Numbered from the stretch's first letter, positions 1 to 64,000 are shown. The stretch is DNA of 64,000 bases from Bacteroidales bacterium (GCA_017541145.1 JAFXZT010000155.1:1-64000); one strand, 5' to 3'. Notes: a model not told the origin generated them from the letters alone. Numbers and translations: made by a program.

Positions 1-256
1 GTACACCGTCTCGAACATTAATATCAAATTATTACGTATATACGGTGTGTACACCGTCTCGAATATTAATATCAAATTATTACCGTAGAGACGGTGTGTA
101 CACCGTCTCGAATATTAATATTAAATAATTACCGTATATACGCTGTGTACACCGTCTTAAATATTAATATCAAATTATTACCGTAGAGACGGTGTGTACA
201 CCGTCTCGAATATTAATATATTGATATCCATTTAGAGACGGTGTACACACCGTCTC
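1..256. repeat. 49-bp tandem repeat array with palindromic ends
   Basis: Five near-identical units start at 1, 49, 98, 147 and 196. Each opens with GTACACCGTCTC, has an AT-rich core (AATATTAATATCAAATTATT) and closes with GAGACGGTGT or a variant. The ends are inverted copies, so one unit can fold into a hairpin and unit junctions form a second palindrome with a 2-bp spacer. Unit 5 is followed at 231-256 by the same arms in the opposite arrangement. No unit codes for anything convincing. The array probably continues to the left of the window. Confidence 0.9.
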
Positions 257-323
257 TACCGAATGGTGATGTACAATCCGTTCAATCCATTTAGAGACGT
301 TGTCATTAACAACATAAAAAAAA

Positions 324-358
324 CCGGACGCGGTAAAAAAAAATAAAAACGCATCCGG
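324..358 (-). terminator. terminator of the DUF6261-like gene
   Basis: A 9-bp stem with one mismatch (CCGGACGCG at 324-332, CGCATCCGG at 350-358) is followed, read on the minus strand, by a run of eight T. It lies 35 bp past the stop codon of the minus-strand gene. Confidence 0.75.
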
Positions 359-393
359 CAAAAAAAAATGAAAAATGAATATGATAATTTTTC

Positions 394-1164
394 TTAAAAG
401 GTTTGTATATCTTCAGTAATCGTATTATTATCTTCTATAGCTTTAATATCTGTTATATCATCAAGATCTTCTATATCTTCATGATGAGATTTCTTTCTCT
501 TAACCCAAATAATAGTCTCGTTGATATCTTCTACAATATCCTTGCAGATGTTATCACCGAGGTTTGCCATCGAGTTCAAATATACAGTTAAATCATAATA
601 CGCTTTTTCCACTTCTTTTCTCGATTCTGATGCACGATGTTTGATATATGCTCTGTACTCATTTCTTTCGAGATAAGCTTCGCTGTATTTTTCAATCAGC
701 TTTTCAATTTCAGAAATTATGTCATCATATAATGTTGACTTCAATAATTCTGCATCAGCATTTTCTCTGATTGCTGAAATCGTAGTGGTATACTTACAAA
801 GCAAAGTTAAGACATCTCTTGATTTAAACTTTTTACCAAGCAACATCGCATGGTTGATAATTGAGGCTACTTTTATAACCTTCGGGTCTGTGAAATAGAA
901 CGCACTTTTAGCACTATTTCTCAAAAAGTTATACCTTTGACTAATTTCAGTTAAAAGCATTTCCAATTCCTTGCTTCTTCGCTTTGTATTTTCAAGCTTG
1001 TTGTTGTCAACAAATTCCGAAAGCTTGGTCTTGAAATTTTCAAACTTTTCTTTGATACTTTCATCAGTAACAGACTCCGCTGCTCGCTGAACTAACTGCA
1101 AGAAAGTAATTGCTTCTCCGTTTCTGAAACGGGTTAGATTTCTTTTGATATTGTATATTTCCAT
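394..1164 (-). CDS. DUF6261-like helical protein
   Basis: 256 aa with no signal peptide and no membrane segment. It is almost entirely predicted amphipathic helix, rich in Lys, Glu and Asn, with an acidic tail of about 30 residues. Length, composition and the opening (a short basic stretch followed by long helices) resemble the DUF6261 family of Bacteroidota, whose function is unknown; this rests on resemblance, not a search. It stands alone between two palindromic repeat arrays, with its own consensus promoter (1204-1235) and its own terminator. The ATG at 1164 gives a leader of about 30 nt. It is probably cytoplasmic. I cannot assign a function. Confidence 0.7.
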   Translation of the reverse strand: MEIYNIKRNLTRFRNGEAITFLQLVQRAAESVTDESIKEKFENFKTKLSEFVDNNKLENTKRRSKELEMLLTEISQRYNFLRNSAKSAFYFTDPKVIKVASIINHAMLLGKKFKSRDVLTLLCKYTTTISAIRENADAELLKSTLYDDIISEIEKLIEKYSEAYLERNEYRAYIKHRASESRKEVEKAYYDLTVYLNSMANLGDNICKDIVEDINETIIWVKRKKSHHEDIEDLDDITDIKAIEDNNTITEDIQTF

Positions 1165-1203
1165 ATTCTTAAAATTTAATATTGTTGTTGTTTAATGATG
1201 TTG

Positions 1204-1235
1204 CAAATATAAAAACAATAATTTTAATTTGCAAA
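1204..1235 (-). promoter_or_regulatory. Bacteroidetes-type promoter of the DUF6261-like gene
   Basis: On the minus strand, TTTG (1235-1232) is followed after exactly 20 nt by TATATTTG (1211-1204). This matches the Bacteroidetes -33/-7 consensus TTTG/TAnnTTTG, with a start codon about 40 nt downstream. Confidence 0.7.
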
Positions 1236-1464
1236 TATTTTTTTTATTATTACTGATTTTACATCAATTTCCTTTTAATTTTTTACTTTTTTCTTCTATC
1301 TTAACTGCATTACAGATATGTGTAGACGTATTTTTGTAACAATAGTTAAAAAATATTAAAATATAAAATATTGCTGAAAGTTTTTGTATTAAAACCCGAA
1401 TTTTCAACCTTTTGGTCGGTGTAATTTTTTTTATAAAAACTGTTATTACAAATAAACATCATAG

Positions 1465-1674
1465 TGTCAATAGACTTGCGCAAACAAACTGAAGTCTCTT
1501 GACACTTGTCAATAGACTTGCGCAAACGAACTGAAGTCTCTTGACACTTGTCAATAGACTTGCGCAAACAAACTGAAGTCTCTTGACACTTGTCAATAGA
1601 CTTGCGCAAACGATCAGAAGTCTCTTGACACTTGTCAATAGACTTGCGCAAACAAACTGAAGTCTCTTGACACA
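1465..1674. repeat. 42-bp palindromic tandem repeat, five units
   Basis: Five consecutive 42-bp units start at 1465, 1507, 1549, 1591 and 1633 and differ at only a few positions. Each begins TGTCAATAGACTT and ends AAGTCTCTTGACA, so the two ends are inverted copies with one mismatch and each unit is a hairpin. An open frame crosses the array on the minus strand as a 14-residue repeat only because 42 is a multiple of three. It has no plausible start context, so I treat the region as non-coding. A degenerate copy begins after 1674. Confidence 0.92.
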
Positions 1675-1761
1675 GCGTCAATGGACTTCAATTTGTGTTT
1701 TCATAGCCTCGAAGTGACGACATCAAATAGACGGGGGTGTTGTTGGTAGCGACAAAATATA

Positions 1762-1810
1762 ACGGTAATTTTAAACCGTAATGACAAAAACCACGGTAAT
1801 TTTTAACCGT
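1762..1810. repeat. two short palindromes ACGGTAA...ACCGT
   Basis: ACGGTAATTTTAAACCGT (1762-1779) and ACGGTAATTTTTAACCGT (1793-1810) are near-identical hairpins 13 bp apart. The rest of 1675-1973 has no gene I can support; a loose inverted pair (CACGGAA near 1861, TTCCGTGG near 1933) is the only other structure. Confidence 0.6.
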
Positions 1811-1973
1811 AACAAAAACAAAAACGTTTATATCATTATTTTCATTTACAATTATTAATCACGGAAGCCATGGAATTTTTCGCGGACGGACACGAGGTTT
1901 GCCCAAACGCAATTCGTATTAATTCCGTTTAATTCCGTGGTTCTAAAAAAATCAACACATGCGAAAAGTATAG

Positions 1974-2786
1974 TTATTTTACAATTATAGTATCTATTAT
2001 AACAGTGTTAGCACTGAAATATCCGGCGGTGTTGATGCCGTAGTTTTTGCATTTAATATTGGTGATGAGGTTTCCGTGGGCTTCGTCAAAGTATCCGCCC
2101 GACCATGATGATTCGGCTAACAACGAACGGAGGTAACGTTCGTAATTATCATCGATAGAGTATTTCTTTTCTACTATGCGGGTGCCGTATGGTATTTCAA
2201 GATGTTCGGTTTTGGGTGCAAAGAGTTGTGCAATATCAACTGTGGTGAGCGAGTAGTAATAGAGTTTTGCAGAATATTTTGATGAATCTATTTGCCAAGA
2301 AAGAAATAGTTCGTATTTAGCGGGATTGTTTTCTACTAACGGCTCTGCTACATGGTCGAGGATGTATTTGCCGTTGTTGAGTTTTTTCCATGTGATTTTG
2401 TCGGGCGGAGTTACGGGCGGCATCGATGTTTCGGCGTTTACTATTATTGTGTCGTTAACTTCGATATGCAGGTAGTATTTGCTGTTGGTGATTCCTACAA
2501 AAGGTTTTTCAGAGGTGTAGACTCCGGGGGATGTTTCTTGGTAAAAGTATGTACTGTCGTTGGATGATGTTACACCTACTTTTGCATATTTTATAGGAGT
2601 ACGTGTTGTATCATACCAATCGGAAAGTGTTGATATATAGATGGTTTGTTTTTGATATTCGTTTGTGATTGCACCTTCTATTACGATTGTATTTTTTTTG
2701 ACTTCGTCAAGTTCAAATTTTATTTCTCGAACGCATGACGAAGCCAAAATAAATATAATCAAGATAGTAAGGTAATGATGTTTCAT
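1974..2786 (-). CDS. DUF4249 family lipoprotein (linked to PBP1A)
   Basis: 270 aa. A hydrophobic signal ends in the lipobox ASSC, with Cys18 as the lipidation site. The segment just after it (EIKFELDEVKKNTIVIEGAI) is typical of DUF4249, a beta-rich outer-membrane lipoprotein family usually encoded beside a TonB-dependent receptor. Here there is no adjacent receptor: the gene starts 3 bp after the stop of the PBP1A gene and is probably translated from the same mRNA. It is shorter than the second DUF4249 protein of the window (370 aa). The true substrate or partner is unknown. The family call is fairly secure; a role tied to peptidoglycan is only suggested by position. Confidence 0.8.
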   Translation of the reverse strand: MKHHYLTILIIFILASSCVREIKFELDEVKKNTIVIEGAITNEYQKQTIYISTLSDWYDTTRTPIKYAKVGVTSSNDSTYFYQETSPGVYTSEKPFVGITNSKYYLHIEVNDTIIVNAETSMPPVTPPDKITWKKLNNGKYILDHVAEPLVENNPAKYELFLSWQIDSSKYSAKLYYYSLTTVDIAQLFAPKTEHLEIPYGTRIVEKKYSIDDNYERYLRSLLAESSWSGGYFDEAHGNLITNIKCKNYGINTAGYFSANTVIIDTIIVK

Positions 2787-2789
2787 ATA

Positions 2790-5312
2790 TTAGTAATCAC
2801 CTTCGGAGTATTCGTAGGGGTCGTTGCCGTTGAAATCGTTGGAATCGATTGAGCTTTGCCAGCTTGAGTTGTTGGAATCGTTTCCGCTGTTTTGTTGTAC
2901 GTATTGTTTGTAGTTTTCAGGTATTTCGAACTTTACGTCTGTTCTGTATATTTTAGAGAGTTCGGGGTCGTCGTATATTTTTTTCATGTAAAGACCCCAA
3001 ACGGGTAATGCAAGTCTTGAGCCTTGTCCCCAATCTCCTCGAGAGAATTGTATTGAACGTTCTTCACCGCCGGTCCAAACGCCTGATACCAATTGAGGAG
3101 TAATTCCCATGAACCAACCGTCGGCATTGAGGTTTGTAGTACCGGTTTTGCCACCGCAGTCTGCTGTGATATTGAAACCATAGCTTGCACATGCGCGGCT
3201 TGCTGTTCCGCCGTGGGTTACTACTCTAAGCATTTCTACCATTTTGTAGGCTTCGATATCTTCCATTGCCATTGTGTGTGTGGTTTGGAATGTTGATATC
3301 AAGTTACCGTTTTTGTCTTCTATTCTTACTACAAATACGGGTGATGTTGACAATCCTTTGTTTGCAAATGTACAATATGCGGCTACCATTTCTTTGAGTT
3401 TTACTTCGGCTGAGCCTACGCATATTGACGGTGCTTCAGGAATGGGGGAGATGATACCCATTTTTCTTACTAATTCTACTACTGCTCTCGGACTTGTCTG
3501 TTTCATACACCATGCTGATATTTGGTTGAGACTTAATCCTAATCCGGTTGAGAGTTTTATCATCTGACCGTCGCGTGATGATACTGAGAATTTAGGTGTA
3601 TATACGGGCGGTATACCGTTTGGATTGTCGATAGTGTAAGGTACATTGGCTACCAAGTGGTCGGGCTGAATTTCTCTGTGGTTGAGGAACATCGCAGCGT
3701 AGACGTATGGTTTGAATGTAGAACCTACTTGTCGGCGTCCGAGGCTTACGTGGTCGTATTGGAAGTAGTGATAATCTATACCTCCTACGTATGCTCTTAC
3801 GTATCCGGTAGAGGGTTCCATCGACATCATTCCGCAACGAAGGAATTTCTTGTAATATAATATTGAATCCCAAGGTGTCATTACTGTATCAACGCCTTCA
3901 GGATGTTTCCATGTAAATACTCGCATGTTTGTAGGTGTCATGAATTGTTTCATGATTGTTACTGAGTCGAGTTTATTTACTTTGGAACCTACGCGCCAAC
4001 GTTCTGTACGTTTTACACTCTGATTCATAATTTGTTTTATCTGAGCTTCGGATATTCTTGCACTGAACGGACGTCCGTTTTTGTGATTTTTGATTTCCAA
4101 TCTTTCAAATACCGATTGTAATCCTTCTTCTTTTGTTTTACCTAACATGTAACCTGTTCCCATGTGCTCTCTTACGGCTTCTTCGGCGTATTTTTGCATT
4201 CTGGAATCTATTGTTACATATATTTTTAGACCGTCGTTGTAGATGTTGTAATTTTCACCGTTGCTTTTTACGTTTTTGTTGCACCAACCGTAAAGCGGAT
4301 TTGTTGCCCACATGAGCGAATCTTCGGCGAAAATATCACTTTGCCAAGATGCGTATTTCTCTCTTTCGGGTTTCTTGGCTGTCATTGTAGTACGTAAGAA
4401 CTCACGGAAATATGGTGCAAGACCTTCTACGTGAGTATCTTGAGAGAAATGTAATACGATATCGGTTTCTTTTAGTTTGTTGAACTCGTCGTGCGAACGC
4501 ATAGTGTAATCTCTGATATTGTCTTTTACGTCCGCCTGATATTTTTCTATTTGAAACAAAACGGTGTTACGTCTTATTTTGGAATTTTTGGGGTTTGACT
4601 TAGGACTGTACTTTGTAGGAGCTTTCAAAAGTCCCACTAATACAGAAGCTTCTTCAAGTTTCAGTTTTTCGGGTTTGCAATCGAAAAATGTTTTGGCAGC
4701 AGCTTCGATACCGAATGAGTTGTGTCCGAATTCTACGGTATTGAGGTACATGCTCATTATCTCGTCTTTGCAGTATCTGCGTTCGAGTTTTACAGCGGTT
4801 ACCCATTCTTGGAGTTTCATAACGATTTTACCCATTAAGCCGTGAGGTCTTTCATGGTCACGCATGTTGTAAAGGTTTTTTGCTAACTGTTGAGACAAAG
4901 TAGATCCGCCGCCGGAAGCAGTATTTCCGGTTATTAAACCTTTTGCTACTCTGAATAATGATTGTAAATCTATTCCGCTGTGTTGATAGAAACGTACATC
5001 CTCTGTAGCGAGCAATGCTGCTTTGAGGTCGGTTGGTATGGGTTGAAATTGATTTTCTGTTGTACGGTTTTCTTTATAGAATTTTCCGAGTACAACACCG
5101 TCGCTTGATATGATTTGAGATGCAAGACTGCTTTTGGGGTTCTCCAATTCTTCAAAATCAGGAATATAACCCAAGTGTCCTGTTCCGATCATAAATAATA
5201 TTACAAATGCTGCGATTACGGGTATCAGAAATCCTGCCCAAAGTAAGATGAAAAAGTTGCGTTTAGTTCTGTCGCTAAGTTCCATTTTGGATGTCGTATT
5301 TTTGTTAGTCAA
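2790..5312 (-). CDS. bifunctional penicillin-binding protein 1A
   Basis: 840 aa class A PBP that polymerises glycan strands and cross-links peptides in the periplasm. One N-terminal membrane anchor (about residues 19-42) is followed by the GT51 glycosyltransferase domain with catalytic Glu104 in ATEDVRF and the GGGSTLSQQLAKNL motif (about 133-147). The transpeptidase domain carries all three active-site motifs: STFK (nucleophile Ser531), SLN (594-596) and KTG (722-724). A region of about 110 residues between the domains (about 395-505) is family-typical. The C-terminal tail is rich in Asn, Ser and Asp. A -7-like element on the minus strand (5329-5322, TACATTTG) would leave almost no leader for the first ATG, so Met10 (start 5285) is a real alternative. 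The gene is followed 3 bp later by a DUF4249 lipoprotein. Confidence 0.95.
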   Translation of the reverse strand: MTNKNTTSKMELSDRTKRNFFILLWAGFLIPVIAAFVILFMIGTGHLGYIPDFEELENPKSSLASQIISSDGVVLGKFYKENRTTENQFQPIPTDLKAALLATEDVRFYQHSGIDLQSLFRVAKGLITGNTASGGGSTLSQQLAKNLYNMRDHERPHGLMGKIVMKLQEWVTAVKLERRYCKDEIMSMYLNTVEFGHNSFGIEAAAKTFFDCKPEKLKLEEASVLVGLLKAPTKYSPKSNPKNSKIRRNTVLFQIEKYQADVKDNIRDYTMRSHDEFNKLKETDIVLHFSQDTHVEGLAPYFREFLRTTMTAKKPEREKYASWQSDIFAEDSLMWATNPLYGWCNKNVKSNGENYNIYNDGLKIYVTIDSRMQKYAEEAVREHMGTGYMLGKTKEEGLQSVFERLEIKNHKNGRPFSARISEAQIKQIMNQSVKRTERWRVGSKVNKLDSVTIMKQFMTPTNMRVFTWKHPEGVDTVMTPWDSILYYKKFLRCGMMSMEPSTGYVRAYVGGIDYHYFQYDHVSLGRRQVGSTFKPYVYAAMFLNHREIQPDHLVANVPYTIDNPNGIPPVYTPKFSVSSRDGQMIKLSTGLGLSLNQISAWCMKQTSPRAVVELVRKMGIISPIPEAPSICVGSAEVKLKEMVAAYCTFANKGLSTSPVFVVRIEDKNGNLISTFQTTHTMAMEDIEAYKMVEMLRVVTHGGTASRACASYGFNITADCGGKTGTTNLNADGWFMGITPQLVSGVWTGGEERSIQFSRGDWGQGSRLALPVWGLYMKKIYDDPELSKIYRTDVKFEIPENYKQYVQQNSGNDSNNSSWQSSIDSNDFNGNDPYEYSEGDY

Positions 5313-5479
5313 ATATTTTGCAAATGTATGAAAATTTATTTGTTTGATAAAAATTATTTTTATGATATTTTTTTTACATTTGTTTAGTTTAGAAGTTGAT
5401 AGGGTAATGTCGCTTTGAAGTGTTATTATTTGTGAATTGGATATCAGAATTTGTTAAAATAAGTAAATTATATTAAGTA

Positions 5480-7936
5480 ATGAAGTATTTATTAGCGTTT
5501 TTAATTGTTTTATCGGGCATTGAAAGTTATGCTCAAAAGAAATTTACAGTTAGCGGGTATTTTACAGACGACAAGTCATCGGAAACTCTTATCGGAGCTA
5601 CTGTATACGACAACCTTTCAAAACATGGGGCAATCAGCAATGTTTTCGGTTTCTATTCTATTACACTTTCCGAAGGTTCACATTCTTTGCAGTATTCATA
5701 CGTGGGATACACTCCTGAAGTGGTAGACTTTGTATTGACAAAAGATACTGTAATCAATGTAAAACTCAAAGAATCAACAGCTTTGGGAGAAGTAGTAGTA
5801 ACGGCAGAGAAAAACGAAACGGGTATTTCATCACCTAAAATGGGTAGTTTGGATTTACCGGTAAAAATGATTGAACATACTCCAACATTGCTTGGCGAAA
5901 CCGATGTAATGCGTACCATTCAGTTGACACCGGGAGTTCAGCAAGGTTCGGCGGGCTCTTCTGCGATATATGTACGCGGCGGCGGTGGTGACGAGAATCT
6001 TGTTTTGTTGGACGGTTCACCTATTTATAAAGTGGATCACATGTTCGGATTTTTCTCGGTGTTTACTCCCGAAGCCATCAAGAAAGTATCGTTTTACAAG
6101 ACATCGTTTCCTGCAAGATACAACGGCAGAGTATCTTCAGTAATTGATGTCAGAACCAAAGACGGTGATATGCAGAATTTTAACAAGAGTATTTCTATCG
6201 GATTGTTGACATCGAGATTTACATTCGACGGTCCGATTGTTAAAGATAAGACATCGTTTTCTATTTCAGGACGTACAACATATTTATCGCTTCTTACTAC
6301 ACCTTTGATGTCACTATTGAAAATTGACGGTGAGAAAGTAAATGTCGGATATTGGTTTTATGATTTCAATGCAAAAATCAATCACAAGTTTAGTGACAAC
6401 GACCGACTTTATGTAAGTTTTTATCGGGGAGTTGATAAGTTTTGGGTGAAAGATAAGTATGAGTATAATGAGGAGTATCGAAAATATGACGACAAAGATA
6501 AATATTATCTCAGATGGGGAAATCTTTTAACAACCGCAAGATGGAATCATGTTTTTGCACCGAGATTGTTTTCTAATGCAACATTAAGTTACAATAAGTA
6601 TAAGATGTCGGTTGGTAATGAATATGAGTATACTGAGATTTATAAAGATACAAATTTCAAAAGTTTGGAATGTTACGAGTCAGAATATAATTCTTCGATT
6701 GTAGATTTAGGTTTTTCAGACGATTTTGATTTTATGTTGAACGAAAAACATGATATAAAATTCGGTGTTAATTATATCAATCATAATTTCGATCCTGAAA
6801 CTTCGCATCTTAAATTGGTTTCCAAGAGCAATTTGCCGGATAATATTCCTATTGATTCTGTGGTTAATAATCCCGGAACAAAAGCAATTTATGCCAACGA
6901 ACTTTCTGTATATGTGGAAGATGATTGGAAAATTTGTAACACATTGCATCTTAATCCGGGTTTTGCTTATACGATGTTTTCTGTAGGAAAGAAAATCTAT
7001 TCAAATTATCAACCGAGATTTTCTCTGAAGTATTCTCCGTTGGAAGATTGGTCTTTTAAAGGTTCATATACAAGAATGAGTCAGTGCGTACATCTGTTGA
7101 GTTCAACACCGATATCATTACCGACCGACCTTTGGGTACCGATTACAGAAAATATTAAACCTGAAACTTCCGATCAGTTTTCAGTCGGTGTATATTACAC
7201 CGGTATCAAGAATTGGGAATTTTCATTGGAAGGTTATTACAAAAAACTCAACAATGTACTTGAATACAAAGACGGTATGAGTTTTATGGGTTTCTCATCC
7301 AATTGGCAAGATCTCGTATCAATGGGAGAGGGCACTTCCAAAGGTTTGGAACTGTTGATAAAAAAGAATACCGGTAAGGCTACGGGATGGATAAGTTATA
7401 CATTAAGCAAGTCTGACAGAGATTTTGTTTCGGATTCGCAAGTCAACAACGGAGATCCTTTCCCCTTTACATACGACCGCCGTCATAATGTAGGAGTTGT
7501 TTACAATCAGAAATTTAATGACAGAATAGATTTGGATCTTACTTGGACATTCTATAGCGGTGCACATGCTACTGTTTCTAACTCTCAAGAAGCAATATTA
7601 TTTCCGGGAACACGTCCGGGCGAATATACTGACGCTTATTCCGATCTTGATGATTCTTATAATAATCCGTCTAATACTGATTATGTGGAGAATCGCAATA
7701 ATTATACATTGCCTTCTACACATCTGATGTGTCTTGGCGTAAATTTTCATAAACAGAAAAAACGTTGTGAACGAGTTTTCAATCTGTCAGTGTATAATCT
7801 TTACAACGCTAAAAATCCTAACTTCTGTTTCTCAAAATCGGTTTACAATTCTGAAACCGGTGGCGAGCGTACTATATTGAGAAAAATTACTTTCTTAACA
7901 ATAATTCCTTCTTTTACAATAACATATAAATTCTAA
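5480..7936 (+). CDS. TonB-dependent outer-membrane receptor
   Basis: 818 aa. A signal peptide (cleavage near SYAQ, residue 18) is followed by a carboxypeptidase-regulatory-like beta-sandwich domain (about 20-105: VSGYFTD... GATVYD... SNVFGFYSI... YSYVGYTPE), a plug domain (about 120-225, with GSAGSSAIYVRGGGGDENLVLLDG) and a C-terminal 22-strand-type barrel ending in the aromatic KF. The combination is typical of Bacteroidota receptors that pair with a DUF4249 lipoprotein, and such a gene follows 9 bp downstream (7946). It is not a classic SusC because no SusD partner is present. Substrate unknown. It is transcribed divergently from PBP1A; the 167-bp gap between them is AT-rich, with no full consensus promoter that I can place. 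Confidence 0.93.
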   Translation: MKYLLAFLIVLSGIESYAQKKFTVSGYFTDDKSSETLIGATVYDNLSKHGAISNVFGFYSITLSEGSHSLQYSYVGYTPEVVDFVLTKDTVINVKLKESTALGEVVVTAEKNETGISSPKMGSLDLPVKMIEHTPTLLGETDVMRTIQLTPGVQQGSAGSSAIYVRGGGGDENLVLLDGSPIYKVDHMFGFFSVFTPEAIKKVSFYKTSFPARYNGRVSSVIDVRTKDGDMQNFNKSISIGLLTSRFTFDGPIVKDKTSFSISGRTTYLSLLTTPLMSLLKIDGEKVNVGYWFYDFNAKINHKFSDNDRLYVSFYRGVDKFWVKDKYEYNEEYRKYDDKDKYYLRWGNLLTTARWNHVFAPRLFSNATLSYNKYKMSVGNEYEYTEIYKDTNFKSLECYESEYNSSIVDLGFSDDFDFMLNEKHDIKFGVNYINHNFDPETSHLKLVSKSNLPDNIPIDSVVNNPGTKAIYANELSVYVEDDWKICNTLHLNPGFAYTMFSVGKKIYSNYQPRFSLKYSPLEDWSFKGSYTRMSQCVHLLSSTPISLPTDLWVPITENIKPETSDQFSVGVYYTGIKNWEFSLEGYYKKLNNVLEYKDGMSFMGFSSNWQDLVSMGEGTSKGLELLIKKNTGKATGWISYTLSKSDRDFVSDSQVNNGDPFPFTYDRRHNVGVVYNQKFNDRIDLDLTWTFYSGAHATVSNSQEAILFPGTRPGEYTDAYSDLDDSYNNPSNTDYVENRNNYTLPSTHLMCLGVNFHKQKKRCERVFNLSVYNLYNAKNPNFCFSKSVYNSETGGERTILRKITFLTIIPSFTITYKF

Positions 7937-7945
7937 CAGATTATC

Positions 7946-9058
7946 ATGAAACGTTTTTGTTATATAATATTATTAATTGTATCCTTATTGTCATCATGTA
8001 CTGAGGATATCGATTTGGAGGTAGAAAATACTGTAGGAACACTTTGTGCCAGCGGTTTTTTGTATTCCGATTGTGACAGCAATTTGTTATACGTTTCTCA
8101 AACCGGTGTTGTGAGTCCGAAAGAAATTTCAGATGCTCTTGTAAGAGTATATGTTAACGGAAAATTGTCAGAAGAAATTACACATTCGTATTCAAAAGGT
8201 TTTTACAAACTTACATCAATCTTTCATTCCGGCGACAGAGTAAAAGTAGAAGTTGAATACAAAGGCAAAACTTTGTATCGTGAATCAGTTTTACCCGAAA
8301 TGCCGAAAGAAGTAAATGCCTCAGTAACTTTGGTTAAGAACAAGACTTATTATAATACGGAGCAGGAAGAATATGAAACTCATGATATGTTTCGTATTGA
8401 TGTAAATTTTCCGGATATATCTTCTGATGATAATTATTATCGGTTGTATACTTTTGTTGACGGTTATTATACAGATATAAAAACAGAATCTCGTTATGTT
8501 AAAGATTCGGCAGTTATAGACGGTAGAATGGTTTATTTTGACAAAACTGAGTTTTATTCAGAAAAGACTGTTGAAAGATGTAATATATATCAGCCTTATA
8601 TCAAAGAGTGTCCGCCTTTAACGGATGAGGAGATGTCAGCTGAAAATGAAATTACTTCTTCGTTATATAATCATTATATGACATTCAATAATTCACGGTT
8701 CAGAGGTTCTGATTGTAATTTAACTGTTTATCAACGTTTGAACTTCGGTTATGGAAACGAATATCCGCCTGAAACTTGCGGTCTGACATACGACGATGAA
8801 GAAGTGCCGGAATATAATTATATACAATATGTCGGAATAGAATCAGTTGATTTTGATACATATTATCTGTTGAAAACTCTCAACGGTTTTGAGTCCGGTT
8901 CGTTTGAGTCGAAAGAGTTAACAGGTTCAGTAAAGATGCGTCGAAATGTAACCGGCGGCAGTGGTAATATTGTTTTTATCGCTCGTAAAGTTACAAAAGT
9001 AGTTGTCTACGATCATTATAAACCATCTGCCGAAAAAAGCTATATATTGGTAAAATAA
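7946..9058 (+). CDS. DUF4249 family lipoprotein (receptor partner)
   Basis: 370 aa outer-membrane lipoprotein. The signal MKRFCYIILLIVSLLSSC places the lipidated residue at Cys18, and the beta-rich DUF4249 body follows (VENTVGTLCASGFLYSD, DALVRVYVNGKLSEEI, YRESVLPEMPKEVNA). It starts 9 bp after the TonB receptor stop and shares its operon. DUF4249 proteins probably cap or assist the barrel, as SusD does for SusC, but this is inference. A strong hairpin terminator follows at 9121. Confidence 0.85.
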   Translation: MKRFCYIILLIVSLLSSCTEDIDLEVENTVGTLCASGFLYSDCDSNLLYVSQTGVVSPKEISDALVRVYVNGKLSEEITHSYSKGFYKLTSIFHSGDRVKVEVEYKGKTLYRESVLPEMPKEVNASVTLVKNKTYYNTEQEEYETHDMFRIDVNFPDISSDDNYYRLYTFVDGYYTDIKTESRYVKDSAVIDGRMVYFDKTEFYSEKTVERCNIYQPYIKECPPLTDEEMSAENEITSSLYNHYMTFNNSRFRGSDCNLTVYQRLNFGYGNEYPPETCGLTYDDEEVPEYNYIQYVGIESVDFDTYYLLKTLNGFESGSFESKELTGSVKMRRNVTGGSGNIVFIARKVTKVVVYDHYKPSAEKSYILVK

Positions 9059-9120
9059 ATTTTTGTCACCGAATTAAACGAATTAATCATAATAGTCGCA
9101 ATGCGGTGATATAAAATTAG

Positions 9121-9158
9121 CCGGGGGTGTGTCTGTTACGACAACACCCCCGGAATTT
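9121..9158. terminator. strong GC-rich terminator between convergent genes
   Basis: A perfect 10-bp stem, CCGGGGGTGT (9121-9130) with ACACCCCCGG (9144-9153), is followed by AATTTTT on the plus strand. It ends the receptor-lipoprotein operon. The chemoreceptor gene converges on it from the other side, so it may serve both. Confidence 0.85.
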
Positions 9159-9193
9159 TTGATGTGAAAATTGAACTATTCTTTTTTGATATT

Positions 9194-11026
9194 TTATTTT
9201 TTTGTTTTAAAGAATTTAATCAATTCGGTAAGATTTTCTGATTGTTGTGTTAAACTTGATGAATTGCTTGCCACTTCTTCGGCAATTGTTGCAATTTGCT
9301 GAATACCGGTGTTGAATCTTTGAACGGCAGTATTAATTTGTGAACCGCCCGAAGATTGTTCACGGCTGCTTGCCGCAATTTCTTGTACCAATTCTACCGT
9401 TTTTTCGATTTCAGGCAAAACGGTTGAGAATACATCTCCTGTTTGTTTTGCAACATCCACACCTTCAGAACTTACAGTGTCGATTTCTTTGGCTGCGATT
9501 GCACATTTTTCAGCAAGTTTTCTAACCTCGGCGGCTACTACGGCAAAACCTTTACCGTGTTCTCCGGCTCGTGCTGCCTCTACTGCCGCATTCAATGCCA
9601 ATATATTGGTTTGGAATGCAATATCGTCAATTACAGAAATCTTTTGAGCAATATCTGTCATAGAAGTAACAGTTTTCTGTGCGGCTTCCCAACAATCCTT
9701 GATTGTTTTTGCAGCTGAATTTGCAATTTTTTCGGTACGTGCTGAATTTTCACTGTTTTGAGCAATTGATGTTGCCATTTCCTCAATTGATGAACTGATT
9801 TCTTCTGCCGATGCTGCTTGTTCGTTGGCTGAATTGCTCATCTGCAAACTTGCACGTTGCATTTCGTTGGCTGCTCCCGAAATTTCGTTTGACGAATTGA
9901 TAATTGATGTAATAATATTCGTAAGTTTTTCTTTCATGTCAGCCATTGAATTTGAGAGCATTGCAAGTTCGCCTTCGCTGTCTTGATGCTCAAAATCTAT
10001 TGTGAGATCGCCTTCGGTAAACTTACGTGCTTTGGCGATGTTGGAGTGAATCTGTTTTTTTAGTTGATGTATTGCATATCTTGCAAATATGAATACTAAT
10101 AACATTGTAATTATGACTATGCTACTGCCTTGCACTCTCATTCTTACGGTTTTTTCGCTGATGTTTTCAACGTTTATCATCGATTGTTTTTCTATCATAT
10201 TGTTCAAACCTTCAACGGATTTGCTCAATTCTTTACTGATATTCGGTAAGTCTGCTACTATCTCCAAAATTTTGTTACATTCATTGATAAACTCTTGATA
10301 TTTATTCATATAGTCATTATGATAGCTGTTGAGTCTTCTTACCGTAGTTTTGTCGTCGGCAGAGAGGTCAAGAGCTGAAAGTTTGTTTATGTTGGCAGTA
10401 ATTTCGTTGTTTATATCGTTACTTTTGTTCGCGTTTGCCATCGCTTCTTTGCCAAACAGATTTTTATCTAATAAAAGTATACTGTTGATATATTCACAAG
10501 CTCTTGCGTTTTCTACTTTTGAACTGTTTTTCAGTTTGTTGTAAAAGTTTGTCATGCGATTTTCGTAATTGGTACGCATTTCACCCATCTCGTTTATAAC
10601 AGTTCCCATACTGTTGTAAATATCGTCCATGCCGTAAAACATCTTTGAAAGTTTTTCAAAGGAGGACATCAATTCTTCATATTGATTTTTTAGTTCTTGG
10701 GGAGTGTCTTCTTGTTGTATAAGATTTTCTAATTTCTTTTGATTTTCAATTGCTTGATTGTAACTTATAAGGCCTTGTTCTCTGTTGACTGTAGCTTCTC
10801 CGGAGAGGATAAACATCCTGAAGGCATTAACAGTTTCGTCCAGATCGTTATGAAAATTGTTGGCAATATCCAACATTGGGATATATTTTTTTACAAGAAC
10901 TTGGGATTTTTCATCAATTTCTTTCATTCCGATAAGTGGTGCAATTGATACGATGGCCATTGGAATTAATAAAATGGCAAATGTAATTCCCAACTGAGTG
11001 CTTAGTTTAAAATTTTTGTACTTCAT
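9194..11026 (-). CDS. methyl-accepting chemotaxis protein
   Basis: 610 aa transmembrane chemoreceptor. TM1 lies at about residues 11-31, a helical periplasmic sensor at about 35-295, TM2 at about 301-318, HAMP at about 319-372, and the cytoplasmic signalling coiled coil at about 375-607. The highly conserved hairpin tip that contacts CheA and CheW is intact ([20 protein letters not shown] followed by [16 protein letters not shown], about 471-507). It ends [10 protein letters not shown], with no CheR/CheB-binding pentapeptide. No cheA, cheW, cheR or cheB is in this window. A second receptor of the same kind is at 60305-62446. Chemoreceptors are uncommon in Bacteroidales; here they could feed a gliding or other non-flagellar output, but that is inference. 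Confidence 0.95.
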
Positions 11027-11214
11027 AATAGTTCAATTTTATCTTTTTAAGGTATTGTTTATTGTTACAAAAAAAAAGCCAAATATTAAATCATTACATC
11101 TTTTTTGCGGTTGTAAAGATTATTAAAAATTGAGATTATAACAAGTTTTTTTACTTTGATTTTTTTCGTCTTTTTTTATATATTTTTCCGCGGGGGTGCG
11201 CATGTGTCTTTTTT

Positions 11215-11258
11215 CCGTGGGTTTGCACCCACGGTGAAAATCAAACACCACTCCGTGG
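11215..11258. repeat. dispersed palindromic repeat, copy 1
   Basis: A perfect palindrome, CCGTGGGTTTGCACCCACGG (11215-11234), is followed by GAAAATCAAACACCACTCCG. The same unit recurs at 47689-47730 and, rearranged, at 62578-62650. The rest of 11027-11295 is AT-rich with no gene I can support. Confidence 0.85.
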
Positions 11259-11295
11259 TTTTTCTTTAAATTGAGATTGAAACTTTTTTTTCTTT

Positions 11296-11733
11296 TTAGT
11301 TGATACCTTTGGGGTTAGGGCCGTATTTATTGGTTCCGGGTTGACTGTCTAAACAAAATAATATTATCATAATAATTGCTCCAATAATTAATGAAGTCAA
11401 AGTATCTATACTGCCAATTGCAAGTTTTGTTTCTGCAAACGGTATAGCGTAGACTAACAACCACCATGCACTTTTACCGGAGTCGTGCAAACGTCTTACT
11501 TGTAGCCCTAAGGATGGCAATAATAATATGTAGAAATAGATTTTTCCAAAAATAGATGCGTTTTTTGCTATTATATCTGCTTTTGTTACTGCATAGATTG
11601 TTACTACTGTTATGCTATAAATTAAACAGAAAATTAGATAATACAATACCCACATCCAATATTGTTTGCGTCTTGCTCTTCCTTTGAAATCGATGTAATG
11701 ATTTGTGATTACATCAAAGAAATATTTTTTCAT
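11296..11733 (-). CDS. DUF805 family inner-membrane protein
   Basis: About 145 aa when started at the ATG giving MKKYFFDVITNHYIDFKGRARRKQYW. A longer frame opens at 11760, but the family normally begins at this point. Family hallmarks are FKGRARRKQYW at the N-terminus, RRLHDSGKSAWW in the middle and DSQPGTNKYGPNPKG at the C-terminus, with three or four hydrophobic membrane segments between. The function of DUF805 is not established; members are small membrane proteins sometimes linked to stress or envelope loci. It is the first of three small membrane-protein genes on the minus strand; the next starts about 400 bp away. Confidence 0.88.
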   Translation of the reverse strand: MKKYFFDVITNHYIDFKGRARRKQYWMWVLYYLIFCLIYSITVVTIYAVTKADIIAKNASIFGKIYFYILLLPSLGLQVRRLHDSGKSAWWLLVYAIPFAETKLAIGSIDTLTSLIIGAIIMIILFCLDSQPGTNKYGPNPKGIN

Positions 11734-11813
11734 AAAGATTTTTTTAGTAAACAGCTGCAAATTTAATAATATTATTTGTTGTTTTGCTCTTTCGGAAAGA
11801 TTTTTTTTGGGGG

Positions 11814-12137
11814 TTAGAATTTTGATTCTATATATTTGATTCCTAACAGTATGATAAATTCAATCAGAAACAGAAAGATTATTGATATTATGAGTTTGAT
11901 TATTTTTCCGGATTTTTTCTTGTGACATACAAACCACAGGTCGGTTATGAAATATACTGCTGTTAATATAAAACAGATGTCAACAAAATTGCTGCCTGCG
12001 CTTGTTGTAAATGCAAAGTGTATAAACCATCCTATTGCAATGATTATTAATGCTACTATTATTAATCTCAATCCGTAGGCTGTGGGATTGTTGCGTAATA
12101 GAAACGTTTTTTTCTTGTTGGAGTTTTGCTGTTTCAT
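11814..12137 (-). CDS. small membrane protein, unknown
   Basis: 107 aa with a basic N-terminus (KQQNSNKKKTFLLRNN) and three predicted membrane helices (about 24-44, 51-70 and 83-103). I do not recognise the family. It lies between the DUF805 gene and another membrane protein on the same strand. No promoter or terminator is evident, so the three may be co-transcribed. Confidence 0.65.
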   Translation of the reverse strand: MKQQNSNKKKTFLLRNNPTAYGLRLIIVALIIIAIGWFIHFAFTTSAGSNFVDICFILTAVYFITDLWFVCHKKKSGKIIKLIISIIFLFLIEFIILLGIKYIESKF

Positions 12138-12219
12138 AATTCATTTCTTTTGATTTTTTTTAAAACTTCTTTTTGTATGCAACAGCAAAACTTTTATTTT
12201 CAGGGGGATGTGCTGTTGT

Positions 12220-12963
12220 CTAATAATCTGTAAGGATTTCGGCAGCGTTTATCAAATGATTGAATTCTATGGCAGAAAGTGTTACGTCGGATTCTTTTAC
12301 TCCGCCGAAAAGTGTGAGTTTTTGGCTGTAGAATCCTACGTTGTCTACTTTCATTTTTATTGTTTTGCCGTTTAGTTCCAACTGTATAACAAGGTTGGGA
12401 TTGATTTTCCAAATTTCGTCGGCTGCTTTTTCTATTGTTTCTTTCAGGTGATTGTCTTTTATTTCGGGCGTACCTTCTGAAAGTTTTATGCAGAATTTGC
12501 AATCTTCGGTTCTGCGCAATAATGCGTGTGTGAGTTCGCATTTTTCTTTGTCATAGATTGTTGCGAATATTTCTGACGCATTGAAGTTGTTGCGACCGAT
12601 TTTTATGTTTTTGATATTGTATTTTGCGTAATCGTCTTTTATTTTGGTTACGCTGGAGTGTGAACTCGATTTTAATGTATCGTTTACTGTAATTTTCGGA
12701 CAGATAAATGCCGAGAGTTTCTTCAAAAGGTTTGAAGTGTAGGATTTTGTAAGGATTTTTGTACTGTTGAGGATTAATGCAGCTAAGAGTATTAATATAA
12801 ACGGTAATACAATCAGTTTTCCGCCGGTCATGGCTATTGTTATTGCTAATGCAAGCAAGAATATATATATCACGCTGTTAGCAAGTATTAATGCTGATTT
12901 TGTTCCGTATATTTTACTTACAAATTCTTTGATTTCTGAATCGGTTTTCATTGTAATTATCAT
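12220..12963 (-). CDS. membrane-anchored protein, unknown
   Basis: 247 aa. Two adjacent membrane helices near the N-terminus (about 23-44 and 48-65) are followed by a soluble domain of about 180 residues with alternating beta and helix (NIKIGRNNFNASEIFATIYDK, LVIQLELNGKTIKMKVDNVG). Met5 is an alternative start. Probably anchored in the inner membrane with the C-terminal domain in the cytoplasm. Family not recognised. It is first in the direction of transcription of the three-gene membrane-protein group. Confidence 0.7.
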   Translation of the reverse strand: MIITMKTDSEIKEFVSKIYGTKSALILANSVIYIFLLALAITIAMTGGKLIVLPFILILLAALILNSTKILTKSYTSNLLKKLSAFICPKITVNDTLKSSSHSSVTKIKDDYAKYNIKNIKIGRNNFNASEIFATIYDKEKCELTHALLRRTEDCKFCIKLSEGTPEIKDNHLKETIEKAADEIWKINPNLVIQLELNGKTIKMKVDNVGFYSQKLTLFGGVKESDVTLSAIEFNHLINAAEILTDY

Positions 12964-13559
12964 GTCTTTTTTTATTTTTTACAGTCTTTCTCTCTCTTTT
13001 AATTTTATATTCCTCAGTTTTGATATATGTGCTATATTATTTTCACAAGTCAAAGATGCGAAAATTGTTTAATTTAACAAAAAATTAAACTGTCTTTTTT
13101 TATTAGGTTTTTCACTCACGTTTAATTGTGTATTTTGTTTGTAATGATGTTGTTTTAGTTATGATGTTACACAAAAAGCAATTAGCCGTGTTTCATTCAT
13201 AAAAAAATATCATGAATACGTGTTTTGTATTTGTTATTAACGTTAGTTTTTTATTTCTATTTTGTAAAACCGAAATTTTCTTAACATGTTTTTTTGTTTT
13301 ACGTTTTGTAATAGTGTTGATGTTATTTTTTCTGTATATTTATTGTAAAATTTTAAGTTGTATGCAATGAAAATTGTTGTAAAGTAAAACAGAAATTTTT
13401 TTTTATGTTGCAGAGGTATTACAAGATATTGAATTGTAGTAGTTTAATAGTTAATTGAATTTTATTTTTTGCATTGTAGTAACATGTAAATAAATTTACA
13501 GTAAGTATATCATAATGTTAGAGAACAAATAAAAATCTGAAGAGATATACAAAAAAAAA
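12964..13559. other. AT-rich intergenic region
   Basis: About 600 bp between the divergently transcribed membrane-protein group and topA, very T-rich on the plus strand. I see no open frame of conviction, no tRNA and no strong hairpin. Its right end abuts the topA promoter. Confidence 0.6.
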
Positions 13560-13591
13560 TTTGTCGGTAGGTTATAAATTTTATTACTTTG
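13560..13591 (+). promoter_or_regulatory. topA promoter
   Basis: TTTG (13560-13563), 20 nt, then TTACTTTG (13584-13591), which matches the Bacteroidetes -7 element at seven of eight positions. The topA start codon is 64 nt further on. Confidence 0.65.
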
Positions 13592-13655
13592 CATTTTGAA
13601 TTATTAAAAGGCGTAGTCCTTTGCATAAATAAATAAATAACAATTTTGTGAAGTA

Positions 13656-16238
13656 ATGGCAAAGAACTTAGTAATAGTGGAGTCCCCTGCCAAAGCTAAA
13701 ACTATTGGCAAATTATTGGGGAGTGACTATTTGGTAAAACCAAGTTTCGGACATATCCGGGATTTAGCGAAGAAAAATTATGGAATTGATATCGAACATG
13801 GTTTTGAACCAACGTATGAAGTAGATGCGGAAAAGAAAAAAGTGGTGGCAGAGTTGCGCAAAGATTGCAAAGCTGCTGACCAAGTTTGGCTTGCATCCGA
13901 TGAGGACCGCGAGGGGGAGGCTATTGCTTGGCACCTGGCGGTTACACTGAAATTGCCTGTTGAGACAACAAAGCGTATTGTTTTCCACGAAATTACTAAA
14001 AAGGCTATTGATGAGGCAGTTTTGAATCCTCGTACAATTGACATGAATCTCGTGAACGCGCAGCAAGCCAGAAGAATTCTGGACCGTCTCGTAGGTTTCG
14101 AACTTTCTGAAGTTCTTTGGAAAAAGGTTAAGAGTAATCTTAGTGCGGGTCGTGTGCAGTCGATGGCTGTCAGACTTATTGTAGAGAGAGAACGCGAAAT
14201 TATGAGTTTCAATGTCTCTGATTATTATAAGGCTGTGGCAAAATTTGCTGCTCCCGATACAAAATCTTCTTTTAGAGCCGAATATTCCGGTGATTTGAAA
14301 GATGAAGCTCAGGCTAAGAAGTTTCTTGAGGGTTGTAAGGGTAGTGATTTTGTTGTAAAATCTGTAGAGACCAAACCGGGTAAGCGTACTCCGGCGCCGC
14401 CTTTTACTACTTCTACTCTTCAGCAGGAGGCCAGTCGTAAACTTGGTTTTTCTGTTTCTCAGACGATGTCTTTGGCTCAGAGTCTTTATGAATCCGGTTT
14501 TATTACATATATGCGTACCGATAGTGTAAACTTGAGCGATGTTTGTACTAATGCTTGTAAAGAGTTTATTACTAAAGAGTACGGTGCTAATTATTCTAAA
14601 CCGCGTCAGTATAAAACTAAATCAAAAGGTGCTCAAGAGGCTCACGAGGCTATCCGTCCGACTTCGATGAAACTTGTTGTAAGTCAGAAATGGGATGAAC
14701 AGCGTCTTTATGAAATTATTTTGAAACGTACTTTGGCGTCTCAGATGTCTGATGCTGTAATTGAGCGTACTAATGTAAGTATCGAAGCTTCTAATAATAA
14801 AGCTCAGTTTTCTGCTACCGGTGAGTTTATAAAGTTTGACGGTTTCTTGAAAGTTTATCTTGAAGGTACTGACGACGAAACTGCTAAAGATGAACAATTG
14901 CTTCCGGCTCTTACTGTTGGTAGCAAAGTAAAACTCAACGAATTGGAAGTTAATCAGCGTTTTACACATGCTCAGCCGAGATATACTGAGGCTTCTTTGG
15001 TAAAACGTTTGGAGGAACTTGGTATCGGTCGTCCTTCTACTTATGCTCCGATTATTACTACTATTATAAAGCGTGGTTATGTTTTGAAAGAAGATCGTAC
15101 CGGTACAGAGCGTGAATATGTAAGTCTTGTTTTGAAAGACGATAAGATATCTCGAAATGTTAAAAAAGAAAATACCGGTTACGAGAAGAATAAACTTTTC
15201 TGTACTGATATTGCGATGGTGGTTACCGATTATTTGTCGGAACATTTCAATGATATTATGGATTACAACTTTACAGCTACTGTAGAAAAAGATTTTGATG
15301 AGATAGCTGAAGGTAATTTGGAATGGGCAAAGATGTTGAAAGATTTTTATGACCCGTTTCATGATACAATCCAAAAAAGTATTGAAGGTAAACGTAGTGT
15401 CGGCGAGCGTATTTTAGGTGAAGATCCTCAAACCGGAAAAGTTGTAATGGTAAGAATCGGACGTTTTGGTCCTATTGTACAATTGGGCGAAAATTCCGAA
15501 GAAGATAAACCTGTTTATGCAAGTTTGAGCAAAGATCAGCATATTGAAACTATTACATTGGAGGAGGCTCTCAACCTTATCAACAATGAACAGGGCGGAC
15601 GTTTGATTGGTGTGGATCCTCAGACCGAAAAGAATGTATACGCGCGTGTAGGACGTTTCGGACCGATGGTTCAGCTCGGTGAAAATACTGATCCTGATAA
15701 GCGTTACGCTACGATACTCAAACCGTTGACAGTAGAGACAGTTACATTGCCTCAAGCTTTGAAACTTTTGGAACTTCCGAGAACTATCGGCGAATACGAA
15801 GGTAAGAAAATTACGGTTTCGGTTGGTCGTTTCGGTCCGTATATTGCTCACAACAGCAAATTTGTTTCATTGAAAAAAACTGACGACCCGTTAACAATCG
15901 GTTATGACAGATGTGTAGAACTTATTCTGCAAAAGCGTGAGACCGATGCGGCTCGAATGATAAAAGAATTCAATGAAAATCTTAAGATTGTAAAAGACCG
16001 TTGGGGACATCCTACTGTTTTTTACAAGAAGAAGTATTTCAAGTTGGCAGCTCAGACCGATCCTGAGAAACTTACAGAAGCAGAATGTCTTGCAATAGCA
16101 GGAGTAAAACCCGGTGAGCAAGAAGAAAAAGAAGTAAAAGAGAAAGCTAAAAAGACTTCTACGAAAAAAACTGCTGCAAAAAAGACTACTACGAAAAAAA
16201 CTGATTCAGGTAAAAAAACGACAAAGAAATCAGAATAG
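13656..16238 (+). CDS. topA: DNA topoisomerase I
   Basis: 860 aa type IA topoisomerase that relaxes negative supercoils. The N-terminal Toprim domain has VIVESPAKAKTI (about 6-17) and the acidic DEDREGEAIAW motif. The catalytic tyrosine is Tyr285 in GFITYMRTDS. After the four-domain core come two or three TopoI_C-type repeats (IGRFGPIVQLGE, VGRFGPMVQLGE, VGRFGPYIAH), and then a Lys/Thr-rich tail of about 45 residues made of KKT repeats. I see no paired Cys motifs, so the zinc ribbons of E. coli TopA are absent and the basic tail probably supplies DNA binding. Single gene with its own promoter; porP follows 67 bp later with no terminator between them. Confidence 0.97.
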   Translation: MAKNLVIVESPAKAKTIGKLLGSDYLVKPSFGHIRDLAKKNYGIDIEHGFEPTYEVDAEKKKVVAELRKDCKAADQVWLASDEDREGEAIAWHLAVTLKLPVETTKRIVFHEITKKAIDEAVLNPRTIDMNLVNAQQARRILDRLVGFELSEVLWKKVKSNLSAGRVQSMAVRLIVEREREIMSFNVSDYYKAVAKFAAPDTKSSFRAEYSGDLKDEAQAKKFLEGCKGSDFVVKSVETKPGKRTPAPPFTTSTLQQEASRKLGFSVSQTMSLAQSLYESGFITYMRTDSVNLSDVCTNACKEFITKEYGANYSKPRQYKTKSKGAQEAHEAIRPTSMKLVVSQKWDEQRLYEIILKRTLASQMSDAVIERTNVSIEASNNKAQFSATGEFIKFDGFLKVYLEGTDDETAKDEQLLPALTVGSKVKLNELEVNQRFTHAQPRYTEASLVKRLEELGIGRPSTYAPIITTIIKRGYVLKEDRTGTEREYVSLVLKDDKISRNVKKENTGYEKNKLFCTDIAMVVTDYLSEHFNDIMDYNFTATVEKDFDEIAEGNLEWAKMLKDFYDPFHDTIQKSIEGKRSVGERILGEDPQTGKVVMVRIGRFGPIVQLGENSEEDKPVYASLSKDQHIETITLEEALNLINNEQGGRLIGVDPQTEKNVYARVGRFGPMVQLGENTDPDKRYATILKPLTVETVTLPQALKLLELPRTIGEYEGKKITVSVGRFGPYIAHNSKFVSLKKTDDPLTIGYDRCVELILQKRETDAARMIKEFNENLKIVKDRWGHPTVFYKKKYFKLAAQTDPEKLTEAECLAIAGVKPGEQEEKEVKEKAKKTSTKKTAAKKTTTKKTDSGKKTTKKSE

Positions 16239-16305
16239 ATGTGAATTAGGCACAGATATTGAATATGAGAAATACTGTAAAAAAAACTTTTAAATTTATA
16301 TAAAC

Positions 16306-17229
16306 ATGAAACATAAATTCTTATTCTTGATCGTTTTGTTGGCTTTTGCTATGCAGACAATCGCGCAGCAAGATCCGCATTACAGCCACTTTATGTTTAA
16401 TCAGCCGTCATACAATCCGGCATATTGCGGCACAAGTGGAATGATAAACGGTACAATGATATACAGAGATCAGTGGATGGGATTGACAGGCGGTCCTAAA
16501 ACACTGATGCTAAGTGCAGATGCACCGGTAAGATTATTCGGTACATCAGGAGGTGCCGGTATTACGCTGATAAACGATGAAATAGGATACGAATCAAATT
16601 TTACAGCAAAATTGGCTTACGCATATCATATTCAAGCCGGCTCCGGGATGTTGTCATTCGGAGTAGATGCAGGTTTGTTCAACAAGTCGATAAACGGAGA
16701 TTGGCAGTTTCCGGACGAGCATGAATCAATTTTTGCGGGAAAAACACGTAAAATGATATTTGATTTGGGAGCAGGCATGTATTACAATGTAGGCGGCTTA
16801 ACACTCGGATTATCATCAATGCACGTTATGAAACCTGTATTGGATTTTTCGGAAGACGGAGAAACTTATATGGCGAGACATTATTATTTTACGGGAACAT
16901 ATAATATTTCTTTGGCTAATTCGTTATTTGAGTTGACACCTGGTTTCATCCTTATGTCTGACGGCAGTACGATGCAAGCAGATATAAATGTTAATCTTTT
17001 ATACAATAAAAAAGTATGGGGTGGCGTTACTTATAGAAACGAGGACGCGATAGCTATTTTGGCAGGCTTTACTTTGATGGGCGATCTCAAAGTAGGTGCG
17101 GCATACGAGTTTGGGCTCTCGAAATTGCGTAAAACCAACTCGGGCTCATTTGAATTGATGTTGGGATACGCATTTATGCCTGAAAGAAGCAAACCCGCAC
17201 AGAAAGTTCGTAGCGTAAGGTTCTTGTAA
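16306..17229 (+). CDS. porP: T9SS outer-membrane protein, PorP/SprF family
   Basis: 307 aa with a signal peptide (cleavage after AMQTIAQ, about residue 21) and a predicted beta-barrel. QQDPHYSHFMFNQPSYNPAY is the family signature at the mature N-terminus, and LGYAFMPERSKPAQKVRSVRFL is a typical end. PorP/SprF proteins sit in the outer membrane and anchor or support type IX secretion; some family members instead partner individual secreted adhesins. Its place directly before gldK (46 bp gap) is the standard core order porP-K-L-M-N, so I take it as the core subunit. Confidence 0.93.
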   Translation: MKHKFLFLIVLLAFAMQTIAQQDPHYSHFMFNQPSYNPAYCGTSGMINGTMIYRDQWMGLTGGPKTLMLSADAPVRLFGTSGGAGITLINDEIGYESNFTAKLAYAYHIQAGSGMLSFGVDAGLFNKSINGDWQFPDEHESIFAGKTRKMIFDLGAGMYYNVGGLTLGLSSMHVMKPVLDFSEDGETYMARHYYFTGTYNISLANSLFELTPGFILMSDGSTMQADINVNLLYNKKVWGGVTYRNEDAIAILAGFTLMGDLKVGAAYEFGLSKLRKTNSGSFELMLGYAFMPERSKPAQKVRSVRFL

Positions 17230-17274
17230 AAAAAAAGATAATAAAAATATCAGCAAAAATAATAAATAGGTATT

Positions 17275-18714
17275 ATGAAAAAAGTAATTGTAGCAGCGGC
17301 ATCAGGACTATTGATACTCAGCGGATGTAGCAATAGTGGCAACGGTGAACTGATAGGAGCACAGAATCGTCCTGCTAACTATGTTGAAACTGATCCTTAC
17401 GGAATGGTTTTTATTCCACAAGGTAGTTGCACCATAGGACCTAACGATCAAGATGTTCCATTTGCGATGACCGCTCAGGCTAAAACTATTACCGTCGATC
17501 CGTTTTGGATGGACGACACTGAAATCACAAACAATGAATATCGTCAGTTTGTAGAATGGGTTAGGGACTCTATCGCAATGCGTTTGTGTTTGCTCGCAGG
17601 TGCCGGCGAAGGTTCCAAAGGTAATCTTTTCAAAATCGAAGTTGATGAAGAAAAAAACGATCCAAACGAATATGACCCAACTGACCCCAAAACATGTTGG
17701 TTGAATTGGGAAAACAGAGACCTCGTTTGGGATAAATCAGGCAAAGGCGAAGAACGTCAAGCTATTTCTGATGCAGTACAAGATTTGTACCTCATAAAAG
17801 AAGAACGTTTCAATCACCTTCAGGAAATCGATACAAGGAAACTTATCTTTGATTATCAATGGGTAGATCTCCGTCAAGCTGCTCTCAAACAGAACAGATA
17901 CAATTTTAATGAAGATTTTACCGGTGGTAGCTACGAAGGTACTGTTATTGATGCAAAAGGTAATGTTGTTCAGATTCAGGACAGACGCTCTTTCATTATG
18001 CAAGGTCGTATCAATGTATATCCTGATACACTCTGTTGGATGAGCGACTATACATATTCTTACAACGAACCTATGGCTCGTAAGTATTTCTGGCACGTAG
18101 CATTTGATGATTATCCAGTTGTAGGTGTTAATTGGAAACAAGCTACAGCATTCTGTATTTGGCGTTCAGACCTTCTTAACAACTATTTGACACACAATGG
18201 TCAGCCACGTATGGAAGAATACCGACTCCCGACCGAAGCTGAGTGGGAATACGCTGCCCGCGGCGGCTTGGCATTATCAATGTATCCTTGGGGCGGTCCT
18301 TATACAAGAAACAATTCAGGTTGTTTTATCGCAAACTTCAAACCGCTTCGTGGTCGTTATGCTGACGACGGCGCTGCAAGAACAATTCAAGTTGCGACAT
18401 ACGCTCCTAATGAATACGGTCTTTATGATATGGCGGGTAATGTTTCTGAGTGGACATCTAACGCATTTGACGAAAGTGCTTACAGCTATACCCATGATTT
18501 GAACCCTGATTACAGCTACAACGCTTTGGCTGACGATCCTCCAGTATTGAAAAGAAAAGTTATCCGTGGCGGTTCTTGGAAAGACGTCGGATACTATCTC
18601 CAGGTTGGTACACGTACTTACGAGTATCAAGATACTGCAAAGTGCTACATCGGTTTCCGTTGTGTAAGATCATACATGGGACGTAGTGCTTCAGATTGGG
18701 ATTATGGCAAATAA
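17275..18714 (+). CDS. gldK: T9SS ring lipoprotein GldK/PorK
   Basis: 479 aa outer-membrane lipoprotein. Lipobox LSGC with Cys18. An FGE-sulfatase-like fold spans most of the protein: MVFIPQGSCTIGPND, the YRLPTEAEWEYAARGG motif, GLYDMAGNVSEWTSN, KVIRGGSWKD and YIGFRCVRS. A family-typical insertion (about 100-250) interrupts the fold. GldK and GldN form the periplasmic ring of the type IX secretion system. The fold is borrowed from the formylglycine-generating enzyme, but GldK is structural. A strong hairpin follows at 18743-18792, so gldL may not be only a read-through gene. Confidence 0.97.
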   Translation: MKKVIVAAASGLLILSGCSNSGNGELIGAQNRPANYVETDPYGMVFIPQGSCTIGPNDQDVPFAMTAQAKTITVDPFWMDDTEITNNEYRQFVEWVRDSIAMRLCLLAGAGEGSKGNLFKIEVDEEKNDPNEYDPTDPKTCWLNWENRDLVWDKSGKGEERQAISDAVQDLYLIKEERFNHLQEIDTRKLIFDYQWVDLRQAALKQNRYNFNEDFTGGSYEGTVIDAKGNVVQIQDRRSFIMQGRINVYPDTLCWMSDYTYSYNEPMARKYFWHVAFDDYPVVGVNWKQATAFCIWRSDLLNNYLTHNGQPRMEEYRLPTEAEWEYAARGGLALSMYPWGGPYTRNNSGCFIANFKPLRGRYADDGAARTIQVATYAPNEYGLYDMAGNVSEWTSNAFDESAYSYTHDLNPDYSYNALADDPPVLKRKVIRGGSWKDVGYYLQVGTRTYEYQDTAKCYIGFRCVRSYMGRSASDWDYGK

Positions 18715-18742
18715 TGAATTTAATATTTCATAATACTATATG

Positions 18743-18800
18743 CCGATATGCAAAAACGGGAACCAAATCCCAAAACAATTTTTGCATATCGGTATTTTTT
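18743..18800 (+). terminator. terminator between gldK and gldL
   Basis: A perfect 14-bp stem, CCGATATGCAAAAA (18743-18756) with TTTTTGCATATCGG (18779-18792), is followed by TATTTTTTTT. An inner GGG/CCC pair can extend it. The remaining 390 bp to gldL are AT-rich. A weak promoter-like pair (TTTT 19042-19045, 20 nt, TAATTTTA 19066-19073) lies 117 bp before gldL. Confidence 0.85.
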
Positions 18801-19189
18801 TTGTAAAAATAATTGCAGAAGAATATTTTTCTACGATAATTATTACAAAAAAATGCTGTTTTCCTACAAAGATTATACAAACAAACAGACTAAAATCAGT
18901 TTGAAAAATATTTATTTGTAGTTTAAAAACAATACAATAAGTAACAACCATAAAAAAACAGTAAAAAAAGAATCTGTTACTCTTAGGGTTGGAATAAATT
19001 TTGCTTTTTCTTAAAAAAAATTAAAAAAATCTGTTATTAAATTTTTTTAATAAAAAAAAGATATGTAATTTTAGCCGTTGAATTTGCACTTACGTATGTA
19101 CACTTTAAGTGTCAAATCGCGGAAACTAAAGAATTTAAATAAACAAATAATAAATAATAATTTTTCAATTAAACTAAAGAAAACATATT

Positions 19190-20107
19190 ATGGTAGCATT
19201 TAACAAAACCAAAAAATTTGCGAAGATTTTCCAGAAGGTAAACTCGCTTGGTGCTGCTGTCGTTATTGTCGGCGCGTTGTTCAAAATTCAGCACTATCCT
19301 GGTGCATCTGTTATGTTGATGGTAGGTTTGTTGACAGAAGCTGCAATCTTTACTATTACAGCGTTTGCTCCGCTTCCAGTAGAATACCACTGGCATAACA
19401 TCTTCCCGGAATTGTTGATTGGTGAAGAAATTGAAGAAAAAGTGTATGAAGCAAACAACAAACCGGCTCCTGTAGCTCACTTCAATGAGGAAACCGGTGA
19501 AATTGACTGCTCAGACCTTCAGTATTCATTCTCTGGTGGCGCAAGTGCTGGTCCTGCAGCAAAAGGTCCTGTTACCGATGGTACTGCTTTGGCTAAGTTT
19601 AACGAAATGCTTGAAAAATCTAGCAACAACGGTAATTTCTTTGATAAACTCGGTAACTCATTTGCTGATTTCACTGAAAACGTTAAAGGTATGGCTACTG
19701 TAGCTAACTCTGCTGTAGCTGCTAAATCTTTCACAGATAGCCTTTCTTCAGCTTCATCAGCTGTTTCTTCTATTAACTCATCAGCAGAAGATCTTTCTAA
19801 CACACTTAGCAACGTTCAAAACAAATTTGCTGGTGTTTCAGACCTTGATTTCTCTGCTCTTAAATCTGGTAACAAAGAATACAGCGATAATATCTCTAAA
19901 CTCAACAACAATCTTAAAGCTATCAACGGCGTATTTGAACTTCAGCTTGCTGAAATCGACTTCGATACAATGATTGCTGGTCTTAAAGAATCTGTTCAGG
20001 GTGCTAAAGATTACTCTACTGAAGTTACAAAACTCAGCAAGAACCTTCAAGCTCTCAACACAGTTTATGGCAATATGCTTACAGCTTTGAACGTAAAAAT
20101 CAGCTAA
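19190..20107 (+). CDS. gldL: T9SS motor protein GldL/PorL
   Basis: 305 aa inner-membrane protein. Two membrane helices near the N-terminus (about 19-36 and 40-62) contain the conserved KIQHYPGA turn and Glu50 in GLLTEAAIF; this helix-2 glutamate is part of the proton-driven GldLM motor in studied systems. The remaining 240 residues are a cytoplasmic, mostly helical domain rich in Ser, Ala and Asn with predicted coiled coil. gldM follows 76 bp later. Long spacing and a terminator upstream suggest that gldL-gldM form their own transcription unit. Confidence 0.96.
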   Translation: MVAFNKTKKFAKIFQKVNSLGAAVVIVGALFKIQHYPGASVMLMVGLLTEAAIFTITAFAPLPVEYHWHNIFPELLIGEEIEEKVYEANNKPAPVAHFNEETGEIDCSDLQYSFSGGASAGPAAKGPVTDGTALAKFNEMLEKSSNNGNFFDKLGNSFADFTENVKGMATVANSAVAAKSFTDSLSSASSAVSSINSSAEDLSNTLSNVQNKFAGVSDLDFSALKSGNKEYSDNISKLNNNLKAINGVFELQLAEIDFDTMIAGLKESVQGAKDYSTEVTKLSKNLQALNTVYGNMLTALNVKIS

Positions 20108-20183
20108 TAATTTAGACTGAACATCTACAAATTCAAAGTATTAAACATTTTATTCATTTTATAAACTATTTATATTTAAGACA

Positions 20184-21887
20184 ATGAGTGGAGGAGGAAA
20201 AGAAACCCCAAGGCAGGCGATGATAGGTATGATGTACCTATTCTATACCGCACTTTTGGCTTTGAACGTTTCTGCTGAAATTCTTACCGCTTTCACATTG
20301 GTAGACGGTAGTTTGAGAAAAACTAACTCTATCACAGAAGGCGTTATCGAATCGGCAGTAAATGATTTTACAGTTGCCATGAGTACAAACCCTGCCGGAA
20401 CTAAAAAATATAAGGAACTTGCTGACGAAGTAATCGACGCAGCAAACTTCTCTTATAAACAAATTCAGCACTACAAATTAGCTTTGGTTGGTACTCTCGA
20501 AGGCGTTTATACAGGCGATTACAAAGCTGAATACAACGCATCGCTTGACCAACAAGATGCAGATATCGAAATAGCTCTCCGTGATAAATGGTCAGCTGAT
20601 ATGCCTGACGCAAAAGATAAAAATCTCGTTGATATTGACGACCTCGTTTCTAAAAAAGACGATAACAATGTCGGCGGTGAAATCTTTATCCAAAACGGAC
20701 AAGGTCAAAAAGTAGCTGATCAACGTCAAGCATATCGTGAAAAACTTATCGATGTAATCAACAGAGCTACAGACAATAGTCCTAAATCTTTGGAAGCTAA
20801 AGAATCTCTTGCTAAGAGCTTGCAAGAAATGCTTAACACCAACAAACAAAAGTCAGAAAGTGATGATGTTGACTCAGTAGATTGGGCTATTTCTAACTTT
20901 GAGCACTTACCTGCTGCCGGCGTTTTGACTCTTATGACAAAAATGCAGTCAGACGTTCGCAACACAGAATCAATGGTTTTGTCTTACCTTCTTAATCAGA
21001 TTGGTAAAACTGATATGAAGTTCAACGCTATCAAGGCTGTTGTTAACGCTCCTTCAAGCTACGTACTTCAAGGTCAGGAATACAAATCTGAAATCTTTAT
21101 CGCAGCATACGACTCAACCGATAATCCTGAAATTTTGGTAGGCGGTAGCGCAATACCTGTTAAAAACGGTGTTGGTGTCTACACAGGTTCTACTGCAAAC
21201 GTAGGTGCTAAATCTTACAACGGTGTTATCAAGTTGAAAAACAAATCTACCGGTGAGGTAAAAGAATATCCGTTTAAGGGCGAATACGAGGTAGGACAAT
21301 CTTCATTGTCAGTATCTCCAACCAAGATGAACGTTCTTTATATCGGTGTTCCAAACCCAATCGAAATTACTGCATCAGGTACTCCATCTGAAAAAATCGT
21401 TGCAAGTATTTCTTCCGGTAGCTTGGTAAAACAAGGTGGTGCCGGAAATTATGTTGCAAATGTAAAAACTCCGGGTGAAGTTACTATTTCAGTAAGATCA
21501 ACAGAAGGTGACGGTAAAACACTTGGTACTAGAAAATTTCGTGTAAAGAAAGTTCCAGATCCAGTAGCTGTTGTAGGTAGCGACAAAGCTAACAAACGTG
21601 GTGGTAACATCTCTAAAGCTGTTCTTTCAGCTCAAGCAGGTGTTAAAGCAGAGCTTGAAAACTTTGACTTCGATATGAAGTTCCAAGTTGTAAGTTTCCG
21701 CGTTTCTGCTACAATCAAAGGTTTTGCTCAAGACGCACAAATTACCGGTGCAGCATTCAATGCTAACGCTAAACAAATCATCCAACAAGTTCCATCTGGC
21801 GGAAAAGTATACATCGAGGATATCAAAGCAAAAGGTCCTGATGGTACAACACGTGATTTGGGTACACTTTGTTTCAAGGTTAGATAA
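20184..21887 (+). CDS. gldM: T9SS motor protein GldM/PorM
   Basis: 567 aa. One membrane helix near the N-terminus (about 14-36, MIGMMYLFYTALLALNVSAEI) is followed by a long periplasmic stalk of a helical D1 domain and three beta domains (D2-D4), ending LGTLCFKVR. GldM dimers span the inner membrane inside the GldL ring and carry motor energy to the GldK-GldN ring. Length is slightly above the usual 510-520 aa. A strong terminator stands between it and gldN. Confidence 0.96.
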   Translation: MSGGGKETPRQAMIGMMYLFYTALLALNVSAEILTAFTLVDGSLRKTNSITEGVIESAVNDFTVAMSTNPAGTKKYKELADEVIDAANFSYKQIQHYKLALVGTLEGVYTGDYKAEYNASLDQQDADIEIALRDKWSADMPDAKDKNLVDIDDLVSKKDDNNVGGEIFIQNGQGQKVADQRQAYREKLIDVINRATDNSPKSLEAKESLAKSLQEMLNTNKQKSESDDVDSVDWAISNFEHLPAAGVLTLMTKMQSDVRNTESMVLSYLLNQIGKTDMKFNAIKAVVNAPSSYVLQGQEYKSEIFIAAYDSTDNPEILVGGSAIPVKNGVGVYTGSTANVGAKSYNGVIKLKNKSTGEVKEYPFKGEYEVGQSSLSVSPTKMNVLYIGVPNPIEITASGTPSEKIVASISSGSLVKQGGAGNYVANVKTPGEVTISVRSTEGDGKTLGTRKFRVKKVPDPVAVVGSDKANKRGGNISKAVLSAQAGVKAELENFDFDMKFQVVSFRVSATIKGFAQDAQITGAAFNANAKQIIQQVPSGGKVYIEDIKAKGPDGTTRDLGTLCFKVR

Positions 21888-21942
21888 TATTATAAAGGAG
21901 ATATCCAAAAAAATATTCCACCTTTAAACAATATTCTATACT

Positions 21943-21987
21943 AAAAAGAGTTTTAATATTACAGAAGTTTTATTAAAACTCTTTTTT
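21943..21987 (+). terminator. terminator between gldM and gldN
   Basis: A 16-bp perfect stem, AAAAAGAGTTTTAATA (21943-21958) with TATTAAAACTCTTTTT (21971-21986), ends in a T-tract. It lies 55 bp past gldM and 31 bp before the gldN start codon, so it could act as a terminator or as an attenuator of gldN. Confidence 0.85.
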
Positions 21988-22017
21988 TATGGATGTTTAT
22001 TTTATTCGATAATAATT

Positions 22018-22872
22018 ATGAAAAAATTTTTGTTTTTAATGGCAATTGCTGCTGTATTGCAGTGCGTAGATGCAGTAGAATCTCATGCGCAAGTATTGCT
22101 TGGTTTGCCTTACGAAAAGATACATACAGTAAATCGTAAACCTGTTGCTTATCAGTTCGTTAGAGAAGCTGACGTGATGTGGTCGAAGATTATCTGGCGT
22201 CGTATTGAGTTGACAGAAAAAGCCAATCAGCATCTCTACTTCCCTAATGAGCCTCAAGACAATAGAATGAGTTTGATTGACGTAATCCTCGAAGGTATCC
22301 ATACACAAGGTTTAACTGCTTATGGTACTATCGGTGATGACGAATTCAGTAACATCATTACTGAAAAAGAAGTTCATACCAACATGGGTGCTACTCAAAA
22401 AACAATGGATGTAGAAGACCTTGACGGTGTTACTACTACTCAGATTATTGATGAGCCTTATCACTCTGAAGACGTTAAAGCATATTTGCTTAAAGAGCTT
22501 TGGTTCTTTGACAAACAACGTTCTGTTTTGGAAGTAAGAATCATTGGTATTTGCCCTATACGTTACAGATTCCGTGAGGAAGATGTTGACCGTGAAAAAC
22601 CAATTCCTGTAAAAGCTTTTTGGGTATATTATCCGGAAGCTCGTAAAATCCTTTCAAATGCTGAATGTTTCAACCCTCTCAACGATGCACAGCGTTTGAG
22701 CTACGGTGATGTTTTGGAAAAGAGATATTTTTCAAGCTATGTTTACCAGGAATCCAACATGTATAATAACCGTTCTATCAACGAGTATACCACAGGACAA
22801 GAAACATTGTTGGAAGCTGACAAAATCAAAGAAACAATTTTTAATTTCGAACAAGATCTTTGGGAATACTAA
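22018..22872 (+). CDS. gldN: T9SS ring protein GldN/PorN
   Basis: 284 aa periplasmic protein with a signal peptide (cleavage near SHAQ, about residue 25). The motif series GLPYEKIHTVNRKPVAY, ADVMWSKIIWRRIELTEKANQ, YFPNEP, LKELWFFDKQRSVLEVRIIGICP and FWVYYPEARKIL is diagnostic of GldN. It assembles with GldK into the ring under the outer membrane. It is the last gene of the T9SS core cluster, followed by a terminator. No promoter is obvious in the 130 bp before it apart from the attenuator-like hairpin. Confidence 0.96.
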   Translation: MKKFLFLMAIAAVLQCVDAVESHAQVLLGLPYEKIHTVNRKPVAYQFVREADVMWSKIIWRRIELTEKANQHLYFPNEPQDNRMSLIDVILEGIHTQGLTAYGTIGDDEFSNIITEKEVHTNMGATQKTMDVEDLDGVTTTQIIDEPYHSEDVKAYLLKELWFFDKQRSVLEVRIIGICPIRYRFREEDVDREKPIPVKAFWVYYPEARKILSNAECFNPLNDAQRLSYGDVLEKRYFSSYVYQESNMYNNRSINEYTTGQETLLEADKIKETIFNFEQDLWEY

Positions 22873-22899
22873 AATTCCCTATGTTTAAGTATACAAAAG

Positions 22900-22937
22900 C
22901 GGTTGTCTTTTTTATGAAAAGGCAGCCGTTTTTTTTT
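22900..22937 (+). terminator. terminator after gldN
   Basis: CGGTTGTCTTTT (22900-22911) pairs with AAAAGGCAGCCG (22917-22928), with two G-U pairs, and is followed by nine T. Confidence 0.8.
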
Positions 22938-22984
22938 ATATACTTACGGCTGTGTCGGAGTGAGTGTGTTGATATTGATAAAAA

Positions 22985-23019
22985 AATAAGGTTGTTACAT
23001 CTAAAGTAACAACCTTATT
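22985..23019 (-). terminator. terminator after fabG
   Basis: A perfect 14-bp stem (AATAAGGTTGTTAC at 22985-22998, GTAACAACCTTATT at 23006-23019) is followed by a T-run when read on the minus strand. It converges with the gldN terminator. Confidence 0.85.
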
Positions 23020-23043
23020 AAAATGAAAGATTATTGGAAATTT

Positions 23044-23772
23044 TTATGCTTTGAGACCGCCGGTGATTGCGATTGTTTCGCCGGTGATGTAAGCTGCATC
23101 GTCAGAAGCTAAGAATGCTGCTAATGCTGCTACTTCTTCTGCTTCACCAAAGCGTCCGAGTGAAATACCTTTTTTGAGTTCTTCTTCGTTGAGAGAGCTT
23201 GTCATATCGGTTTTAATGAATCCCGGAGCTATTGCGTTGACAGTGATATTTTTGCCGCCAACTTCTTTTGAGAGAGCCTTTGTAGCAGCGATTATTGCGC
23301 CTTTTGCGGCAGAATAGTTGCATTGTCCCGGTAATCCGATAAGACCTGAAACTGATGCCATGTTGATAATACGTCCGTGTTTTTTGCGAATCATTTTCTT
23401 AACAACAGTTCTTGTAACGTTGAAAAAACCGTCCAAAGAAGTGCTGAGTACCTTGTGCCATGCTTCAGCTTCCATCATCGGGAGCAATGAATCAGAAGTT
23501 ACTCCTGCGTTGTTTACCAATACGTCGATGTATGCGTCTTTGTTTTCAGACTGCCATTTTTCGATAGCAGCAGTAGTTTCTTCGAGGTTGGCAACATTAA
23601 ATTTGATGATTTCGCCTTCTTCGCCGGCTTCTTTTGTAAGTTGCTGAGTTTCTACAGCTTTTGCTTCGTTGGATACGTAGTTGATTAATACGTGATAACC
23701 TTGGCTTGCAAGTTTCACGCATATTGCGCGTCCTATACCGCGGCTTCCGCCTGTTACTAATGCGTATTTCAT
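23044..23772 (-). CDS. fabG: 3-oxoacyl-ACP reductase
   Basis: 242 aa short-chain dehydrogenase. NADPH-binding TGGSRGIGRAI (about 8-18), NNAGVTSD, and the catalytic Ser with YSAAKG (Tyr and Lys) are all in place, with the C-terminal GETIAITGGLKA typical of FabG. It reduces 3-oxoacyl-ACP in fatty acid elongation. It lies 17 bp downstream of ftsX on the same strand, an arrangement that looks co-transcribed. A duty in a special lipid pathway cannot be excluded, since ketosynthase and acyltransferase genes occur 10 kb away. Confidence 0.9.
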   Translation of the reverse strand: MKYALVTGGSRGIGRAICVKLASQGYHVLINYVSNEAKAVETQQLTKEAGEEGEIIKFNVANLEETTAAIEKWQSENKDAYIDVLVNNAGVTSDSLLPMMEAEAWHKVLSTSLDGFFNVTRTVVKKMIRKKHGRIINMASVSGLIGLPGQCNYSAAKGAIIAATKALSKEVGGKNITVNAIAPGFIKTDMTSSLNEEELKKGISLGRFGEAEEVAALAAFLASDDAAYITGETIAITGGLKA

Positions 23773-23789
23773 TTTTTTGTATAGTTTCG

Positions 23790-24680
23790 TTAATAATATA
23801 ATTCTTCTTCTTTGGCGTTGAGGTATTTATTGATTGTTATTACCGACGCCAACAATGTTACTGTCATACCTATTATCATCATTGTGAGCAGGGTAGGGTA
23901 GAAAGATGATATTGTAAACACTCCTTTTAATATTTTTTCTATGAATTTTATTGTGAGTGTTAATCCTGCTACTGATAACAGTATAGCTGCCAAACTTTGT
24001 AAAAATGATTTTTTTAGGTACGGACTTGATATTTTCCAATTGCTTGCTCCTATGAGTTTTGCTGTTCGGATATCAAATCTGTCGTTTGACATCTGCAATT
24101 TTATGCAGTTGGAAATCAATATGATTGTTATTATTAATAGTATTATTGTTAACACCAAAACAATCATTGCTACGTTTGAAATTACAGTTGTAGCATTGTT
24201 CCAAATATCTTTCGGGTAGTATACATCGTCTACGCCGTGCAATTTGCTGAGATATTTTTCTACAGCTTTTATACTGTCCATGTTGGCATAATCTTCAGCA
24301 ATTCTGATTTCGATTTGAGAGAAAAGCGGGTTTTCTCCGTCAAGAATTTCCACAAAATCTTCACCTAATTCTTCAATTAGTTCTTCTACACCGTCTTCTT
24401 TGTCGATGTACTTAGTTTCTTTGGCAAAGTCTTTTGCTTCGATTCTTTTTATCAATTCGTTGTTGTCTGCTTTTGTATTTCTATCGTTGAGAGTAACAGT
24501 CATTCTAATTGTAGACCTAAACATCTCACTGATATGCTGAGTGTTGAACAAAAGCATAAAGAACAGTCCCGCCATATATAATACTAAAGCAATGCAGAGT
24601 GTGCTGGTAAAATACGAAGTAATTACTTTTCGTCTGTAAGCCTTGTTTTTAAGCGGCTGTTGTATTTCCGTTTGTTCCAT
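23790..24680 (-). CDS. ftsX: cell division protein FtsX
   Basis: About 296 aa started at the ATG giving MEQTEIQQPLKNKAYRRKV; the frame extends upstream to 24728, but a -7-like element (TATATTTG, 24733-24726, minus strand) lies there, so transcription probably starts downstream of that point. There are four membrane helices, one near residue 30 and three in the C-terminal half, with an extracytoplasmic domain between helices 1 and 2. NCIKLQMSNDRFDIRTAKLIGAS is the FtsX permease signature. FtsX works with the ATPase FtsE to control cell-wall hydrolases at the septum; ftsE is not in this window. Confidence 0.92.
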   Translation of the reverse strand: MEQTEIQQPLKNKAYRRKVITSYFTSTLCIALVLYMAGLFFMLLFNTQHISEMFRSTIRMTVTLNDRNTKADNNELIKRIEAKDFAKETKYIDKEDGVEELIEELGEDFVEILDGENPLFSQIEIRIAEDYANMDSIKAVEKYLSKLHGVDDVYYPKDIWNNATTVISNVAMIVLVLTIILLIITIILISNCIKLQMSNDRFDIRTAKLIGASNWKISSPYLKKSFLQSLAAILLSVAGLTLTIKFIEKILKGVFTISSFYPTLLTMMIIGMTVTLLASVITINKYLNAKEEELYY

Positions 24681-24743
24681 TACGTATTTGATTTGTTGAT
24701 TATTGAGCTTAAAAATTTCAAAATGCAAATATAGAAATTTCTT

Positions 24744-24775
24744 TTTGGCTTTTTAAGTTTAAAAATATAAATTTG
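24744..24775 (+). promoter_or_regulatory. gmd-fcl promoter
   Basis: TTTG (24744-24747), 20 nt, then TAAATTTG (24768-24775), an exact Bacteroidetes consensus 27 nt before the gmd start. It sits face to face with a -7-like element for ftsX. Confidence 0.75.
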
Positions 24776-24801
24776 CAGAAAATTTTTATAAATAGCAAAT
24801 A

Positions 24802-25932
24802 ATGAAAACAGCACTTATTACAGGTATTACAGGTCAAGATGGTGCTTACTTGGCAGAGTTCCTTATAAAGAAGGGATACAAAGTTCACGGTATCAAACGC
24901 CGTAGCTCTCTTTTTAATACAGAACGTATCGACCATCTTTATCAAGACCCACATGAAGAAAATCGTAATTTTGAACTACATTACGGTGATTTAACCGATT
25001 CTACGAACTTGATTAGAATTGTTCAGGAAGTACAACCTGATGAAATTTACAACTTGGCAGCAATGAGTCACGTTGCTGTAAGTTTTGATACTCCTGAATA
25101 TACTGCTAATGCCGATGGTCTTGGTACTCTCAGACTTTTGGAAGCTATCAGAATCCTTGGTATGGAAAAGAAAACTCGTATTTATCAGGCTTCTACTTCA
25201 GAATTGTTTGGTAAAGTACAGGCAGTACCTCAAAACGAGAAAACTCCGTTCTATCCTCGCAGTCCATACGCTGTTGCAAAACTTTATGCTTATTGGATTA
25301 TGGTAAATTATCGTGAGGCTTACGGTATTTTTGCTTCTAACGGTATTCTTTTCAACCATGAGTCACCAATCAGAGGTGAAACATTTGTTACAAGAAAGAT
25401 TACCAGAGCAGCTTCACGTATTGCACTTGGTATGCAAAAATGTCTTTACCTCGGAAATCTTTCTTCAAAACGTGACTGGGGACACGCTAAAGATTATGTA
25501 CAAGCGATGTGGATGATTCTTCAGCATTCTCAGCCTGATGATTTTGTAGTTTCTACCGGTGTTACTACTACAGTTCGTGATTTTGTATCATTGGCATTCA
25601 AAGAAACCGGTGTTACACTTGAATTCAAGGGCGAAGGTGTTGACGAAGTTGGTGTTGTATCAGCAGTTTCTGACGATCCGTTGTATCGTGATATCAAACA
25701 ACATGTAAAAGTCGGTGATATTTTGGTAAAGGTAGATCCTCAATATTTCCGTCCTACAGAAGTTGATTTGCTTATTGGTGACAGTACCAAAGCTCGTACA
25801 ATTCTCGGTTGGAAACCGGAATATGATTTGGCAAAACTCGCTCACGAAATGGTTCAGTCTGACCTCAAGATTATGAAGAAAGACCGTTACCTTGCTGAAG
25901 GCGGTTTCAAAATTCTTAACTATTTTGAATAG
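24802..25932 (+). CDS. gmd: GDP-mannose 4,6-dehydratase
   Basis: 376 aa extended SDR enzyme that converts GDP-D-mannose to GDP-4-dehydro-6-deoxy-D-mannose, the first step to GDP-L-fucose. NADP-binding [14 protein letters not shown] (about 7-20), the STSELFGKV motif with catalytic Thr/Ser and Glu, and [10 protein letters not shown] with the Tyr and Lys are intact, as is [10 protein letters not shown]. Usual length for the family. fcl starts 3 bp after the stop. The product feeds surface glycans and, in Bacteroidota, protein O-glycans containing fucose. Confidence 0.97.
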
Positions 25933-25935
25933 AAA

Positions 25936-27063
25936 ATGAACAAAGATTCCAAAATATATGTAGCCGGCAATCGCGGTCTTGTAGGCAGCGCAATTTGCCG
26001 TGCTTTGCAACGTAAGGGTTACAACAATTTGGTGTTTACACCTCATGCTCAGTACGATTTAATTGATACCAAAACTGTAGAAGCATTTTTCGAGAAAGAA
26101 CGTCCGGAATATGTATTCCAGTCGGCAGCTCATGTTGGAGGTATTATCGCAAATCTTACTTACAGAGCAGATTTTATTTATCAGAATTTGATGATTGAAG
26201 CCAATATCATCAATTCAGCTTATAAATACGGTGCAAAAAAATTGTTGTTCTTGGGTTCAAGCTGTATTTATCCGAAAAATCCTCCTCAGCCAATGAACGA
26301 GGATGTACTTTTAACATCAGAACTTGAATACACAAATGAACCGTATGCATTGTCGAAAATAGCAGGTATCAAACTTTGTGAAAGTTACAATTTGCAATAC
26401 GGTACCAATTTTATTTCCGTAATGCCAACCAATCTTTATGGTCCGAATGATAATTACAATCTTGAAACTTCGCACGTTTTGCCGGCGATGATTAGAAAAT
26501 TTCATCTCGCAAAATGTTTGGAAAATCATGATTTTGAATCAATAAAGTTGGATCTCAACCGTAGACCGATAGAAGGTATTTCCGGAGCAAATTCTCAAGA
26601 AGAACAACTTGCAATCATAAAGAAGTACGGTATTTCCGGACTTGGTAAAGATGCTACAGTAGAGCTTTGGGGCGACGGTTCTCCTAAACGTGAATTTTTA
26701 CATTCCGACGATTTGGCTGATGCATGTGTTTTCCTTATGGAAAATGTTGATTTTGCTGATATCCTTAAAAAACAATTTGATGTAACTGATTTTACTGTAC
26801 CTTATATAAAGAAAGAAATCAGAAATACACATATTAATATTGGTACCGGCAAAGAATTATACATCAGAGAATTGGCTCAGATGGTAAAAGAAACTGTAGG
26901 TTTTGGCGGCAACGTTGTTTGGAATTCTGACAAACCAAACGGTACACCTCAGAAACTTCTCGATGTATCAAAGCTCGAAAGTCTTGGTTTCAAATACAAA
27001 ATCGAACTTTGCGACGGTGTTAAGATGAGTTACAATAATTATCTTAACGATCAACCTAAATAA
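25936..27063 (+). CDS. fcl: GDP-L-fucose synthase
   Basis: 375 aa epimerase-reductase that makes GDP-L-fucose from the Gmd product. AGNRGLVGSAI at the N-terminus, GSSCIYP with the catalytic Ser and Cys, YALSKIAG with Tyr and Lys, and the downstream NLYGPNDNY are present. It is longer than the E. coli enzyme (about 320 aa) because of insertions near residues 195-235 and 270-295, a form common in Bacteroidota. Second gene of the gmd-fcl operon. Confidence 0.96.
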   Translation: MNKDSKIYVAGNRGLVGSAICRALQRKGYNNLVFTPHAQYDLIDTKTVEAFFEKERPEYVFQSAAHVGGIIANLTYRADFIYQNLMIEANIINSAYKYGAKKLLFLGSSCIYPKNPPQPMNEDVLLTSELEYTNEPYALSKIAGIKLCESYNLQYGTNFISVMPTNLYGPNDNYNLETSHVLPAMIRKFHLAKCLENHDFESIKLDLNRRPIEGISGANSQEEQLAIIKKYGISGLGKDATVELWGDGSPKREFLHSDDLADACVFLMENVDFADILKKQFDVTDFTVPYIKKEIRNTHINIGTGKELYIRELAQMVKETVGFGGNVVWNSDKPNGTPQKLLDVSKLESLGFKYKIELCDGVKMSYNNYLNDQPK

Positions 27064-27086
27064 TTTTTTGAAAAAAAGTATAAAAT

Positions 27087-27126
27087 AAAAATCCGCGGCG
27101 AAATTCAATTTTCACTGCGGATTTTT
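27087..27126. terminator. bidirectional terminator fcl / sugar kinase
   Basis: AAAAATCCGC (27087-27096) pairs with GCGGATTTTT (27117-27126), giving T-runs on both strands between two convergent genes. Confidence 0.85.
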
Positions 27127-27157
27127 TATGATTGTTAATGAAACAATTTGCAAAAAT

Positions 27158-28078
27158 TTAGAATTTAAAACTTGTGATTTTTTCAAATTGTTTAACTCTT
27201 TCTGCGATATCTTGGTCGGTGAGATTTTGAAGATTTTCTGTACCGAATTTTTCACAACAGAAACTTCCCATTACTGAACCTGCAATTACTGCTGCTTTAA
27301 TTGTTTCAAAATCTGTTTTGCCTTTTGCTGCAACATAACCGCAGAAACCGCCTGCAAAACTGTCTCCACAGCCGGTTGGATCTACTACTGTATCCAAAAT
27401 CAAAGCCGGAGCCGAGAAATAATTGCCGTCTGCTGAAAATACCAACGCACCGTTGTCACCTTTCTTAATAATAAGGTATTTTAAGCCCTTCGCCAAAATC
27501 TTTTTAGCGGCTTTCAACAATACAAATTCGCCTGAAAGTTGTCTTGCTTCTTCGTCGTTGATTGTTAAAACATCTACCATTGAGATTGTTTCTTCCAATT
27601 CTTTGGGTGTTCTTTCCATCCAAAAATTCATTGTGTCCAAAACAATTAAATCCGGTCTTTTCGAAAATTGTTTGATAATTGCACTCTGAATTGTCGGTGT
27701 GATGTTGCCGAGCATCAAAACTTTTGCGTTTTTGTATGATTCAGGAACGGTTGGATTGAAGGTTTCGAAGCAATTTAATTCCGTTTTTAACGTAGTTCTT
27801 TCGTTCATGTCCTTGTTATATTTGCCCGCCCAGAACATCGTTTTCTGATTATTGTCAACCTTAACTCCTTCTGTATCAACACCGTTACGATGAAGGATGT
27901 CGAAAAATTCAGGGGTGAAATCATTACCCACAACTGATACAAGTCTGGGCTTAACTCCTAAACGACTGGCTGCCAACGAGATATAAGGAGAAGCGCCGCC
28001 AATTATCTTGTCAGTCTTTCCAAAAGGAGTTTCAATGGCGTCAAAAGCCAAACTTCCTGCTACTACTAATTCATTCAT
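27158..28078 (-). CDS. PfkB-family carbohydrate kinase
   Basis: About 306 aa when started at MNELVVAGSLAFDAIETPFG; the frame is open back to 28126, but a -7-like element (TATATTTG, minus strand, 28131-28124) lies there and the family begins at this Met. GGASPYISLAASRLG near the N-terminus and DPTGCGDSFAGGFCGY near the C-terminus (anion hole and catalytic Asp) mark a ribokinase-type sugar or nucleoside kinase. Close relatives in Bacteroidota are annotated only as sugar kinase, and the substrate is not known. It is transcribed towards fcl and divergently from the tRNA-Asn genes. Confidence 0.88.
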   Translation of the reverse strand: MNELVVAGSLAFDAIETPFGKTDKIIGGASPYISLAASRLGVKPRLVSVVGNDFTPEFFDILHRNGVDTEGVKVDNNQKTMFWAGKYNKDMNERTTLKTELNCFETFNPTVPESYKNAKVLMLGNITPTIQSAIIKQFSKRPDLIVLDTMNFWMERTPKELEETISMVDVLTINDEEARQLSGEFVLLKAAKKILAKGLKYLIIKKGDNGALVFSADGNYFSAPALILDTVVDPTGCGDSFAGGFCGYVAAKGKTDFETIKAAVIAGSVMGSFCCEKFGTENLQNLTDQDIAERVKQFEKITSFKF

Positions 28079-28156
28079 TTTTAATGGTTTATAAAAAAGT
28101 TTGAAAATTTTTGAAATTTTTTGCAAATATAATTTTTTTTTTTGGAAAATCCTCTC

Positions 28157-28164
28157 TATCTTTG
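28157..28164 (+). promoter_or_regulatory. -7 element of the tRNA-Asn array
   Basis: TATCTTTG matches TAnnTTTG 48 nt before the first tRNA. The expected -33 position 20 nt upstream reads TTTT, not TTTG. Confidence 0.5.
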
Positions 28165-28211
28165 CATCGCAAAAAGGGAAAAACCCGAGGTTCTTACTAA
28201 AAACATTAAAT

Positions 28212-28285
28212 TCTCCAATAGCTCAGTTGGTTAGAGCATCTGACTGTTAATCAGAGGGTCCGTGGTTCAAGTCCACGTTGGAGAG
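28212..28285 (+). tRNA. tRNA-Asn (GTT), copy 1
   Basis: 74 nt cloverleaf. Acceptor stem TCTCCAA/TTGGAGA, anticodon GTT at 28246-28248 in a CTGTTAA loop, T-loop GGTTCAAGTCC, discriminator G. CCA is not encoded. Confidence 0.97.
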
Positions 28286-28348
28286 CCTTGTTTTTTTCAT
28301 GATTTGAATTTTATTTATTTTTTTAAGTAAAGTTTAAAGGTTTAATAA

Positions 28349-28422
28349 TCTCCAATAGCTCAGTTGGTTAGAGCATCTGACTGTTAATCAGAGGGTCCGT
28401 GGTTCAAGTCCACGTTGGAGAG
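28349..28422 (+). tRNA. tRNA-Asn (GTT), copy 2
   Basis: Identical in sequence to the copy at 28212-28285 over all 74 nt. The spacer before it (63 bp) resembles the spacer before copy 3, as expected from tandem duplication. Confidence 0.97.
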
Positions 28423-28478
28423 CTTTTTTTTCATGATTTGACTTTTTATTAATTTATAAAGTTTTAAGGGTATAATAA

Positions 28479-28552
28479 TCTCCAATAGCTCAGTTGGTTA
28501 GAGCATCTGACTGTTAATCAGAGGGTCCGTGGTTCAAGTCCACGTTGGAGAG
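28479..28552 (+). tRNA. tRNA-Asn (GTT), copy 3
   Basis: Third identical 74-nt copy, 56 bp after copy 2. It is followed by a terminator hairpin. Confidence 0.97.
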
Positions 28553-28572
28553 CATCAAATTTTGTCATGTCG

Positions 28573-28609
28573 TTCCGGAGCGTTGTTAGGATGTTCCGGA
28601 ATTTTTTTT
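28573..28609 (+). terminator. terminator of the tRNA-Asn array
   Basis: TTCCGGA (28573-28579) pairs with TCCGGAA (28595-28601), followed by eight T. Confidence 0.75.
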
Positions 28610-28768
28610 ATATATTGTTGACTTCTTTTCTTGAAATTAATAATTCTTGCACTTTTTCTTATGTATTCCTTTTGTAATGAATTATAAATACAATCAGATA
28701 AAAAAAAAGATGTCAGTCGTAAAACTTTGATTCCGTTTACAATCTCCGTTTTTTCTGAGTAATCATCT

Positions 28769-29077
28769 TGTTGATAACTTCTGTAATTCGTTGAAATTTA
28801 AAATTATATGATGTTGATAATAGGATTTGATTGTTGCTGTATAATTTACTGTTGGTAAAGTAATCAAGTCAGATTATGTTTCTTTGATTGTTGATAACTT
28901 TTTCTATGAATTATATTTTGTGGATAACTTCTGTAAATTGTTGTAGAATAGATTTTTGTGTTGTGAATTTAATTCTTTTTAGTAAAAATAAAGATGTATT
29001 GATGTAAAAATAGATGAGAAATCATGAATCAACAATTTCTACATGTAAGCATCGTAATTTACATAAATAGTGGATAA
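28769..29077. other. cluster of five DnaA-box-like sites (candidate origin or iterons)
   Basis: The non-coding stretch 28610-29128 carries five 9-mers in one orientation. Three are TGTTGATAA (28769, 28812, 28889), one is TGTGGATAA (28919, the exact complement of the consensus DnaA box TTATCCACA), and one is AGTGGATAA (29069). Three of them sit in a longer repeat, GATAACTTYTGTAA, beginning at 28771, 28921 and 29071, so the period is exactly 150 bp. The last two units also share TTGTAnnAnnATnTTTnTGTTGTGAAT. The region is AT-rich. This is what a DnaA-binding region looks like, but dnaA, dnaN and gidA are not in the window and I could not compute strand skew, so the origin call is tentative. Confidence 0.45.
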
Positions 29078-29128
29078 CTTTTGTAAGATATTGTAATAAT
29101 GATATTTATGTTGTGAATATAAACAAAA

Positions 29129-29160
29129 AAGTGTGTCCCGAAGAATTTCGGAACACACTT
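29129..29160 (-). terminator. galE terminator
   Basis: AAGTGTGTCCCGAA (29129-29142) pairs with TTCGGAACACACTT (29147-29160), with one mismatch. T-rich tract on the minus strand. Confidence 0.8.
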
Positions 29161-29192
29161 AATATTTGATGTTTTATTCTTCAGAATAAAAA

Positions 29193-30218
29193 TTATTTGA
29201 TGCCGGAAACGTGTTTTTGCCAGTTCCATGCATTAAGCATTGTTTGTTCGATAGGTGCAACAGCTTTCCAACCGAGTTCTTCGTTAGCAAATTTTGTGTC
29301 AGCCCAAATTTTTTCGATATCACCTTCGCGACGACCAACTATTTTGTAGTTGAGTTTTACGCCGGTAGCTTTTTCAAATGCGTTAATCAATTGAAGTACA
29401 GAAAGTCCGTTGCCTGTACCGATATTGAAAAATTCGAGTTGTTTCTTCTGTTTGTTGTTTTCCATACGTTGTACAGCTGCGATGTGAGCATCTGCGAGGT
29501 CGATAATATCGATATAATCGCGGATAGGAGTGCCGTCAGGAGTGTCGTAATCGTTGCCGAATACGCTGAGACATTCGCGGATGCCGGCTGCTGTCTGTGT
29601 GATGTATGGTACGAGGTTTGCCGGTACACCCAATGGCAATTCACCGATTAATGAACTTGGATGTGCGCCTACCGGATTGAAATATCTTAATGCAATGGCG
29701 TGAAGTTCCGGATTTACTTTTACAAAATCGCGGATGATTTCTTCGTTGATTTGTTTGGTGTTGCCGTATGGAGAAAGTGCCTCTTGTATCGGAGATTGTT
29801 CTGTTACAGGAAGTTTTTCCGGTTGACCGTAAACTGTGCATGATGAAGAGAATACAAGATTTGGAATATTGAATTCTTTCATTGCTTCAAGGATGTTGAT
29901 AAGACCGTTGATATTGTTTCTGTAATATTTCAACGGAACTTGTACCGATTCACCTACAGCTTTTGATGCGGCAAAGTGGATGATTGACTGAATACCTTGA
30001 TTTTTTTTCAAGAAATCGAAAAGTTGCTGTTTATCTGCTACGTCTACTTTTCCAAAAGTTGGTTTTATGCCTGTGATTTTGGTGATGTTGTCAATTACAT
30101 CTTCAGAAGAATTGCTAAGGTTGTCAACAATTACAACTTCATAACCCTTTTGTTGAAGTTCTACTGTGGTGTGAGATCCAATAAATCCGGTTCCACCTGT
30201 TACTAAGATCTTTTTCAT
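29193..30218 (-). CDS. galE: UDP-glucose 4-epimerase
   Basis: 341 aa extended SDR that interconverts UDP-glucose and UDP-galactose. NAD-binding GGTGFIGSHTTVELQQKGY, FSSSCTVYG with the catalytic Ser, SPYGNTKQINEEI with Tyr and Lys, and the C-terminal RREGDIEKIWAD are all as in GalE. It stands alone with its own terminator. A -7-like element (TAACTTTG, minus strand, 30270-30263) lies 45 nt upstream of the start without a clear -33 box. It supplies UDP-galactose for surface polysaccharide and sugar use. Confidence 0.96.
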   Translation of the reverse strand: MKKILVTGGTGFIGSHTTVELQQKGYEVVIVDNLSNSSEDVIDNITKITGIKPTFGKVDVADKQQLFDFLKKNQGIQSIIHFAASKAVGESVQVPLKYYRNNINGLINILEAMKEFNIPNLVFSSSCTVYGQPEKLPVTEQSPIQEALSPYGNTKQINEEIIRDFVKVNPELHAIALRYFNPVGAHPSSLIGELPLGVPANLVPYITQTAAGIRECLSVFGNDYDTPDGTPIRDYIDIIDLADAHIAAVQRMENNKQKKQLEFFNIGTGNGLSVLQLINAFEKATGVKLNYKIVGRREGDIEKIWADTKFANEELGWKAVAPIEQTMLNAWNWQKHVSGIK

Positions 30219-30389
30219 AGTTTATAGTGTATGTTAAAACGATTTGCACAAAAATTACGGTTCAAAGTTAAAAAAAAACGCTGAGTTCTTTTATATGATT
30301 TAAAAATATTTTATATTTGCTTTCTGAAATTTTGCGCCCAAGGCTGCAAGATGTTCAACCAAACTACGTGAATAATACATAAATAGATT

Positions 30390-31475
30390 ATGGCAAGTTT
30401 AACTTCTATATTTAAAGATGTATTGCTGACCAATGACAGCATTACAGTGCCAGGGTTCGGCACATTCGAAACTTCTTATCAGGCTGCTCAGCTCGATGAG
30501 AAAACGGGTGTTATTTATCCTCCTACTAAGTCTGTGACTTTCAACGCTTCTAAAACAGATGACCGTGAGAACAAACTTGTAGAGTATCTGAAAAACAAAT
30601 TGGCTTTGGACGATAATGCTGCTAAGGCTGTTATTGATGAATTTATTTCGCAAGCCAATTCTAGATTTGCCGACAAGGCATCTTTGACTATTGATGAAGT
30701 TGGTGTTTTGTCAAAGGCTGAAGACGGTTCTATTAGTCTTCAATCTGTTCCGTCAAATCTCTCTATCGACAATTACGGAATGGATACTGTAGAAGTAGAA
30801 CAAGTAGAAGAAAAACAGAGAATTGCTGCAATGGCTACCTCTAATACTGTTGCAAACAATACAAAAGGCAAAACTTCGGTTGGTAAAAATACAAAAGCTA
30901 CCACCAAAGTTTCTACCACTAAAACTACTACTACAACAACTACTACCACTACCCAAGAAAAGAAAAAATCAAATAAACTTCTCAAAGTATTACTCGTATT
31001 GTTGCCAATACTTGCTATTCTTACAATTCTGTTCTTTATATTCAAAGATGGAATCTTGGCTTGGATAGATAATTTGAGAGGTGAAAAGCAACCTGTTGAA
31101 ACTGTACAAGTTGCAATACCGGATTCTATTGTTAACGAAGAAGAACCAAATACTGTCGGTATCGATGAAAATTCTGATGACGGTGACGAAGCTATCTTGT
31201 CACAAGCAGGTTTCAACAATGTTTCACCACAATATCTTGGTAACAAATACAAGAAATATTACTTGGTAGGCGGTTCGTTCAGAGACAAAGCAAACGCCAA
31301 CAAGGTAAAACGTGAAATCAATGCTAAAGAAATTCTCAAAGCTGAAGGTAACGAATTTTACCGTGTTATCATCATCGGCAGCGACGACCCGAAAGAAATC
31401 GTTGATGCTTACAAAGCAGCATTGGATAAGGGTATTCAAGCCGAAGATATGTGGCTTTTGAAAAATTCAAAATAA
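30390..31475 (+). CDS. HU-like protein fused to a membrane helix and SPOR domain
   Basis: 361 aa with an unusual layout. Residues about 1-135 form an HU/IHF-like fold of the CCDC81-like type (VLLTNDSITVPGFGTFETSY, PPTKSVTFNASKTDD). A Thr/Lys-rich linker with a run of ten Thr (about 150-190) leads to one membrane helix (about 198-218), an acidic spacer, and a C-terminal SPOR domain (about 288-358: KKYYLVGGSFRDKANANKVK, YRVIIIGS). SPOR domains bind denuded septal peptidoglycan in the periplasm, so the HU-like part should lie in the cytoplasm. The predicted protein could link nucleoid or another ligand to the division site; this is inference, and DNA binding by this HU subtype is unproven. Single gene with a terminator at 31509. 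Confidence 0.85.
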   Translation: MASLTSIFKDVLLTNDSITVPGFGTFETSYQAAQLDEKTGVIYPPTKSVTFNASKTDDRENKLVEYLKNKLALDDNAAKAVIDEFISQANSRFADKASLTIDEVGVLSKAEDGSISLQSVPSNLSIDNYGMDTVEVEQVEEKQRIAAMATSNTVANNTKGKTSVGKNTKATTKVSTTKTTTTTTTTTTQEKKKSNKLLKVLLVLLPILAILTILFFIFKDGILAWIDNLRGEKQPVETVQVAIPDSIVNEEEPNTVGIDENSDDGDEAILSQAGFNNVSPQYLGNKYKKYYLVGGSFRDKANANKVKREINAKEILKAEGNEFYRVIIIGSDDPKEIVDAYKAALDKGIQAEDMWLLKNSK

Positions 31476-31508
31476 TAAAATTTATCCTATTATTGTTTAG
31501 TACGATTG

Positions 31509-31550
31509 ATAGCGCAAATCACATAAATAGTTGATTTGCGCTATTTTTTT
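31509..31550 (+). terminator. terminator after the HU-SPOR gene
   Basis: A perfect 13-bp stem (ATAGCGCAAATCA at 31509-31521, TGATTTGCGCTAT at 31532-31544) is followed by a run of T. Confidence 0.9.
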
Positions 31551-31702
31551 GGGTTATTAAGAAATTATTTAAAAAAAATATATAAATTTGTAGTTTTGAA
31601 AGTTTAGAATTCATAAAACCAAATATTAAAAATTATTACCAAACTAATTATCAGAAATTAAATAAGTTACGAGTGTATTAAAAAAGGATAAACTATAATA
31701 GA

Positions 31703-33208
31703 ATGTCGGATTTAGCAATTATTGGAGGAGGTGTATCCGGATTAGCAGCTGGTATATATGCGCAATTGAGCGGATTACAGAGTGAAATTTTTGAAGGTCA
31801 TTCTGTGGTTGGCGGTCAGTGTACATCTTGGAAACGAAAAGGTTATCATATTGACAATTGTGTACATTGGTTAACAGGTACTAATCCCAATAAAGAAATT
31901 TATCAAGTTTGGGAAGATGTAGGAGTGTTAGGCAAAGATAAACCTGTTGTTAGACATGATTTTTTCTTACAAGTTGATATCGATAATGTAAAAGCTCATG
32001 CTTGGAGAGATTTAAACAAAATTAAAGAGGAACTTTTGGCAATTGCGCCCGAAGACAAAAAAGAAGTTATTGCACTTGTAAAAGCTATCAAAGATTTTCA
32101 GTCAATAGAACTTCCTGCCTTGAAACCAAAAGAACAGATGGGATTTTGGGATAATATGAAACTGCTTTGGAAAATGCGTAAAGCAATTCCGGTAGCTGCC
32201 AAATATCAAAAACTTACGGTAGGAGAGTATGCAAGCCGTTTCAAAAGTCCTATTATCAGACAGTTGATACATAATTATGTGCCGAATACATATTTTGCAA
32301 TCTCGATGTTTTATATGTATGCGATGTTTTCATGCGGAAATGCTGATTTGCCGTTAGGTGGCTCTGACATGATTTCGTTGAGAATGCGTGATAAGTATCT
32401 TCAGTTAGGAGGTAAAATTTCAACTAATAAAAAGGCAAAGAATATCGAAATCGAAGGTACTAAATGCAAACGTATTAATTTTGAAGACGGTACATCTGTT
32501 GAGCCGGAAGATATTATTACTGCAACAGATATTTCTGTTGCGTTCAAACTTATCGGTGAACAATATATGGACAACCATTTCAAAAATTGTTTTGCTAATC
32601 CCGATAAATTTCCGGTGTTTAGCGATGTTAATATATATTATGCTGTTGACATCCCTACATCTGATATTCCCTCGATGGAAATATTCAATACAGAACCTTT
32701 TGAAGTAGCAGGTCGCAATCATCAAATCGTAATTGTTAACAACTTTGCCGATCAGCCTGATTATACACCTCAAGGCAAAGGCATGTTGGAAATTCTTATG
32801 GTTCAGTATGATTATGAATATCAATATTGGGACGAACTTTACAACAACGACAGAGCCAAATACAAGGAAGTGAAAATGCAAATCGCTCAAGAAGTAATGA
32901 AACGTCTTGAAAAACACTATCCTCAGTTTGAAGGCAAATTGTCAGTATTGGAAATCGTTACACCAAAGAGTTTCAACCGCTATCTCGGCTCTTACAAAGG
33001 TTCATACATGGGATTTATCCAAACTCCAAAAGTCAAGAAAGAAATTCATCCCGGCGTATTACCCGGTCTTGATAATCTTATTCTTGCGGGACAATGGTTG
33101 CAAACTCCGGGAGGATTGCCAAACGCTTTGGTAACAGGTCGTTTCGCTATTCAACGTCTTTTGAAGAGGAAAAATCAACTCGATAAATTTTGTTGCAAAA
33201 AAAAATAA
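31703..33208 (+). CDS. phytoene desaturase-like FAD-dependent oxidoreductase
   Basis: 501 aa. The N-terminal Rossmann motif AIIGGGVSGLAAGIYAQLSG followed by EIFEGHSVVGGQCTSWKRKGYHIDNCVHWL, and the C-terminal ILAGQWLQTPGGLPNALVTGR, place it in the CrtI/phytoene desaturase superfamily of FAD enzymes. That group also contains retinol saturases and enzymes acting on other polyene or lipid chains, and no other carotenoid gene is nearby, so the substrate is open. A PlsC-like acyltransferase starts 12 bp after the stop and is surely in the same operon. A -7-like TAAATTTG is at 31583-31590 without a matching -33 box. Confidence 0.85.
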   Translation: MSDLAIIGGGVSGLAAGIYAQLSGLQSEIFEGHSVVGGQCTSWKRKGYHIDNCVHWLTGTNPNKEIYQVWEDVGVLGKDKPVVRHDFFLQVDIDNVKAHAWRDLNKIKEELLAIAPEDKKEVIALVKAIKDFQSIELPALKPKEQMGFWDNMKLLWKMRKAIPVAAKYQKLTVGEYASRFKSPIIRQLIHNYVPNTYFAISMFYMYAMFSCGNADLPLGGSDMISLRMRDKYLQLGGKISTNKKAKNIEIEGTKCKRINFEDGTSVEPEDIITATDISVAFKLIGEQYMDNHFKNCFANPDKFPVFSDVNIYYAVDIPTSDIPSMEIFNTEPFEVAGRNHQIVIVNNFADQPDYTPQGKGMLEILMVQYDYEYQYWDELYNNDRAKYKEVKMQIAQEVMKRLEKHYPQFEGKLSVLEIVTPKSFNRYLGSYKGSYMGFIQTPKVKKEIHPGVLPGLDNLILAGQWLQTPGGLPNALVTGRFAIQRLLKRKNQLDKFCCKKK

Positions 33209-33220
33209 GTTCAAACATAT

Positions 33221-34639
33221 ATGTTGAAGAAAAAAAAGAGAAGCCTTTTGGGTGAAGTGGTTTTCAGACTCTTAAGAAGTTATCTTAGATGGTGTCATAA
33301 TTCCATTTACTACAAACATATTTACGTATTAGGTAGAGAGAATATCCCTCAAAAGGGTACACCTCTTATTATAGCATCCAACCATCAGAATGCATTAAAC
33401 GATGCTTTGGGTGTGGAATTTGCTTTTAAGGACAGAGTAGTAAGCATTTTTACAAGAGCAGATGCTTTCAATCGTCCTTTTATCGGTCGTTTCCTTAGAA
33501 GTATTTACCTTTTGCCGGCATACAGAATTAATTTTGACGGTGTTGATTCTTTGAAAAACAATTTCGATATTTTTGAAGAAGCCGGCGGGAGAATTTTGGA
33601 AGGCGGTTCCGTACTTATTTTCCCTGAAGCTCTCAATCAAGACAAACGTTGGTTGGGTGATTTCTCTTTCGGATATCTCAGAATGGCATTTGATGCAGCA
33701 AAAAAATCTAATTTTGAGGCAGATATCAAAATATTACCTTTGATTAATCACTATTCCAATTATTTCAAATTTAGGGAAGACATGATTATTCAGTGTGGCG
33801 AACCGGTTTCGTTGAAAGATTATTATGAATTGTACAAAACCAAGCCGCGTACAGCTCAGCGAAATGTTAATGCCGTAGTTAGACAGCGTATTGCAGATAT
33901 GATGTTGAATATTACCGATTTGGAAAACTACGAAGCAATTGACTATATTCGTGAAACTTACGGTAAAAAATATTGTGCAGATTGTGGTGGCAATTCAAAA
34001 TATCTTCCCGACAAGTTGGAGTCTGACAAAGCATTATTTGTTGATTTAGAAAACTATAAGGCAACTAATCCGGAAGAATGCAGCAACATCTATTCTGATT
34101 TTCTTACTTTAAAGAAAAACTGTAAAAGATTTAGAATTATCGACGATAATTTTGACATCCCTTGGAAACCGTGGTCATTACTAATCAGATTTTTGTGTCT
34201 GTTGATATTGTTTCCGTTGTTTGTAATTGCCTCGATACCAAATATTTTGATATTCTTGTCGCCTTATCCGCTTACAAAAAAGTTTAAAGCAGGTAACGCA
34301 CACATGACGATGTTCGTAGGCGGAATACGTTTTGCGGTGGGTTCATTGGTGGCTTTTCCGGTGATTTACGGACTGTTTTTTGCGGTGGAGTCGTATTTTT
34401 GGAACTGGTGGTGTTCGCTTTTGCACTTGGTTTGTCTGCCCTCGTTAGGGTTGTTTGCGTGGACATACAGAAAATTTTTCATCGGCTTGAAACGCGAATG
34501 GCGTTTTCATGTGCGTTCAAAACGTTCAGAACACGAAAAACGCGGACAAGGACTCAAAGAAACCATAAATCTCAGAAAAACTCTTTTCGAGAAATTGGAC
34601 AAAATTCTTAGCAAAAAAGTTTGGAGAAAAGGAAATTAA
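33221..34639 (+). CDS. PlsC-like phospholipid/glycerol acyltransferase
   Basis: 472 aa. The acyltransferase domain lies in the first half: ASNHQNALNDA (the NHxxxxxD catalytic motif), FTRADAFNRPFIGRFLRSIYLLPAYR, and GGSVLIFPEALNQDKRWLGDFSFG. The second half has three or four membrane helices (about 312-335, 365-410) and a basic C-terminus. This long form is common in Bacteroidota and acylates lysophospholipid or glycerol phosphate at the inner membrane. A CxxC pair (YCADCGG) sits between the domains. It forms an operon with the preceding FAD oxidoreductase, which suggests that the two act on the same lipid; unproven. Confidence 0.87.
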   Translation: MLKKKKRSLLGEVVFRLLRSYLRWCHNSIYYKHIYVLGRENIPQKGTPLIIASNHQNALNDALGVEFAFKDRVVSIFTRADAFNRPFIGRFLRSIYLLPAYRINFDGVDSLKNNFDIFEEAGGRILEGGSVLIFPEALNQDKRWLGDFSFGYLRMAFDAAKKSNFEADIKILPLINHYSNYFKFREDMIIQCGEPVSLKDYYELYKTKPRTAQRNVNAVVRQRIADMMLNITDLENYEAIDYIRETYGKKYCADCGGNSKYLPDKLESDKALFVDLENYKATNPEECSNIYSDFLTLKKNCKRFRIIDDNFDIPWKPWSLLIRFLCLLILFPLFVIASIPNILIFLSPYPLTKKFKAGNAHMTMFVGGIRFAVGSLVAFPVIYGLFFAVESYFWNWWCSLLHLVCLPSLGLFAWTYRKFFIGLKREWRFHVRSKRSEHEKRGQGLKETINLRKTLFEKLDKILSKKVWRKGN

Positions 34640-34650
34640 CATTTATTAAG

Positions 34651-34692
34651 TGGCACAATCTTAATTTTTTAGTGAGATTGCGCCATTTTTTC
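34651..34692 (+). terminator. terminator after the acyltransferase
   Basis: TGGCACAATCT (34651-34661) pairs with AGATTGCGCCA (34675-34685), one mismatch, followed by TTTTTTCT. The 270 bp from here to the next gene hold nothing else that I can support. Confidence 0.8.
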
Positions 34693-34958
34693 TACCCGCC
34701 TGCGGTTTCCGTTCCAATGATTCTCTATTAAAAGAAGCATCAGGTTGGTATTGGACTTCAACATTATACGCTGATTATGCGAACGATGCAAGGGGATTCT
34801 ATTTCCGCTCTGACACAACTTATATGCACGGTCATTACCGTTTTCAAGGGTTTTCAATTCGTGCGGTATGTACCAAAAAATAATTTCCATGAGCATCCGT
34901 TCCTCTTCTGCAACAAATCAAAATTTTTTACGTTCTTTTGCAAAAAAAAAGATTCACC

Positions 34959-35735
34959 ATGAAAAATAACAAAAAAATTCTAACATTAATTTTGTCAGTG
35001 TTGTTGATGGGAGCTTCTTGTGATGATAAAGAAACTTCTGACGATGTCAACAATCCGGAAAATCAAACGGAACAAAACAATTCTGATAATAACAGTTCTA
35101 CAGAAAACGGCAAAGTTACCGAATGGAAAGACGGTTATATCACTTTTTACGGTCAGCCCGACAACAATGACAGTTATCCTTATCCGCTGCCTGAAATGGA
35201 AAAAGGTTATTATAATGTTGCTGTAGGCGTTTACTTTTTCCCCGATTATATTCTCGGTTCGGCTTACGAAATCAAGTACAACGACAAAACAATCCGAGTT
35301 GTAGGAAAAGATATTTGTCCCGACGGCGATAATTCTTGGTTTGACAATACGCCCGAAGGTTTTGAATATCTGACAGGTAACAAAGGTCTCGGCAAAGTAA
35401 ATGTAAAATGGAGAGAAACTCCTTACTATACAGACAAAAATCTCGTATTGAAAATAAAATCAGGTTCTAACAATTGGTTTTTAGGAGCGTTTATTTTCAA
35501 TGGAAGATACGGTGTGAAAAAAGTTGAACTCTCAAAAGACGGAAAAAAGTTTTATGAAATGAAACCTTACAAATACAACGCTTTTTGGGAACTTCAATGT
35601 CCTTTCGATCAATACAACTGCAATCTTACTGTAAAAGTTACAGACCGTTATGGACATGTTGTAACAGGTGTTATGAAAATGAGCGGGGTAGAAGACGGCA
35701 AAACTTACGACCTCGGCAAAAATTTTGATTATTAA
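34959..35735 (+). CDS. lipoprotein, unknown
   Basis: About 258 aa from the ATG giving MKNNKKILTLILSVLLMGASC; the frame opens 21 nt earlier, but that extension would spoil the signal. Lipobox Cys at residue 21, then an acidic Asn/Glu/Thr-rich linker of about 35 residues typical of surface-exposed Bacteroidota lipoproteins. The rest is beta-rich with many aromatic residues (WKDGYITFYGQPDNND, YYNVAVGVYFFPDYILGSAYE, NNWFLGAFIFNGRYGVKKVEL). I do not recognise a family. It sits alone between the acyltransferase and the ketosynthase. Confidence 0.75.
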   Translation: MKNNKKILTLILSVLLMGASCDDKETSDDVNNPENQTEQNNSDNNSSTENGKVTEWKDGYITFYGQPDNNDSYPYPLPEMEKGYYNVAVGVYFFPDYILGSAYEIKYNDKTIRVVGKDICPDGDNSWFDNTPEGFEYLTGNKGLGKVNVKWRETPYYTDKNLVLKIKSGSNNWFLGAFIFNGRYGVKKVELSKDGKKFYEMKPYKYNAFWELQCPFDQYNCNLTVKVTDRYGHVVTGVMKMSGVEDGKTYDLGKNFDY

Positions 35736-35769
35736 AAAAAAAGCAAAAAAGCAGTTATAGCAAAAAATA

Positions 35770-35801
35770 TTTGTTATTGAAAAAAAATCGGATTATCTTT
35801 G
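35770..35801 (+). promoter_or_regulatory. promoter of the ketosynthase gene
   Basis: TTTG (35770-35773), 20 nt, TATCTTTG (35794-35801): exact consensus, 39 nt before the start codon. Confidence 0.75.
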
Positions 35802-35839
35802 CCCAAATAATTTAGATAACATTTTTTTAGTAGAAATAC

Positions 35840-37060
35840 ATGGAAAAAAGAGTTGTAATTACCGGACTCGGAATTTATTCTTGTCTCGGAAAAAATCTCG
35901 ATGAAGTTAGAGATTCGCTGTACAACGGCAAATCAGGCATTATATTAGATCAGGAACGTAAAGAACTCGGATTCCGTTCAGGATTGACTTCTAAACTTGA
36001 TATTCCTGATTTGAAAGGTCAGCTCTCTAGAGGTCAACGCGTATTCATGCCGGAACAAGCTAAATACGCTTACGTTGCAACAGTTGAGGCTCTCAACAAT
36101 GCCAAAATCGATCAAGATTATCTCAATAAAAACGATGTCGGCTTGCTTTACGGTAACGATTCTAGCGCAGAGCCTGTTTATAAGAGCGTAGAAACCATGT
36201 TCCGCAAAAAGAACACTACTCTTATCGGTTCGGGCGGTATTTTTCAATCTATGAACTCTACCGTAACAATGAACTTAGGTTGTATTTTCAAATTAAGAGG
36301 TATCAATTTAACCATTTCTGCTGCCTGCGCTTCTTCCAGCCATGCTATCGGTTTGGGTGCATTGCTCATCAAAAACGGTCTTGAAGAAATGGTTGTGTGC
36401 GGTGGTGCTCAAGAAGTTAACCCTTACGCTGTAGGTTCTTTTGACGGTATCAGTGCATTCTCAGTACGTGAAGACAATCCTACTGCTGCATCTCGTCCAT
36501 TCGATAGAGACCGCGACGGTCTTGTACCGGGCGGCGGTGCTGCTACTGTTATTATCGAAGAATACGAACACGCTGTAAAACGCGGTGCTCCTATTATCGC
36601 TGAAGTTTTGGGTTGGGGTTTCTCTTCTAACGGAGATCATATTTCTTCTCCTAACGTAGAAGGTCCGGCTAAATCTCTTCAGAAAGCTATTGCAAATGCA
36701 GGTATCGATATCAAAACTATCGGATATGTAAATGCTCACGCTACTTCTACACATATCGGCGACCAAAACGAAGCTAAAGCAATTGCTCAAGTATTTGGAG
36801 ATCATCATCCATACGTTACTTCTACTAAATCTCAAACAGGTCACGAGATGTGGATGGCAGGCGCATCAGAAACTATCTATTCTATTTTGATGATGAAAAA
36901 CGATTTCGTAGCTGCCAACCTCAACTTTGAAAATCCTGATGAGGATTCTGCAAAACTTAACATCCCGGGAACGAGAGTATCTGCACATTTTGATACATTC
37001 TTATCAAATTCATTCGGATTTGGCGGTACTAACTCTACTTTGATTGTTAAGAACTTGTAA
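35840..37060 (+). CDS. beta-ketoacyl-ACP synthase (KAS I/II family)
   Basis: 406 aa condensing enzyme. The Cys-His-His triad is present: Cys163 in SAACASSSHAIG, His300 in VNAHATSTHIGD and His335 in STKSQTGHEMWMAGASE. The last motif usually reads GHxxGAAG, so WMAGA is a variant seen in a subset of family members. It elongates an acyl-ACP. No acyl carrier protein, dehydratase or malonyl transferase is nearby, so it may be the housekeeping FabB/FabF or a specialised enzyme. It has a strong promoter of its own and a terminator, so it is monocistronic. Confidence 0.88.
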   Translation: MEKRVVITGLGIYSCLGKNLDEVRDSLYNGKSGIILDQERKELGFRSGLTSKLDIPDLKGQLSRGQRVFMPEQAKYAYVATVEALNNAKIDQDYLNKNDVGLLYGNDSSAEPVYKSVETMFRKKNTTLIGSGGIFQSMNSTVTMNLGCIFKLRGINLTISAACASSSHAIGLGALLIKNGLEEMVVCGGAQEVNPYAVGSFDGISAFSVREDNPTAASRPFDRDRDGLVPGGGAATVIIEEYEHAVKRGAPIIAEVLGWGFSSNGDHISSPNVEGPAKSLQKAIANAGIDIKTIGYVNAHATSTHIGDQNEAKAIAQVFGDHHPYVTSTKSQTGHEMWMAGASETIYSILMMKNDFVAANLNFENPDEDSAKLNIPGTRVSAHFDTFLSNSFGFGGTNSTLIVKNL

Positions 37061-37089
37061 GCGAAGTAAAACAAAAATACATAATATAT

Positions 37090-37120
37090 AAGGCTGTCCC
37101 GTTTGGGATGGCCTTTTTCT
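37090..37120 (+). terminator. terminator after the ketosynthase
   Basis: AAGGCTGTCCC (37090-37100) pairs with GGGATGGCCTT (37105-37115), with G-U pairs, followed by T. Confidence 0.8.
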
Positions 37121-37397
37121 TTTTTGTTGTGACATGTTACTTGATTCGCAACATCCTAAAAAAAGATGTCACGAAACGAAAACACAATATAATCACTACT
37201 GATATAGTAAATTGACGCAGCGACAATGGAATAAAACAGATGTTTTTTATCCTATTGTAATAGTGACAAAACTGTCGAAAACTGCGTTTGAAATAAATCG
37301 TCATTTGGATTTTGTGACAAAAAACTTTATTTCGATTGATGTTGTTGTGAAAAATTTAATTAATTTTACAGCCTGAACATCTTTATATTTAATTGTA
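37121..37397. other. intergenic region before the methyltransferase
   Basis: No gene is visible. An imperfect inverted repeat (ACAATGGAATAAAACA near 37223, TTTTATCCTATTGT near 37245) is the only structure. I cannot place a full promoter. Confidence 0.4.
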
Positions 37398-38480
37398 ATG
37401 GAATTAGAATCACCTTTGAAAGAATTGTACGGTCGCGACAGACTTTCTATATTGGAAGCTCAACGCGCTGCTCAGGTTATAGCTTTTGGCCCTATTAGTT
37501 TTCAAGCGTCAAGAATGATGTGGAAACTCGGTATTTTTCAGGCTTTAAGCGATAATCCCGACGGTATCAATCTCAAACAGATTGCCGAAATTACTAAACT
37601 TAGTCTTTATGCTGTAAAAGTTTTGGTGGAAGCTTCGTTGACTATCGGTACTGTAATACTTAAAGACGGTAAATTCTTTATTACTAAAACCGGTTGGTAT
37701 ATCCTTACTGATAAGATGACTCAAGTAAATATGGATTTTACTAATGATGTCAATTACAAGGGTTTTTATGAGATTGAAAGATGTTTGAAAGAAGGTAAAC
37801 CCGAAGGTCTGAAATCGTTGGGCAATTGGTCAACTGTTTATGAAGGTCTTTCTGAATTGGAACCCGAAGTTCAAAAATCGTGGTTTGCATTCGATCATTT
37901 TTATTCAGATTCGTCGTTTGATGAGGCTCTGAAGATAATTTTTGAACGTAATCCTAAGAAAATACTTGACGTAGGCGGCAATACAGGACGTTTTGCGCTT
38001 AGGTGTACTGATTACAATCCTCAGGTAGAGGTAACGGTAATGGATTTGCCGCAGCAATGCAAGATGTTGAAAAAAAATGTTGTGGAAAGTAAAAATGTTA
38101 ACAGAATCAGTACATATCCGGCTGATGTACTTAGCGATACAAAATATCCTGAAGGTTATGATGCAATATGGATGAGTCAGTTTTTGGATTGTTTTTCTCA
38201 AGAACAGATTTTGCATATTGTTACTAATGCCAAACAGGCGTTGAAGCCCGGCGGACGTTTGTACATTATGGAAACATTTTGGGACAGACAAAAATATGAG
38301 GCAGCGTCTTACTGTTTGACTATGACCAGCTTGTATTTTACTGTAATTGCCAACGGAAACAGTAAGATGTATCACAGTGACGATATGATTCAAATCCTAA
38401 AAAGTGCGGGATATACTGTAGAAAATATTACTGACAATCTATCGTTCGGTCATTCTGTTTTGGAATGTAAATTGCAGTAA
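37398..38480 (+). CDS. SAM-dependent O-methyltransferase (acetylserotonin-type)
   Basis: 360 aa. The N-terminal dimerisation/winged-helix domain (GPISFQASRMMWKLGIFQAL, GINLKQIAEITKLSLYAVKVL) is followed by a class I SAM fold with KKILDVGGNTGRFALRC as the glycine-rich loop, VTVMDLPQQ, and ALKPGGRLYIMETFWD. This is the Methyltransf_2 layout of O-methyltransferases acting on aromatic or polyketide-like small molecules. Together with the ketosynthase and the CrtI-like enzyme upstream it hints at a polyene or modified-lipid product, but the genes are in separate units and the substrate is unknown. Confidence 0.85.
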   Translation: MELESPLKELYGRDRLSILEAQRAAQVIAFGPISFQASRMMWKLGIFQALSDNPDGINLKQIAEITKLSLYAVKVLVEASLTIGTVILKDGKFFITKTGWYILTDKMTQVNMDFTNDVNYKGFYEIERCLKEGKPEGLKSLGNWSTVYEGLSELEPEVQKSWFAFDHFYSDSSFDEALKIIFERNPKKILDVGGNTGRFALRCTDYNPQVEVTVMDLPQQCKMLKKNVVESKNVNRISTYPADVLSDTKYPEGYDAIWMSQFLDCFSQEQILHIVTNAKQALKPGGRLYIMETFWDRQKYEAASYCLTMTSLYFTVIANGNSKMYHSDDMIQILKSAGYTVENITDNLSFGHSVLECKLQ

Positions 38481-38658
38481 AATTTATAGGTATTCACATA
38501 CTAAAAAATTGAAAACCAGAGTTTTTATTTAATAGTACTTAACTGTAGTAAATATAAATAACTCAAATTTAGTAAGTGTTTTTATTGAGTTTTTTTCGAT
38601 TGTAATATATTTACAAAAAGTTGAGTAATAGAGTATTAATCATAAAAGATGTTTTGAT

Positions 38659-39030
38659 ATGAAAAAATTTGGTTTTATTATGGCGTTGTGTGTTGCAACA
38701 TCGTTGGTTACATCTTGTTCTAACAAGGACGAAGAAGATGTTGTAATTACAGAACCTTCTGAACCTGAAACTCCTAACAACAATCAACCTGCTAAAAACG
38801 GCGGTTGTACAATAGAGGCTTTTACCGATGGCGGAGAGTTGGAATTTGATGACAACAGTTATATTGCCAGCGATGAGGAGGCTCGCAAGGAGGAGGAAGC
38901 CCGTAAACAACAAGAGGCTGAGGAAGAAGAAAAAGAAGAAGATAACAAAGAAACAGAGAATAATGATACACAAGAAGATGACAACGAAGGAAAGATTGTA
39001 ATTATCTTTTCGGGTGATACAGGTGATTAA
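38659..39030 (+). CDS. small acidic lipoprotein, unknown
   Basis: 123 aa. Signal with lipobox VTSC (Cys20). Mature part is strongly acidic, with a Glu/Lys-rich helix (about 70-110: EEARKEEEARKQQEAEEEEK) and the end EGKIVIIFSGDTGD. Low complexity; no family recognised. Followed closely by a terminator. Confidence 0.7.
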   Translation: MKKFGFIMALCVATSLVTSCSNKDEEDVVITEPSEPETPNNNQPAKNGGCTIEAFTDGGELEFDDNSYIASDEEARKEEEARKQQEAEEEEKEEDNKETENNDTQEDDNEGKIVIIFSGDTGD

Positions 39031-39072
39031 TATCTTCTTGGTAATATTATCTCAAATAATGACCGCATTGAA

Positions 39073-39111
39073 GTTGCCTGACGATATTTTGTCGGCAGGC
39101 AACCTTTTTTT
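39073..39111 (+). terminator. terminator abutting the SpoIIE-gene start
   Basis: GTTGCCTGACGA (39073-39084) pairs with TCGGCAGGCAAC (39092-39103), one mismatch, followed by CTTTTTTT, which runs straight into the ATG of the next gene at 39112. Confidence 0.8.
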
Positions 39112-41403
39112 ATGATGTTTTTCAGAACTATTATACTGATTTTTTTACTAGTTTTTATTTCTCCGAAGTTGTTTGCTCAAGAGGAAGTAGAGGAGGAGAC
39201 CGAAATTAATATTGACAGTCTTCGTGATTTAGTTTCCAACAAACGCAATGATTTTGAGAAAATGAAGCTATATATTTCTATTGCCAAAACTGTTTTGGAT
39301 TATGATATTGATTATGCCCGTGAATGTTCTGAAAAAACAATAGATCTTGCCAAAAAGTTGAATGATTCTTATTACGAGGCAAGCGGTTTTCTGATACTTT
39401 CTACTTCTTATTCTTACGAAGATCTTGTAGATTCGGCACTTACCGCAGCTTACAACGGATTGGAGGTTGTGGATAATCTTGTAAGAAGTATTGATTCAAA
39501 GATTAATAATCAAAAAAAGTCAGACAAAGATTCTCATCAGTCGGAATTGGATTCGGCAAGAATCTTACAATCAAAGTTTTATAATTCAATAGGATCGTTG
39601 TTGGCGAATTTCGGACAGTTTTCTGAGGCGATTGATTATTATCACAAGGCTTTGGAATATGGCGATTCGTTGGCAAAATACGAGATTTACAACAATTTGG
39701 GATTGATATCTGCTCAAAATCAAGTATATGATATCGCTATCGAACAATTTAACAAGAGTAAACAACTTGCTACCGAATGTCTTGATTCTTCGGGAGTTAT
39801 AGAATGTAATGTTTTGTTGGCTACTACATATCTTGATATGTATCAAACGGGTAAGGATGTTACTAATTTGCTTCTTGCACTTGCGATGTCAGATGGTGTT
39901 TACGAGCAGTTTGACCCTTCCAATTTGTATGTGATGATGAATGTGGCAGTAGTTTTCCCGCAAATTTATATTGAAGCATACAGATATTTTCGTGACAGTG
40001 AGGATACTTTGATTACTGAATATCTTGATAAAGCGCGTGAAATAAATGATGCGGGTTTTTTGCGCGGTTTGGAATTTATAAATGATAATCTGATTTCCAA
40101 CAAGGTTATTATTTTAACAGAGTGCGGAGATTTGAAATCAGCAAAAAAAAATTTGGATAAGCTTTACGGTACAAATGTTTATTACGAGTGTGCTCCGTAT
40201 TATCTGAAAGCTGTCGGTGATTATCAGAGTTTATTGGAAGTACTTTCAGAAAAAAATACCAAAGAGCGTCAATTGTTTTCGGTAGAATATACGATAAAGT
40301 CAGAAAAACTCTTTGCACAAACCGCTTACGAGGAAAAAATTCACGGTATTGATACGGAGATAAAACGTCGTAACATGGAATTTGAGGAGCAAACATCGCG
40401 ACATTCTTTGATGTTGAAATGGATGTTGATTACCTTTGCGATAGGTCTTGCTGTTATTTGTTATATAATAGTAATGCGAACCCGTACCACGAGGGACAAC
40501 AAATTGTTGGAACTTCAGAACCGTACAATTAATTCCCGTAATGCGGAGTTGATTCAGCTTGGCGAAGAAGTAATGGCTCAGACCGATGAAATATCTTCGC
40601 AGCGTAATATTATTGAAAAACAGCGAGATGTCCTCAACGATGCCAATGAGCATCTTTTGGCGTCAATCAAATATGCGAGCCGCATTCAGAAGGCTGCTGT
40701 TCCGAGTGTTGAAACTTTGCAGGAGATGTTTTTCAAGATATTTGTTTATTGGCAACCTCTTGAGATAGTTTCCGGTGATTTTTATTGGGCAATGGAGCGC
40801 AACGGTATTAAATATCTGATAGTTGCTGATTGTACGGGTCACGGTGTGCCGGGAGCATTGGTAAGTATTTTGGGAATATCGTTGTTGAATGATATTGCTT
40901 CGGGGCTTCAGACTATAAAAGATCCGGCAGAATTTCTCAATCAGTTCAAAGATAAATTTCTTGATTGTATCAAAGATATTCAAGACGGAATGGATTTGGC
41001 GTTGGTTTTTATTGACGAAAAAAATCATGAAGTAAAATTTTCAGGCGCAAGACGTCCGTTGTTTTTGGTTCGCGGTGGTGAGATTATAGAATTCAAGCCT
41101 GATAAAATCTGTATCGGTATGAATTATATGAGAGAACATGTAAAATTTACGTCTGTTACTATCGATACATTGCCGGGAGATATGTTTTATGCGTTTTCTG
41201 ACGGTTTGACAGATCAGTTCGGCGGTGAAAATTATACTAAGTTCACGATGTCAAGATTAAAAGATATTTTCAAGACTATTTCTACAGAACCTGTTGAAGA
41301 CCAGCAACATTATATTCAATCCGAGATGAGCCAATGGATGCACGGTTTCAAAGAAGCGGCTCAGATTGATGATCAGTTGATAATTGGTTTTAGAGTAGAA
41401 TAA
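39112..41403 (+). CDS. TPR-membrane-SpoIIE (PP2C-type) phosphatase
   Basis: 763 aa. Signal peptide (about 1-22, ending FAQ), a periplasmic helical TPR region (about 45-400), a membrane helix (about 436-456), a cytoplasmic coiled coil (about 463-525) and a C-terminal SpoIIE/PP2C serine phosphatase (about 545-762). Metal-binding Asp556 in IVSGDFYWA, Asp573 in VADCTGHGVPGALVSILG, and FSDGLTDQFGG are intact. Such proteins sense a signal outside and dephosphorylate a partner, classically an anti-sigma antagonist; no STAS-domain or anti-sigma gene is adjacent. The hairpin and T-run of the preceding terminator end at the start codon, so its own promoter must lie within or before the upstream gene. 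Confidence 0.9.
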   Translation: MMFFRTIILIFLLVFISPKLFAQEEVEEETEINIDSLRDLVSNKRNDFEKMKLYISIAKTVLDYDIDYARECSEKTIDLAKKLNDSYYEASGFLILSTSYSYEDLVDSALTAAYNGLEVVDNLVRSIDSKINNQKKSDKDSHQSELDSARILQSKFYNSIGSLLANFGQFSEAIDYYHKALEYGDSLAKYEIYNNLGLISAQNQVYDIAIEQFNKSKQLATECLDSSGVIECNVLLATTYLDMYQTGKDVTNLLLALAMSDGVYEQFDPSNLYVMMNVAVVFPQIYIEAYRYFRDSEDTLITEYLDKAREINDAGFLRGLEFINDNLISNKVIILTECGDLKSAKKNLDKLYGTNVYYECAPYYLKAVGDYQSLLEVLSEKNTKERQLFSVEYTIKSEKLFAQTAYEEKIHGIDTEIKRRNMEFEEQTSRHSLMLKWMLITFAIGLAVICYIIVMRTRTTRDNKLLELQNRTINSRNAELIQLGEEVMAQTDEISSQRNIIEKQRDVLNDANEHLLASIKYASRIQKAAVPSVETLQEMFFKIFVYWQPLEIVSGDFYWAMERNGIKYLIVADCTGHGVPGALVSILGISLLNDIASGLQTIKDPAEFLNQFKDKFLDCIKDIQDGMDLALVFIDEKNHEVKFSGARRPLFLVRGGEIIEFKPDKICIGMNYMREHVKFTSVTIDTLPGDMFYAFSDGLTDQFGGENYTKFTMSRLKDIFKTISTEPVEDQQHYIQSEMSQWMHGFKEAAQIDDQLIIGFRVE

Positions 41404-41416
41404 GTTTTTAAAAAAA

Positions 41417-41452
41417 AGAGACTGTCTCAACAATTAAGTTGTAACAGTCTCT
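41417..41452 (-). terminator. terminator of the LRR lipoprotein gene
   Basis: AGAGACTGT (41417-41425) pairs with ACAGTCTCT (41444-41452), with an inner CAAC/GTTG pair. Eight T follow on the minus strand. The SpoIIE gene converges from the other side. Confidence 0.8.
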
Positions 41453-41480
41453 GTATGGTAAAAACAAGTTCGGATAATAC

Positions 41481-42938
41481 TTAGTAAAGTGTAATTTCGG
41501 AATCGTAAATTACTTTGTCAGCAATTGATTTCAAATATTCCAATTGATTGTTGCTGAATGTTTTAGCATTGATTTGAACAACTTTGAGAGTTCCTTTCTT
41601 GGTTCCGAAAACAGATTCTCCCAATGTGATATCACCTTCAAAAACAACGGCTTCAAGACCAGTATTTTCAAAAGCATTGTCACCGATATAGCCGACATAA
41701 TCAGGGAAAGTGATAGATTTGAGATCTATACAACCGTTGAAAGCTTTTGCTTTGATAATTACACCTTCTATCGGATGTTCAATCGGTTCTTCAGCAACTT
41801 CTGCCTCGTAAGATTTCTTGTTGTAAGCACTAAAATTCATTACTTCTCTACCTAAAGAATTGTAAAATGCATCGTTTTTACAAGTCAGATATTCAGCACG
41901 ATCAGTACCGTTATGAGGGATAAAGCAATAGAACTTACGGTTTAAAATATCAAATGCAAACGGGTATGTGATGAAAACACCTTTTACTGTATTAAAATCA
42001 CTCCATTTGTTTTTACATTTAAATGTTTCGCCGTTGCCTTTCTTCCAACTGCCTGTAGTGATGATTGCAGCAACTGTATCAGCTGAAGTGTAATCCGGTT
42101 TTAATCCCATAACTGTTGTAACAATACTGTCTTTTGCATTGATTACAGCGTAGATTATTTCTTCTACCGGTTCGGCTTTATCTTCGTTTGCTATTATTAC
42201 AGTGTCAATCGGGAGCAAAGCATTGATATCTTCGCCGTTGTAAGTTCTTGTCTTTGTTACAATTTGAGCATCTTTCTTCAAACGGCTCGGTTTGAATTTT
42301 ACTGTTTTTACTGCTGTACAGAATTCAAATGCGTTGTCTTCAATTACAGTTACAGTAGAAGGCAGCGATATTTCTGTAATATTTGTAAGAGTAGAAAACA
42401 TCGAAGCCGGTATTGCTGTAATATTACTTGATTCAGAAATACTCAGATTGATATTAACTTCACTATATTTTTCAATAGTTTCTTTCAGAGATTGAAGTTT
42501 GTCTGCGCTAAGATTGCTGATTTCTACATTAGCTTCAGCACCTTCGAGTTCGCAGTCGTTGAGATAAGCATCGAGATCTTCAACTTTTTTCGTTGTGTAT
42601 TTACCGGTAAGAACATTGATTGTAAAATCTTTAGTTACCGTGATATAACTGCCGGCATCATAACTTTTTCCGTCGATATTAAAACCGCTGATAAAAGTTC
42701 CGCTTGAAGCTTTACAGAAATTCTCATCAAGTACCAATACAGAATTTTCTGTATAAGTAAATGCTTTCTCTTCACCGTCTTGAATCAATTTTACAGTAAA
42801 GTTTTGCGCCGGAGTTTCTTCTTCGATTGTCGGTTGTGTTTCAGTTTCAGTATTTTGTTCATCATCTTCATAGCATGAATTCAATCCTAAAGCCAACATC
42901 AAACCGACAGACAGCACCCAATAGTAATGTTTTTTCAT
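41481..42938 (-). CDS. BspA-like leucine-rich repeat lipoprotein
   Basis: 485 aa. Lipobox LNSC (Cys22), then an acidic linker, a beta-rich segment (about 45-115) and two blocks of BspA-type repeats (LRR_5): ITEISLPSTVTVIEDNAFEFCTAVKTVKF (about 188-216) and LKSITFPDYVGYIGDNAFENTGLEAVVF (about 403-430), separated by about 180 residues without repeats. These surface proteins bind host or bacterial ligands in Bacteroidota. Only about two full repeats per block are visible, fewer than in classical BspA. Monocistronic. Confidence 0.85.
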   Translation of the reverse strand: MKKHYYWVLSVGLMLALGLNSCYEDDEQNTETETQPTIEEETPAQNFTVKLIQDGEEKAFTYTENSVLVLDENFCKASSGTFISGFNIDGKSYDAGSYITVTKDFTINVLTGKYTTKKVEDLDAYLNDCELEGAEANVEISNLSADKLQSLKETIEKYSEVNINLSISESSNITAIPASMFSTLTNITEISLPSTVTVIEDNAFEFCTAVKTVKFKPSRLKKDAQIVTKTRTYNGEDINALLPIDTVIIANEDKAEPVEEIIYAVINAKDSIVTTVMGLKPDYTSADTVAAIITTGSWKKGNGETFKCKNKWSDFNTVKGVFITYPFAFDILNRKFYCFIPHNGTDRAEYLTCKNDAFYNSLGREVMNFSAYNKKSYEAEVAEEPIEHPIEGVIIKAKAFNGCIDLKSITFPDYVGYIGDNAFENTGLEAVVFEGDITLGESVFGTKKGTLKVVQINAKTFSNNQLEYLKSIADKVIYDSEITLY

Positions 42939-43114
42939 AGTTGTTCCTTTTTTTTAATTGTTAGAAAATATTTTATCTAACCTTTATACGATTCTAAAAA
43001 AATAAATGTTTCTAAAAAAATGAAAAAAAACTTCCTTAATTGAATTTTTTTCTGTAATTAAAAAAAAATATTTAAATTGCGGCGTATTTTAAATATGTAA
43101 AAACATAGTTGTAG

Positions 43115-44431
43115 ATGAAACCGTTAAATATAGCAATATTAGGCTGTGGTACAGTAGGCGGTGGTGTTGCAAAGATACTCACCGAACAAAAAGACCTGCT
43201 TTCTAAACGTTCAGGCAGAGAAATTAATTTGAAAGTAATAGCAGAACTCAATCCCGAAGCTGCAATCAAACGTTTCGGACTTGATGCTAAATATTTTGCC
43301 GGAGGCGGCGCACCCGTTTCAAGAGAAGATGCAGGTAACAATATCAAAAAAATCCTTGAGGATAATGATATTGATGTAGTTGTAGAAACTATGGGCGGAA
43401 AAGGTAATTTCGTTCATGATACTTGTTTGGGAGTACTTCAGCACGGGAAAAATCTCGTAACTGCCAACAAAGCTCTTTTGGCTGAGCGTGGTGCAGATAT
43501 TTTTGCTGAGGCTGCTAAAAACAAGCTTCAACTTGGTTTTGAAGCTGCTGTCTGCGGTGCTATTCCTATCATAAAAGGTATCAAAGAATGTTTCACCGGT
43601 GATATTATTCAATCGGTTAGCGGTATCATGAACGGTACTTCTAACTATATCCTTACTCAAATGCAGCAGAAAGGACTTGATTTTGGTGAAGCATTGAAAC
43701 TTGCTCAAGAAAACGGTTATGCAGAGGCTGATCCTTCATTGGATATCAATGGCGGCGATGCTTCTCACAAACTTATTCTTTTGATAAAACTTGCTTACGG
43801 TATGACAGTTACAATGGTAGAACTCGCTACCATAGGTATTCAGGATATCAACAAAAACGATATGGATTTCGCTAAAGAAATCAACGCATCTATCAAATTG
43901 ATTTGTTTGGCAAAACTAAAAGACAACAAAGTTTACGCTACGGTAAGACCAATGGCTGTAAAGAACGACAATACATTGTCACAAGTAAACTTTGCAGTTA
44001 ATGCTGTAAGACTTGACAACAAATATTCTGATACACATTTCCTTATCGGTAAAGGTGCAGGATCTACAGAAACAGCGATGTCAATAGTATCTGATATCGT
44101 GTTTATTGCGCGTCATGGCGAAGTAGCAACTTACAACGAGGAAGACAAATATACATTGGGCGATGCAAATCAGATTTCGTTCCCGTATTTGGTAAGTTTC
44201 AAGACAAAGAACCTTCCGGGTACAACAGGTTTGATTACTACATGTATCGGCAAAAGAGGTATTAATATCGAAACCGTGGGTCACAACCGTTTCTCAGGTG
44301 AAACTGCTGATTTCTCTATTGAAACCGAAACTTGTACATTGGAAGCTATCTCGTTGGCTATCGATGATATCAAAAAGGAAAAACCGGAACTTTTGTTGGA
44401 AGAACCGAAGATATTACCGATATTGTACTAA
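43115..44431 (+). CDS. hom: homoserine dehydrogenase
   Basis: 438 aa. NAD(P)-binding IAILGCGTVGGGVAKIL at the N-terminus, NKALLAERG, the substrate-binding SGIMNGTSNYIL and GYAEADPSLDINGGDASHKL, and a C-terminal ACT domain (about 355-438: LPGTTGLITTCIGKRGINIETVGH) for feedback control. It converts aspartate semialdehyde to homoserine for threonine and methionine. This is the free-standing form, not an aspartokinase fusion. DUF2752 follows 47 bp later; a link in function is unlikely. Confidence 0.96.
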   Translation: MKPLNIAILGCGTVGGGVAKILTEQKDLLSKRSGREINLKVIAELNPEAAIKRFGLDAKYFAGGGAPVSREDAGNNIKKILEDNDIDVVVETMGGKGNFVHDTCLGVLQHGKNLVTANKALLAERGADIFAEAAKNKLQLGFEAAVCGAIPIIKGIKECFTGDIIQSVSGIMNGTSNYILTQMQQKGLDFGEALKLAQENGYAEADPSLDINGGDASHKLILLIKLAYGMTVTMVELATIGIQDINKNDMDFAKEINASIKLICLAKLKDNKVYATVRPMAVKNDNTLSQVNFAVNAVRLDNKYSDTHFLIGKGAGSTETAMSIVSDIVFIARHGEVATYNEEDKYTLGDANQISFPYLVSFKTKNLPGTTGLITTCIGKRGINIETVGHNRFSGETADFSIETETCTLEAISLAIDDIKKEKPELLLEEPKILPILY

Positions 44432-44478
44432 TCTTTTGTAAAAGTACTTGCAAAAGTTTTTTACAATTTTAGTTTTTG

Positions 44479-44868
44479 ATGAAAGCAAAGAAACTTATGT
44501 TTATTATTTTAGGATTAGCAGCAGTTGTCGGATTGGTGTTAGTCCTAAAATTTTATCAACAACATAACCCCGAAGAAAGTTCTATATTTCCCAAATGCGC
44601 TTTTTTTCAACTCACCGGCTGGAAATGTCCGGGATGCGGCAGTCAAAGGGCAGTACATTATTTTCTTACGGGAGAATTTTCCAAGTCTTTTTTTCAGAAT
44701 CCGGGGCTTTGGGTGATGAGTTCTTATATTATTGTAGTTCTTATTCTCAAAATTCCATACATGAAATACCGTTTCCCTAAATTGTCTCGGGAAATTACAG
44801 GACTTACAGCTTGTTATATATTGTTTTTCTCAATTATAGCATATTGGATTCTGAGAAATGTATTTTGA
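44479..44868 (+). CDS. DUF2752 membrane protein
   Basis: 129 aa from the ATG at 44479; a TTG 3 nt earlier is less likely. Three membrane helices (about 5-24, 70-90, 105-125). Diagnostic motif FFQLTGWKCPGCGSQRAVHYFLTGEFSKSF, with Cys-Pro-x-Cys-Gly-Ser-x-Arg. Function of DUF2752 is unknown. It leads a row of CD225/dispanin-like genes on the same strand, a pairing I have the impression is recurrent in Bacteroidota. Confidence 0.88.
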   Translation: MKAKKLMFIILGLAAVVGLVLVLKFYQQHNPEESSIFPKCAFFQLTGWKCPGCGSQRAVHYFLTGEFSKSFFQNPGLWVMSSYIIVVLILKIPYMKYRFPKLSREITGLTACYILFFSIIAYWILRNVF

Positions 44869-44910
44869 TTATAAATAAACAATTACAAAATTTTTGAAAT
44901 ATAAATAACT

Positions 44911-45582
44911 ATGGCAGACAATACAAGATATTATTATTTTGATGAGAGTGGTCAACACGGACCGCTTCCGTTGAACGAACTAGTTTCAAAGATAAAACCG
45001 CAAACCGATGTTTGGAGTCAAGATCTTTCTTCATGGACACCCGCTAAAGATGTTCCCGAAGTAGCTAATGCTCTTGCTGCTTACAATCAACAAATTCAAT
45101 CAGCTGCTTTTAATCCTACAGTAGAAAATACATCAACTGTTCCGCCTGAAATTCCGCAAATTCCGGCTCAGGGTTTTGAAAATCAGCAACAAGATTACAA
45201 TCAACCTCAGCAAGATATTTCTCAACCTCAACCGCAGAAATATATTCCTATTCAAAACGATAATCAATATCAACAACAGGGTAATCAATATCAACAGCAA
45301 GGATACAATCAACAACAGCAAGGATATTTAAATCCTGACAACGATGCTAAAGCACCAAATTTTACATTGTATATCGTTTTGTCAATTTTAAGTGCAGTTT
45401 TTTGTTGTCTTATTGGCGGTATTGTAGCTGTTTATCAAACAACTGAAGCAAAAAAAGCATATCAATACGGAAATATAGCAAGTTGCAATGAGAAACTTGA
45501 AAAAGCAAAAACATGGATGATTGTTTCTGCTGTGATTGGTATTATTAGTCTTGTTCTAAACATTATTGTTAACTTCCGTTAA
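44911..45582 (+). CDS. GYF_2-CD225/dispanin membrane protein, paralogue 1
   Basis: 223 aa. N-terminal GYF_2 domain (about 6-52: YYYFDESGQHGPLPLNEL, VWSQDLSSWTPAKDVPEV). A Gln/Asn/Tyr-rich, prion-like linker (about 85-142) follows. The C-terminal CD225/dispanin module has two membrane segments (about 149-172, 198-220) around VFCCLIGGIVAVYQTTEAKKAYQYGN and KLEKAKTWMIVSAVIG. The double Cys at the membrane edge recalls the palmitoylated site of animal IFITM proteins, but no such role is known in bacteria. GYF_2 suggests binding to a peptide or partner in the cytoplasm. First of five related neighbours. Confidence 0.87.
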   Translation: MADNTRYYYFDESGQHGPLPLNELVSKIKPQTDVWSQDLSSWTPAKDVPEVANALAAYNQQIQSAAFNPTVENTSTVPPEIPQIPAQGFENQQQDYNQPQQDISQPQPQKYIPIQNDNQYQQQGNQYQQQGYNQQQQGYLNPDNDAKAPNFTLYIVLSILSAVFCCLIGGIVAVYQTTEAKKAYQYGNIASCNEKLEKAKTWMIVSAVIGIISLVLNIIVNFR

Positions 45583-45607
45583 TAAAAATAGCTTGCAGAA
45601 GCGTTGA

Positions 45608-45652
45608 ATAACAGCGAAAAAACCTCAATACTTAGTGTTTTTTCGCTGTTAT
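45608..45652 (+). terminator. long hairpin between dispanin genes 1 and 2
   Basis: A perfect 16-bp stem, ATAACAGCGAAAAAAC (45608-45623) with GTTTTTTCGCTGTTAT (45637-45652). No T-run follows, but the stem itself is A/T-rich. It ends 13 bp before the next start codon, so it may be a terminator, a processing site or a translational control element. Confidence 0.6.
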
Positions 45653-45665
45653 CTAATATAATAAG

Positions 45666-46202
45666 ATGTCATATTATTTTTATATAGATAAATATGGTAA
45701 TCAAGGCGGACCGTTAGCAGCGGAAGAACTTGTAAAAGTTATAAATCAAGATACATTGGTTTGGAATGATACTCTTGTAGAGTGGACTCATGCCGATAAT
45801 GTTCCTGAAATTGTACAAGCTTTTAATCATCAGAATTATTTGTCTCAACAATCTTTTGTTAATGGTTATAATCAAGATGTAGGATATGATTATTACATCA
45901 ATTATAATCAGCGTAAGACTTGGAGTAATTCCTTTAATCGGGATGTTAAAAATACTTCGACTAATCAAACTTCAGTTTTTAACAAATACTTATTTTTGAT
46001 TTTGTTCGGGATGTTTACTTGTGTTTGTACATTTCCGTTTGGTATTTATGCAATTGCAAAACTCTTAGATGCTAAAAAAGCATATCGAAACGGTGATATT
46101 AATACATGTAATCATGAATTAAACAGATGTCATCGTTGGACCTCGATTGAAGTATTTGTATGGATTGTGTGTATGATTTTAGGTTTGATTATGTTATTGT
46201 AA
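45666..46202 (+). CDS. GYF_2-CD225/dispanin membrane protein, paralogue 2
   Basis: 178 aa. GYF_2 (about 3-50: YYFYIDKYGNQGGPLAAEEL, LVWNDTLVEWTHADNVPEI), a Tyr/Asn-rich linker, and a CD225-like end with two membrane segments (about 108-131, 157-177). FPFGIYAIAKLLDAKKAYRNGDINTCNHEL matches the loop of paralogue 1. Clearly related to its neighbours but diverged, so this is an old duplication. Confidence 0.85.
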   Translation: MSYYFYIDKYGNQGGPLAAEELVKVINQDTLVWNDTLVEWTHADNVPEIVQAFNHQNYLSQQSFVNGYNQDVGYDYYINYNQRKTWSNSFNRDVKNTSTNQTSVFNKYLFLILFGMFTCVCTFPFGIYAIAKLLDAKKAYRNGDINTCNHELNRCHRWTSIEVFVWIVCMILGLIMLL

Positions 46203-46259
46203 AGCATTTTTTAAATGGTAAACAAATTATAAAACAACAATAAAAAAGTAATTAAAAAG

Positions 46260-46790
46260 ATGTCAGAACAATATTTTTATTATGATGGTAACGGACAAAG
46301 AGGTCCGGTAGATTTGAATGAACTTGTTACTAAAATTAATCTTGATACTGATATTTGGTGCCCTAATCTGTCAGATTGGACAGCTGCCAAAAATGTTCCT
46401 GAAGTAGTAGCTGCTTACAACAGATATCAAGAACAATTGAAATCTCAAAATTCTTTCAATATTTCTAACGGTCAGAATCCAAATTATTATCGACAAAACA
46501 ATTATCAACAAAACAATCGTCCTTATCCGGATCCCAATGAACCAAACTTTACACTTTATATTATATTGTCAGCAATTTGTATTGCAGCAGTATGTTTGCC
46601 GTTTGGTATCGTTGCATTAATCAAAACTCTTAATGCTCAAAAAGCATATAACCGAGGCGATGTTAATGGTTGTAATATTGATCTCAAATCAGCAAAACAT
46701 TGGTTGATTGCATCTCTTGTTGGTGTGGTAGTATTGGTTGTATTATATATGGTATTTATTATGGTATTCATAAAAATGCAAGTGAGATAA
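46260..46790 (+). CDS. GYF_2-CD225/dispanin membrane protein, paralogue 3
   Basis: 176 aa. GYF_2 (about 4-51: QYFYYDGNGQRGPVDLNEL, IWCPNLSDWTAAKNVPEV), a short Asn/Gln/Tyr linker, then PNFTLYIILSAICIAAVCLP FGIVALIKTLNAQKAYNRGD and SAKHWLIASLVGVVVLVVLY. The closest in layout to paralogue 1 (both have PNFTLYI at the start of the first membrane segment). The next gene starts 6 bp after its stop, so paralogues 3 and 4 are translated together. Confidence 0.87.
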   Translation: MSEQYFYYDGNGQRGPVDLNELVTKINLDTDIWCPNLSDWTAAKNVPEVVAAYNRYQEQLKSQNSFNISNGQNPNYYRQNNYQQNNRPYPDPNEPNFTLYIILSAICIAAVCLPFGIVALIKTLNAQKAYNRGDVNGCNIDLKSAKHWLIASLVGVVVLVVLYMVFIMVFIKMQVR

Positions 46791-46796
46791 AAAATT

Positions 46797-47321
46797 ATGG
46801 ATTATTCTTATTTTTATTACGAAGGTTCACAAACTTTCGGGCCTGTAAACTTGGAAGAACTGATTAAACATATTACACCCGATACTCAAATTTGGCGTAA
46901 TGAACTGGAAGACTGGCGAAGTGCAAAATCTGTTCCTGAAGTAAATATTGCACTTCAGGAACAAATATCAAGAATGCAGCAAGTAACACCTCCTCCGCAT
47001 GCTTCGTATAACAATAATTCTGCAACATCGAAGACCGATTCTCGTGGATATGTTATTGGAAACGACGGCAAGAGGTATTCTTTACGTTTGAAACCTAATT
47101 ATATTTTTTGGTATATTATATCTGTTATTTTTTTAATTTTCTTTCTGCCGGGTGGGCTTTTGAATATTGTTACTTTAATATTTTTACAGAAAAGTCAACA
47201 TAATTTTGAACATAATAACATTAAAAAATCCCTCGAACAGATGGATAATGCAAAATTGTTTTTTTTTATTGCATTGATTTTGGGGGTTGTATCGAGATTT
47301 ATGTTTATTAGTATGTTGTAA
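46797..47321 (+). CDS. GYF_2-dispanin-like membrane protein, paralogue 4
   Basis: 174 aa. GYF_2 (about 4-51: YFYYEGSQTFGPVNLEEL, IWRNELEDWRSAKSVPEV), a linker with a DSRGYVIGNDGKRYSL segment, and two membrane helices (about 102-125, 152-172). The CD225 loop is degenerate: PGGLLNIVTLIFLQKSQHNFEHNN keeps the pattern but has lost the A-x-x-A-Y-x-x-G-D core. It is the most diverged full-length member of the row. Confidence 0.8.
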   Translation: MDYSYFYYEGSQTFGPVNLEELIKHITPDTQIWRNELEDWRSAKSVPEVNIALQEQISRMQQVTPPPHASYNNNSATSKTDSRGYVIGNDGKRYSLRLKPNYIFWYIISVIFLIFFLPGGLLNIVTLIFLQKSQHNFEHNNIKKSLEQMDNAKLFFFIALILGVVSRFMFISML

Positions 47322-47333
47322 AAGTCGGTTGAT

Positions 47334-47654
47334 GTGGAACATAAAAATCTTGATTATAATTTACAGCCTCCGAGATACAATCCGTACAAAATGCCGGATT
47401 TTACTACAATGATTGTAATATCTGTACTTGCAATCGGATATTGTTTGCCGTGTGGTATAGTAGCACTTCTGAAAATATTAAAATCACAAAAGGCTTGGAA
47501 TTCAGGCGAATATGAATATAGCTTGGAAGAATATGAAAAGTCAAAAAAATGGTGTATAGCCGGAATAATTATCTTGGTAGTATTTATTTTCTTAGAATTT
47601 GTTGCCCCGTTATTATTTATATTCAGCGTATTCTTCACAGCCGCTTTTGCTTGA
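47334..47654 (+). CDS. CD225/dispanin protein without GYF_2, paralogue 5
   Basis: 106 aa from a GTG start at 47334; the ATG two bases earlier is in another frame, and no other in-frame start gives the domain. It lacks the GYF_2 part and begins with a short polar stretch, then MPDFTTMIVISVLAIGYCLPCGIVALLKILKSQKAWNSGEY, a good CD225 match with Cys at the membrane edge, and KSKKWCIAGIIILVVF. A hydrophobic tail (FIFSVFFTAAFA) ends it. 12 bp after paralogue 4. It could be a 5-prime-truncated duplicate or a natural single-domain member. Confidence 0.75.
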   Translation: MEHKNLDYNLQPPRYNPYKMPDFTTMIVISVLAIGYCLPCGIVALLKILKSQKAWNSGEYEYSLEEYEKSKKWCIAGIIILVVFIFLEFVAPLLFIFSVFFTAAFA

Positions 47655-47688
47655 TAAATTGATGTATGATTTCGTTGCGTTTGGGTAT

Positions 47689-47730
47689 CGTGGGTTTGCA
47701 CCCACGGCGAAAATCAAACATCACATCCGT
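47689..47730. repeat. dispersed palindromic repeat, copy 2
   Basis: CGTGGGTTTGCACCCACG (47689-47706), followed by GCGAAAATCAAACATCACAT and CCGT, is nearly identical to the unit at 11215-11258. Confidence 0.85.
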
Positions 47731-47754
47731 TATTAATACCACAGATAAAATAAA

Positions 47755-47786
47755 AAAGGCTGTTCCCGATGAGGAGAACAGCCTTT
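47755..47786 (-). terminator. terminator of the DUF3078 gene
   Basis: A perfect 11-bp stem (AAAGGCTGTTC at 47755-47765, GAACAGCCTTT at 47776-47786). T-run on the minus strand. Confidence 0.85.
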
Positions 47787-47809
47787 GGTTTTGTTAAGTT
47801 AATTGAGTA

Positions 47810-48742
47810 TTAGAATTTAAATGTTAAACCGCAGCCAATTACGTCTTTGAACTGTGTTTTTGAATATGATTCGTCGATGAGGATATCTTCATCGTAAATA
47901 AGTTCGGTTGTGATATTGAATGCAAGCCATTTTTTCAATTGGAGTGAGATAATTACGTTCCAGTCAACATCGATTTCGTCTACAATACCGTCTTCATAAT
48001 TGTTGAACAATGTGAGGTTGGTATTTAAAGAGATGTTTTTGCCGAAAGTGTAGAGAGCATTCATCTTGAAATACCATCCGAACTCAGAACGTGAGTGTTT
48101 CAAAGTATCAACACCAAATGCGCCTATTGATGATAAGTAATCGTTGGTAACAATAGTTGTTTTACCGCAAAGTGGTGAGAGATAGAATGTAAGATTCTCG
48201 TTTGGCTGATAATCGATACCTATTGTATATGTAAGATACAAAGGTGACCACCATTCAGAGTTGAGTTCTTTAGTATTGTTTTTGTCGTCGTAAGTATAAC
48301 CTACAGCCAATTGACTTTTGTAATCGAAAATTGCAGATGCGTAGAATTTCTTGCTAACTGCGTAACCGTATTTAGAAGAAATTTGGAATTTATCGTCTGT
48401 TTTTCTGAATTCATCGTTTTCGTCAATAAGTCTCAATGCTCCATATTGCATGATAGCAGCGTTTTGCCAAGAATGTTTGCCTTTGAGGTAGTTGGCGTTG
48501 AGACTTGCGAGCGCATTGAAACCAATTTGCTGATCACCACCGGCAGCCCAGTTTGTGAGTTTGGTTTGTGAGGCATTGAGTGACAACATACCGCTGAGTT
48601 TCCATACTTTTGCACTGTCAACTACTGCTTCTTTTTTGGAATCTTTTGCAAGAGTAGCTACGTCTTTTGCTACATCGTCGGTTTGAGCAATTGCGGCAAA
48701 ACTCATTGCAGCAATTGCAAGTGTTAACAATACTCTTTTCAT
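47810..48742 (-). CDS. DUF3078 outer-membrane barrel protein
   Basis: 310 aa with a signal peptide (cleavage after AAIAQ, residue 20). The mature N-terminus has the DUF3078 signature WKLSGMLSLNASQTKLTNWAAGGDQQ, and the body alternates amphipathic strands to a final GLTFKF, a typical barrel end. Function unknown; members are common outer-membrane proteins in Bacteroidota. Followed by its own terminator. Confidence 0.87.
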   Translation of the reverse strand: MKRVLLTLAIAAMSFAAIAQTDDVAKDVATLAKDSKKEAVVDSAKVWKLSGMLSLNASQTKLTNWAAGGDQQIGFNALASLNANYLKGKHSWQNAAIMQYGALRLIDENDEFRKTDDKFQISSKYGYAVSKKFYASAIFDYKSQLAVGYTYDDKNNTKELNSEWWSPLYLTYTIGIDYQPNENLTFYLSPLCGKTTIVTNDYLSSIGAFGVDTLKHSRSEFGWYFKMNALYTFGKNISLNTNLTLFNNYEDGIVDEIDVDWNVIISLQLKKWLAFNITTELIYDEDILIDESYSKTQFKDVIGCGLTFKF

Positions 48743-48796
48743 TGTTTTATTAGTTATGTATTGATGTTATATATATGTGTTACTTTTTTCGTTTTA

Positions 48797-49333
48797 TTAT
48801 AGGTGTTTGGCATCTATAAATCTCGGATATTCCGGAAGTGATTTCGCATATTTTTTATGGTAACTGTCCCATTTTTCGCGAAATTCTTCCAATGCAGTAC
48901 TGTCCGGATAGTTTCTCCATGCTGATTTTAGTGCTATAATATTAATAGAGTCAGCAGGGATAGTATCGTTTTCTTTCAATTTGCTGATAGCGTTGTCTAC
49001 GCATGCAAATTTTAGTTTGTTGTAATCGGTTTTGAAAAGCGGAAAGTAATAGTCCATAATAAATTTCTGGTCTTTGATACTTTCTTTCTCGCCTAAAGGG
49101 AAAAATTTTGCTACTTGCAAATAGTTGTAAGCAGTCATAATTTTTTTTGAGGGCGGATTTGTAACAGTAGCTGTAGAATCCGGAATTTCTTCTTCGATGA
49201 TATTGCAAGCCTTGTGAATAAGGTATCTTGGTATAAAAATGAATAAAGCAGCGAGCAAAACAGCTGCATAGATAAGCCATTTAATGATAGACGGCTTTTT
49301 TCTTTTCTTGATGTTGTTTTTTATATAGACCAT
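48797..49333 (-). CDS. membrane-anchored protein, unknown
   Basis: 178 aa. Basic N-terminus (NNIKKRKKPSIIKW), one membrane helix (about 18-36), and a periplasmic domain of about 140 residues with Lys/Tyr-rich helices (YNYLQVAKFFPLGEKESIKDQ, YPRFIDAKHL). Not recognised. It precedes the DUF3078 gene on the same strand by 55 bp. A -7-like element (TAATTTTG, minus strand, 49360-49353) lies 20 nt upstream of the start. Confidence 0.7.
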   Translation of the reverse strand: MVYIKNNIKKRKKPSIIKWLIYAAVLLAALFIFIPRYLIHKACNIIEEEIPDSTATVTNPPSKKIMTAYNYLQVAKFFPLGEKESIKDQKFIMDYYFPLFKTDYNKLKFACVDNAISKLKENDTIPADSINIIALKSAWRNYPDSTALEEFREKWDSYHKKYAKSLPEYPRFIDAKHL

Positions 49334-49469
49334 GATATAATTTTTACGGCGGCAAAATTAAAACATACGGCTAAAACAAGTTATATTTTAATGTTAACTA
49401 AATAATAAATTAAAATATTGAGAGTTAATATTAAATTATCAAAAACTTGTGAAAAAAGTTGGTGAAAAA

Positions 49470-49501
49470 TTTGGTGGGTTCATAAATAGTATCTACCTTT
49501 G
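49470..49501 (+). promoter_or_regulatory. promoter of the initiator tRNA
   Basis: TTTG (49470-49473), 20 nt, TACCTTTG (49494-49501): exact consensus, ending 17 nt before the tRNA. Confidence 0.75.
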
Positions 49502-49518
49502 CAACGTTGAAAAAATAC

Positions 49519-49591
<73 letters not shown>

Positions 49592-49623
49592 CTAAGATTA
49601 ATTTATAAGTAGTAGCCATAATG

Positions 49624-49660
49624 TCCTAACTGAGAGAAATTTCAGTTAGGATTTTTTTTT
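49624..49660 (+). terminator. terminator after tRNA-fMet
   Basis: TCCTAACTGA (49624-49633) pairs with TCAGTTAGGA (49642-49651), followed by nine T. Its T-run overlaps the -33 box of panC. Confidence 0.85.
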
Positions 49661-49689
49661 GGCTGTTATTTATTAATTGATTATCTTTG
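49658..49689 (+). promoter_or_regulatory. promoter of the panC operon
   Basis: TTTG (49658-49661), 20 nt, TATCTTTG (49682-49689): exact consensus, 37 nt before panC. Confidence 0.75.
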
Positions 49690-49725
49690 CAAACTGAAAA
49701 ATCAATTTATTGATAGAAATCTGTT

Positions 49726-50571
49726 ATGGAAATATTTTACGAAATCGAACCTCTCAAGAAGAGACTCGCACAATTACGCGCTCAAGGCAAATCCATAGGT
49801 TTTGTTGCTACAATGGGTGCACTTCATCTTGGTCATGTTTCTCTCGTTGAAAAATCCAATCAAGATAACGACATCACTGCTGTAAGTATTTTTGTAAATC
49901 CTACACAGTTCAACAACAAAGAAGATCTCGAAAAATATCCACGAAATCTTGAAGCCGATATTCATTTATTGGAAGAAAACGAGGCTGATATCGTTTTTGC
50001 TCCGGCAGTATCTGAGATGTATCCTCAGCCTGACAACCGTCAGTTTGAGATTGGTGCTGTTGCCGAAGTAATGGAAGGTAAATATCGTCCGGGACATTTT
50101 AATGGTGTTTGTCAGGTGGTTAGCAAGCTTCTTAATATTATGGAGCCTGACAATGCTTATTTCGGTCAGAAAGATTACCAGCAGATTGCTGTTATCCGTA
50201 CAATGGTGAAAAAATATATGCCTGATTTTAAGGGTAAAATTATCAGCTGTCCTATCAAACGCGAATCCGACGGTCTTGCTCTTAGCAGTAGAAATCAGCA
50301 TTTGTCTGCTGATCAGAGAGTTTCTGCTTTGTTGATTTCTAAGACATTGTTTAAGGCTAAAGAGATGTCGGACAAGGGTGCTACTCAGAAAGAACTTGTT
50401 GATTATATAAAGAAGTCGATAGCTACAGATGCTAATCTTTGTTTGGAATATGTAGAGATTGCCGACAAAGATACATTGCAGCCGATAAAAGGTGATTTGC
50501 CAAAGAATGCTGTAATTTGTATTACAGTTTACGACGGAAAAACAAGATTAATCGATAATATTTTGCTTTAA
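49726..50571 (+). CDS. panC: pantothenate synthetase
   Basis: 281 aa enzyme that joins pantoate and beta-alanine with ATP to make pantothenate. VATMGALHLGHVSLV (HIGH-like HLGH), SIFVNPTQFN, FGQKDYQQ and KRESDGLALSSRN (KMSKS-like) are intact. Usual length. It leads a six-gene run on the plus strand; panD follows 15 bp later. Confidence 0.97.
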   Translation: MEIFYEIEPLKKRLAQLRAQGKSIGFVATMGALHLGHVSLVEKSNQDNDITAVSIFVNPTQFNNKEDLEKYPRNLEADIHLLEENEADIVFAPAVSEMYPQPDNRQFEIGAVAEVMEGKYRPGHFNGVCQVVSKLLNIMEPDNAYFGQKDYQQIAVIRTMVKKYMPDFKGKIISCPIKRESDGLALSSRNQHLSADQRVSALLISKTLFKAKEMSDKGATQKELVDYIKKSIATDANLCLEYVEIADKDTLQPIKGDLPKNAVICITVYDGKTRLIDNILL

Positions 50572-50586
50572 GGAAAGGAAAAGAGG

Positions 50587-50937
50587 ATGTTTATAGAAGT
50601 TTTGAAATCGAAAATCCACAGGGTTTCCGTTACTCAGGCTAATTTGCAATATATAGGCAGTATTACAATAGATGAGGCATTGATGGAAGCTGCAAATATT
50701 ATCGAAAACGAGAAAGTTCAAGTAGTGGATGTTGATAATGGCGAAAGACTTGAAACATACGTAATAAAGGGAGAAAGAAATTCCGGATGTATATGTCTCA
50801 ATGGTCCGGCAGCGCGTAAGGTTGTGGTAGGAGATACTGTAATCATTATGTCGTATGCTTCTATGGATTTTGATGAGGCAAAGAGTTTTAAGCCTACAGT
50901 AATATTTCCCGATACCAACACTAATAAGTTATTATAA
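50587..50937 (+). CDS. panD: aspartate 1-decarboxylase
   Basis: 116 aa pyruvoyl enzyme that makes beta-alanine for PanC. The self-cleavage site Gly24-Ser25 is present in YIGSITID, with the [13 protein letters not shown] opening and the C-terminal half holding [20 protein letters not shown]. Complete. Confidence 0.97.
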
Positions 50938-50982
50938 CATATAAATTTTTGCTACTAAACCTGTATAACTGATTTTAAAGAG

Positions 50983-51534
50983 ATGAAAACAACGGATTTA
51001 ACAATTTATGTTAGACCAAATTACAATCCCGGCAGAAACATCATTGTTCAATGCTTGTGGTATTTTGTGAATCATGTTGTTTTCGGATGTCCGTTTTTTA
51101 TATTTTACGGATTAAAACGTTGGTTGCTCAGGTTGTTTGGAGCAAAAGTGGGTGAACGTGTTATAATAAAGCCGAATGTAAATATCAAGTTTCCGTGGCG
51201 GCTGGAAATCGGGGATAATGTTTGGATTGGTGAAAAGGCTTGGATTGATAATATAGATGTTGTAAAAATTGGCAGAAATGCAGTTTTGTCACAACATGTT
51301 TTGGTTATTACGGGCAGTCACAATTATAAGAAAACAAATTTTGAGCTAATTACACATCCTGTTGTGATAGAGGATGGAGTTTGGGTCTGTGCTAATGCTA
51401 CGGTATTGGCTGGCAGTTACTTGAAATCGCATTCAATGGTTACGGCAGGAAGTGTTGCTCCAAAAACAGCGGAGCCTTATTCTATTTACACAGGTAATCC
51501 GGCTGTAAAAGTTAGAGACCGTGTAATAGAATAA
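50983..51534 (+). CDS. WcaF-like hexapeptide acetyltransferase
   Basis: 183 aa left-handed beta-helix acyltransferase. GERVIIKPNVNIKFPWRLEIGDNVWIGEKAWIDN and GVWVCANATVLAGSYLKSHSMVTAGSVAPKTAEPYSIYTGNPAVKV are the hexapeptide-repeat and product-loop signatures of WcaF and related O-acetyltransferases of exopolysaccharide clusters. A GT2 glycosyltransferase starts 7 bp later, as in colanic-acid-type gene orders. The sugar acceptor is unknown. Confidence 0.88.
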   Translation: MKTTDLTIYVRPNYNPGRNIIVQCLWYFVNHVVFGCPFFIFYGLKRWLLRLFGAKVGERVIIKPNVNIKFPWRLEIGDNVWIGEKAWIDNIDVVKIGRNAVLSQHVLVITGSHNYKKTNFELITHPVVIEDGVWVCANATVLAGSYLKSHSMVTAGSVAPKTAEPYSIYTGNPAVKVRDRVIE

Positions 51535-51541
51535 CTAAAAA

Positions 51542-52312
51542 ATGAGAGTTTCGATTATTACAGTATGTTACAATTCTGAAAAATACATCCGTACATGTAT
51601 GGAGTCTTTTTTGGAGCAAGATTATCCTGACAAAGAGCATGTTATAATAGATGGAAAAAGTTCAGATAATACTGTTGCTATTGTGAAAGAATACAATCCG
51701 GATGTGTTGATTTCAGAGCCTGATAACGGTTTGTATGATGCAATCAACAAGGGTATAAAGCATTGTTCCGGAGATATTATTGCGTTGCTTCATGCTGATG
51801 ATGTTTTTGCTGATAAATACGTTATTTCCCGAATGGAGAAACTTATTCGCGAAAAGAATGTAGATACAGCTTATGCCGATTTGCTTTATGTTCAGCAGGA
51901 TAATATTGACAGATGTATCAGGTATTGGAGATCAGGAGTATTCTCCAAACAGAAACTTTCACATGGTTGGGCACCGCCGCATCCCACTTTCTTTGTGAAA
52001 AAAGAGGTGTATGAAAAATATGGCACATTTAATACTCATTATAAAATAGCGGCTGATTATGATATTATGACCCGTTTTTTAGGTCTTCATAATGTTTCTA
52101 CTGCATATTGCCCTTGCGTAACTATTAAAATGAGAATGGGCGGAATGAGTAACCGTTGTTTGGGTAATATTTTTCAGAAATCAAAAGAAGATTTTACAAT
52201 TGCGAGGTTAAACCATATAGGCGGATTGTTTACTGTTATTTTTAAGAACTTGAGAAAAATTCATCAATTCAGGTTGTTAACAAATATCAGTAAGGATATA
52301 TCTGCTTTGTAA
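51542..52312 (+). CDS. family 2 glycosyltransferase (WcaA/WcaE-like)
   Basis: 256 aa GT-A glycosyltransferase. MRVSIITVCYNSEKYIRTCMES, EHVIIDGKSSDNTV, EPDNGLYDAINKGIKHCSGDIIALLHADDVF (acidic metal motif) and HGWAPPHPTFFVKKEVYEKYG are hallmarks of the branch that works on surface polysaccharides. Likely makes a glycan with the preceding acetyltransferase, possibly using the GDP-fucose from gmd-fcl 25 kb away; donor not determined. Confidence 0.9.
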   Translation: MRVSIITVCYNSEKYIRTCMESFLEQDYPDKEHVIIDGKSSDNTVAIVKEYNPDVLISEPDNGLYDAINKGIKHCSGDIIALLHADDVFADKYVISRMEKLIREKNVDTAYADLLYVQQDNIDRCIRYWRSGVFSKQKLSHGWAPPHPTFFVKKEVYEKYGTFNTHYKIAADYDIMTRFLGLHNVSTAYCPCVTIKMRMGGMSNRCLGNIFQKSKEDFTIARLNHIGGLFTVIFKNLRKIHQFRLLTNISKDISAL

Positions 52313-52363
52313 TCTTTTAATAGAATTATTTTTTTTAACAGTAACCAACAAAATTTCCTGTGT

Positions 52364-53203
52364 ATGGCAAAACAGAAAAAAGAAAATAACAAATACAAGA
52401 TTATTTTTTATAACGAGACTACTCTTCATGAAGTAACTTCGTTTAATATAACAAGTACCAACGTTTTGGCTTATGCTGGAGTTCTTGTTTTTGTGATTGC
52501 AGTGCTTGTAGCATTGCTGTTTGTGTTTACTCCGCTCAATCAGTTTTTACCTTCTGCCAACGATAGCAAATTCCATCAGGAACTTCAGGAGTCTGCCATC
52601 CGTTTCGACAGTATTCGTAATGTTTTGGAGCAGAGACACGAATATTTTCAATCCATACGCAATCTTATGGACGGAAATCTTGATGCTAATGTTAATCAGA
52701 CCGATTCTACGGTTGAACGTTTGAAAATAGATTTCGCCAAAAGTAAGCATGACTCTATTCTTCAGACTCTTATTGAGGAGGAAGAACAGTTGGCAATTTC
52801 TATGGTAAATGCCACAAGTCATGAGAAATATAAGAATATGTCATTCTTTATGCCGGTGAAAGGTACTATTACTCAGACTTTTGATCTTGCTACCGGACAT
52901 CTTGGTATTGATATCGCTGCCAAAGACGGCGAGCCGGTACTTTCTACATTGCCGGGTACTGTTATCCTTGCTACTTGGAGCTCTGAAACCGGTAATATTA
53001 TTCAGGTTCAACACGATAATAATTTCTTGTCAATTTATAAACACAATTCTGCTTTGCTCAAGAAAGTAGGTGACAAGGTTGATGCCGGAGAGCCAATTGC
53101 AATTATCGGTAATTCCGGAGAGCTTACAACCGGTACGCATCTTCATTTTGAACTTTGGCACAATGGTGTTGCTGTTGATCCTCAATCTTATATTGCTTAT
53201 TAA
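52364..53203 (+). CDS. M23 family murein endopeptidase
   Basis: 279 aa. N-terminal cytoplasmic part of about 30 residues, one membrane helix (about 34-56), a coiled coil (about 70-150), and a LytM/M23 domain (about 165-279). Zinc ligands appear in GHLGIDIAAKDG and GTHLHFELWHNG, so the enzyme is probably active on cross-bridges rather than a degenerate activator. dxr starts 3 bp after the stop. Confidence 0.92.
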   Translation: MAKQKKENNKYKIIFYNETTLHEVTSFNITSTNVLAYAGVLVFVIAVLVALLFVFTPLNQFLPSANDSKFHQELQESAIRFDSIRNVLEQRHEYFQSIRNLMDGNLDANVNQTDSTVERLKIDFAKSKHDSILQTLIEEEEQLAISMVNATSHEKYKNMSFFMPVKGTITQTFDLATGHLGIDIAAKDGEPVLSTLPGTVILATWSSETGNIIQVQHDNNFLSIYKHNSALLKKVGDKVDAGEPIAIIGNSGELTTGTHLHFELWHNGVAVDPQSYIAY

Positions 53204-53206
53204 ATT

Positions 53207-54355
53207 ATGAAACGCAGAATTGCAATTTTGGGTTCTACCGGAAGTATCGGTACTCAAACTTTGGATGTTATTAAAAGAAATCCTGATAAATTTGAAGTAG
53301 AGGTTCTTACTTGTAATCACAATTGGGAATTACTTGTAAAACAGGCTATTGAATTTAGTCCAAATGCAGTTGTAATTGCTGATAAACAATTTTATCAACA
53401 AACTTCTGACGCGTTGAAAGATTATTCGGTGAAAGTTTATGCCGGTAGCGAGGCGTTGGAACAGGTTGTAGAATTTGACAGTATTGATATTGTGGTGGCT
53501 GCTATGGTAGGTTATTCAGGATTAATACCAACTGTTAATGCCATAAAACACAAAAAAGCTATTGCTCTTGCCAACAAGGAAACTCTTGTAGCAGCAGGAA
53601 ATATCGTAATAAAAACTGCTTTGGAAAATCATGTTCCGATTTTACCTGTAGACAGCGAACATTCCGCTATTTTTCAATCGCTGATAGGAGAGGGCGACAA
53701 CGAGATTGATAAGATACTTTTAACTGCATCAGGAGGTCCGTTCCGCGGTAAAAACAGAGAATTTCTTGCTACTGTTACCAAAGAACAGGCTTTGAAACAT
53801 CCTAATTGGAACATGGGAGCAAAAGTAACGATAGATTCGGCTTCGCTTATGAACAAGGGTTTGGAAACTATTGAAGCTATGCATCTTTTTGATGTTCCGG
53901 TTGACAAAATAGAGGTGTTGGTTCATCCTCAAAGTATTATACATTCGGGTGTACAGTTTCAAGACGGGTCGGTAAAAATGCAGCTTGGTGTGCCGGATAT
54001 GCGGTTGCCGATACAATTTGCTATCGGATATCCTGAGCGTTTGAATAGTGGTTTGCCTCGAGTTGACTTCTTTTCGTTGCCAAACGGTCTTACATTTGAA
54101 AAGCCTGATTTAACGGTATTTAGAAATCTTGCAATTGCGATGGATGCTGCACGCAAAGGCGGTAATTTGCCTTGTATTATGAATGCGGCTAATGAAATAG
54201 CTGTTAAGAGATTTTTGCAAGATAAAATCGGATTCCTTCAGATGTCGGATTTTATTGAAACTGTGATGAATAAAACATCTTTTATTCAGAATCCTACTTT
54301 GGATGATATAATTGCAACTCATTCTGAAGCTACAAAAATATCAGAATCGTTGTAA
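53207..54355 (+). CDS. dxr: 1-deoxy-D-xylulose 5-phosphate reductoisomerase
   Basis: 382 aa enzyme of the non-mevalonate isoprenoid pathway, making 2-C-methyl-D-erythritol 4-phosphate. NADPH loop ILGSTGSIGTQTLDVI, ALANKETLVAAG, PVDSEHSAIFQ, LLTASGGPF and MGAKVTIDSASLMNKGLE are all present. Last gene of the panC run. Its product leads to undecaprenyl phosphate, recycled by UppP, which is encoded convergently next to it. Confidence 0.97.
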   Translation: MKRRIAILGSTGSIGTQTLDVIKRNPDKFEVEVLTCNHNWELLVKQAIEFSPNAVVIADKQFYQQTSDALKDYSVKVYAGSEALEQVVEFDSIDIVVAAMVGYSGLIPTVNAIKHKKAIALANKETLVAAGNIVIKTALENHVPILPVDSEHSAIFQSLIGEGDNEIDKILLTASGGPFRGKNREFLATVTKEQALKHPNWNMGAKVTIDSASLMNKGLETIEAMHLFDVPVDKIEVLVHPQSIIHSGVQFQDGSVKMQLGVPDMRLPIQFAIGYPERLNSGLPRVDFFSLPNGLTFEKPDLTVFRNLAIAMDAARKGGNLPCIMNAANEIAVKRFLQDKIGFLQMSDFIETVMNKTSFIQNPTLDDIIATHSEATKISESL

Positions 54356-54380
54356 ACTAAAATATAATACAGATACAAAA

Positions 54381-54416
54381 AAGGCAGTCAATTAATTTTA
54401 TTGACTGCCTTTTTTA
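54381..54416. terminator. bidirectional terminator dxr / uppP
   Basis: A perfect 12-bp stem (AAGGCAGTCAAT at 54381-54392, ATTGACTGCCTT at 54400-54411) with T-runs on both strands between convergent genes. Confidence 0.9.
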
Positions 54417-54423
54417 GTTATTG

Positions 54424-55269
54424 TTACGCTATTACAAAACAGATGGTTGCGATTATTACACAATATATTGCGAAATAAATAAGCTTTAGTTTCTTAACAA
54501 TATTTATCATCCATTTGCAAGCCAAACATCCGGAAACAAATGCTGCTATGAATCCTATTGCCAAAACCATTGGCGCTATCGGTTCTGTAGCTCCGTGTGA
54601 AGCGAGATATTCTGCTGACGGTGCAAAGATGTGTTTGAAATCCAATAGAGCTTCGCCAAGTATCGGCGGTATTACCATCAAAAACGAAAATTGTGCGATA
54701 TTTTCTTTTTTGTTGCCTAAAAGCAATCCGGTAGCAATTGTAGAACCCGATCTTGAAAGTCCCGGCAATACTGCGCATGCTTGTGCGATACCGATTATAA
54801 ATGCGTGTAGCGGTGATATTTCTTCTTTGGGTTGCGGTTTCCAGTAGTGGGTGAGGGTAAGAAGTGCTGCTGTTAACAATAAACAACATCCTACTACTTT
54901 TATTGAACCTGCAAATATTGCTTCGATATTGTCTTTGAAACACAATCCGACGATTCCGATTGGAATCATTGATATTACAATCAATATTACATAACGTTGT
55001 TCAAAGTTCAAACGCTGCCAAATCGGCTGACCTTGGGTTTCGGGACTGAGTTTTGTAAAAAATCCCTTTATCAGTTGTAATATTTCTTTTCTGAGTATTG
55101 TACAAGTGGCGAGTACTGTTGCTACGTGTACTACAATATCAAATGTAAGTCCGGCTTCGCGAACATTCAGCAGCTCTTGTCCTAACTGAAGGTGACCGCT
55201 GCTGCTTACCGGCAAAAATTCTGTCAAACCTTGGATAATGCCAAGTATAAATGCTTCTAATGCATCCAT
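54424..55269 (-). CDS. uppP: undecaprenyl-diphosphatase
   Basis: 281 aa inner-membrane protein with about eight helices. [15 protein letters not shown] and the second motif [18 protein letters not shown] hold the active-site residues of the BacA/UppP family. It regenerates undecaprenyl phosphate for peptidoglycan and surface glycan synthesis, and gives bacitracin tolerance when abundant. Convergent with dxr. Confidence 0.96.
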
Positions 55270-55300
55270 TTTTTTCCTTTTTGTGTTAATCTAAAAAAAG

Positions 55301-55342
55301 ACCGATGAAATCATATCTTTTTATAAAGTGATGTTCACCGGT
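55301..55342 (-). terminator. terminator of the greA-HIT unit
   Basis: ACCGATGAAATCA (55301-55313) pairs with TGATGTTCACCGGT (55329-55342) with one bulge and a mismatch. Seven T follow on the minus strand. Confidence 0.75.
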
Positions 55343-55383
55343 CTTAGCTTTATTTGTTAAATTGGATTAATAATCAATTTTTG

Positions 55384-55779
55384 TTATGCTTTGAACTTGC
55401 TAACGATTTTTTCTCTTATTTCTTCCATTTCTTCTTTTGGAAGTGTGAGTTTGTGTTCAAACTGCATATCGTTAACATTGTTGAGCGGTACGAGGTGGAT
55501 ATGAGAATGAGGTACTTCAAGACCCACAACAGCGATTCCTACTTTTACGCAAGGAATTGCTTCTTTGATCGCAGCTGCTACTTTTTTTGCAAAAGCCATG
55601 TATCGACCGAGTTTGTCGTCGTCGATATCAAAGATATAGCTGATTTCTTCTTTAGGTACTACGAGAGTATGACCCTTTTGAATCGGGTTAACATCGAGAA
55701 ATGCAAAGAACTCATCGTTTTCTGCTATTTTGTAACAAGGAATTTCGCCTTGTATGATTCTTGAAAATATTGTTGCCAT
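55384..55779 (-). CDS. HIT family nucleotide hydrolase
   Basis: 131 aa. The His triad is in VPHSHIHLVPLNN (H-x-H-x-H), with the N-terminal IFSRIIQGEIPCYKIAENDEFFAFLD and KGHTLVVPKEE of the Hint/PKCI-like branch. These enzymes hydrolyse adenosine phosphoramidates or dinucleoside polyphosphates. 30 bp downstream of greA on the same strand, so probably co-transcribed. Confidence 0.93.
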   Translation of the reverse strand: MATIFSRIIQGEIPCYKIAENDEFFAFLDVNPIQKGHTLVVPKEEISYIFDIDDDKLGRYMAFAKKVAAAIKEAIPCVKVGIAVVGLEVPHSHIHLVPLNNVNDMQFEHKLTLPKEEMEEIREKIVSKFKA

Positions 55780-55809
55780 TTTCTTTTTTATGTTTAGTTT
55801 TTTGTAAAA

Positions 55810-56283
55810 TTAAATAGAGATGTCAACGATTTTGAATTCAGCTTGTCCGGCCGGAATAGTTACTTTTACAACATCGCCTACTTTTTTGCCCATAAGACCT
55901 TTAGCGATAGGAGTTTCTACAGAAATTTTCTTTTCTTTGAGGTTAGCTTCGCTTTCGGCTACGAGTGTATAAGTCATTCTGGCTTTGTTTTTTACATTTT
56001 CGATAGTTACTTTGCTGAGAATCTGAACGATGTCAGCTTGCATTTTACTCTTATCAATTATACGTGCATTTTTGATAAGGTCTTGAAGTTTTGAAATTTT
56101 CATTTCCAACAAGCCTTGAGCCTCTTTTGCTGCATCATATTCTGCGTTTTCTGACAAATCGCCTTTTTCTCTGGCTTCTGCAATTTGTTTTGATATATTT
56201 GGACGGTCTACAGCAATCATGTGGTCAAGTTCGTCGTTGAGTTTTTTCAAACCTTCTTCTGTTAGATACGTGATTTTTCCCAT
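55810..56283 (-). CDS. greA: transcription elongation factor GreA
   Basis: 157 aa from the ATG giving MGKITYLTEEGLKKLNDELD, the usual GreA opening; an in-frame extension reaches 56358 but lies in the leader hairpin. The N-terminal coiled coil (about 10-75, with AREKGDLSENAEYDAAKEAQG and the tip acidic residues Asp and Glu) and the C-terminal FKBP-like domain (ending GQAEFKIVDISI) are complete. GreA stimulates RNA polymerase to cut back-tracked transcripts. See the promoter and leader hairpin at 56338-56437. Confidence 0.96.
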   Translation of the reverse strand: MGKITYLTEEGLKKLNDELDHMIAVDRPNISKQIAEAREKGDLSENAEYDAAKEAQGLLEMKISKLQDLIKNARIIDKSKMQADIVQILSKVTIENVKNKARMTYTLVAESEANLKEKKISVETPIAKGLMGKKVGDVVKVTIPAGQAEFKIVDISI

Positions 56284-56337
56284 TTTATTTACGTGATGTT
56301 TAATTAATAATATGTTTGGTAAAAATAAAAAACAAAG

Positions 56338-56383
56338 AAGAATCCGAAAGGTGGTCATTAGTTACTACTTTCCGGATTCTCCT
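56338..56383 (-). promoter_or_regulatory. terminator-like hairpin in the greA leader
   Basis: On the minus strand a stem of 8 bp plus 4 bp with one bulge (plus-strand arms 56339-56350 and 68-80 of the same line, 56368-56380) is followed after 3 nt by the T-rich tract TTTGTTTTTTATTTTT. It starts about 18 nt after the predicted transcription start of greA and ends 55 nt before its ATG. It may be an attenuator, or the terminator of the upstream gene. Confidence 0.65.
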
Positions 56384-56405
56384 CTGTAAATTCTTAAATA
56401 TGCCG

Positions 56406-56437
56406 CAAATATACTAAGTGTTTTTCTGAATAGCAAA
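56406..56437 (-). promoter_or_regulatory. greA promoter
   Basis: On the minus strand TTTG (56437-56434), 20 nt, TATATTTG (56413-56406): exact consensus, between the upstream gene stop and the leader hairpin. Confidence 0.75.
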
Positions 56438-56475
56438 TTTTTTTGTTAAAAAAATATTTTTGCTTTTGTATTTCA

Positions 56476-56856
56476 CTATGTTTTGGGCTTGAGGATGTCG
56501 TTGCCCATAAATTTAGTTTTTTCAAAGTATTCGTCAGCCGCTGATTTTTTGATATGATTTTTGTTTTGTATCAATTTTTTGCGGCTTTGTACTTCGTAAT
56601 CGGCAAGCGGGTCGGCTGCTTTTTGTTTTGCGGCTTCTTCTTCTTCCTCTTTACGTTTCTTTTCCTCTTCGGCTTTTATTGTTGCTTCGCTGATTGTGGT
56701 TATCGATCTCAGTGTTGCGTCAAAGCTGTTGAGGGTTTCGGTTTTAACTTCTTTCTTTACCTCTTGAAAATCATTTTTTCTGTATGCCCAAATCATGCCT
56801 GCGATAAATCCGAATACTATCAATAGCATGATTGAGGTAAATGCTGCTGCACTCAT
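56476..56856 (-). CDS. small single-pass membrane protein, Glu/Lys-rich
   Basis: 126 aa. N-terminal membrane helix (about 4-24) with a short outside end, then a charged helix (AEEEKKRKEEEEEAAKQKAA, about 62-81) and a basic stretch to the end NDILKPKT. Not recognised. It starts 17 bp after the stop of the Lys/Glu-rich secreted protein and should be co-transcribed with it. Confidence 0.68.
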   Translation of the reverse strand: MSAAAFTSIMLLIVFGFIAGMIWAYRKNDFQEVKKEVKTETLNSFDATLRSITTISEATIKAEEEKKRKEEEEEAAKQKAADPLADYEVQSRKKLIQNKNHIKKSAADEYFEKTKFMGNDILKPKT

Positions 56857-56873
56857 GATTGTTTTGTTTTTAG

Positions 56874-57941
56874 TTATTTGAAATTAAAGAAGTTTTTGAA
56901 AATTCCCGGTTTGGCTTTCTTTCTTCTTTGTTTCATTTTTTTGTCGGTTTTTCTGTGATGTTTTTTCATTTGTTTTCGCGTTTTTTTGTCTTGCATCTTC
57001 AAGATTGCTTTTTTGGCTTTTTGTTCGTGCCGCCAATCTTTTATCTGCTGTTTGCGAATTTCTTTTTCTATCTGTTTTTTCTCTTTAGTAGTTGCTTCGC
57101 CTTGATTGTAGCGTTGCATCATCTCGTCATGAGCTTGTTTTTTCTCACGTTCTTTTTGCGCACGTTGAGCCTCTTTTTCATGACGCTTTTGATTTTTCTT
57201 ATGATCTACGCCCTCACCTTCGTTTTTCTTGAAGTTGCGTGTGTCTTTCTTTACTTTCTTACGTTTTTCTTTTTCTTCGTCCGTTAATTTTTCGTCTTTA
57301 TCTTTCTTTTTCTTTTTGTCTTTTACTTTTTCTTCGTTGTCTTCTTTTTCTTCGTCGTCGTTTTTAACGAATTGCGTTCGCTCTTGATTTTCATATTCCA
57401 TACTTTCGCCCACATTTCCGAAGTCCTCGTCGTCGCTGAAATCCGTTACGATATCGGTTTCTGATTCGTCATCGTCGGTACCGCCCTTCTTTTTCTTTTT
57501 GGCTTTGGCTTTTTCTGCTTTTCGGGCTTCTTTTTCTGCTTTCTTTTGTCTTTTTCTTTCTGCCTTTTCTTCTTTTGAAGCTTTGGGCTCTTTGGGTTCT
57601 TTGGTTGCAGCAACTGAATCTTTTTCAGCTTGTTTTTCTGCTTTCAAAGCATCTTTTTCTGCCGCACGTTCTGCTTTTTTGGCTTGATTAACAGAATCTT
57701 TTTCCGCCTTTTTTTTGATTTTTTCTTTTTTGGCTTTTGCCCTTTTGGACATCCTTTTCAATTTCTCCGGCTTCCTTACTTTTTCTTTTATGAAACCGTC
57801 TTGAGTGTATTGATTTCCTGATGGCGCAATATCGGCTTTCAGGTCAATTTTTACATTATCCTGTTGAGCCATTACTTCCGGCGATATGGTTGTTATTATC
57901 AGAAATATTATGGTAAATAGTTTTATTATGAATCTTTTCAT
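56874..57941 (-). CDS. exported Lys/Glu-rich protein, unknown
   Basis: 355 aa. A clear signal peptide (cleavage after EVMAQ, about residue 26) is followed by about 330 residues of extreme charge: Lys, Glu, Asp, Arg and Ala make up most of the chain, in KKAEKEA-type repeats, with an acidic island (GGTDDDESETDIVTDFSDDE, about 153-172) and a strongly basic C-terminus (about 300-350) ending FKNFFNFK. It should form long single helices in the periplasm and could bind peptidoglycan, LPS or nucleic acid by charge, but nothing in the sequence proves a role. First gene of a two-gene unit. Confidence 0.7.
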   Translation of the reverse strand: MKRFIIKLFTIIFLIITTISPEVMAQQDNVKIDLKADIAPSGNQYTQDGFIKEKVRKPEKLKRMSKRAKAKKEKIKKKAEKDSVNQAKKAERAAEKDALKAEKQAEKDSVAATKEPKEPKASKEEKAERKRQKKAEKEARKAEKAKAKKKKKGGTDDDESETDIVTDFSDDEDFGNVGESMEYENQERTQFVKNDDEEKEDNEEKVKDKKKKKDKDEKLTDEEKEKRKKVKKDTRNFKKNEGEGVDHKKNQKRHEKEAQRAQKEREKKQAHDEMMQRYNQGEATTKEKKQIEKEIRKQQIKDWRHEQKAKKAILKMQDKKTRKQMKKHHRKTDKKMKQRRKKAKPGIFKNFFNFK

Positions 57942-58021
57942 GCTTTGTATTAAAAAAATGTTTACTTTTGTATCGGATTTTCATCGTAATAAAATCCGTT
58001 ACAAACTTAAATAAAAAAACG

Positions 58022-58468
58022 ATGAAGTTGAAAATAAAATTGTTCCTTGTTGCTGTTTTGTCTGTATTTTGCTTCTATTCATGCAGTACCGACGACAATC
58101 CTGTTCCGCAGGTACAAGTGGATTTCTATATTCATTTCAACAATGCACAATATTCTGCACTTCAGAATCCCGGAGGGTGGGTTTATGTAACAGGCGGATA
58201 TCAGGGAATTTTTATTTACAATTTCAACAACGAAACTTATTACGCATTCGATAGGGCTTGCACTTATGATTATCATCACAGTCCCTTGATTTACAACGAA
58301 AAAACACATTGTTTGGAACATTCGGATACTACTGAAAATTGTAGTTCTAAGTTTGATGTGTTGTTGCAAGGTGCTGTTCATAATGGTCCTGCAAAATTTG
58401 CATTGCGGGAATACGATGTATTGGTGTATGGCGGTTATTTGCGAGTGCTTAACGGTTTAGGATATTAG
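58022..58468 (+). CDS. lipoprotein with degenerate Rieske-like pattern
   Basis: 148 aa from the ATG giving MKLKIKLFLVAVLSVFCFYSC (lipobox Cys21); the frame is open 54 nt further up but the signal fixes the start. Spaced motifs YYAFDRACTYDYHHSPLIY, CLEHSDTTENCSSKFDVL and GAVHNGPAKFALREYDV resemble the layout of small Rieske-type lipoproteins of Bacteroidota, but the canonical CxH/CxxH iron-sulfur ligands are not all there, so a cluster is doubtful. The RNA methyltransferase starts 4 bp after its stop, which suggests a shared mRNA. Confidence 0.65.
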   Translation: MKLKIKLFLVAVLSVFCFYSCSTDDNPVPQVQVDFYIHFNNAQYSALQNPGGWVYVTGGYQGIFIYNFNNETYYAFDRACTYDYHHSPLIYNEKTHCLEHSDTTENCSSKFDVLLQGAVHNGPAKFALREYDVLVYGGYLRVLNGLGY

Positions 58469-58472
58469 AACA

Positions 58473-59624
58473 ATGGAAAAATATGATATGATTGCCACAA
58501 CATTTTTCGGTCTTGAAGGTGTTTTGGCGGAAGAATTGAAACAATTAGGTGCTGAAAATGTAGAGCCTGTTACTCGTGCCGTGGCATTCCGCGGTGACAA
58601 CGAAATTCTCTACCGTGCTAATCTGTGGCTGAGAACGGCTTTAAAAGTTTTGGTTCCTATTCGTAAATTCAATGCTTTTAACGACAGGGAATTTTATGAC
58701 CTTGCCCGCAATATCGATTGGCAAAAATATATGGCAGTGAGTGATACTTTTGCAATTGATTGTGTAGCAAGCGGTCCTATCTTTACCCATTCCAAGTATT
58801 TGGCATTAAAATGCAAAGATGCAATTGCCGATTATTTTAGAGACAGGCGCGGACGTCGTCCCGATGTTGACGTGGAATATCCCGATGTAAGATTCAATGT
58901 ACACGTTTACAATTCCCAAGTTACAATTTCTCTGGATTCTACAGGAATACCGATGAGCAAACGCGGTTACAAAGTACGTCAAACCCAAGCCCCGCTCAAC
59001 GAGGTAATGGCTGCCGGAATCCTAAAACTTGCAGGTTGGGATTACAAAACTCCGTTTATTGACCCGATGTGCGGTTCAGGAACTTTTGCAGTGGAAGCCT
59101 GCATGATGTCTATGAACATCGCGCCGGGTGCATTCAGACATTTCGCTGTAGAAAAATGGAGAGATTTCGACAGCTCTATTTGGACTGCTTTGAAAAAAGA
59201 GCAAAAAGAATTGATGCAAAAAACACCTCTTGCACCAATCTTTGCATTCGACAAAGATCCGATGGCTTTGGATATTTGTACACAAAATGTTGAAAAAGCG
59301 GGTCTTGCCGATTATATCGATATCGACAGAAAAGATTTTTTCAAAAACGATAATAAGGACAAAGGTTTGTTTGTTGTCATGAATCCGCCTTACGGTGAAC
59401 GACTTGAAGAACAAGCGGATATGATAGAGTTTTACAAAAATATTGGTAATGTTTTAAAATCTAATTACATAGGATGCAAGGCGTGGGTTATCAGCGGTAA
59501 CCTCGAGGCGCTAAAAAAACTCGGTTTGCATCCATCTAAGAAAATTAAGCTTTTTAATGGACCGTTAGAGTGCCGTCTGGAATGTTTTGAGATGTATGAC
59601 GGTAGTAAAAAACGAAATATTTGA
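58473..59624 (+). CDS. THUMP-domain 23S rRNA guanine-N2 methyltransferase-like
   Basis: 383 aa. N-terminal ferredoxin-like and THUMP domains (about 1-160: FFGLEGVLAEELKQLGAENVEPVTRAVAF) bind RNA. The C-terminal SAM domain has FIDPMCGSGTFAVEACMMSMNIAPG and the catalytic MNPPYGERL motif (NPPY) for N2-guanine methylation. It matches the N-terminal half of E. coli RlmL (m2G2445), a common stand-alone form. The exact base is inferred. Confidence 0.92.
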   Translation: MEKYDMIATTFFGLEGVLAEELKQLGAENVEPVTRAVAFRGDNEILYRANLWLRTALKVLVPIRKFNAFNDREFYDLARNIDWQKYMAVSDTFAIDCVASGPIFTHSKYLALKCKDAIADYFRDRRGRRPDVDVEYPDVRFNVHVYNSQVTISLDSTGIPMSKRGYKVRQTQAPLNEVMAAGILKLAGWDYKTPFIDPMCGSGTFAVEACMMSMNIAPGAFRHFAVEKWRDFDSSIWTALKKEQKELMQKTPLAPIFAFDKDPMALDICTQNVEKAGLADYIDIDRKDFFKNDNKDKGLFVVMNPPYGERLEEQADMIEFYKNIGNVLKSNYIGCKAWVISGNLEALKKLGLHPSKKIKLFNGPLECRLECFEMYDGSKKRNI

Positions 59625-59732
59625 AAATAATTAATTTGCTTTTTACCAAAATACATTGTACATTGCGTCACAATATTTTTGTAAACTATTAACTATTTTT
59701 TTGTGTAACTATTTATTCAAACGCGAGGGAAA

Positions 59733-60224
59733 ATGAAAAATTATTTTGTAATGATGTTAGCATGTCTGTGCTATCTTTCTGCGTGTGCGGATCTCAGACG
59801 TGAGCAGCATCTCAACGATGACTCATGTCATACCGATACTGTTCCTAAGATAATGACTTCCAATTATCTGAACGATATCGATGAGTACGTAAGTTTTGTA
59901 AGAACCAATGGTGAGCAACTTACCTTTATTCGTGAAAATACAAAAAAGGCAAATAAAGTTATTAGCCTTTTGAACAACGATACGGTAAGAATCTCTGTAT
60001 ATGGCGGTGGCGAATTTCAGGAAACAATAAATGTTTACTACAAAAATTCCGAACCGCTGATGTTGTCGCGGAATTGTATTCTCGATGTTGATACCAGTTA
60101 TCTTGAAACTGCTTATTTTAAAAACCGTAGGGTTTACAAATGTTTCAGAGACGGTGTTGAACTCGAAAATGCTGATTCCATTAAATTGTTCAATCAACTT
60201 CTTGCAACAGTTTCAAGAAGTTAA
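59733..60224 (+). CDS. small lipoprotein, unknown
   Basis: 163 aa. Signal with lipobox LSAC (Cys18). The mature part mixes strands and helices (NDTVRISVYGGGEFQETINVYY, NRRVYKCFRDGVELENADSIKLF). I do not recognise the family. A -7-like TATTTTTG lies at 59674-59681 without a good -33 box. A terminator follows. Confidence 0.7.
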   Translation: MKNYFVMMLACLCYLSACADLRREQHLNDDSCHTDTVPKIMTSNYLNDIDEYVSFVRTNGEQLTFIRENTKKANKVISLLNNDTVRISVYGGGEFQETINVYYKNSEPLMLSRNCILDVDTSYLETAYFKNRRVYKCFRDGVELENADSIKLFNQLLATVSRS

Positions 60225-60240
60225 AACTGTACAAATGAAA

Positions 60241-60294
60241 AACATCTCATTTCCGAAAAATATTTTATTTCCGGAAATAGAGATGTTTTTTTAT
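60241..60294. terminator. terminator between lipoprotein and chemoreceptor
   Basis: AACATCTCATTTCCG (60241-60255) pairs with CGGAAATAGAGATGTT (60272-60287), one bulge, with T-runs on the plus strand and an A-rich flank that gives T on the minus strand. Confidence 0.8.
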
Positions 60295-60304
60295 GTAACT
60301 AATA

Positions 60305-62446
60305 TTAAAACGATTCATATTCAGAATCCTGACGGTCGTTGTTACGCATATCAATAAAAGTACCGCCTTTCTTGGTATTGTTAGTTGTAGTAGTTCCCAA
60401 ATTTTTAGCCGCAAATTTAGTAGCTGGATTGCTGCTTGCCGTATTTTTGTTTTTTGTAGCAAAATTTGCTGCTGTATTCGGTTTTGTAACAGCGGTTGCC
60501 TTAGTTGTAGTAGCCTTGGCTGTAGTTGACGGTTTGTTTGCAGGAGTAACAGTTTTAACTGGTTTTGCTGTATTTTTGTTAGCAGTATTTTCTACAATAA
60601 TTTTTTTCTTAGAAGTATCAGCGGGTTTTGTATCTTTCAAATCGGTTTTGAAATATGCTACTGATTCTTTCAACTGTACACCTTGAGCGGCAAGGTTTTG
60701 ACTTGCTGAAGCCATTTCCTCTGCCGATGCTGCATATTGCTGAGTAATTTCGCTCAATTGCATCATCGAATTGTTGATCTGAGCTATGCCCGAACTTTGC
60801 TCGTTGCAAGATACTGCAATCTCTCTTACCAAATTGGTAGTTTCCTCAATATCAGGAATAATATTTTTCAGCAACAGACTTGCATTTTCGCTGATTGTTA
60901 CAGCCTCGTGACTTACCTTATCAATTTCGGAAGCCGCTACGGCACTACGTTCTGCAAGTTTACGAACTTCGGCAGCCACTACCGCAAAACCTTTTCCGTG
61001 TTCGCCCGCTCTTGCGGCTTCTACTGCGGCGTTCAATGCCAAAATATTGGTTTGAAAAGCAATTTCATCAATTATTGAAATCTTGTTAGCAATATCTTGC
61101 ATTGCATTGCGGTTTTTCATACTTGCCTCGTTGGTAAGTTTTATATTTTCAAGAGCTTTTACAGCAATCTTTTCTGTTTTTTGAGCATTCTCGTTGTTAT
61201 GAGTAATAGTAGTACTCATTTGCTCTATCGCACTCGAAACTTCTTCTGCCGATGATGATTGTTTGCTTGCTCCGTCGCTCATCAATTGAGAGGCGTTGGC
61301 CATTTCCTGACTGCTTGAACTTATATCTGATGCTCCAAGCATGATTTTTTTGATTGTATCATTCATCTTGTTTGACATCAAATTTATCTGTTTCGACATC
61401 CTTCCGATTTCGTCGTCGCTTTCTGCTTTCAGTTTTACAGTTAGATTGCCTTCGCTAATTTCTTTTATTATTTCTTCTACTTTGGCTATTGGTTTTACTG
61501 TTCGGTTGGTGAAAAATGTTATCAATATTATGATACTTATTATTAAGACTAATAATGTACTTACTCCCGTTATACTTGTTTTTATAATACTATCGTGAGT
61601 ATTATCCATTATATGAATTGCTTTTTCGCTCGATTTATTGGCAAGTGTTTCGCCTTCGTAAATCAGCAAGTCGGCATCTTCTATCATGCGCTTGTACAAA
61701 TTATTGTGTTTTGTCTCCATTTGGTGATATTGTTCATATCCTTTCATGAAATTCTGAATCAATGTATTTGTACCATTAATTTCTGAACTCATTCCATATT
61801 CTGAGGCAAAACCGATAATTATTTTTTGATTCTTTATTACTTTTTCACGTACTAAGTTAATATAGTTTTCATCGCTTATTTTTCCTTTAGCGTTTTCTAT
61901 TAAACGTATATTTTCTGATATTATAATTGCTCGTTCTACAGCCTGACTTGTTTTTTTGGTTTGAGACAATTTTCCTCGTAATTTTTCCAATACCCGGTAA
62001 TACGATTGTTTGTAACTTTGCAGTTCTTCGTATTTTTGTTTCATCTCATCAAACATCCCTACATATTGGGTCATTGTTATATCATAATCGTTGATATAGT
62101 TTCCAAGTAAATCTATTACTCGGCTGTTGCTCTCGTTTCTTATTTTCTGGAGTTCTTGGTGCCATTGTCTTGATTCTTGTATTGAATAATGGGCAGAATC
62201 CAAGTAAATCTTGTTGGTGGTTACAAGATAACGGTTAACATATATCAGTGTTTGTAATGTAGTAAGGTTAACATTATGACTGTTTACAGTTTGCGGCAGT
62301 TCCTGATTTTTAAGTTGGTCCAAATAACCGCCGGTTTTTTTAGTAGCCATCATTGGAAAACTGTAAAATATAACTAATATACATAAAATAGTAATTAGTC
62401 CGAGAGTCATTTTCTTTTTTAGAGATAAGTTTTTGAGTTTCATCAT
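60305..62446 (-). CDS. methyl-accepting chemotaxis protein with C-terminal tail
   Basis: 713 aa. TM1 about 12-31, helical periplasmic sensor about 40-285, TM2 about 292-313, HAMP about 314-367, signalling domain about 370-600 with an intact tip ([37 protein letters not shown]). Unlike the receptor at 9194-11026 it carries an extra tail of about 113 residues (601-713) rich in Lys, Thr, Ala and Pro ([20 protein letters not shown]) that ends RQDSEYESF. Long flexible tails in other receptors tether adaptation enzymes; the end here is not the NWETF pentapeptide, so its partner is unknown. Confidence 0.95.
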
Positions 62447-62577
62447 ATTGGTTGTATTTTATTAGGTTCTTACATTATATATCTTATGGTTGTTACTCGC
62501 AAATATCTTGCAAATTTTTTTAATATGCAATAAAATTTTTATTTATTTTTTAATTTCGTGTTATTATGGCGTTGTGT

Positions 62578-62650
62578 TGCCGTGGGTTTGTACCCACATC
62601 GAAAGCCCAACGCTGCGCCGCGGCTTACATCGCAGTGCGAACCCACGGCA
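62578..62650. repeat. dispersed palindromic repeat, copy 3 (rearranged)
   Basis: CCGTGGGTTTGTACCCAC (62580-62597) matches the palindrome of copies 1 and 2 with one base change. An outer pair TGCCGTGGGTT (62578-62588) and AACCCACGGCA (62640-62650) closes a 73-nt hairpin whose loop is unusually GC-rich for this genome. Confidence 0.8.
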
Positions 62651-62757
62651 CACAAATAATTTTTTTTTTTATGAAAACTGTAACTTTTGGTTGTGTTGTA
62701 CGTCTTATGGGCAAGAAGTCAACAAAAATATATTACATTAAATAAAATTCAGGTAGC

Positions 62758-63021
62758 ATGAAAACATTATGTTTAATTTTTTTATTTGTACTGTTTGTTC
62801 AGGCTGCAAGTGCACAACAAAAGTCAAAACCATTGATTGATAAATTACAGTCAAAAAATATCTTATCATCAGATAAGCCGAAAGTACAGTTAAAAGATTC
62901 AGTTTCGGAAAAAGATTCGGCAATTGTTGTAGGTCTTACAAATTCGCCGTTTTGTATACGGGATCATAAAATTGTACCTCAAGCGTGGAATTGTGATATT
63001 AAACGTATTAAAACAAATTGA
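62758..63021 (+). CDS. small exported protein, unknown
   Basis: 87 aa. Signal peptide with cleavage after ASAQ (about residue 20). The mature part of about 67 residues is polar and Lys/Ser-rich, with two Cys (FCIRDHKIVPQAWNC) that could form a disulfide in the periplasm. No family recognised. Confidence 0.6.
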   Translation: MKTLCLIFLFVLFVQAASAQQKSKPLIDKLQSKNILSSDKPKVQLKDSVSEKDSAIVVGLTNSPFCIRDHKIVPQAWNCDIKRIKTN

Positions 63022-63063
63022 GATGTCCGTCCTTACGATTTAACATAAATAAAAATCAATAGC

Positions 63064-63095
63064 TTTGTCTGTGTAAAATAAAAAGCATAATTTTG
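63064..63095 (+). promoter_or_regulatory. apt promoter
   Basis: TTTG (63064-63067), 20 nt, TAATTTTG (63088-63095): exact consensus, 26 nt before apt. Confidence 0.75.
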
Positions 63096-63120
63096 TCGAA
63101 AATTGAAATAATACAAAATT

Positions 63121-63648
63121 ATGTCAAAAAAGATTGAAGATTACATCGTTACTATTCCTGATTTTCCGGAACCGGGAGTCATGTTTAGAGACGTTACAGG
63201 AGTTCTTGATAGTGGAGAAGGTCTCCAATTGTCGATTGATGAACTTTACAAACTAATAGCGGGCGTAGAATTTGACGTTATTGCCGGTGCCGAAGCCAGA
63301 GGTTTTATTTTCGGTATGCCGCTCGCTTACAAGGCTTGTAAACCTTTTGTGCCTGTTAGAAAAAAAGGTAAACTCCCGCGTGAAACTTATTCTGAAACTT
63401 ATAATTTGGAATACGGTACTGCTACTATTGAGATTCATAAGGATTCTATCAAACCGGGACAGCGTGTTGTTCTTGTTGACGACCTTATTGCTACCGGCGG
63501 TACTATTGAGGCTGCTGCCAAATTGATTGAAAAATGTGGCGGTATTGTTGTTAAGATTATTTTCTTGATGGAATTGGAAGGTCTCGGCGGTCGCAAAAAG
63601 CTTTCTAAATATGATGTGGCTTCTGTTGTGAAATATCCGGGTAAATAA
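63121..63648 (+). CDS. apt: adenine phosphoribosyltransferase
   Basis: 175 aa purine salvage enzyme that makes AMP from adenine and PRPP. IPDFPEPGVMFRDVTGVLD at the N-terminus, AGAEARGFIFG, and the PRPP motif VVLVDDLIATGGTIEAA are intact. Monocistronic with its own promoter and terminator. Confidence 0.97.
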   Translation: MSKKIEDYIVTIPDFPEPGVMFRDVTGVLDSGEGLQLSIDELYKLIAGVEFDVIAGAEARGFIFGMPLAYKACKPFVPVRKKGKLPRETYSETYNLEYGTATIEIHKDSIKPGQRVVLVDDLIATGGTIEAAAKLIEKCGGIVVKIIFLMELEGLGGRKKLSKYDVASVVKYPGK

Positions 63649-63680
63649 TATAAATATTTGATATTACAACCAATTTACTA

Positions 63681-63731
63681 ACTCAACACGCAGGATATTA
63701 TGAAATTTTTGTGTGTTGAGTTTTTTTTTAT
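63681..63731 (+). terminator. apt terminator
   Basis: ACTCAACAC (63681-63689) pairs with GTGTTGAGT (63713-63721), followed by a long T-run. Confidence 0.85.
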
Positions 63732-63754
63732 ACAATCTAAAATTTTGTTTAATT

Positions 63755-64000
63755 ATGGAAACTTTAATATCTAATATCGGAATCATTGGTACCGGTTGGA
63801 TTGCTGATAAAATGGCAATAACACTTTCCGGAATGAAAACCGCACGGCTTTATGCGATTGCGTCGCGTTCCTACCAGAAAGCCGAACAATTTGCAAAACA
63901 ATATTCAGTTCCTAAAATTTATGGTTCGTATCAGGAGCTTGCTGACGATGAGAATATCGATTTGGTATATATCGCTACACCGCATTCGCATCATTATCAA
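63755..64000 (+). CDS. Gfo/Idh/MocA family oxidoreductase (partial, cut by window end)
   Basis: The first 82 codons of a gene that continues past the window. The translation opens METLISNIGIIGTGWIADKM, with a Rossmann GxGxxA-type dinucleotide loop, then RLYAIASRSYQKAEQFAKQY and LVYIATPHSHHY, the second Gfo/Idh/MocA signature. Members oxidise or reduce sugars and related diols with NAD(P). The substrate cannot be told from this fragment. Confidence 0.85.
   Translation, partial: METLISNIGIIGTGWIADKMAITLSGMKTARLYAIASRSYQKAEQFAKQYSVPKIYGSYQELADDENIDLVYIATPHSHHYQ

Follow-up and report, generated by a model that had tools for sequence, protein, structure and literature searches.

We analyzed a row of six genes in a 64,000-nucleotide stretch of DNA from a Bacteroidales bacterium (GCA_017541145.1, JAFXZT010000155.1:1-64000), which is referred to here as the window. 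The row is a DUF2752 gene and five CD225 copies (A to E). On balance, we favor the view that it is a larger version of a two-gene membrane module that is widespread in bacteria, with DUF2752 as the core and CD225 proteins as adaptors. A preliminary description of this DNA had not noticed that CD225 and DUF2752 genes are a widespread pair or that DUF2752 has alternative small membrane-protein partners.

A DUF2752 gene followed by five CD225 copies

The preliminary description reported five tandem CD225-like genes, four with a GYF_2 domain and the last without. This layout was confirmed by six intact open reading frames (ORFs) at the same position, all on the + strand, together with Pfam matches and alignment. 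The features are as follows.

43115 to 44431, + strand: homoserine dehydrogenase gene (named from sequence), a genomic neighbor conserved in the genus, outside the module
44479 to 44868, + strand: DUF2752 gene, 129 amino acids (aa), Pfam 57 bits, presumed core
44626 to 44649, + strand: CPGCGSQR motif of DUF2752 (residues 50 to 57)
44911 to 45582, + strand: copy A, GYF_2-CD225, 223 aa (GYF_2, 44929 to 45060; CD225, 45370 to 45558), with a Gln/Pro-rich linker
45603 to 45657, + strand: terminator-like hairpin between A and B (-26.1 kcal/mol; z, -5.9)
45666 to 46202, + strand: copy B, GYF_2-CD225, 178 aa, CD225 part diverged and under the Pfam cutoff
46260 to 46790, + strand: copy C, GYF_2-CD225, 176 aa, structure predicted
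46797 to 47321, + strand: copy D, GYF_2-CD225, 174 aa, zero Cys, CD225 slightly under the Pfam cutoff
47334 to 47654, + strand: copy E, CD225 without GYF, 106 aa, GTG start

In codon signature, all six ORFs match the conserved genes of the genome, and this signature is absent from the other five frames. The frames of the row are open and show no decay. The gaps between C and D and between D and E are 6 to 12 nt, which is operon-like. The hairpin between A and B was absent from the matches of a consensus terminator scan, but it may split B to E from the first transcript.

The earlier domain calls largely stood when tested by profile (Pfam cutoffs of 27 bits for DUF2752, 25.8 bits for GYF_2, and 27.1 bits for CD225). 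The first protein is a DUF2752 family member by its Pfam score and its CPxCGxxR motif. GYF_2 was above the cutoff in A, B, C, and D (44, 34, 41, and 46 bits, respectively), as was CD225 in A, C, and E (55, 46, and 41 bits, respectively). However, the CD225 call was under the cutoff for B (21.9 bits; E value, 2e-4) and narrowly so for D (26.4 bits; E value, 7e-6), which did pass in a genome-wide search (28.1 bits). We still counted B and D as CD225 proteins, since both align with A, C, and relatives along the full length of the domain. Hydropathy and alignment revealed the two hydrophobic stretches and the conserved loop of CD225 in the window copies. The first helix has CC in A, CxC in B, diverged cysteines in C and E, and none in D. 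The window copies matched the NCBIfam CCC-motif family (NF040945) weakly, with a best score of 25.6 bits versus a cutoff of 65.

The copies had been described as strongly diverged with the same layout, and their pairwise identities (42 to 53% in the GYF part and 20 to 45% in the CD225 part) agree with this. All four GYF domains of the window have xL where relatives have GM, which supports local multiplication. In a tree, the window copies grouped together, though support was weak (75/33), and the branches of B, D, and E were long. These branches, the lack of cysteine in D, and the lack of GYF in E make specialization among the copies plausible at the sequence level.

The extra copies might instead be drifting duplicates, with only DUF2752 and A (perhaps also C) functional and with B, D, and E heading to loss. 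The long branches of these three copies would fit, and so would the low CD225 scores of B and D, the missing cysteines of D, and a hairpin that may cut B to E off from the first transcript. However, all five frames are open with a coding signature, the GYF aromatic positions are retained in the alignment of A to D, and C, D, and E have operon-like spacing. Also, other Bacteroidales carry CD225 genes in tandem arrays too (for example, loci L122, L139, L159, and L188). We consider drift unlikely.

DUF2752 adjoins CD225 genes in the genus and beyond

In a genome-wide profile search, every CD225 match of the window's genome was inside this cluster. CD225 is present in 16 of 18 genomes of the genus, with one to three matches each versus four in the window's genome. 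The five-copy row had been called a local expansion, and the lower numbers in sister genomes bear this out. GYF_2-CD225, usually one copy, adjoins DUF2752 in all 14 genus loci that have enough sequence. DUF2752 heads the row in the window, as had been described, but in relatives it comes after the CD225 gene or genes. The order in the genus is one or two GYF_2-CD225 copies and then DUF2752, with a third copy after DUF2752 in one genome (G015). In 13 of the 15 loci of the genus, a gene of the homoserine dehydrogenase family borders the module, which mostly comes directly after it (the other two were unresolved by crude gene calling). The rest of the surroundings is ordinary chromosome, judging by gene names read from the sequences.

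Elsewhere in the window, positions 11296 to 11760 encode a DUF805 membrane protein (in locus L062, a GYF_2-DUF805 protein is a DUF2752 neighbor). By its sequences, the row at positions 16306 to 22872 resembles a secretion and gliding cluster of the PorP/GldKLMN type. Apart from copies A to D, we found a single GYF_2 protein in the genome, an SPFH/Band 7 protein that has the domain at its C-terminal end (L013:5210-6343).

Among 296 genomes of the phylum, CD225 was found in five (one match was weak and interrupted by stops), and DUF2752 was found in 154. Outside the genus, the good CD225 matches were in three genomes, and DUF2752 is immediately 3' of CD225 in each. We also scanned GTDB for CD225, which yielded at least 579 confirmed stretches, and kept the best-scoring 80 loci (Bacteroidota and Actinomycetota), a nonrandom sample. 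In 61 of these best 80 loci, a same-strand DUF2752 gene was no more than 150 nt away, and the two genes often overlapped. DUF2752 belongs to the set, in line with the idea in the preliminary description, and the clustering is not confined to this genome. The gene was further away in 2 of the remaining loci and outside the locus in 17. We searched 16 of those 17 genomes, and all 16 had DUF2752 elsewhere; its neighbor there was often a further CD225 gene or, in the mycobacteria, a TM2 gene. In some mycobacteria and Bacteroidales, genes of CD225 arrays also lack an adjoining DUF2752.

DUF2752 was the only neighbor family that recurred in many of the best 80 loci in both phyla; others were lineage specific. 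The N-terminal parts of the CD225 ORFs in these loci were more varied (GYF in 20, a zinc ribbon in 3, TIR in 1, and mostly Pro/Gln-rich or short sequences in the others). In mycobacterial loci L244, L245, and L249, DUF2752 (with TM2 in L249) is just before an apparent pyruvate kinase gene, which is a recurring place.

Phage defense was also suggested in the preliminary description, and CD225 is the family of the IFITM proteins. The cluster would then be an IFITM-like device with which the membrane resists phage entry or lysis. Mycobacterial CD225 proteins expressed in human cells restrict influenza virus (PMC4488726), which indicates that the CD225 domain can act on membranes. Also, one TIR-CD225 fusion has DUF2752 directly after it (L129:5452-6249, Ilyomonas limi), although it is the only immunity-type link among the best 80 loci. 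However, PADLOC did not match the cluster except for KwaA at noise level (14.8 bits), and throughout the genus the module occupies a constant chromosomal position next to housekeeping genes. The proposed check for nearby defense genes found none that recurred as a neighbor in the best 80 CD225 loci. On these results, we rejected a defense island. A phage or mobile origin was rejected because the viral contigs scanned contained no relative. The only phage-labeled record with both genes (MT839860.1, locus L235, "Bacteriophage sp.," UNVERIFIED) carries, besides CD225 and DUF2752, an ABC transporter and apparent genes for pyrimidine synthesis, and it is probably a mislabeled bacterial contig. The module looks like housekeeping rather than phage defense, which we consider very unlikely.

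DUF2752 lineages track partner type

The window's genome has a second DUF2752 gene on contig C120, with a TM2 gene directly 5' (the pair at L012:4987-5728). Therefore, both partner types occur in one genome. To survey partners, we used 60 Bacteroidota DUF2752 loci, approximately one per genus, from the stronger matches among the phylum genomes. An adjoining same-strand partner was present in 50 of the 60 (TM2 in 30, CCC-motif in 12, DUF4234 in 3, DUF5684 in 3, RDD in 1, and GYF_2-DUF805 in 1). The TM2, CCC-motif (NF040945), DUF4234, and DUF5684 proteins are different families from the window copies, but they too are small membrane proteins in the same place beside DUF2752.

When partner type was mapped onto a 122-protein DUF2752 tree, it required 11 changes versus 50.4 when shuffled (0 of 200 shuffles were as low), with some of this clustering coming from relatedness alone. 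Two rows of the tree (L157_5649 and L172_6095) were apparently mislabeled by the distance rule, and correcting them would lower the count of changes. In the flavobacterial loci L157, L158, L164, L172, L179, L186, L187, and L192, a CCC-motif-DUF2752 pair and a CD225-DUF2752 pair are side by side, and the two DUF2752 proteins are in different tree groups. In five of these (L158, L179, L186, L187, and L192), each of the two DUF2752 proteins grouped by the type of its partner rather than with the DUF2752 next to it. Among our results, this splitting by partner type argues most strongly for a functional unit.

Predicted structures and conserved cysteines

The AlphaFold model of DUF2752 (pLDDT, 95.8) has three long helices and some shorter ones. 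Residues C50, C53, G54, and R57 are invariant in 61 sequences, and C40, N74, R126, and N127 are nearly so. Positive residues at the N terminus and in the loop that leads into the last helix place the Cys region, by prediction, on the outer face of the inner membrane. The CPxCGxQR motif and E. coli DsbB (PCVLCIYER) share a CxxCxxxR spacing, which raises the idea that DUF2752 is a DsbB-like thiol oxidoreductase that CD225 merely stabilizes. However, DsbB has four helices rather than three long ones, a PDB sequence search with DUF2752 returned no match, and a PDB fold search with the model matched neither DsbB nor any other entry (best E value, 7.6). We rejected DsbB homology, and a DsbB-like role seems scarcely credible.

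It is also possible that DUF2752 and its partner share a thiol/metal site, which is a weakly supported chemical version of the core-adaptor model. The three DUF2752 cysteines and a membrane cysteine of the partner (CD225 CC, CCC, TM2, or DUF4234) would bind metal or pass oxidation. The conservation of C40, C50, C53, and R57 fits this, and a cysteine is present in every classified partner that adjoins DUF2752. In TM2 proteins, a second-helix cysteine was present in 31 of 31 linked to DUF2752 versus 22 of 38 others (P = 2e-5), with scoring partly by eye (the script gave 29 of 30 versus 13 of 29 before hand correction). However, most of the linked TM2 proteins fall into one or two groups of relatives, which means that the test is not independent of ancestry, and 58% of unlinked TM2 proteins also carry the cysteine. 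Furthermore, the CC motif is retained in CD225 proteins without an adjoining DUF2752, and copy D has no cysteine at all. Because of the confounding by ancestry and the hand correction, we rejected the membrane cysteine as a signature of DUF2752 partners and retained it only as a rival explanation, which we regard as rather unlikely.

In the model of copy C (pLDDT, 82.6; pTM, 0.43), the GYF domain is good, the linker has low confidence, and the CD225 part is helical. The GYF fold of this copy matches Tic56, GltJ of Myxococcus, and GIGYF2, and the GYF domain also matches GltJ/AglX (7z3c) by sequence profile. The window GYF domains differ from these in being joined to CD225, and the window copies are not gliding, translation, or plastid-import proteins. 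Pro-rich linkers were found in sister copies, and GYF binding to them is a candidate interaction only. For CD225, the closest solved sequence by profile is PRRT1. PRRT1/SynDIG4 is an AMPA-receptor auxiliary factor (PMC12133753, PMC11798926), which is a parallel by analogy and not evidence of a common function.

Discussion

We propose that DUF2752 is the constant core of the module, with three transmembrane helices and a conserved Cys/Arg/Asn site that would face the outer side of the inner membrane. CD225 proteins would be small accessory subunits, with their helices beside the core in the membrane. Their cytoplasmic N-terminal part (GYF here and elsewhere a zinc ribbon, a Pro-rich tail, nothing, or once TIR) would recruit a partner, which might be a protein of the cytoplasm or a Pro-rich linker in a sister copy. 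In this way, the accessory subunit could regulate the core or couple its state to the cytoplasm. With a single adaptor gene multiplied to five, one core might be served by alternative adaptors. We infer the physical complex, its topology, the adaptor role, and the alternative assembly, and a stable gene pair can also share a pathway without contact.

IFITM proteins have been proposed to be descendants of bacterial CD225 proteins, and bacterial dispanins were already known in several phyla (PMC3282796). The window copies share with the CD225/dispanin family (IFITM and PRRT1/SynDIG4) the two hydrophobic stretches, cysteine in the first of these (not in D), and the conserved loop. They differ in having GYF_2 in front, in their tandem row of five, and in their fixed DUF2752 neighbor. 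CD225, and hence the root of IFITM, might have started out as an accessory subunit, one of several alternatives, in an undescribed bacterial membrane system with a DUF2752 core, with the window lineage having multiplied its adaptors to tune one core by different GYF inputs. We offer this tentatively, as an idea that falls just short of probable.

The families themselves are already known, but we did not find the pairing, the partner exchange, or the five-fold row described in the open-access literature searched. The term DUF2752 was absent from that literature, which also yielded no paper on CD225, GYF, and bacteria together. The pairing may be visible in gene-neighborhood databases. The terms GYF, operon, and neighbor are absent from the dispanin paper (PMC3282796), and papers on TM2 salt tolerance and on Rv1616 gave no function.

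The pairing with DUF2752 lowers the likelihood that these CD225 proteins act in phage defense. A near-constant genetic partner is also a handle on the native role of bacterial CD225, because DUF2752 can be tested together with its CD225 protein. This would give a first functional context to the DUF2752, TM2, CCC-motif, and DUF4234 families.
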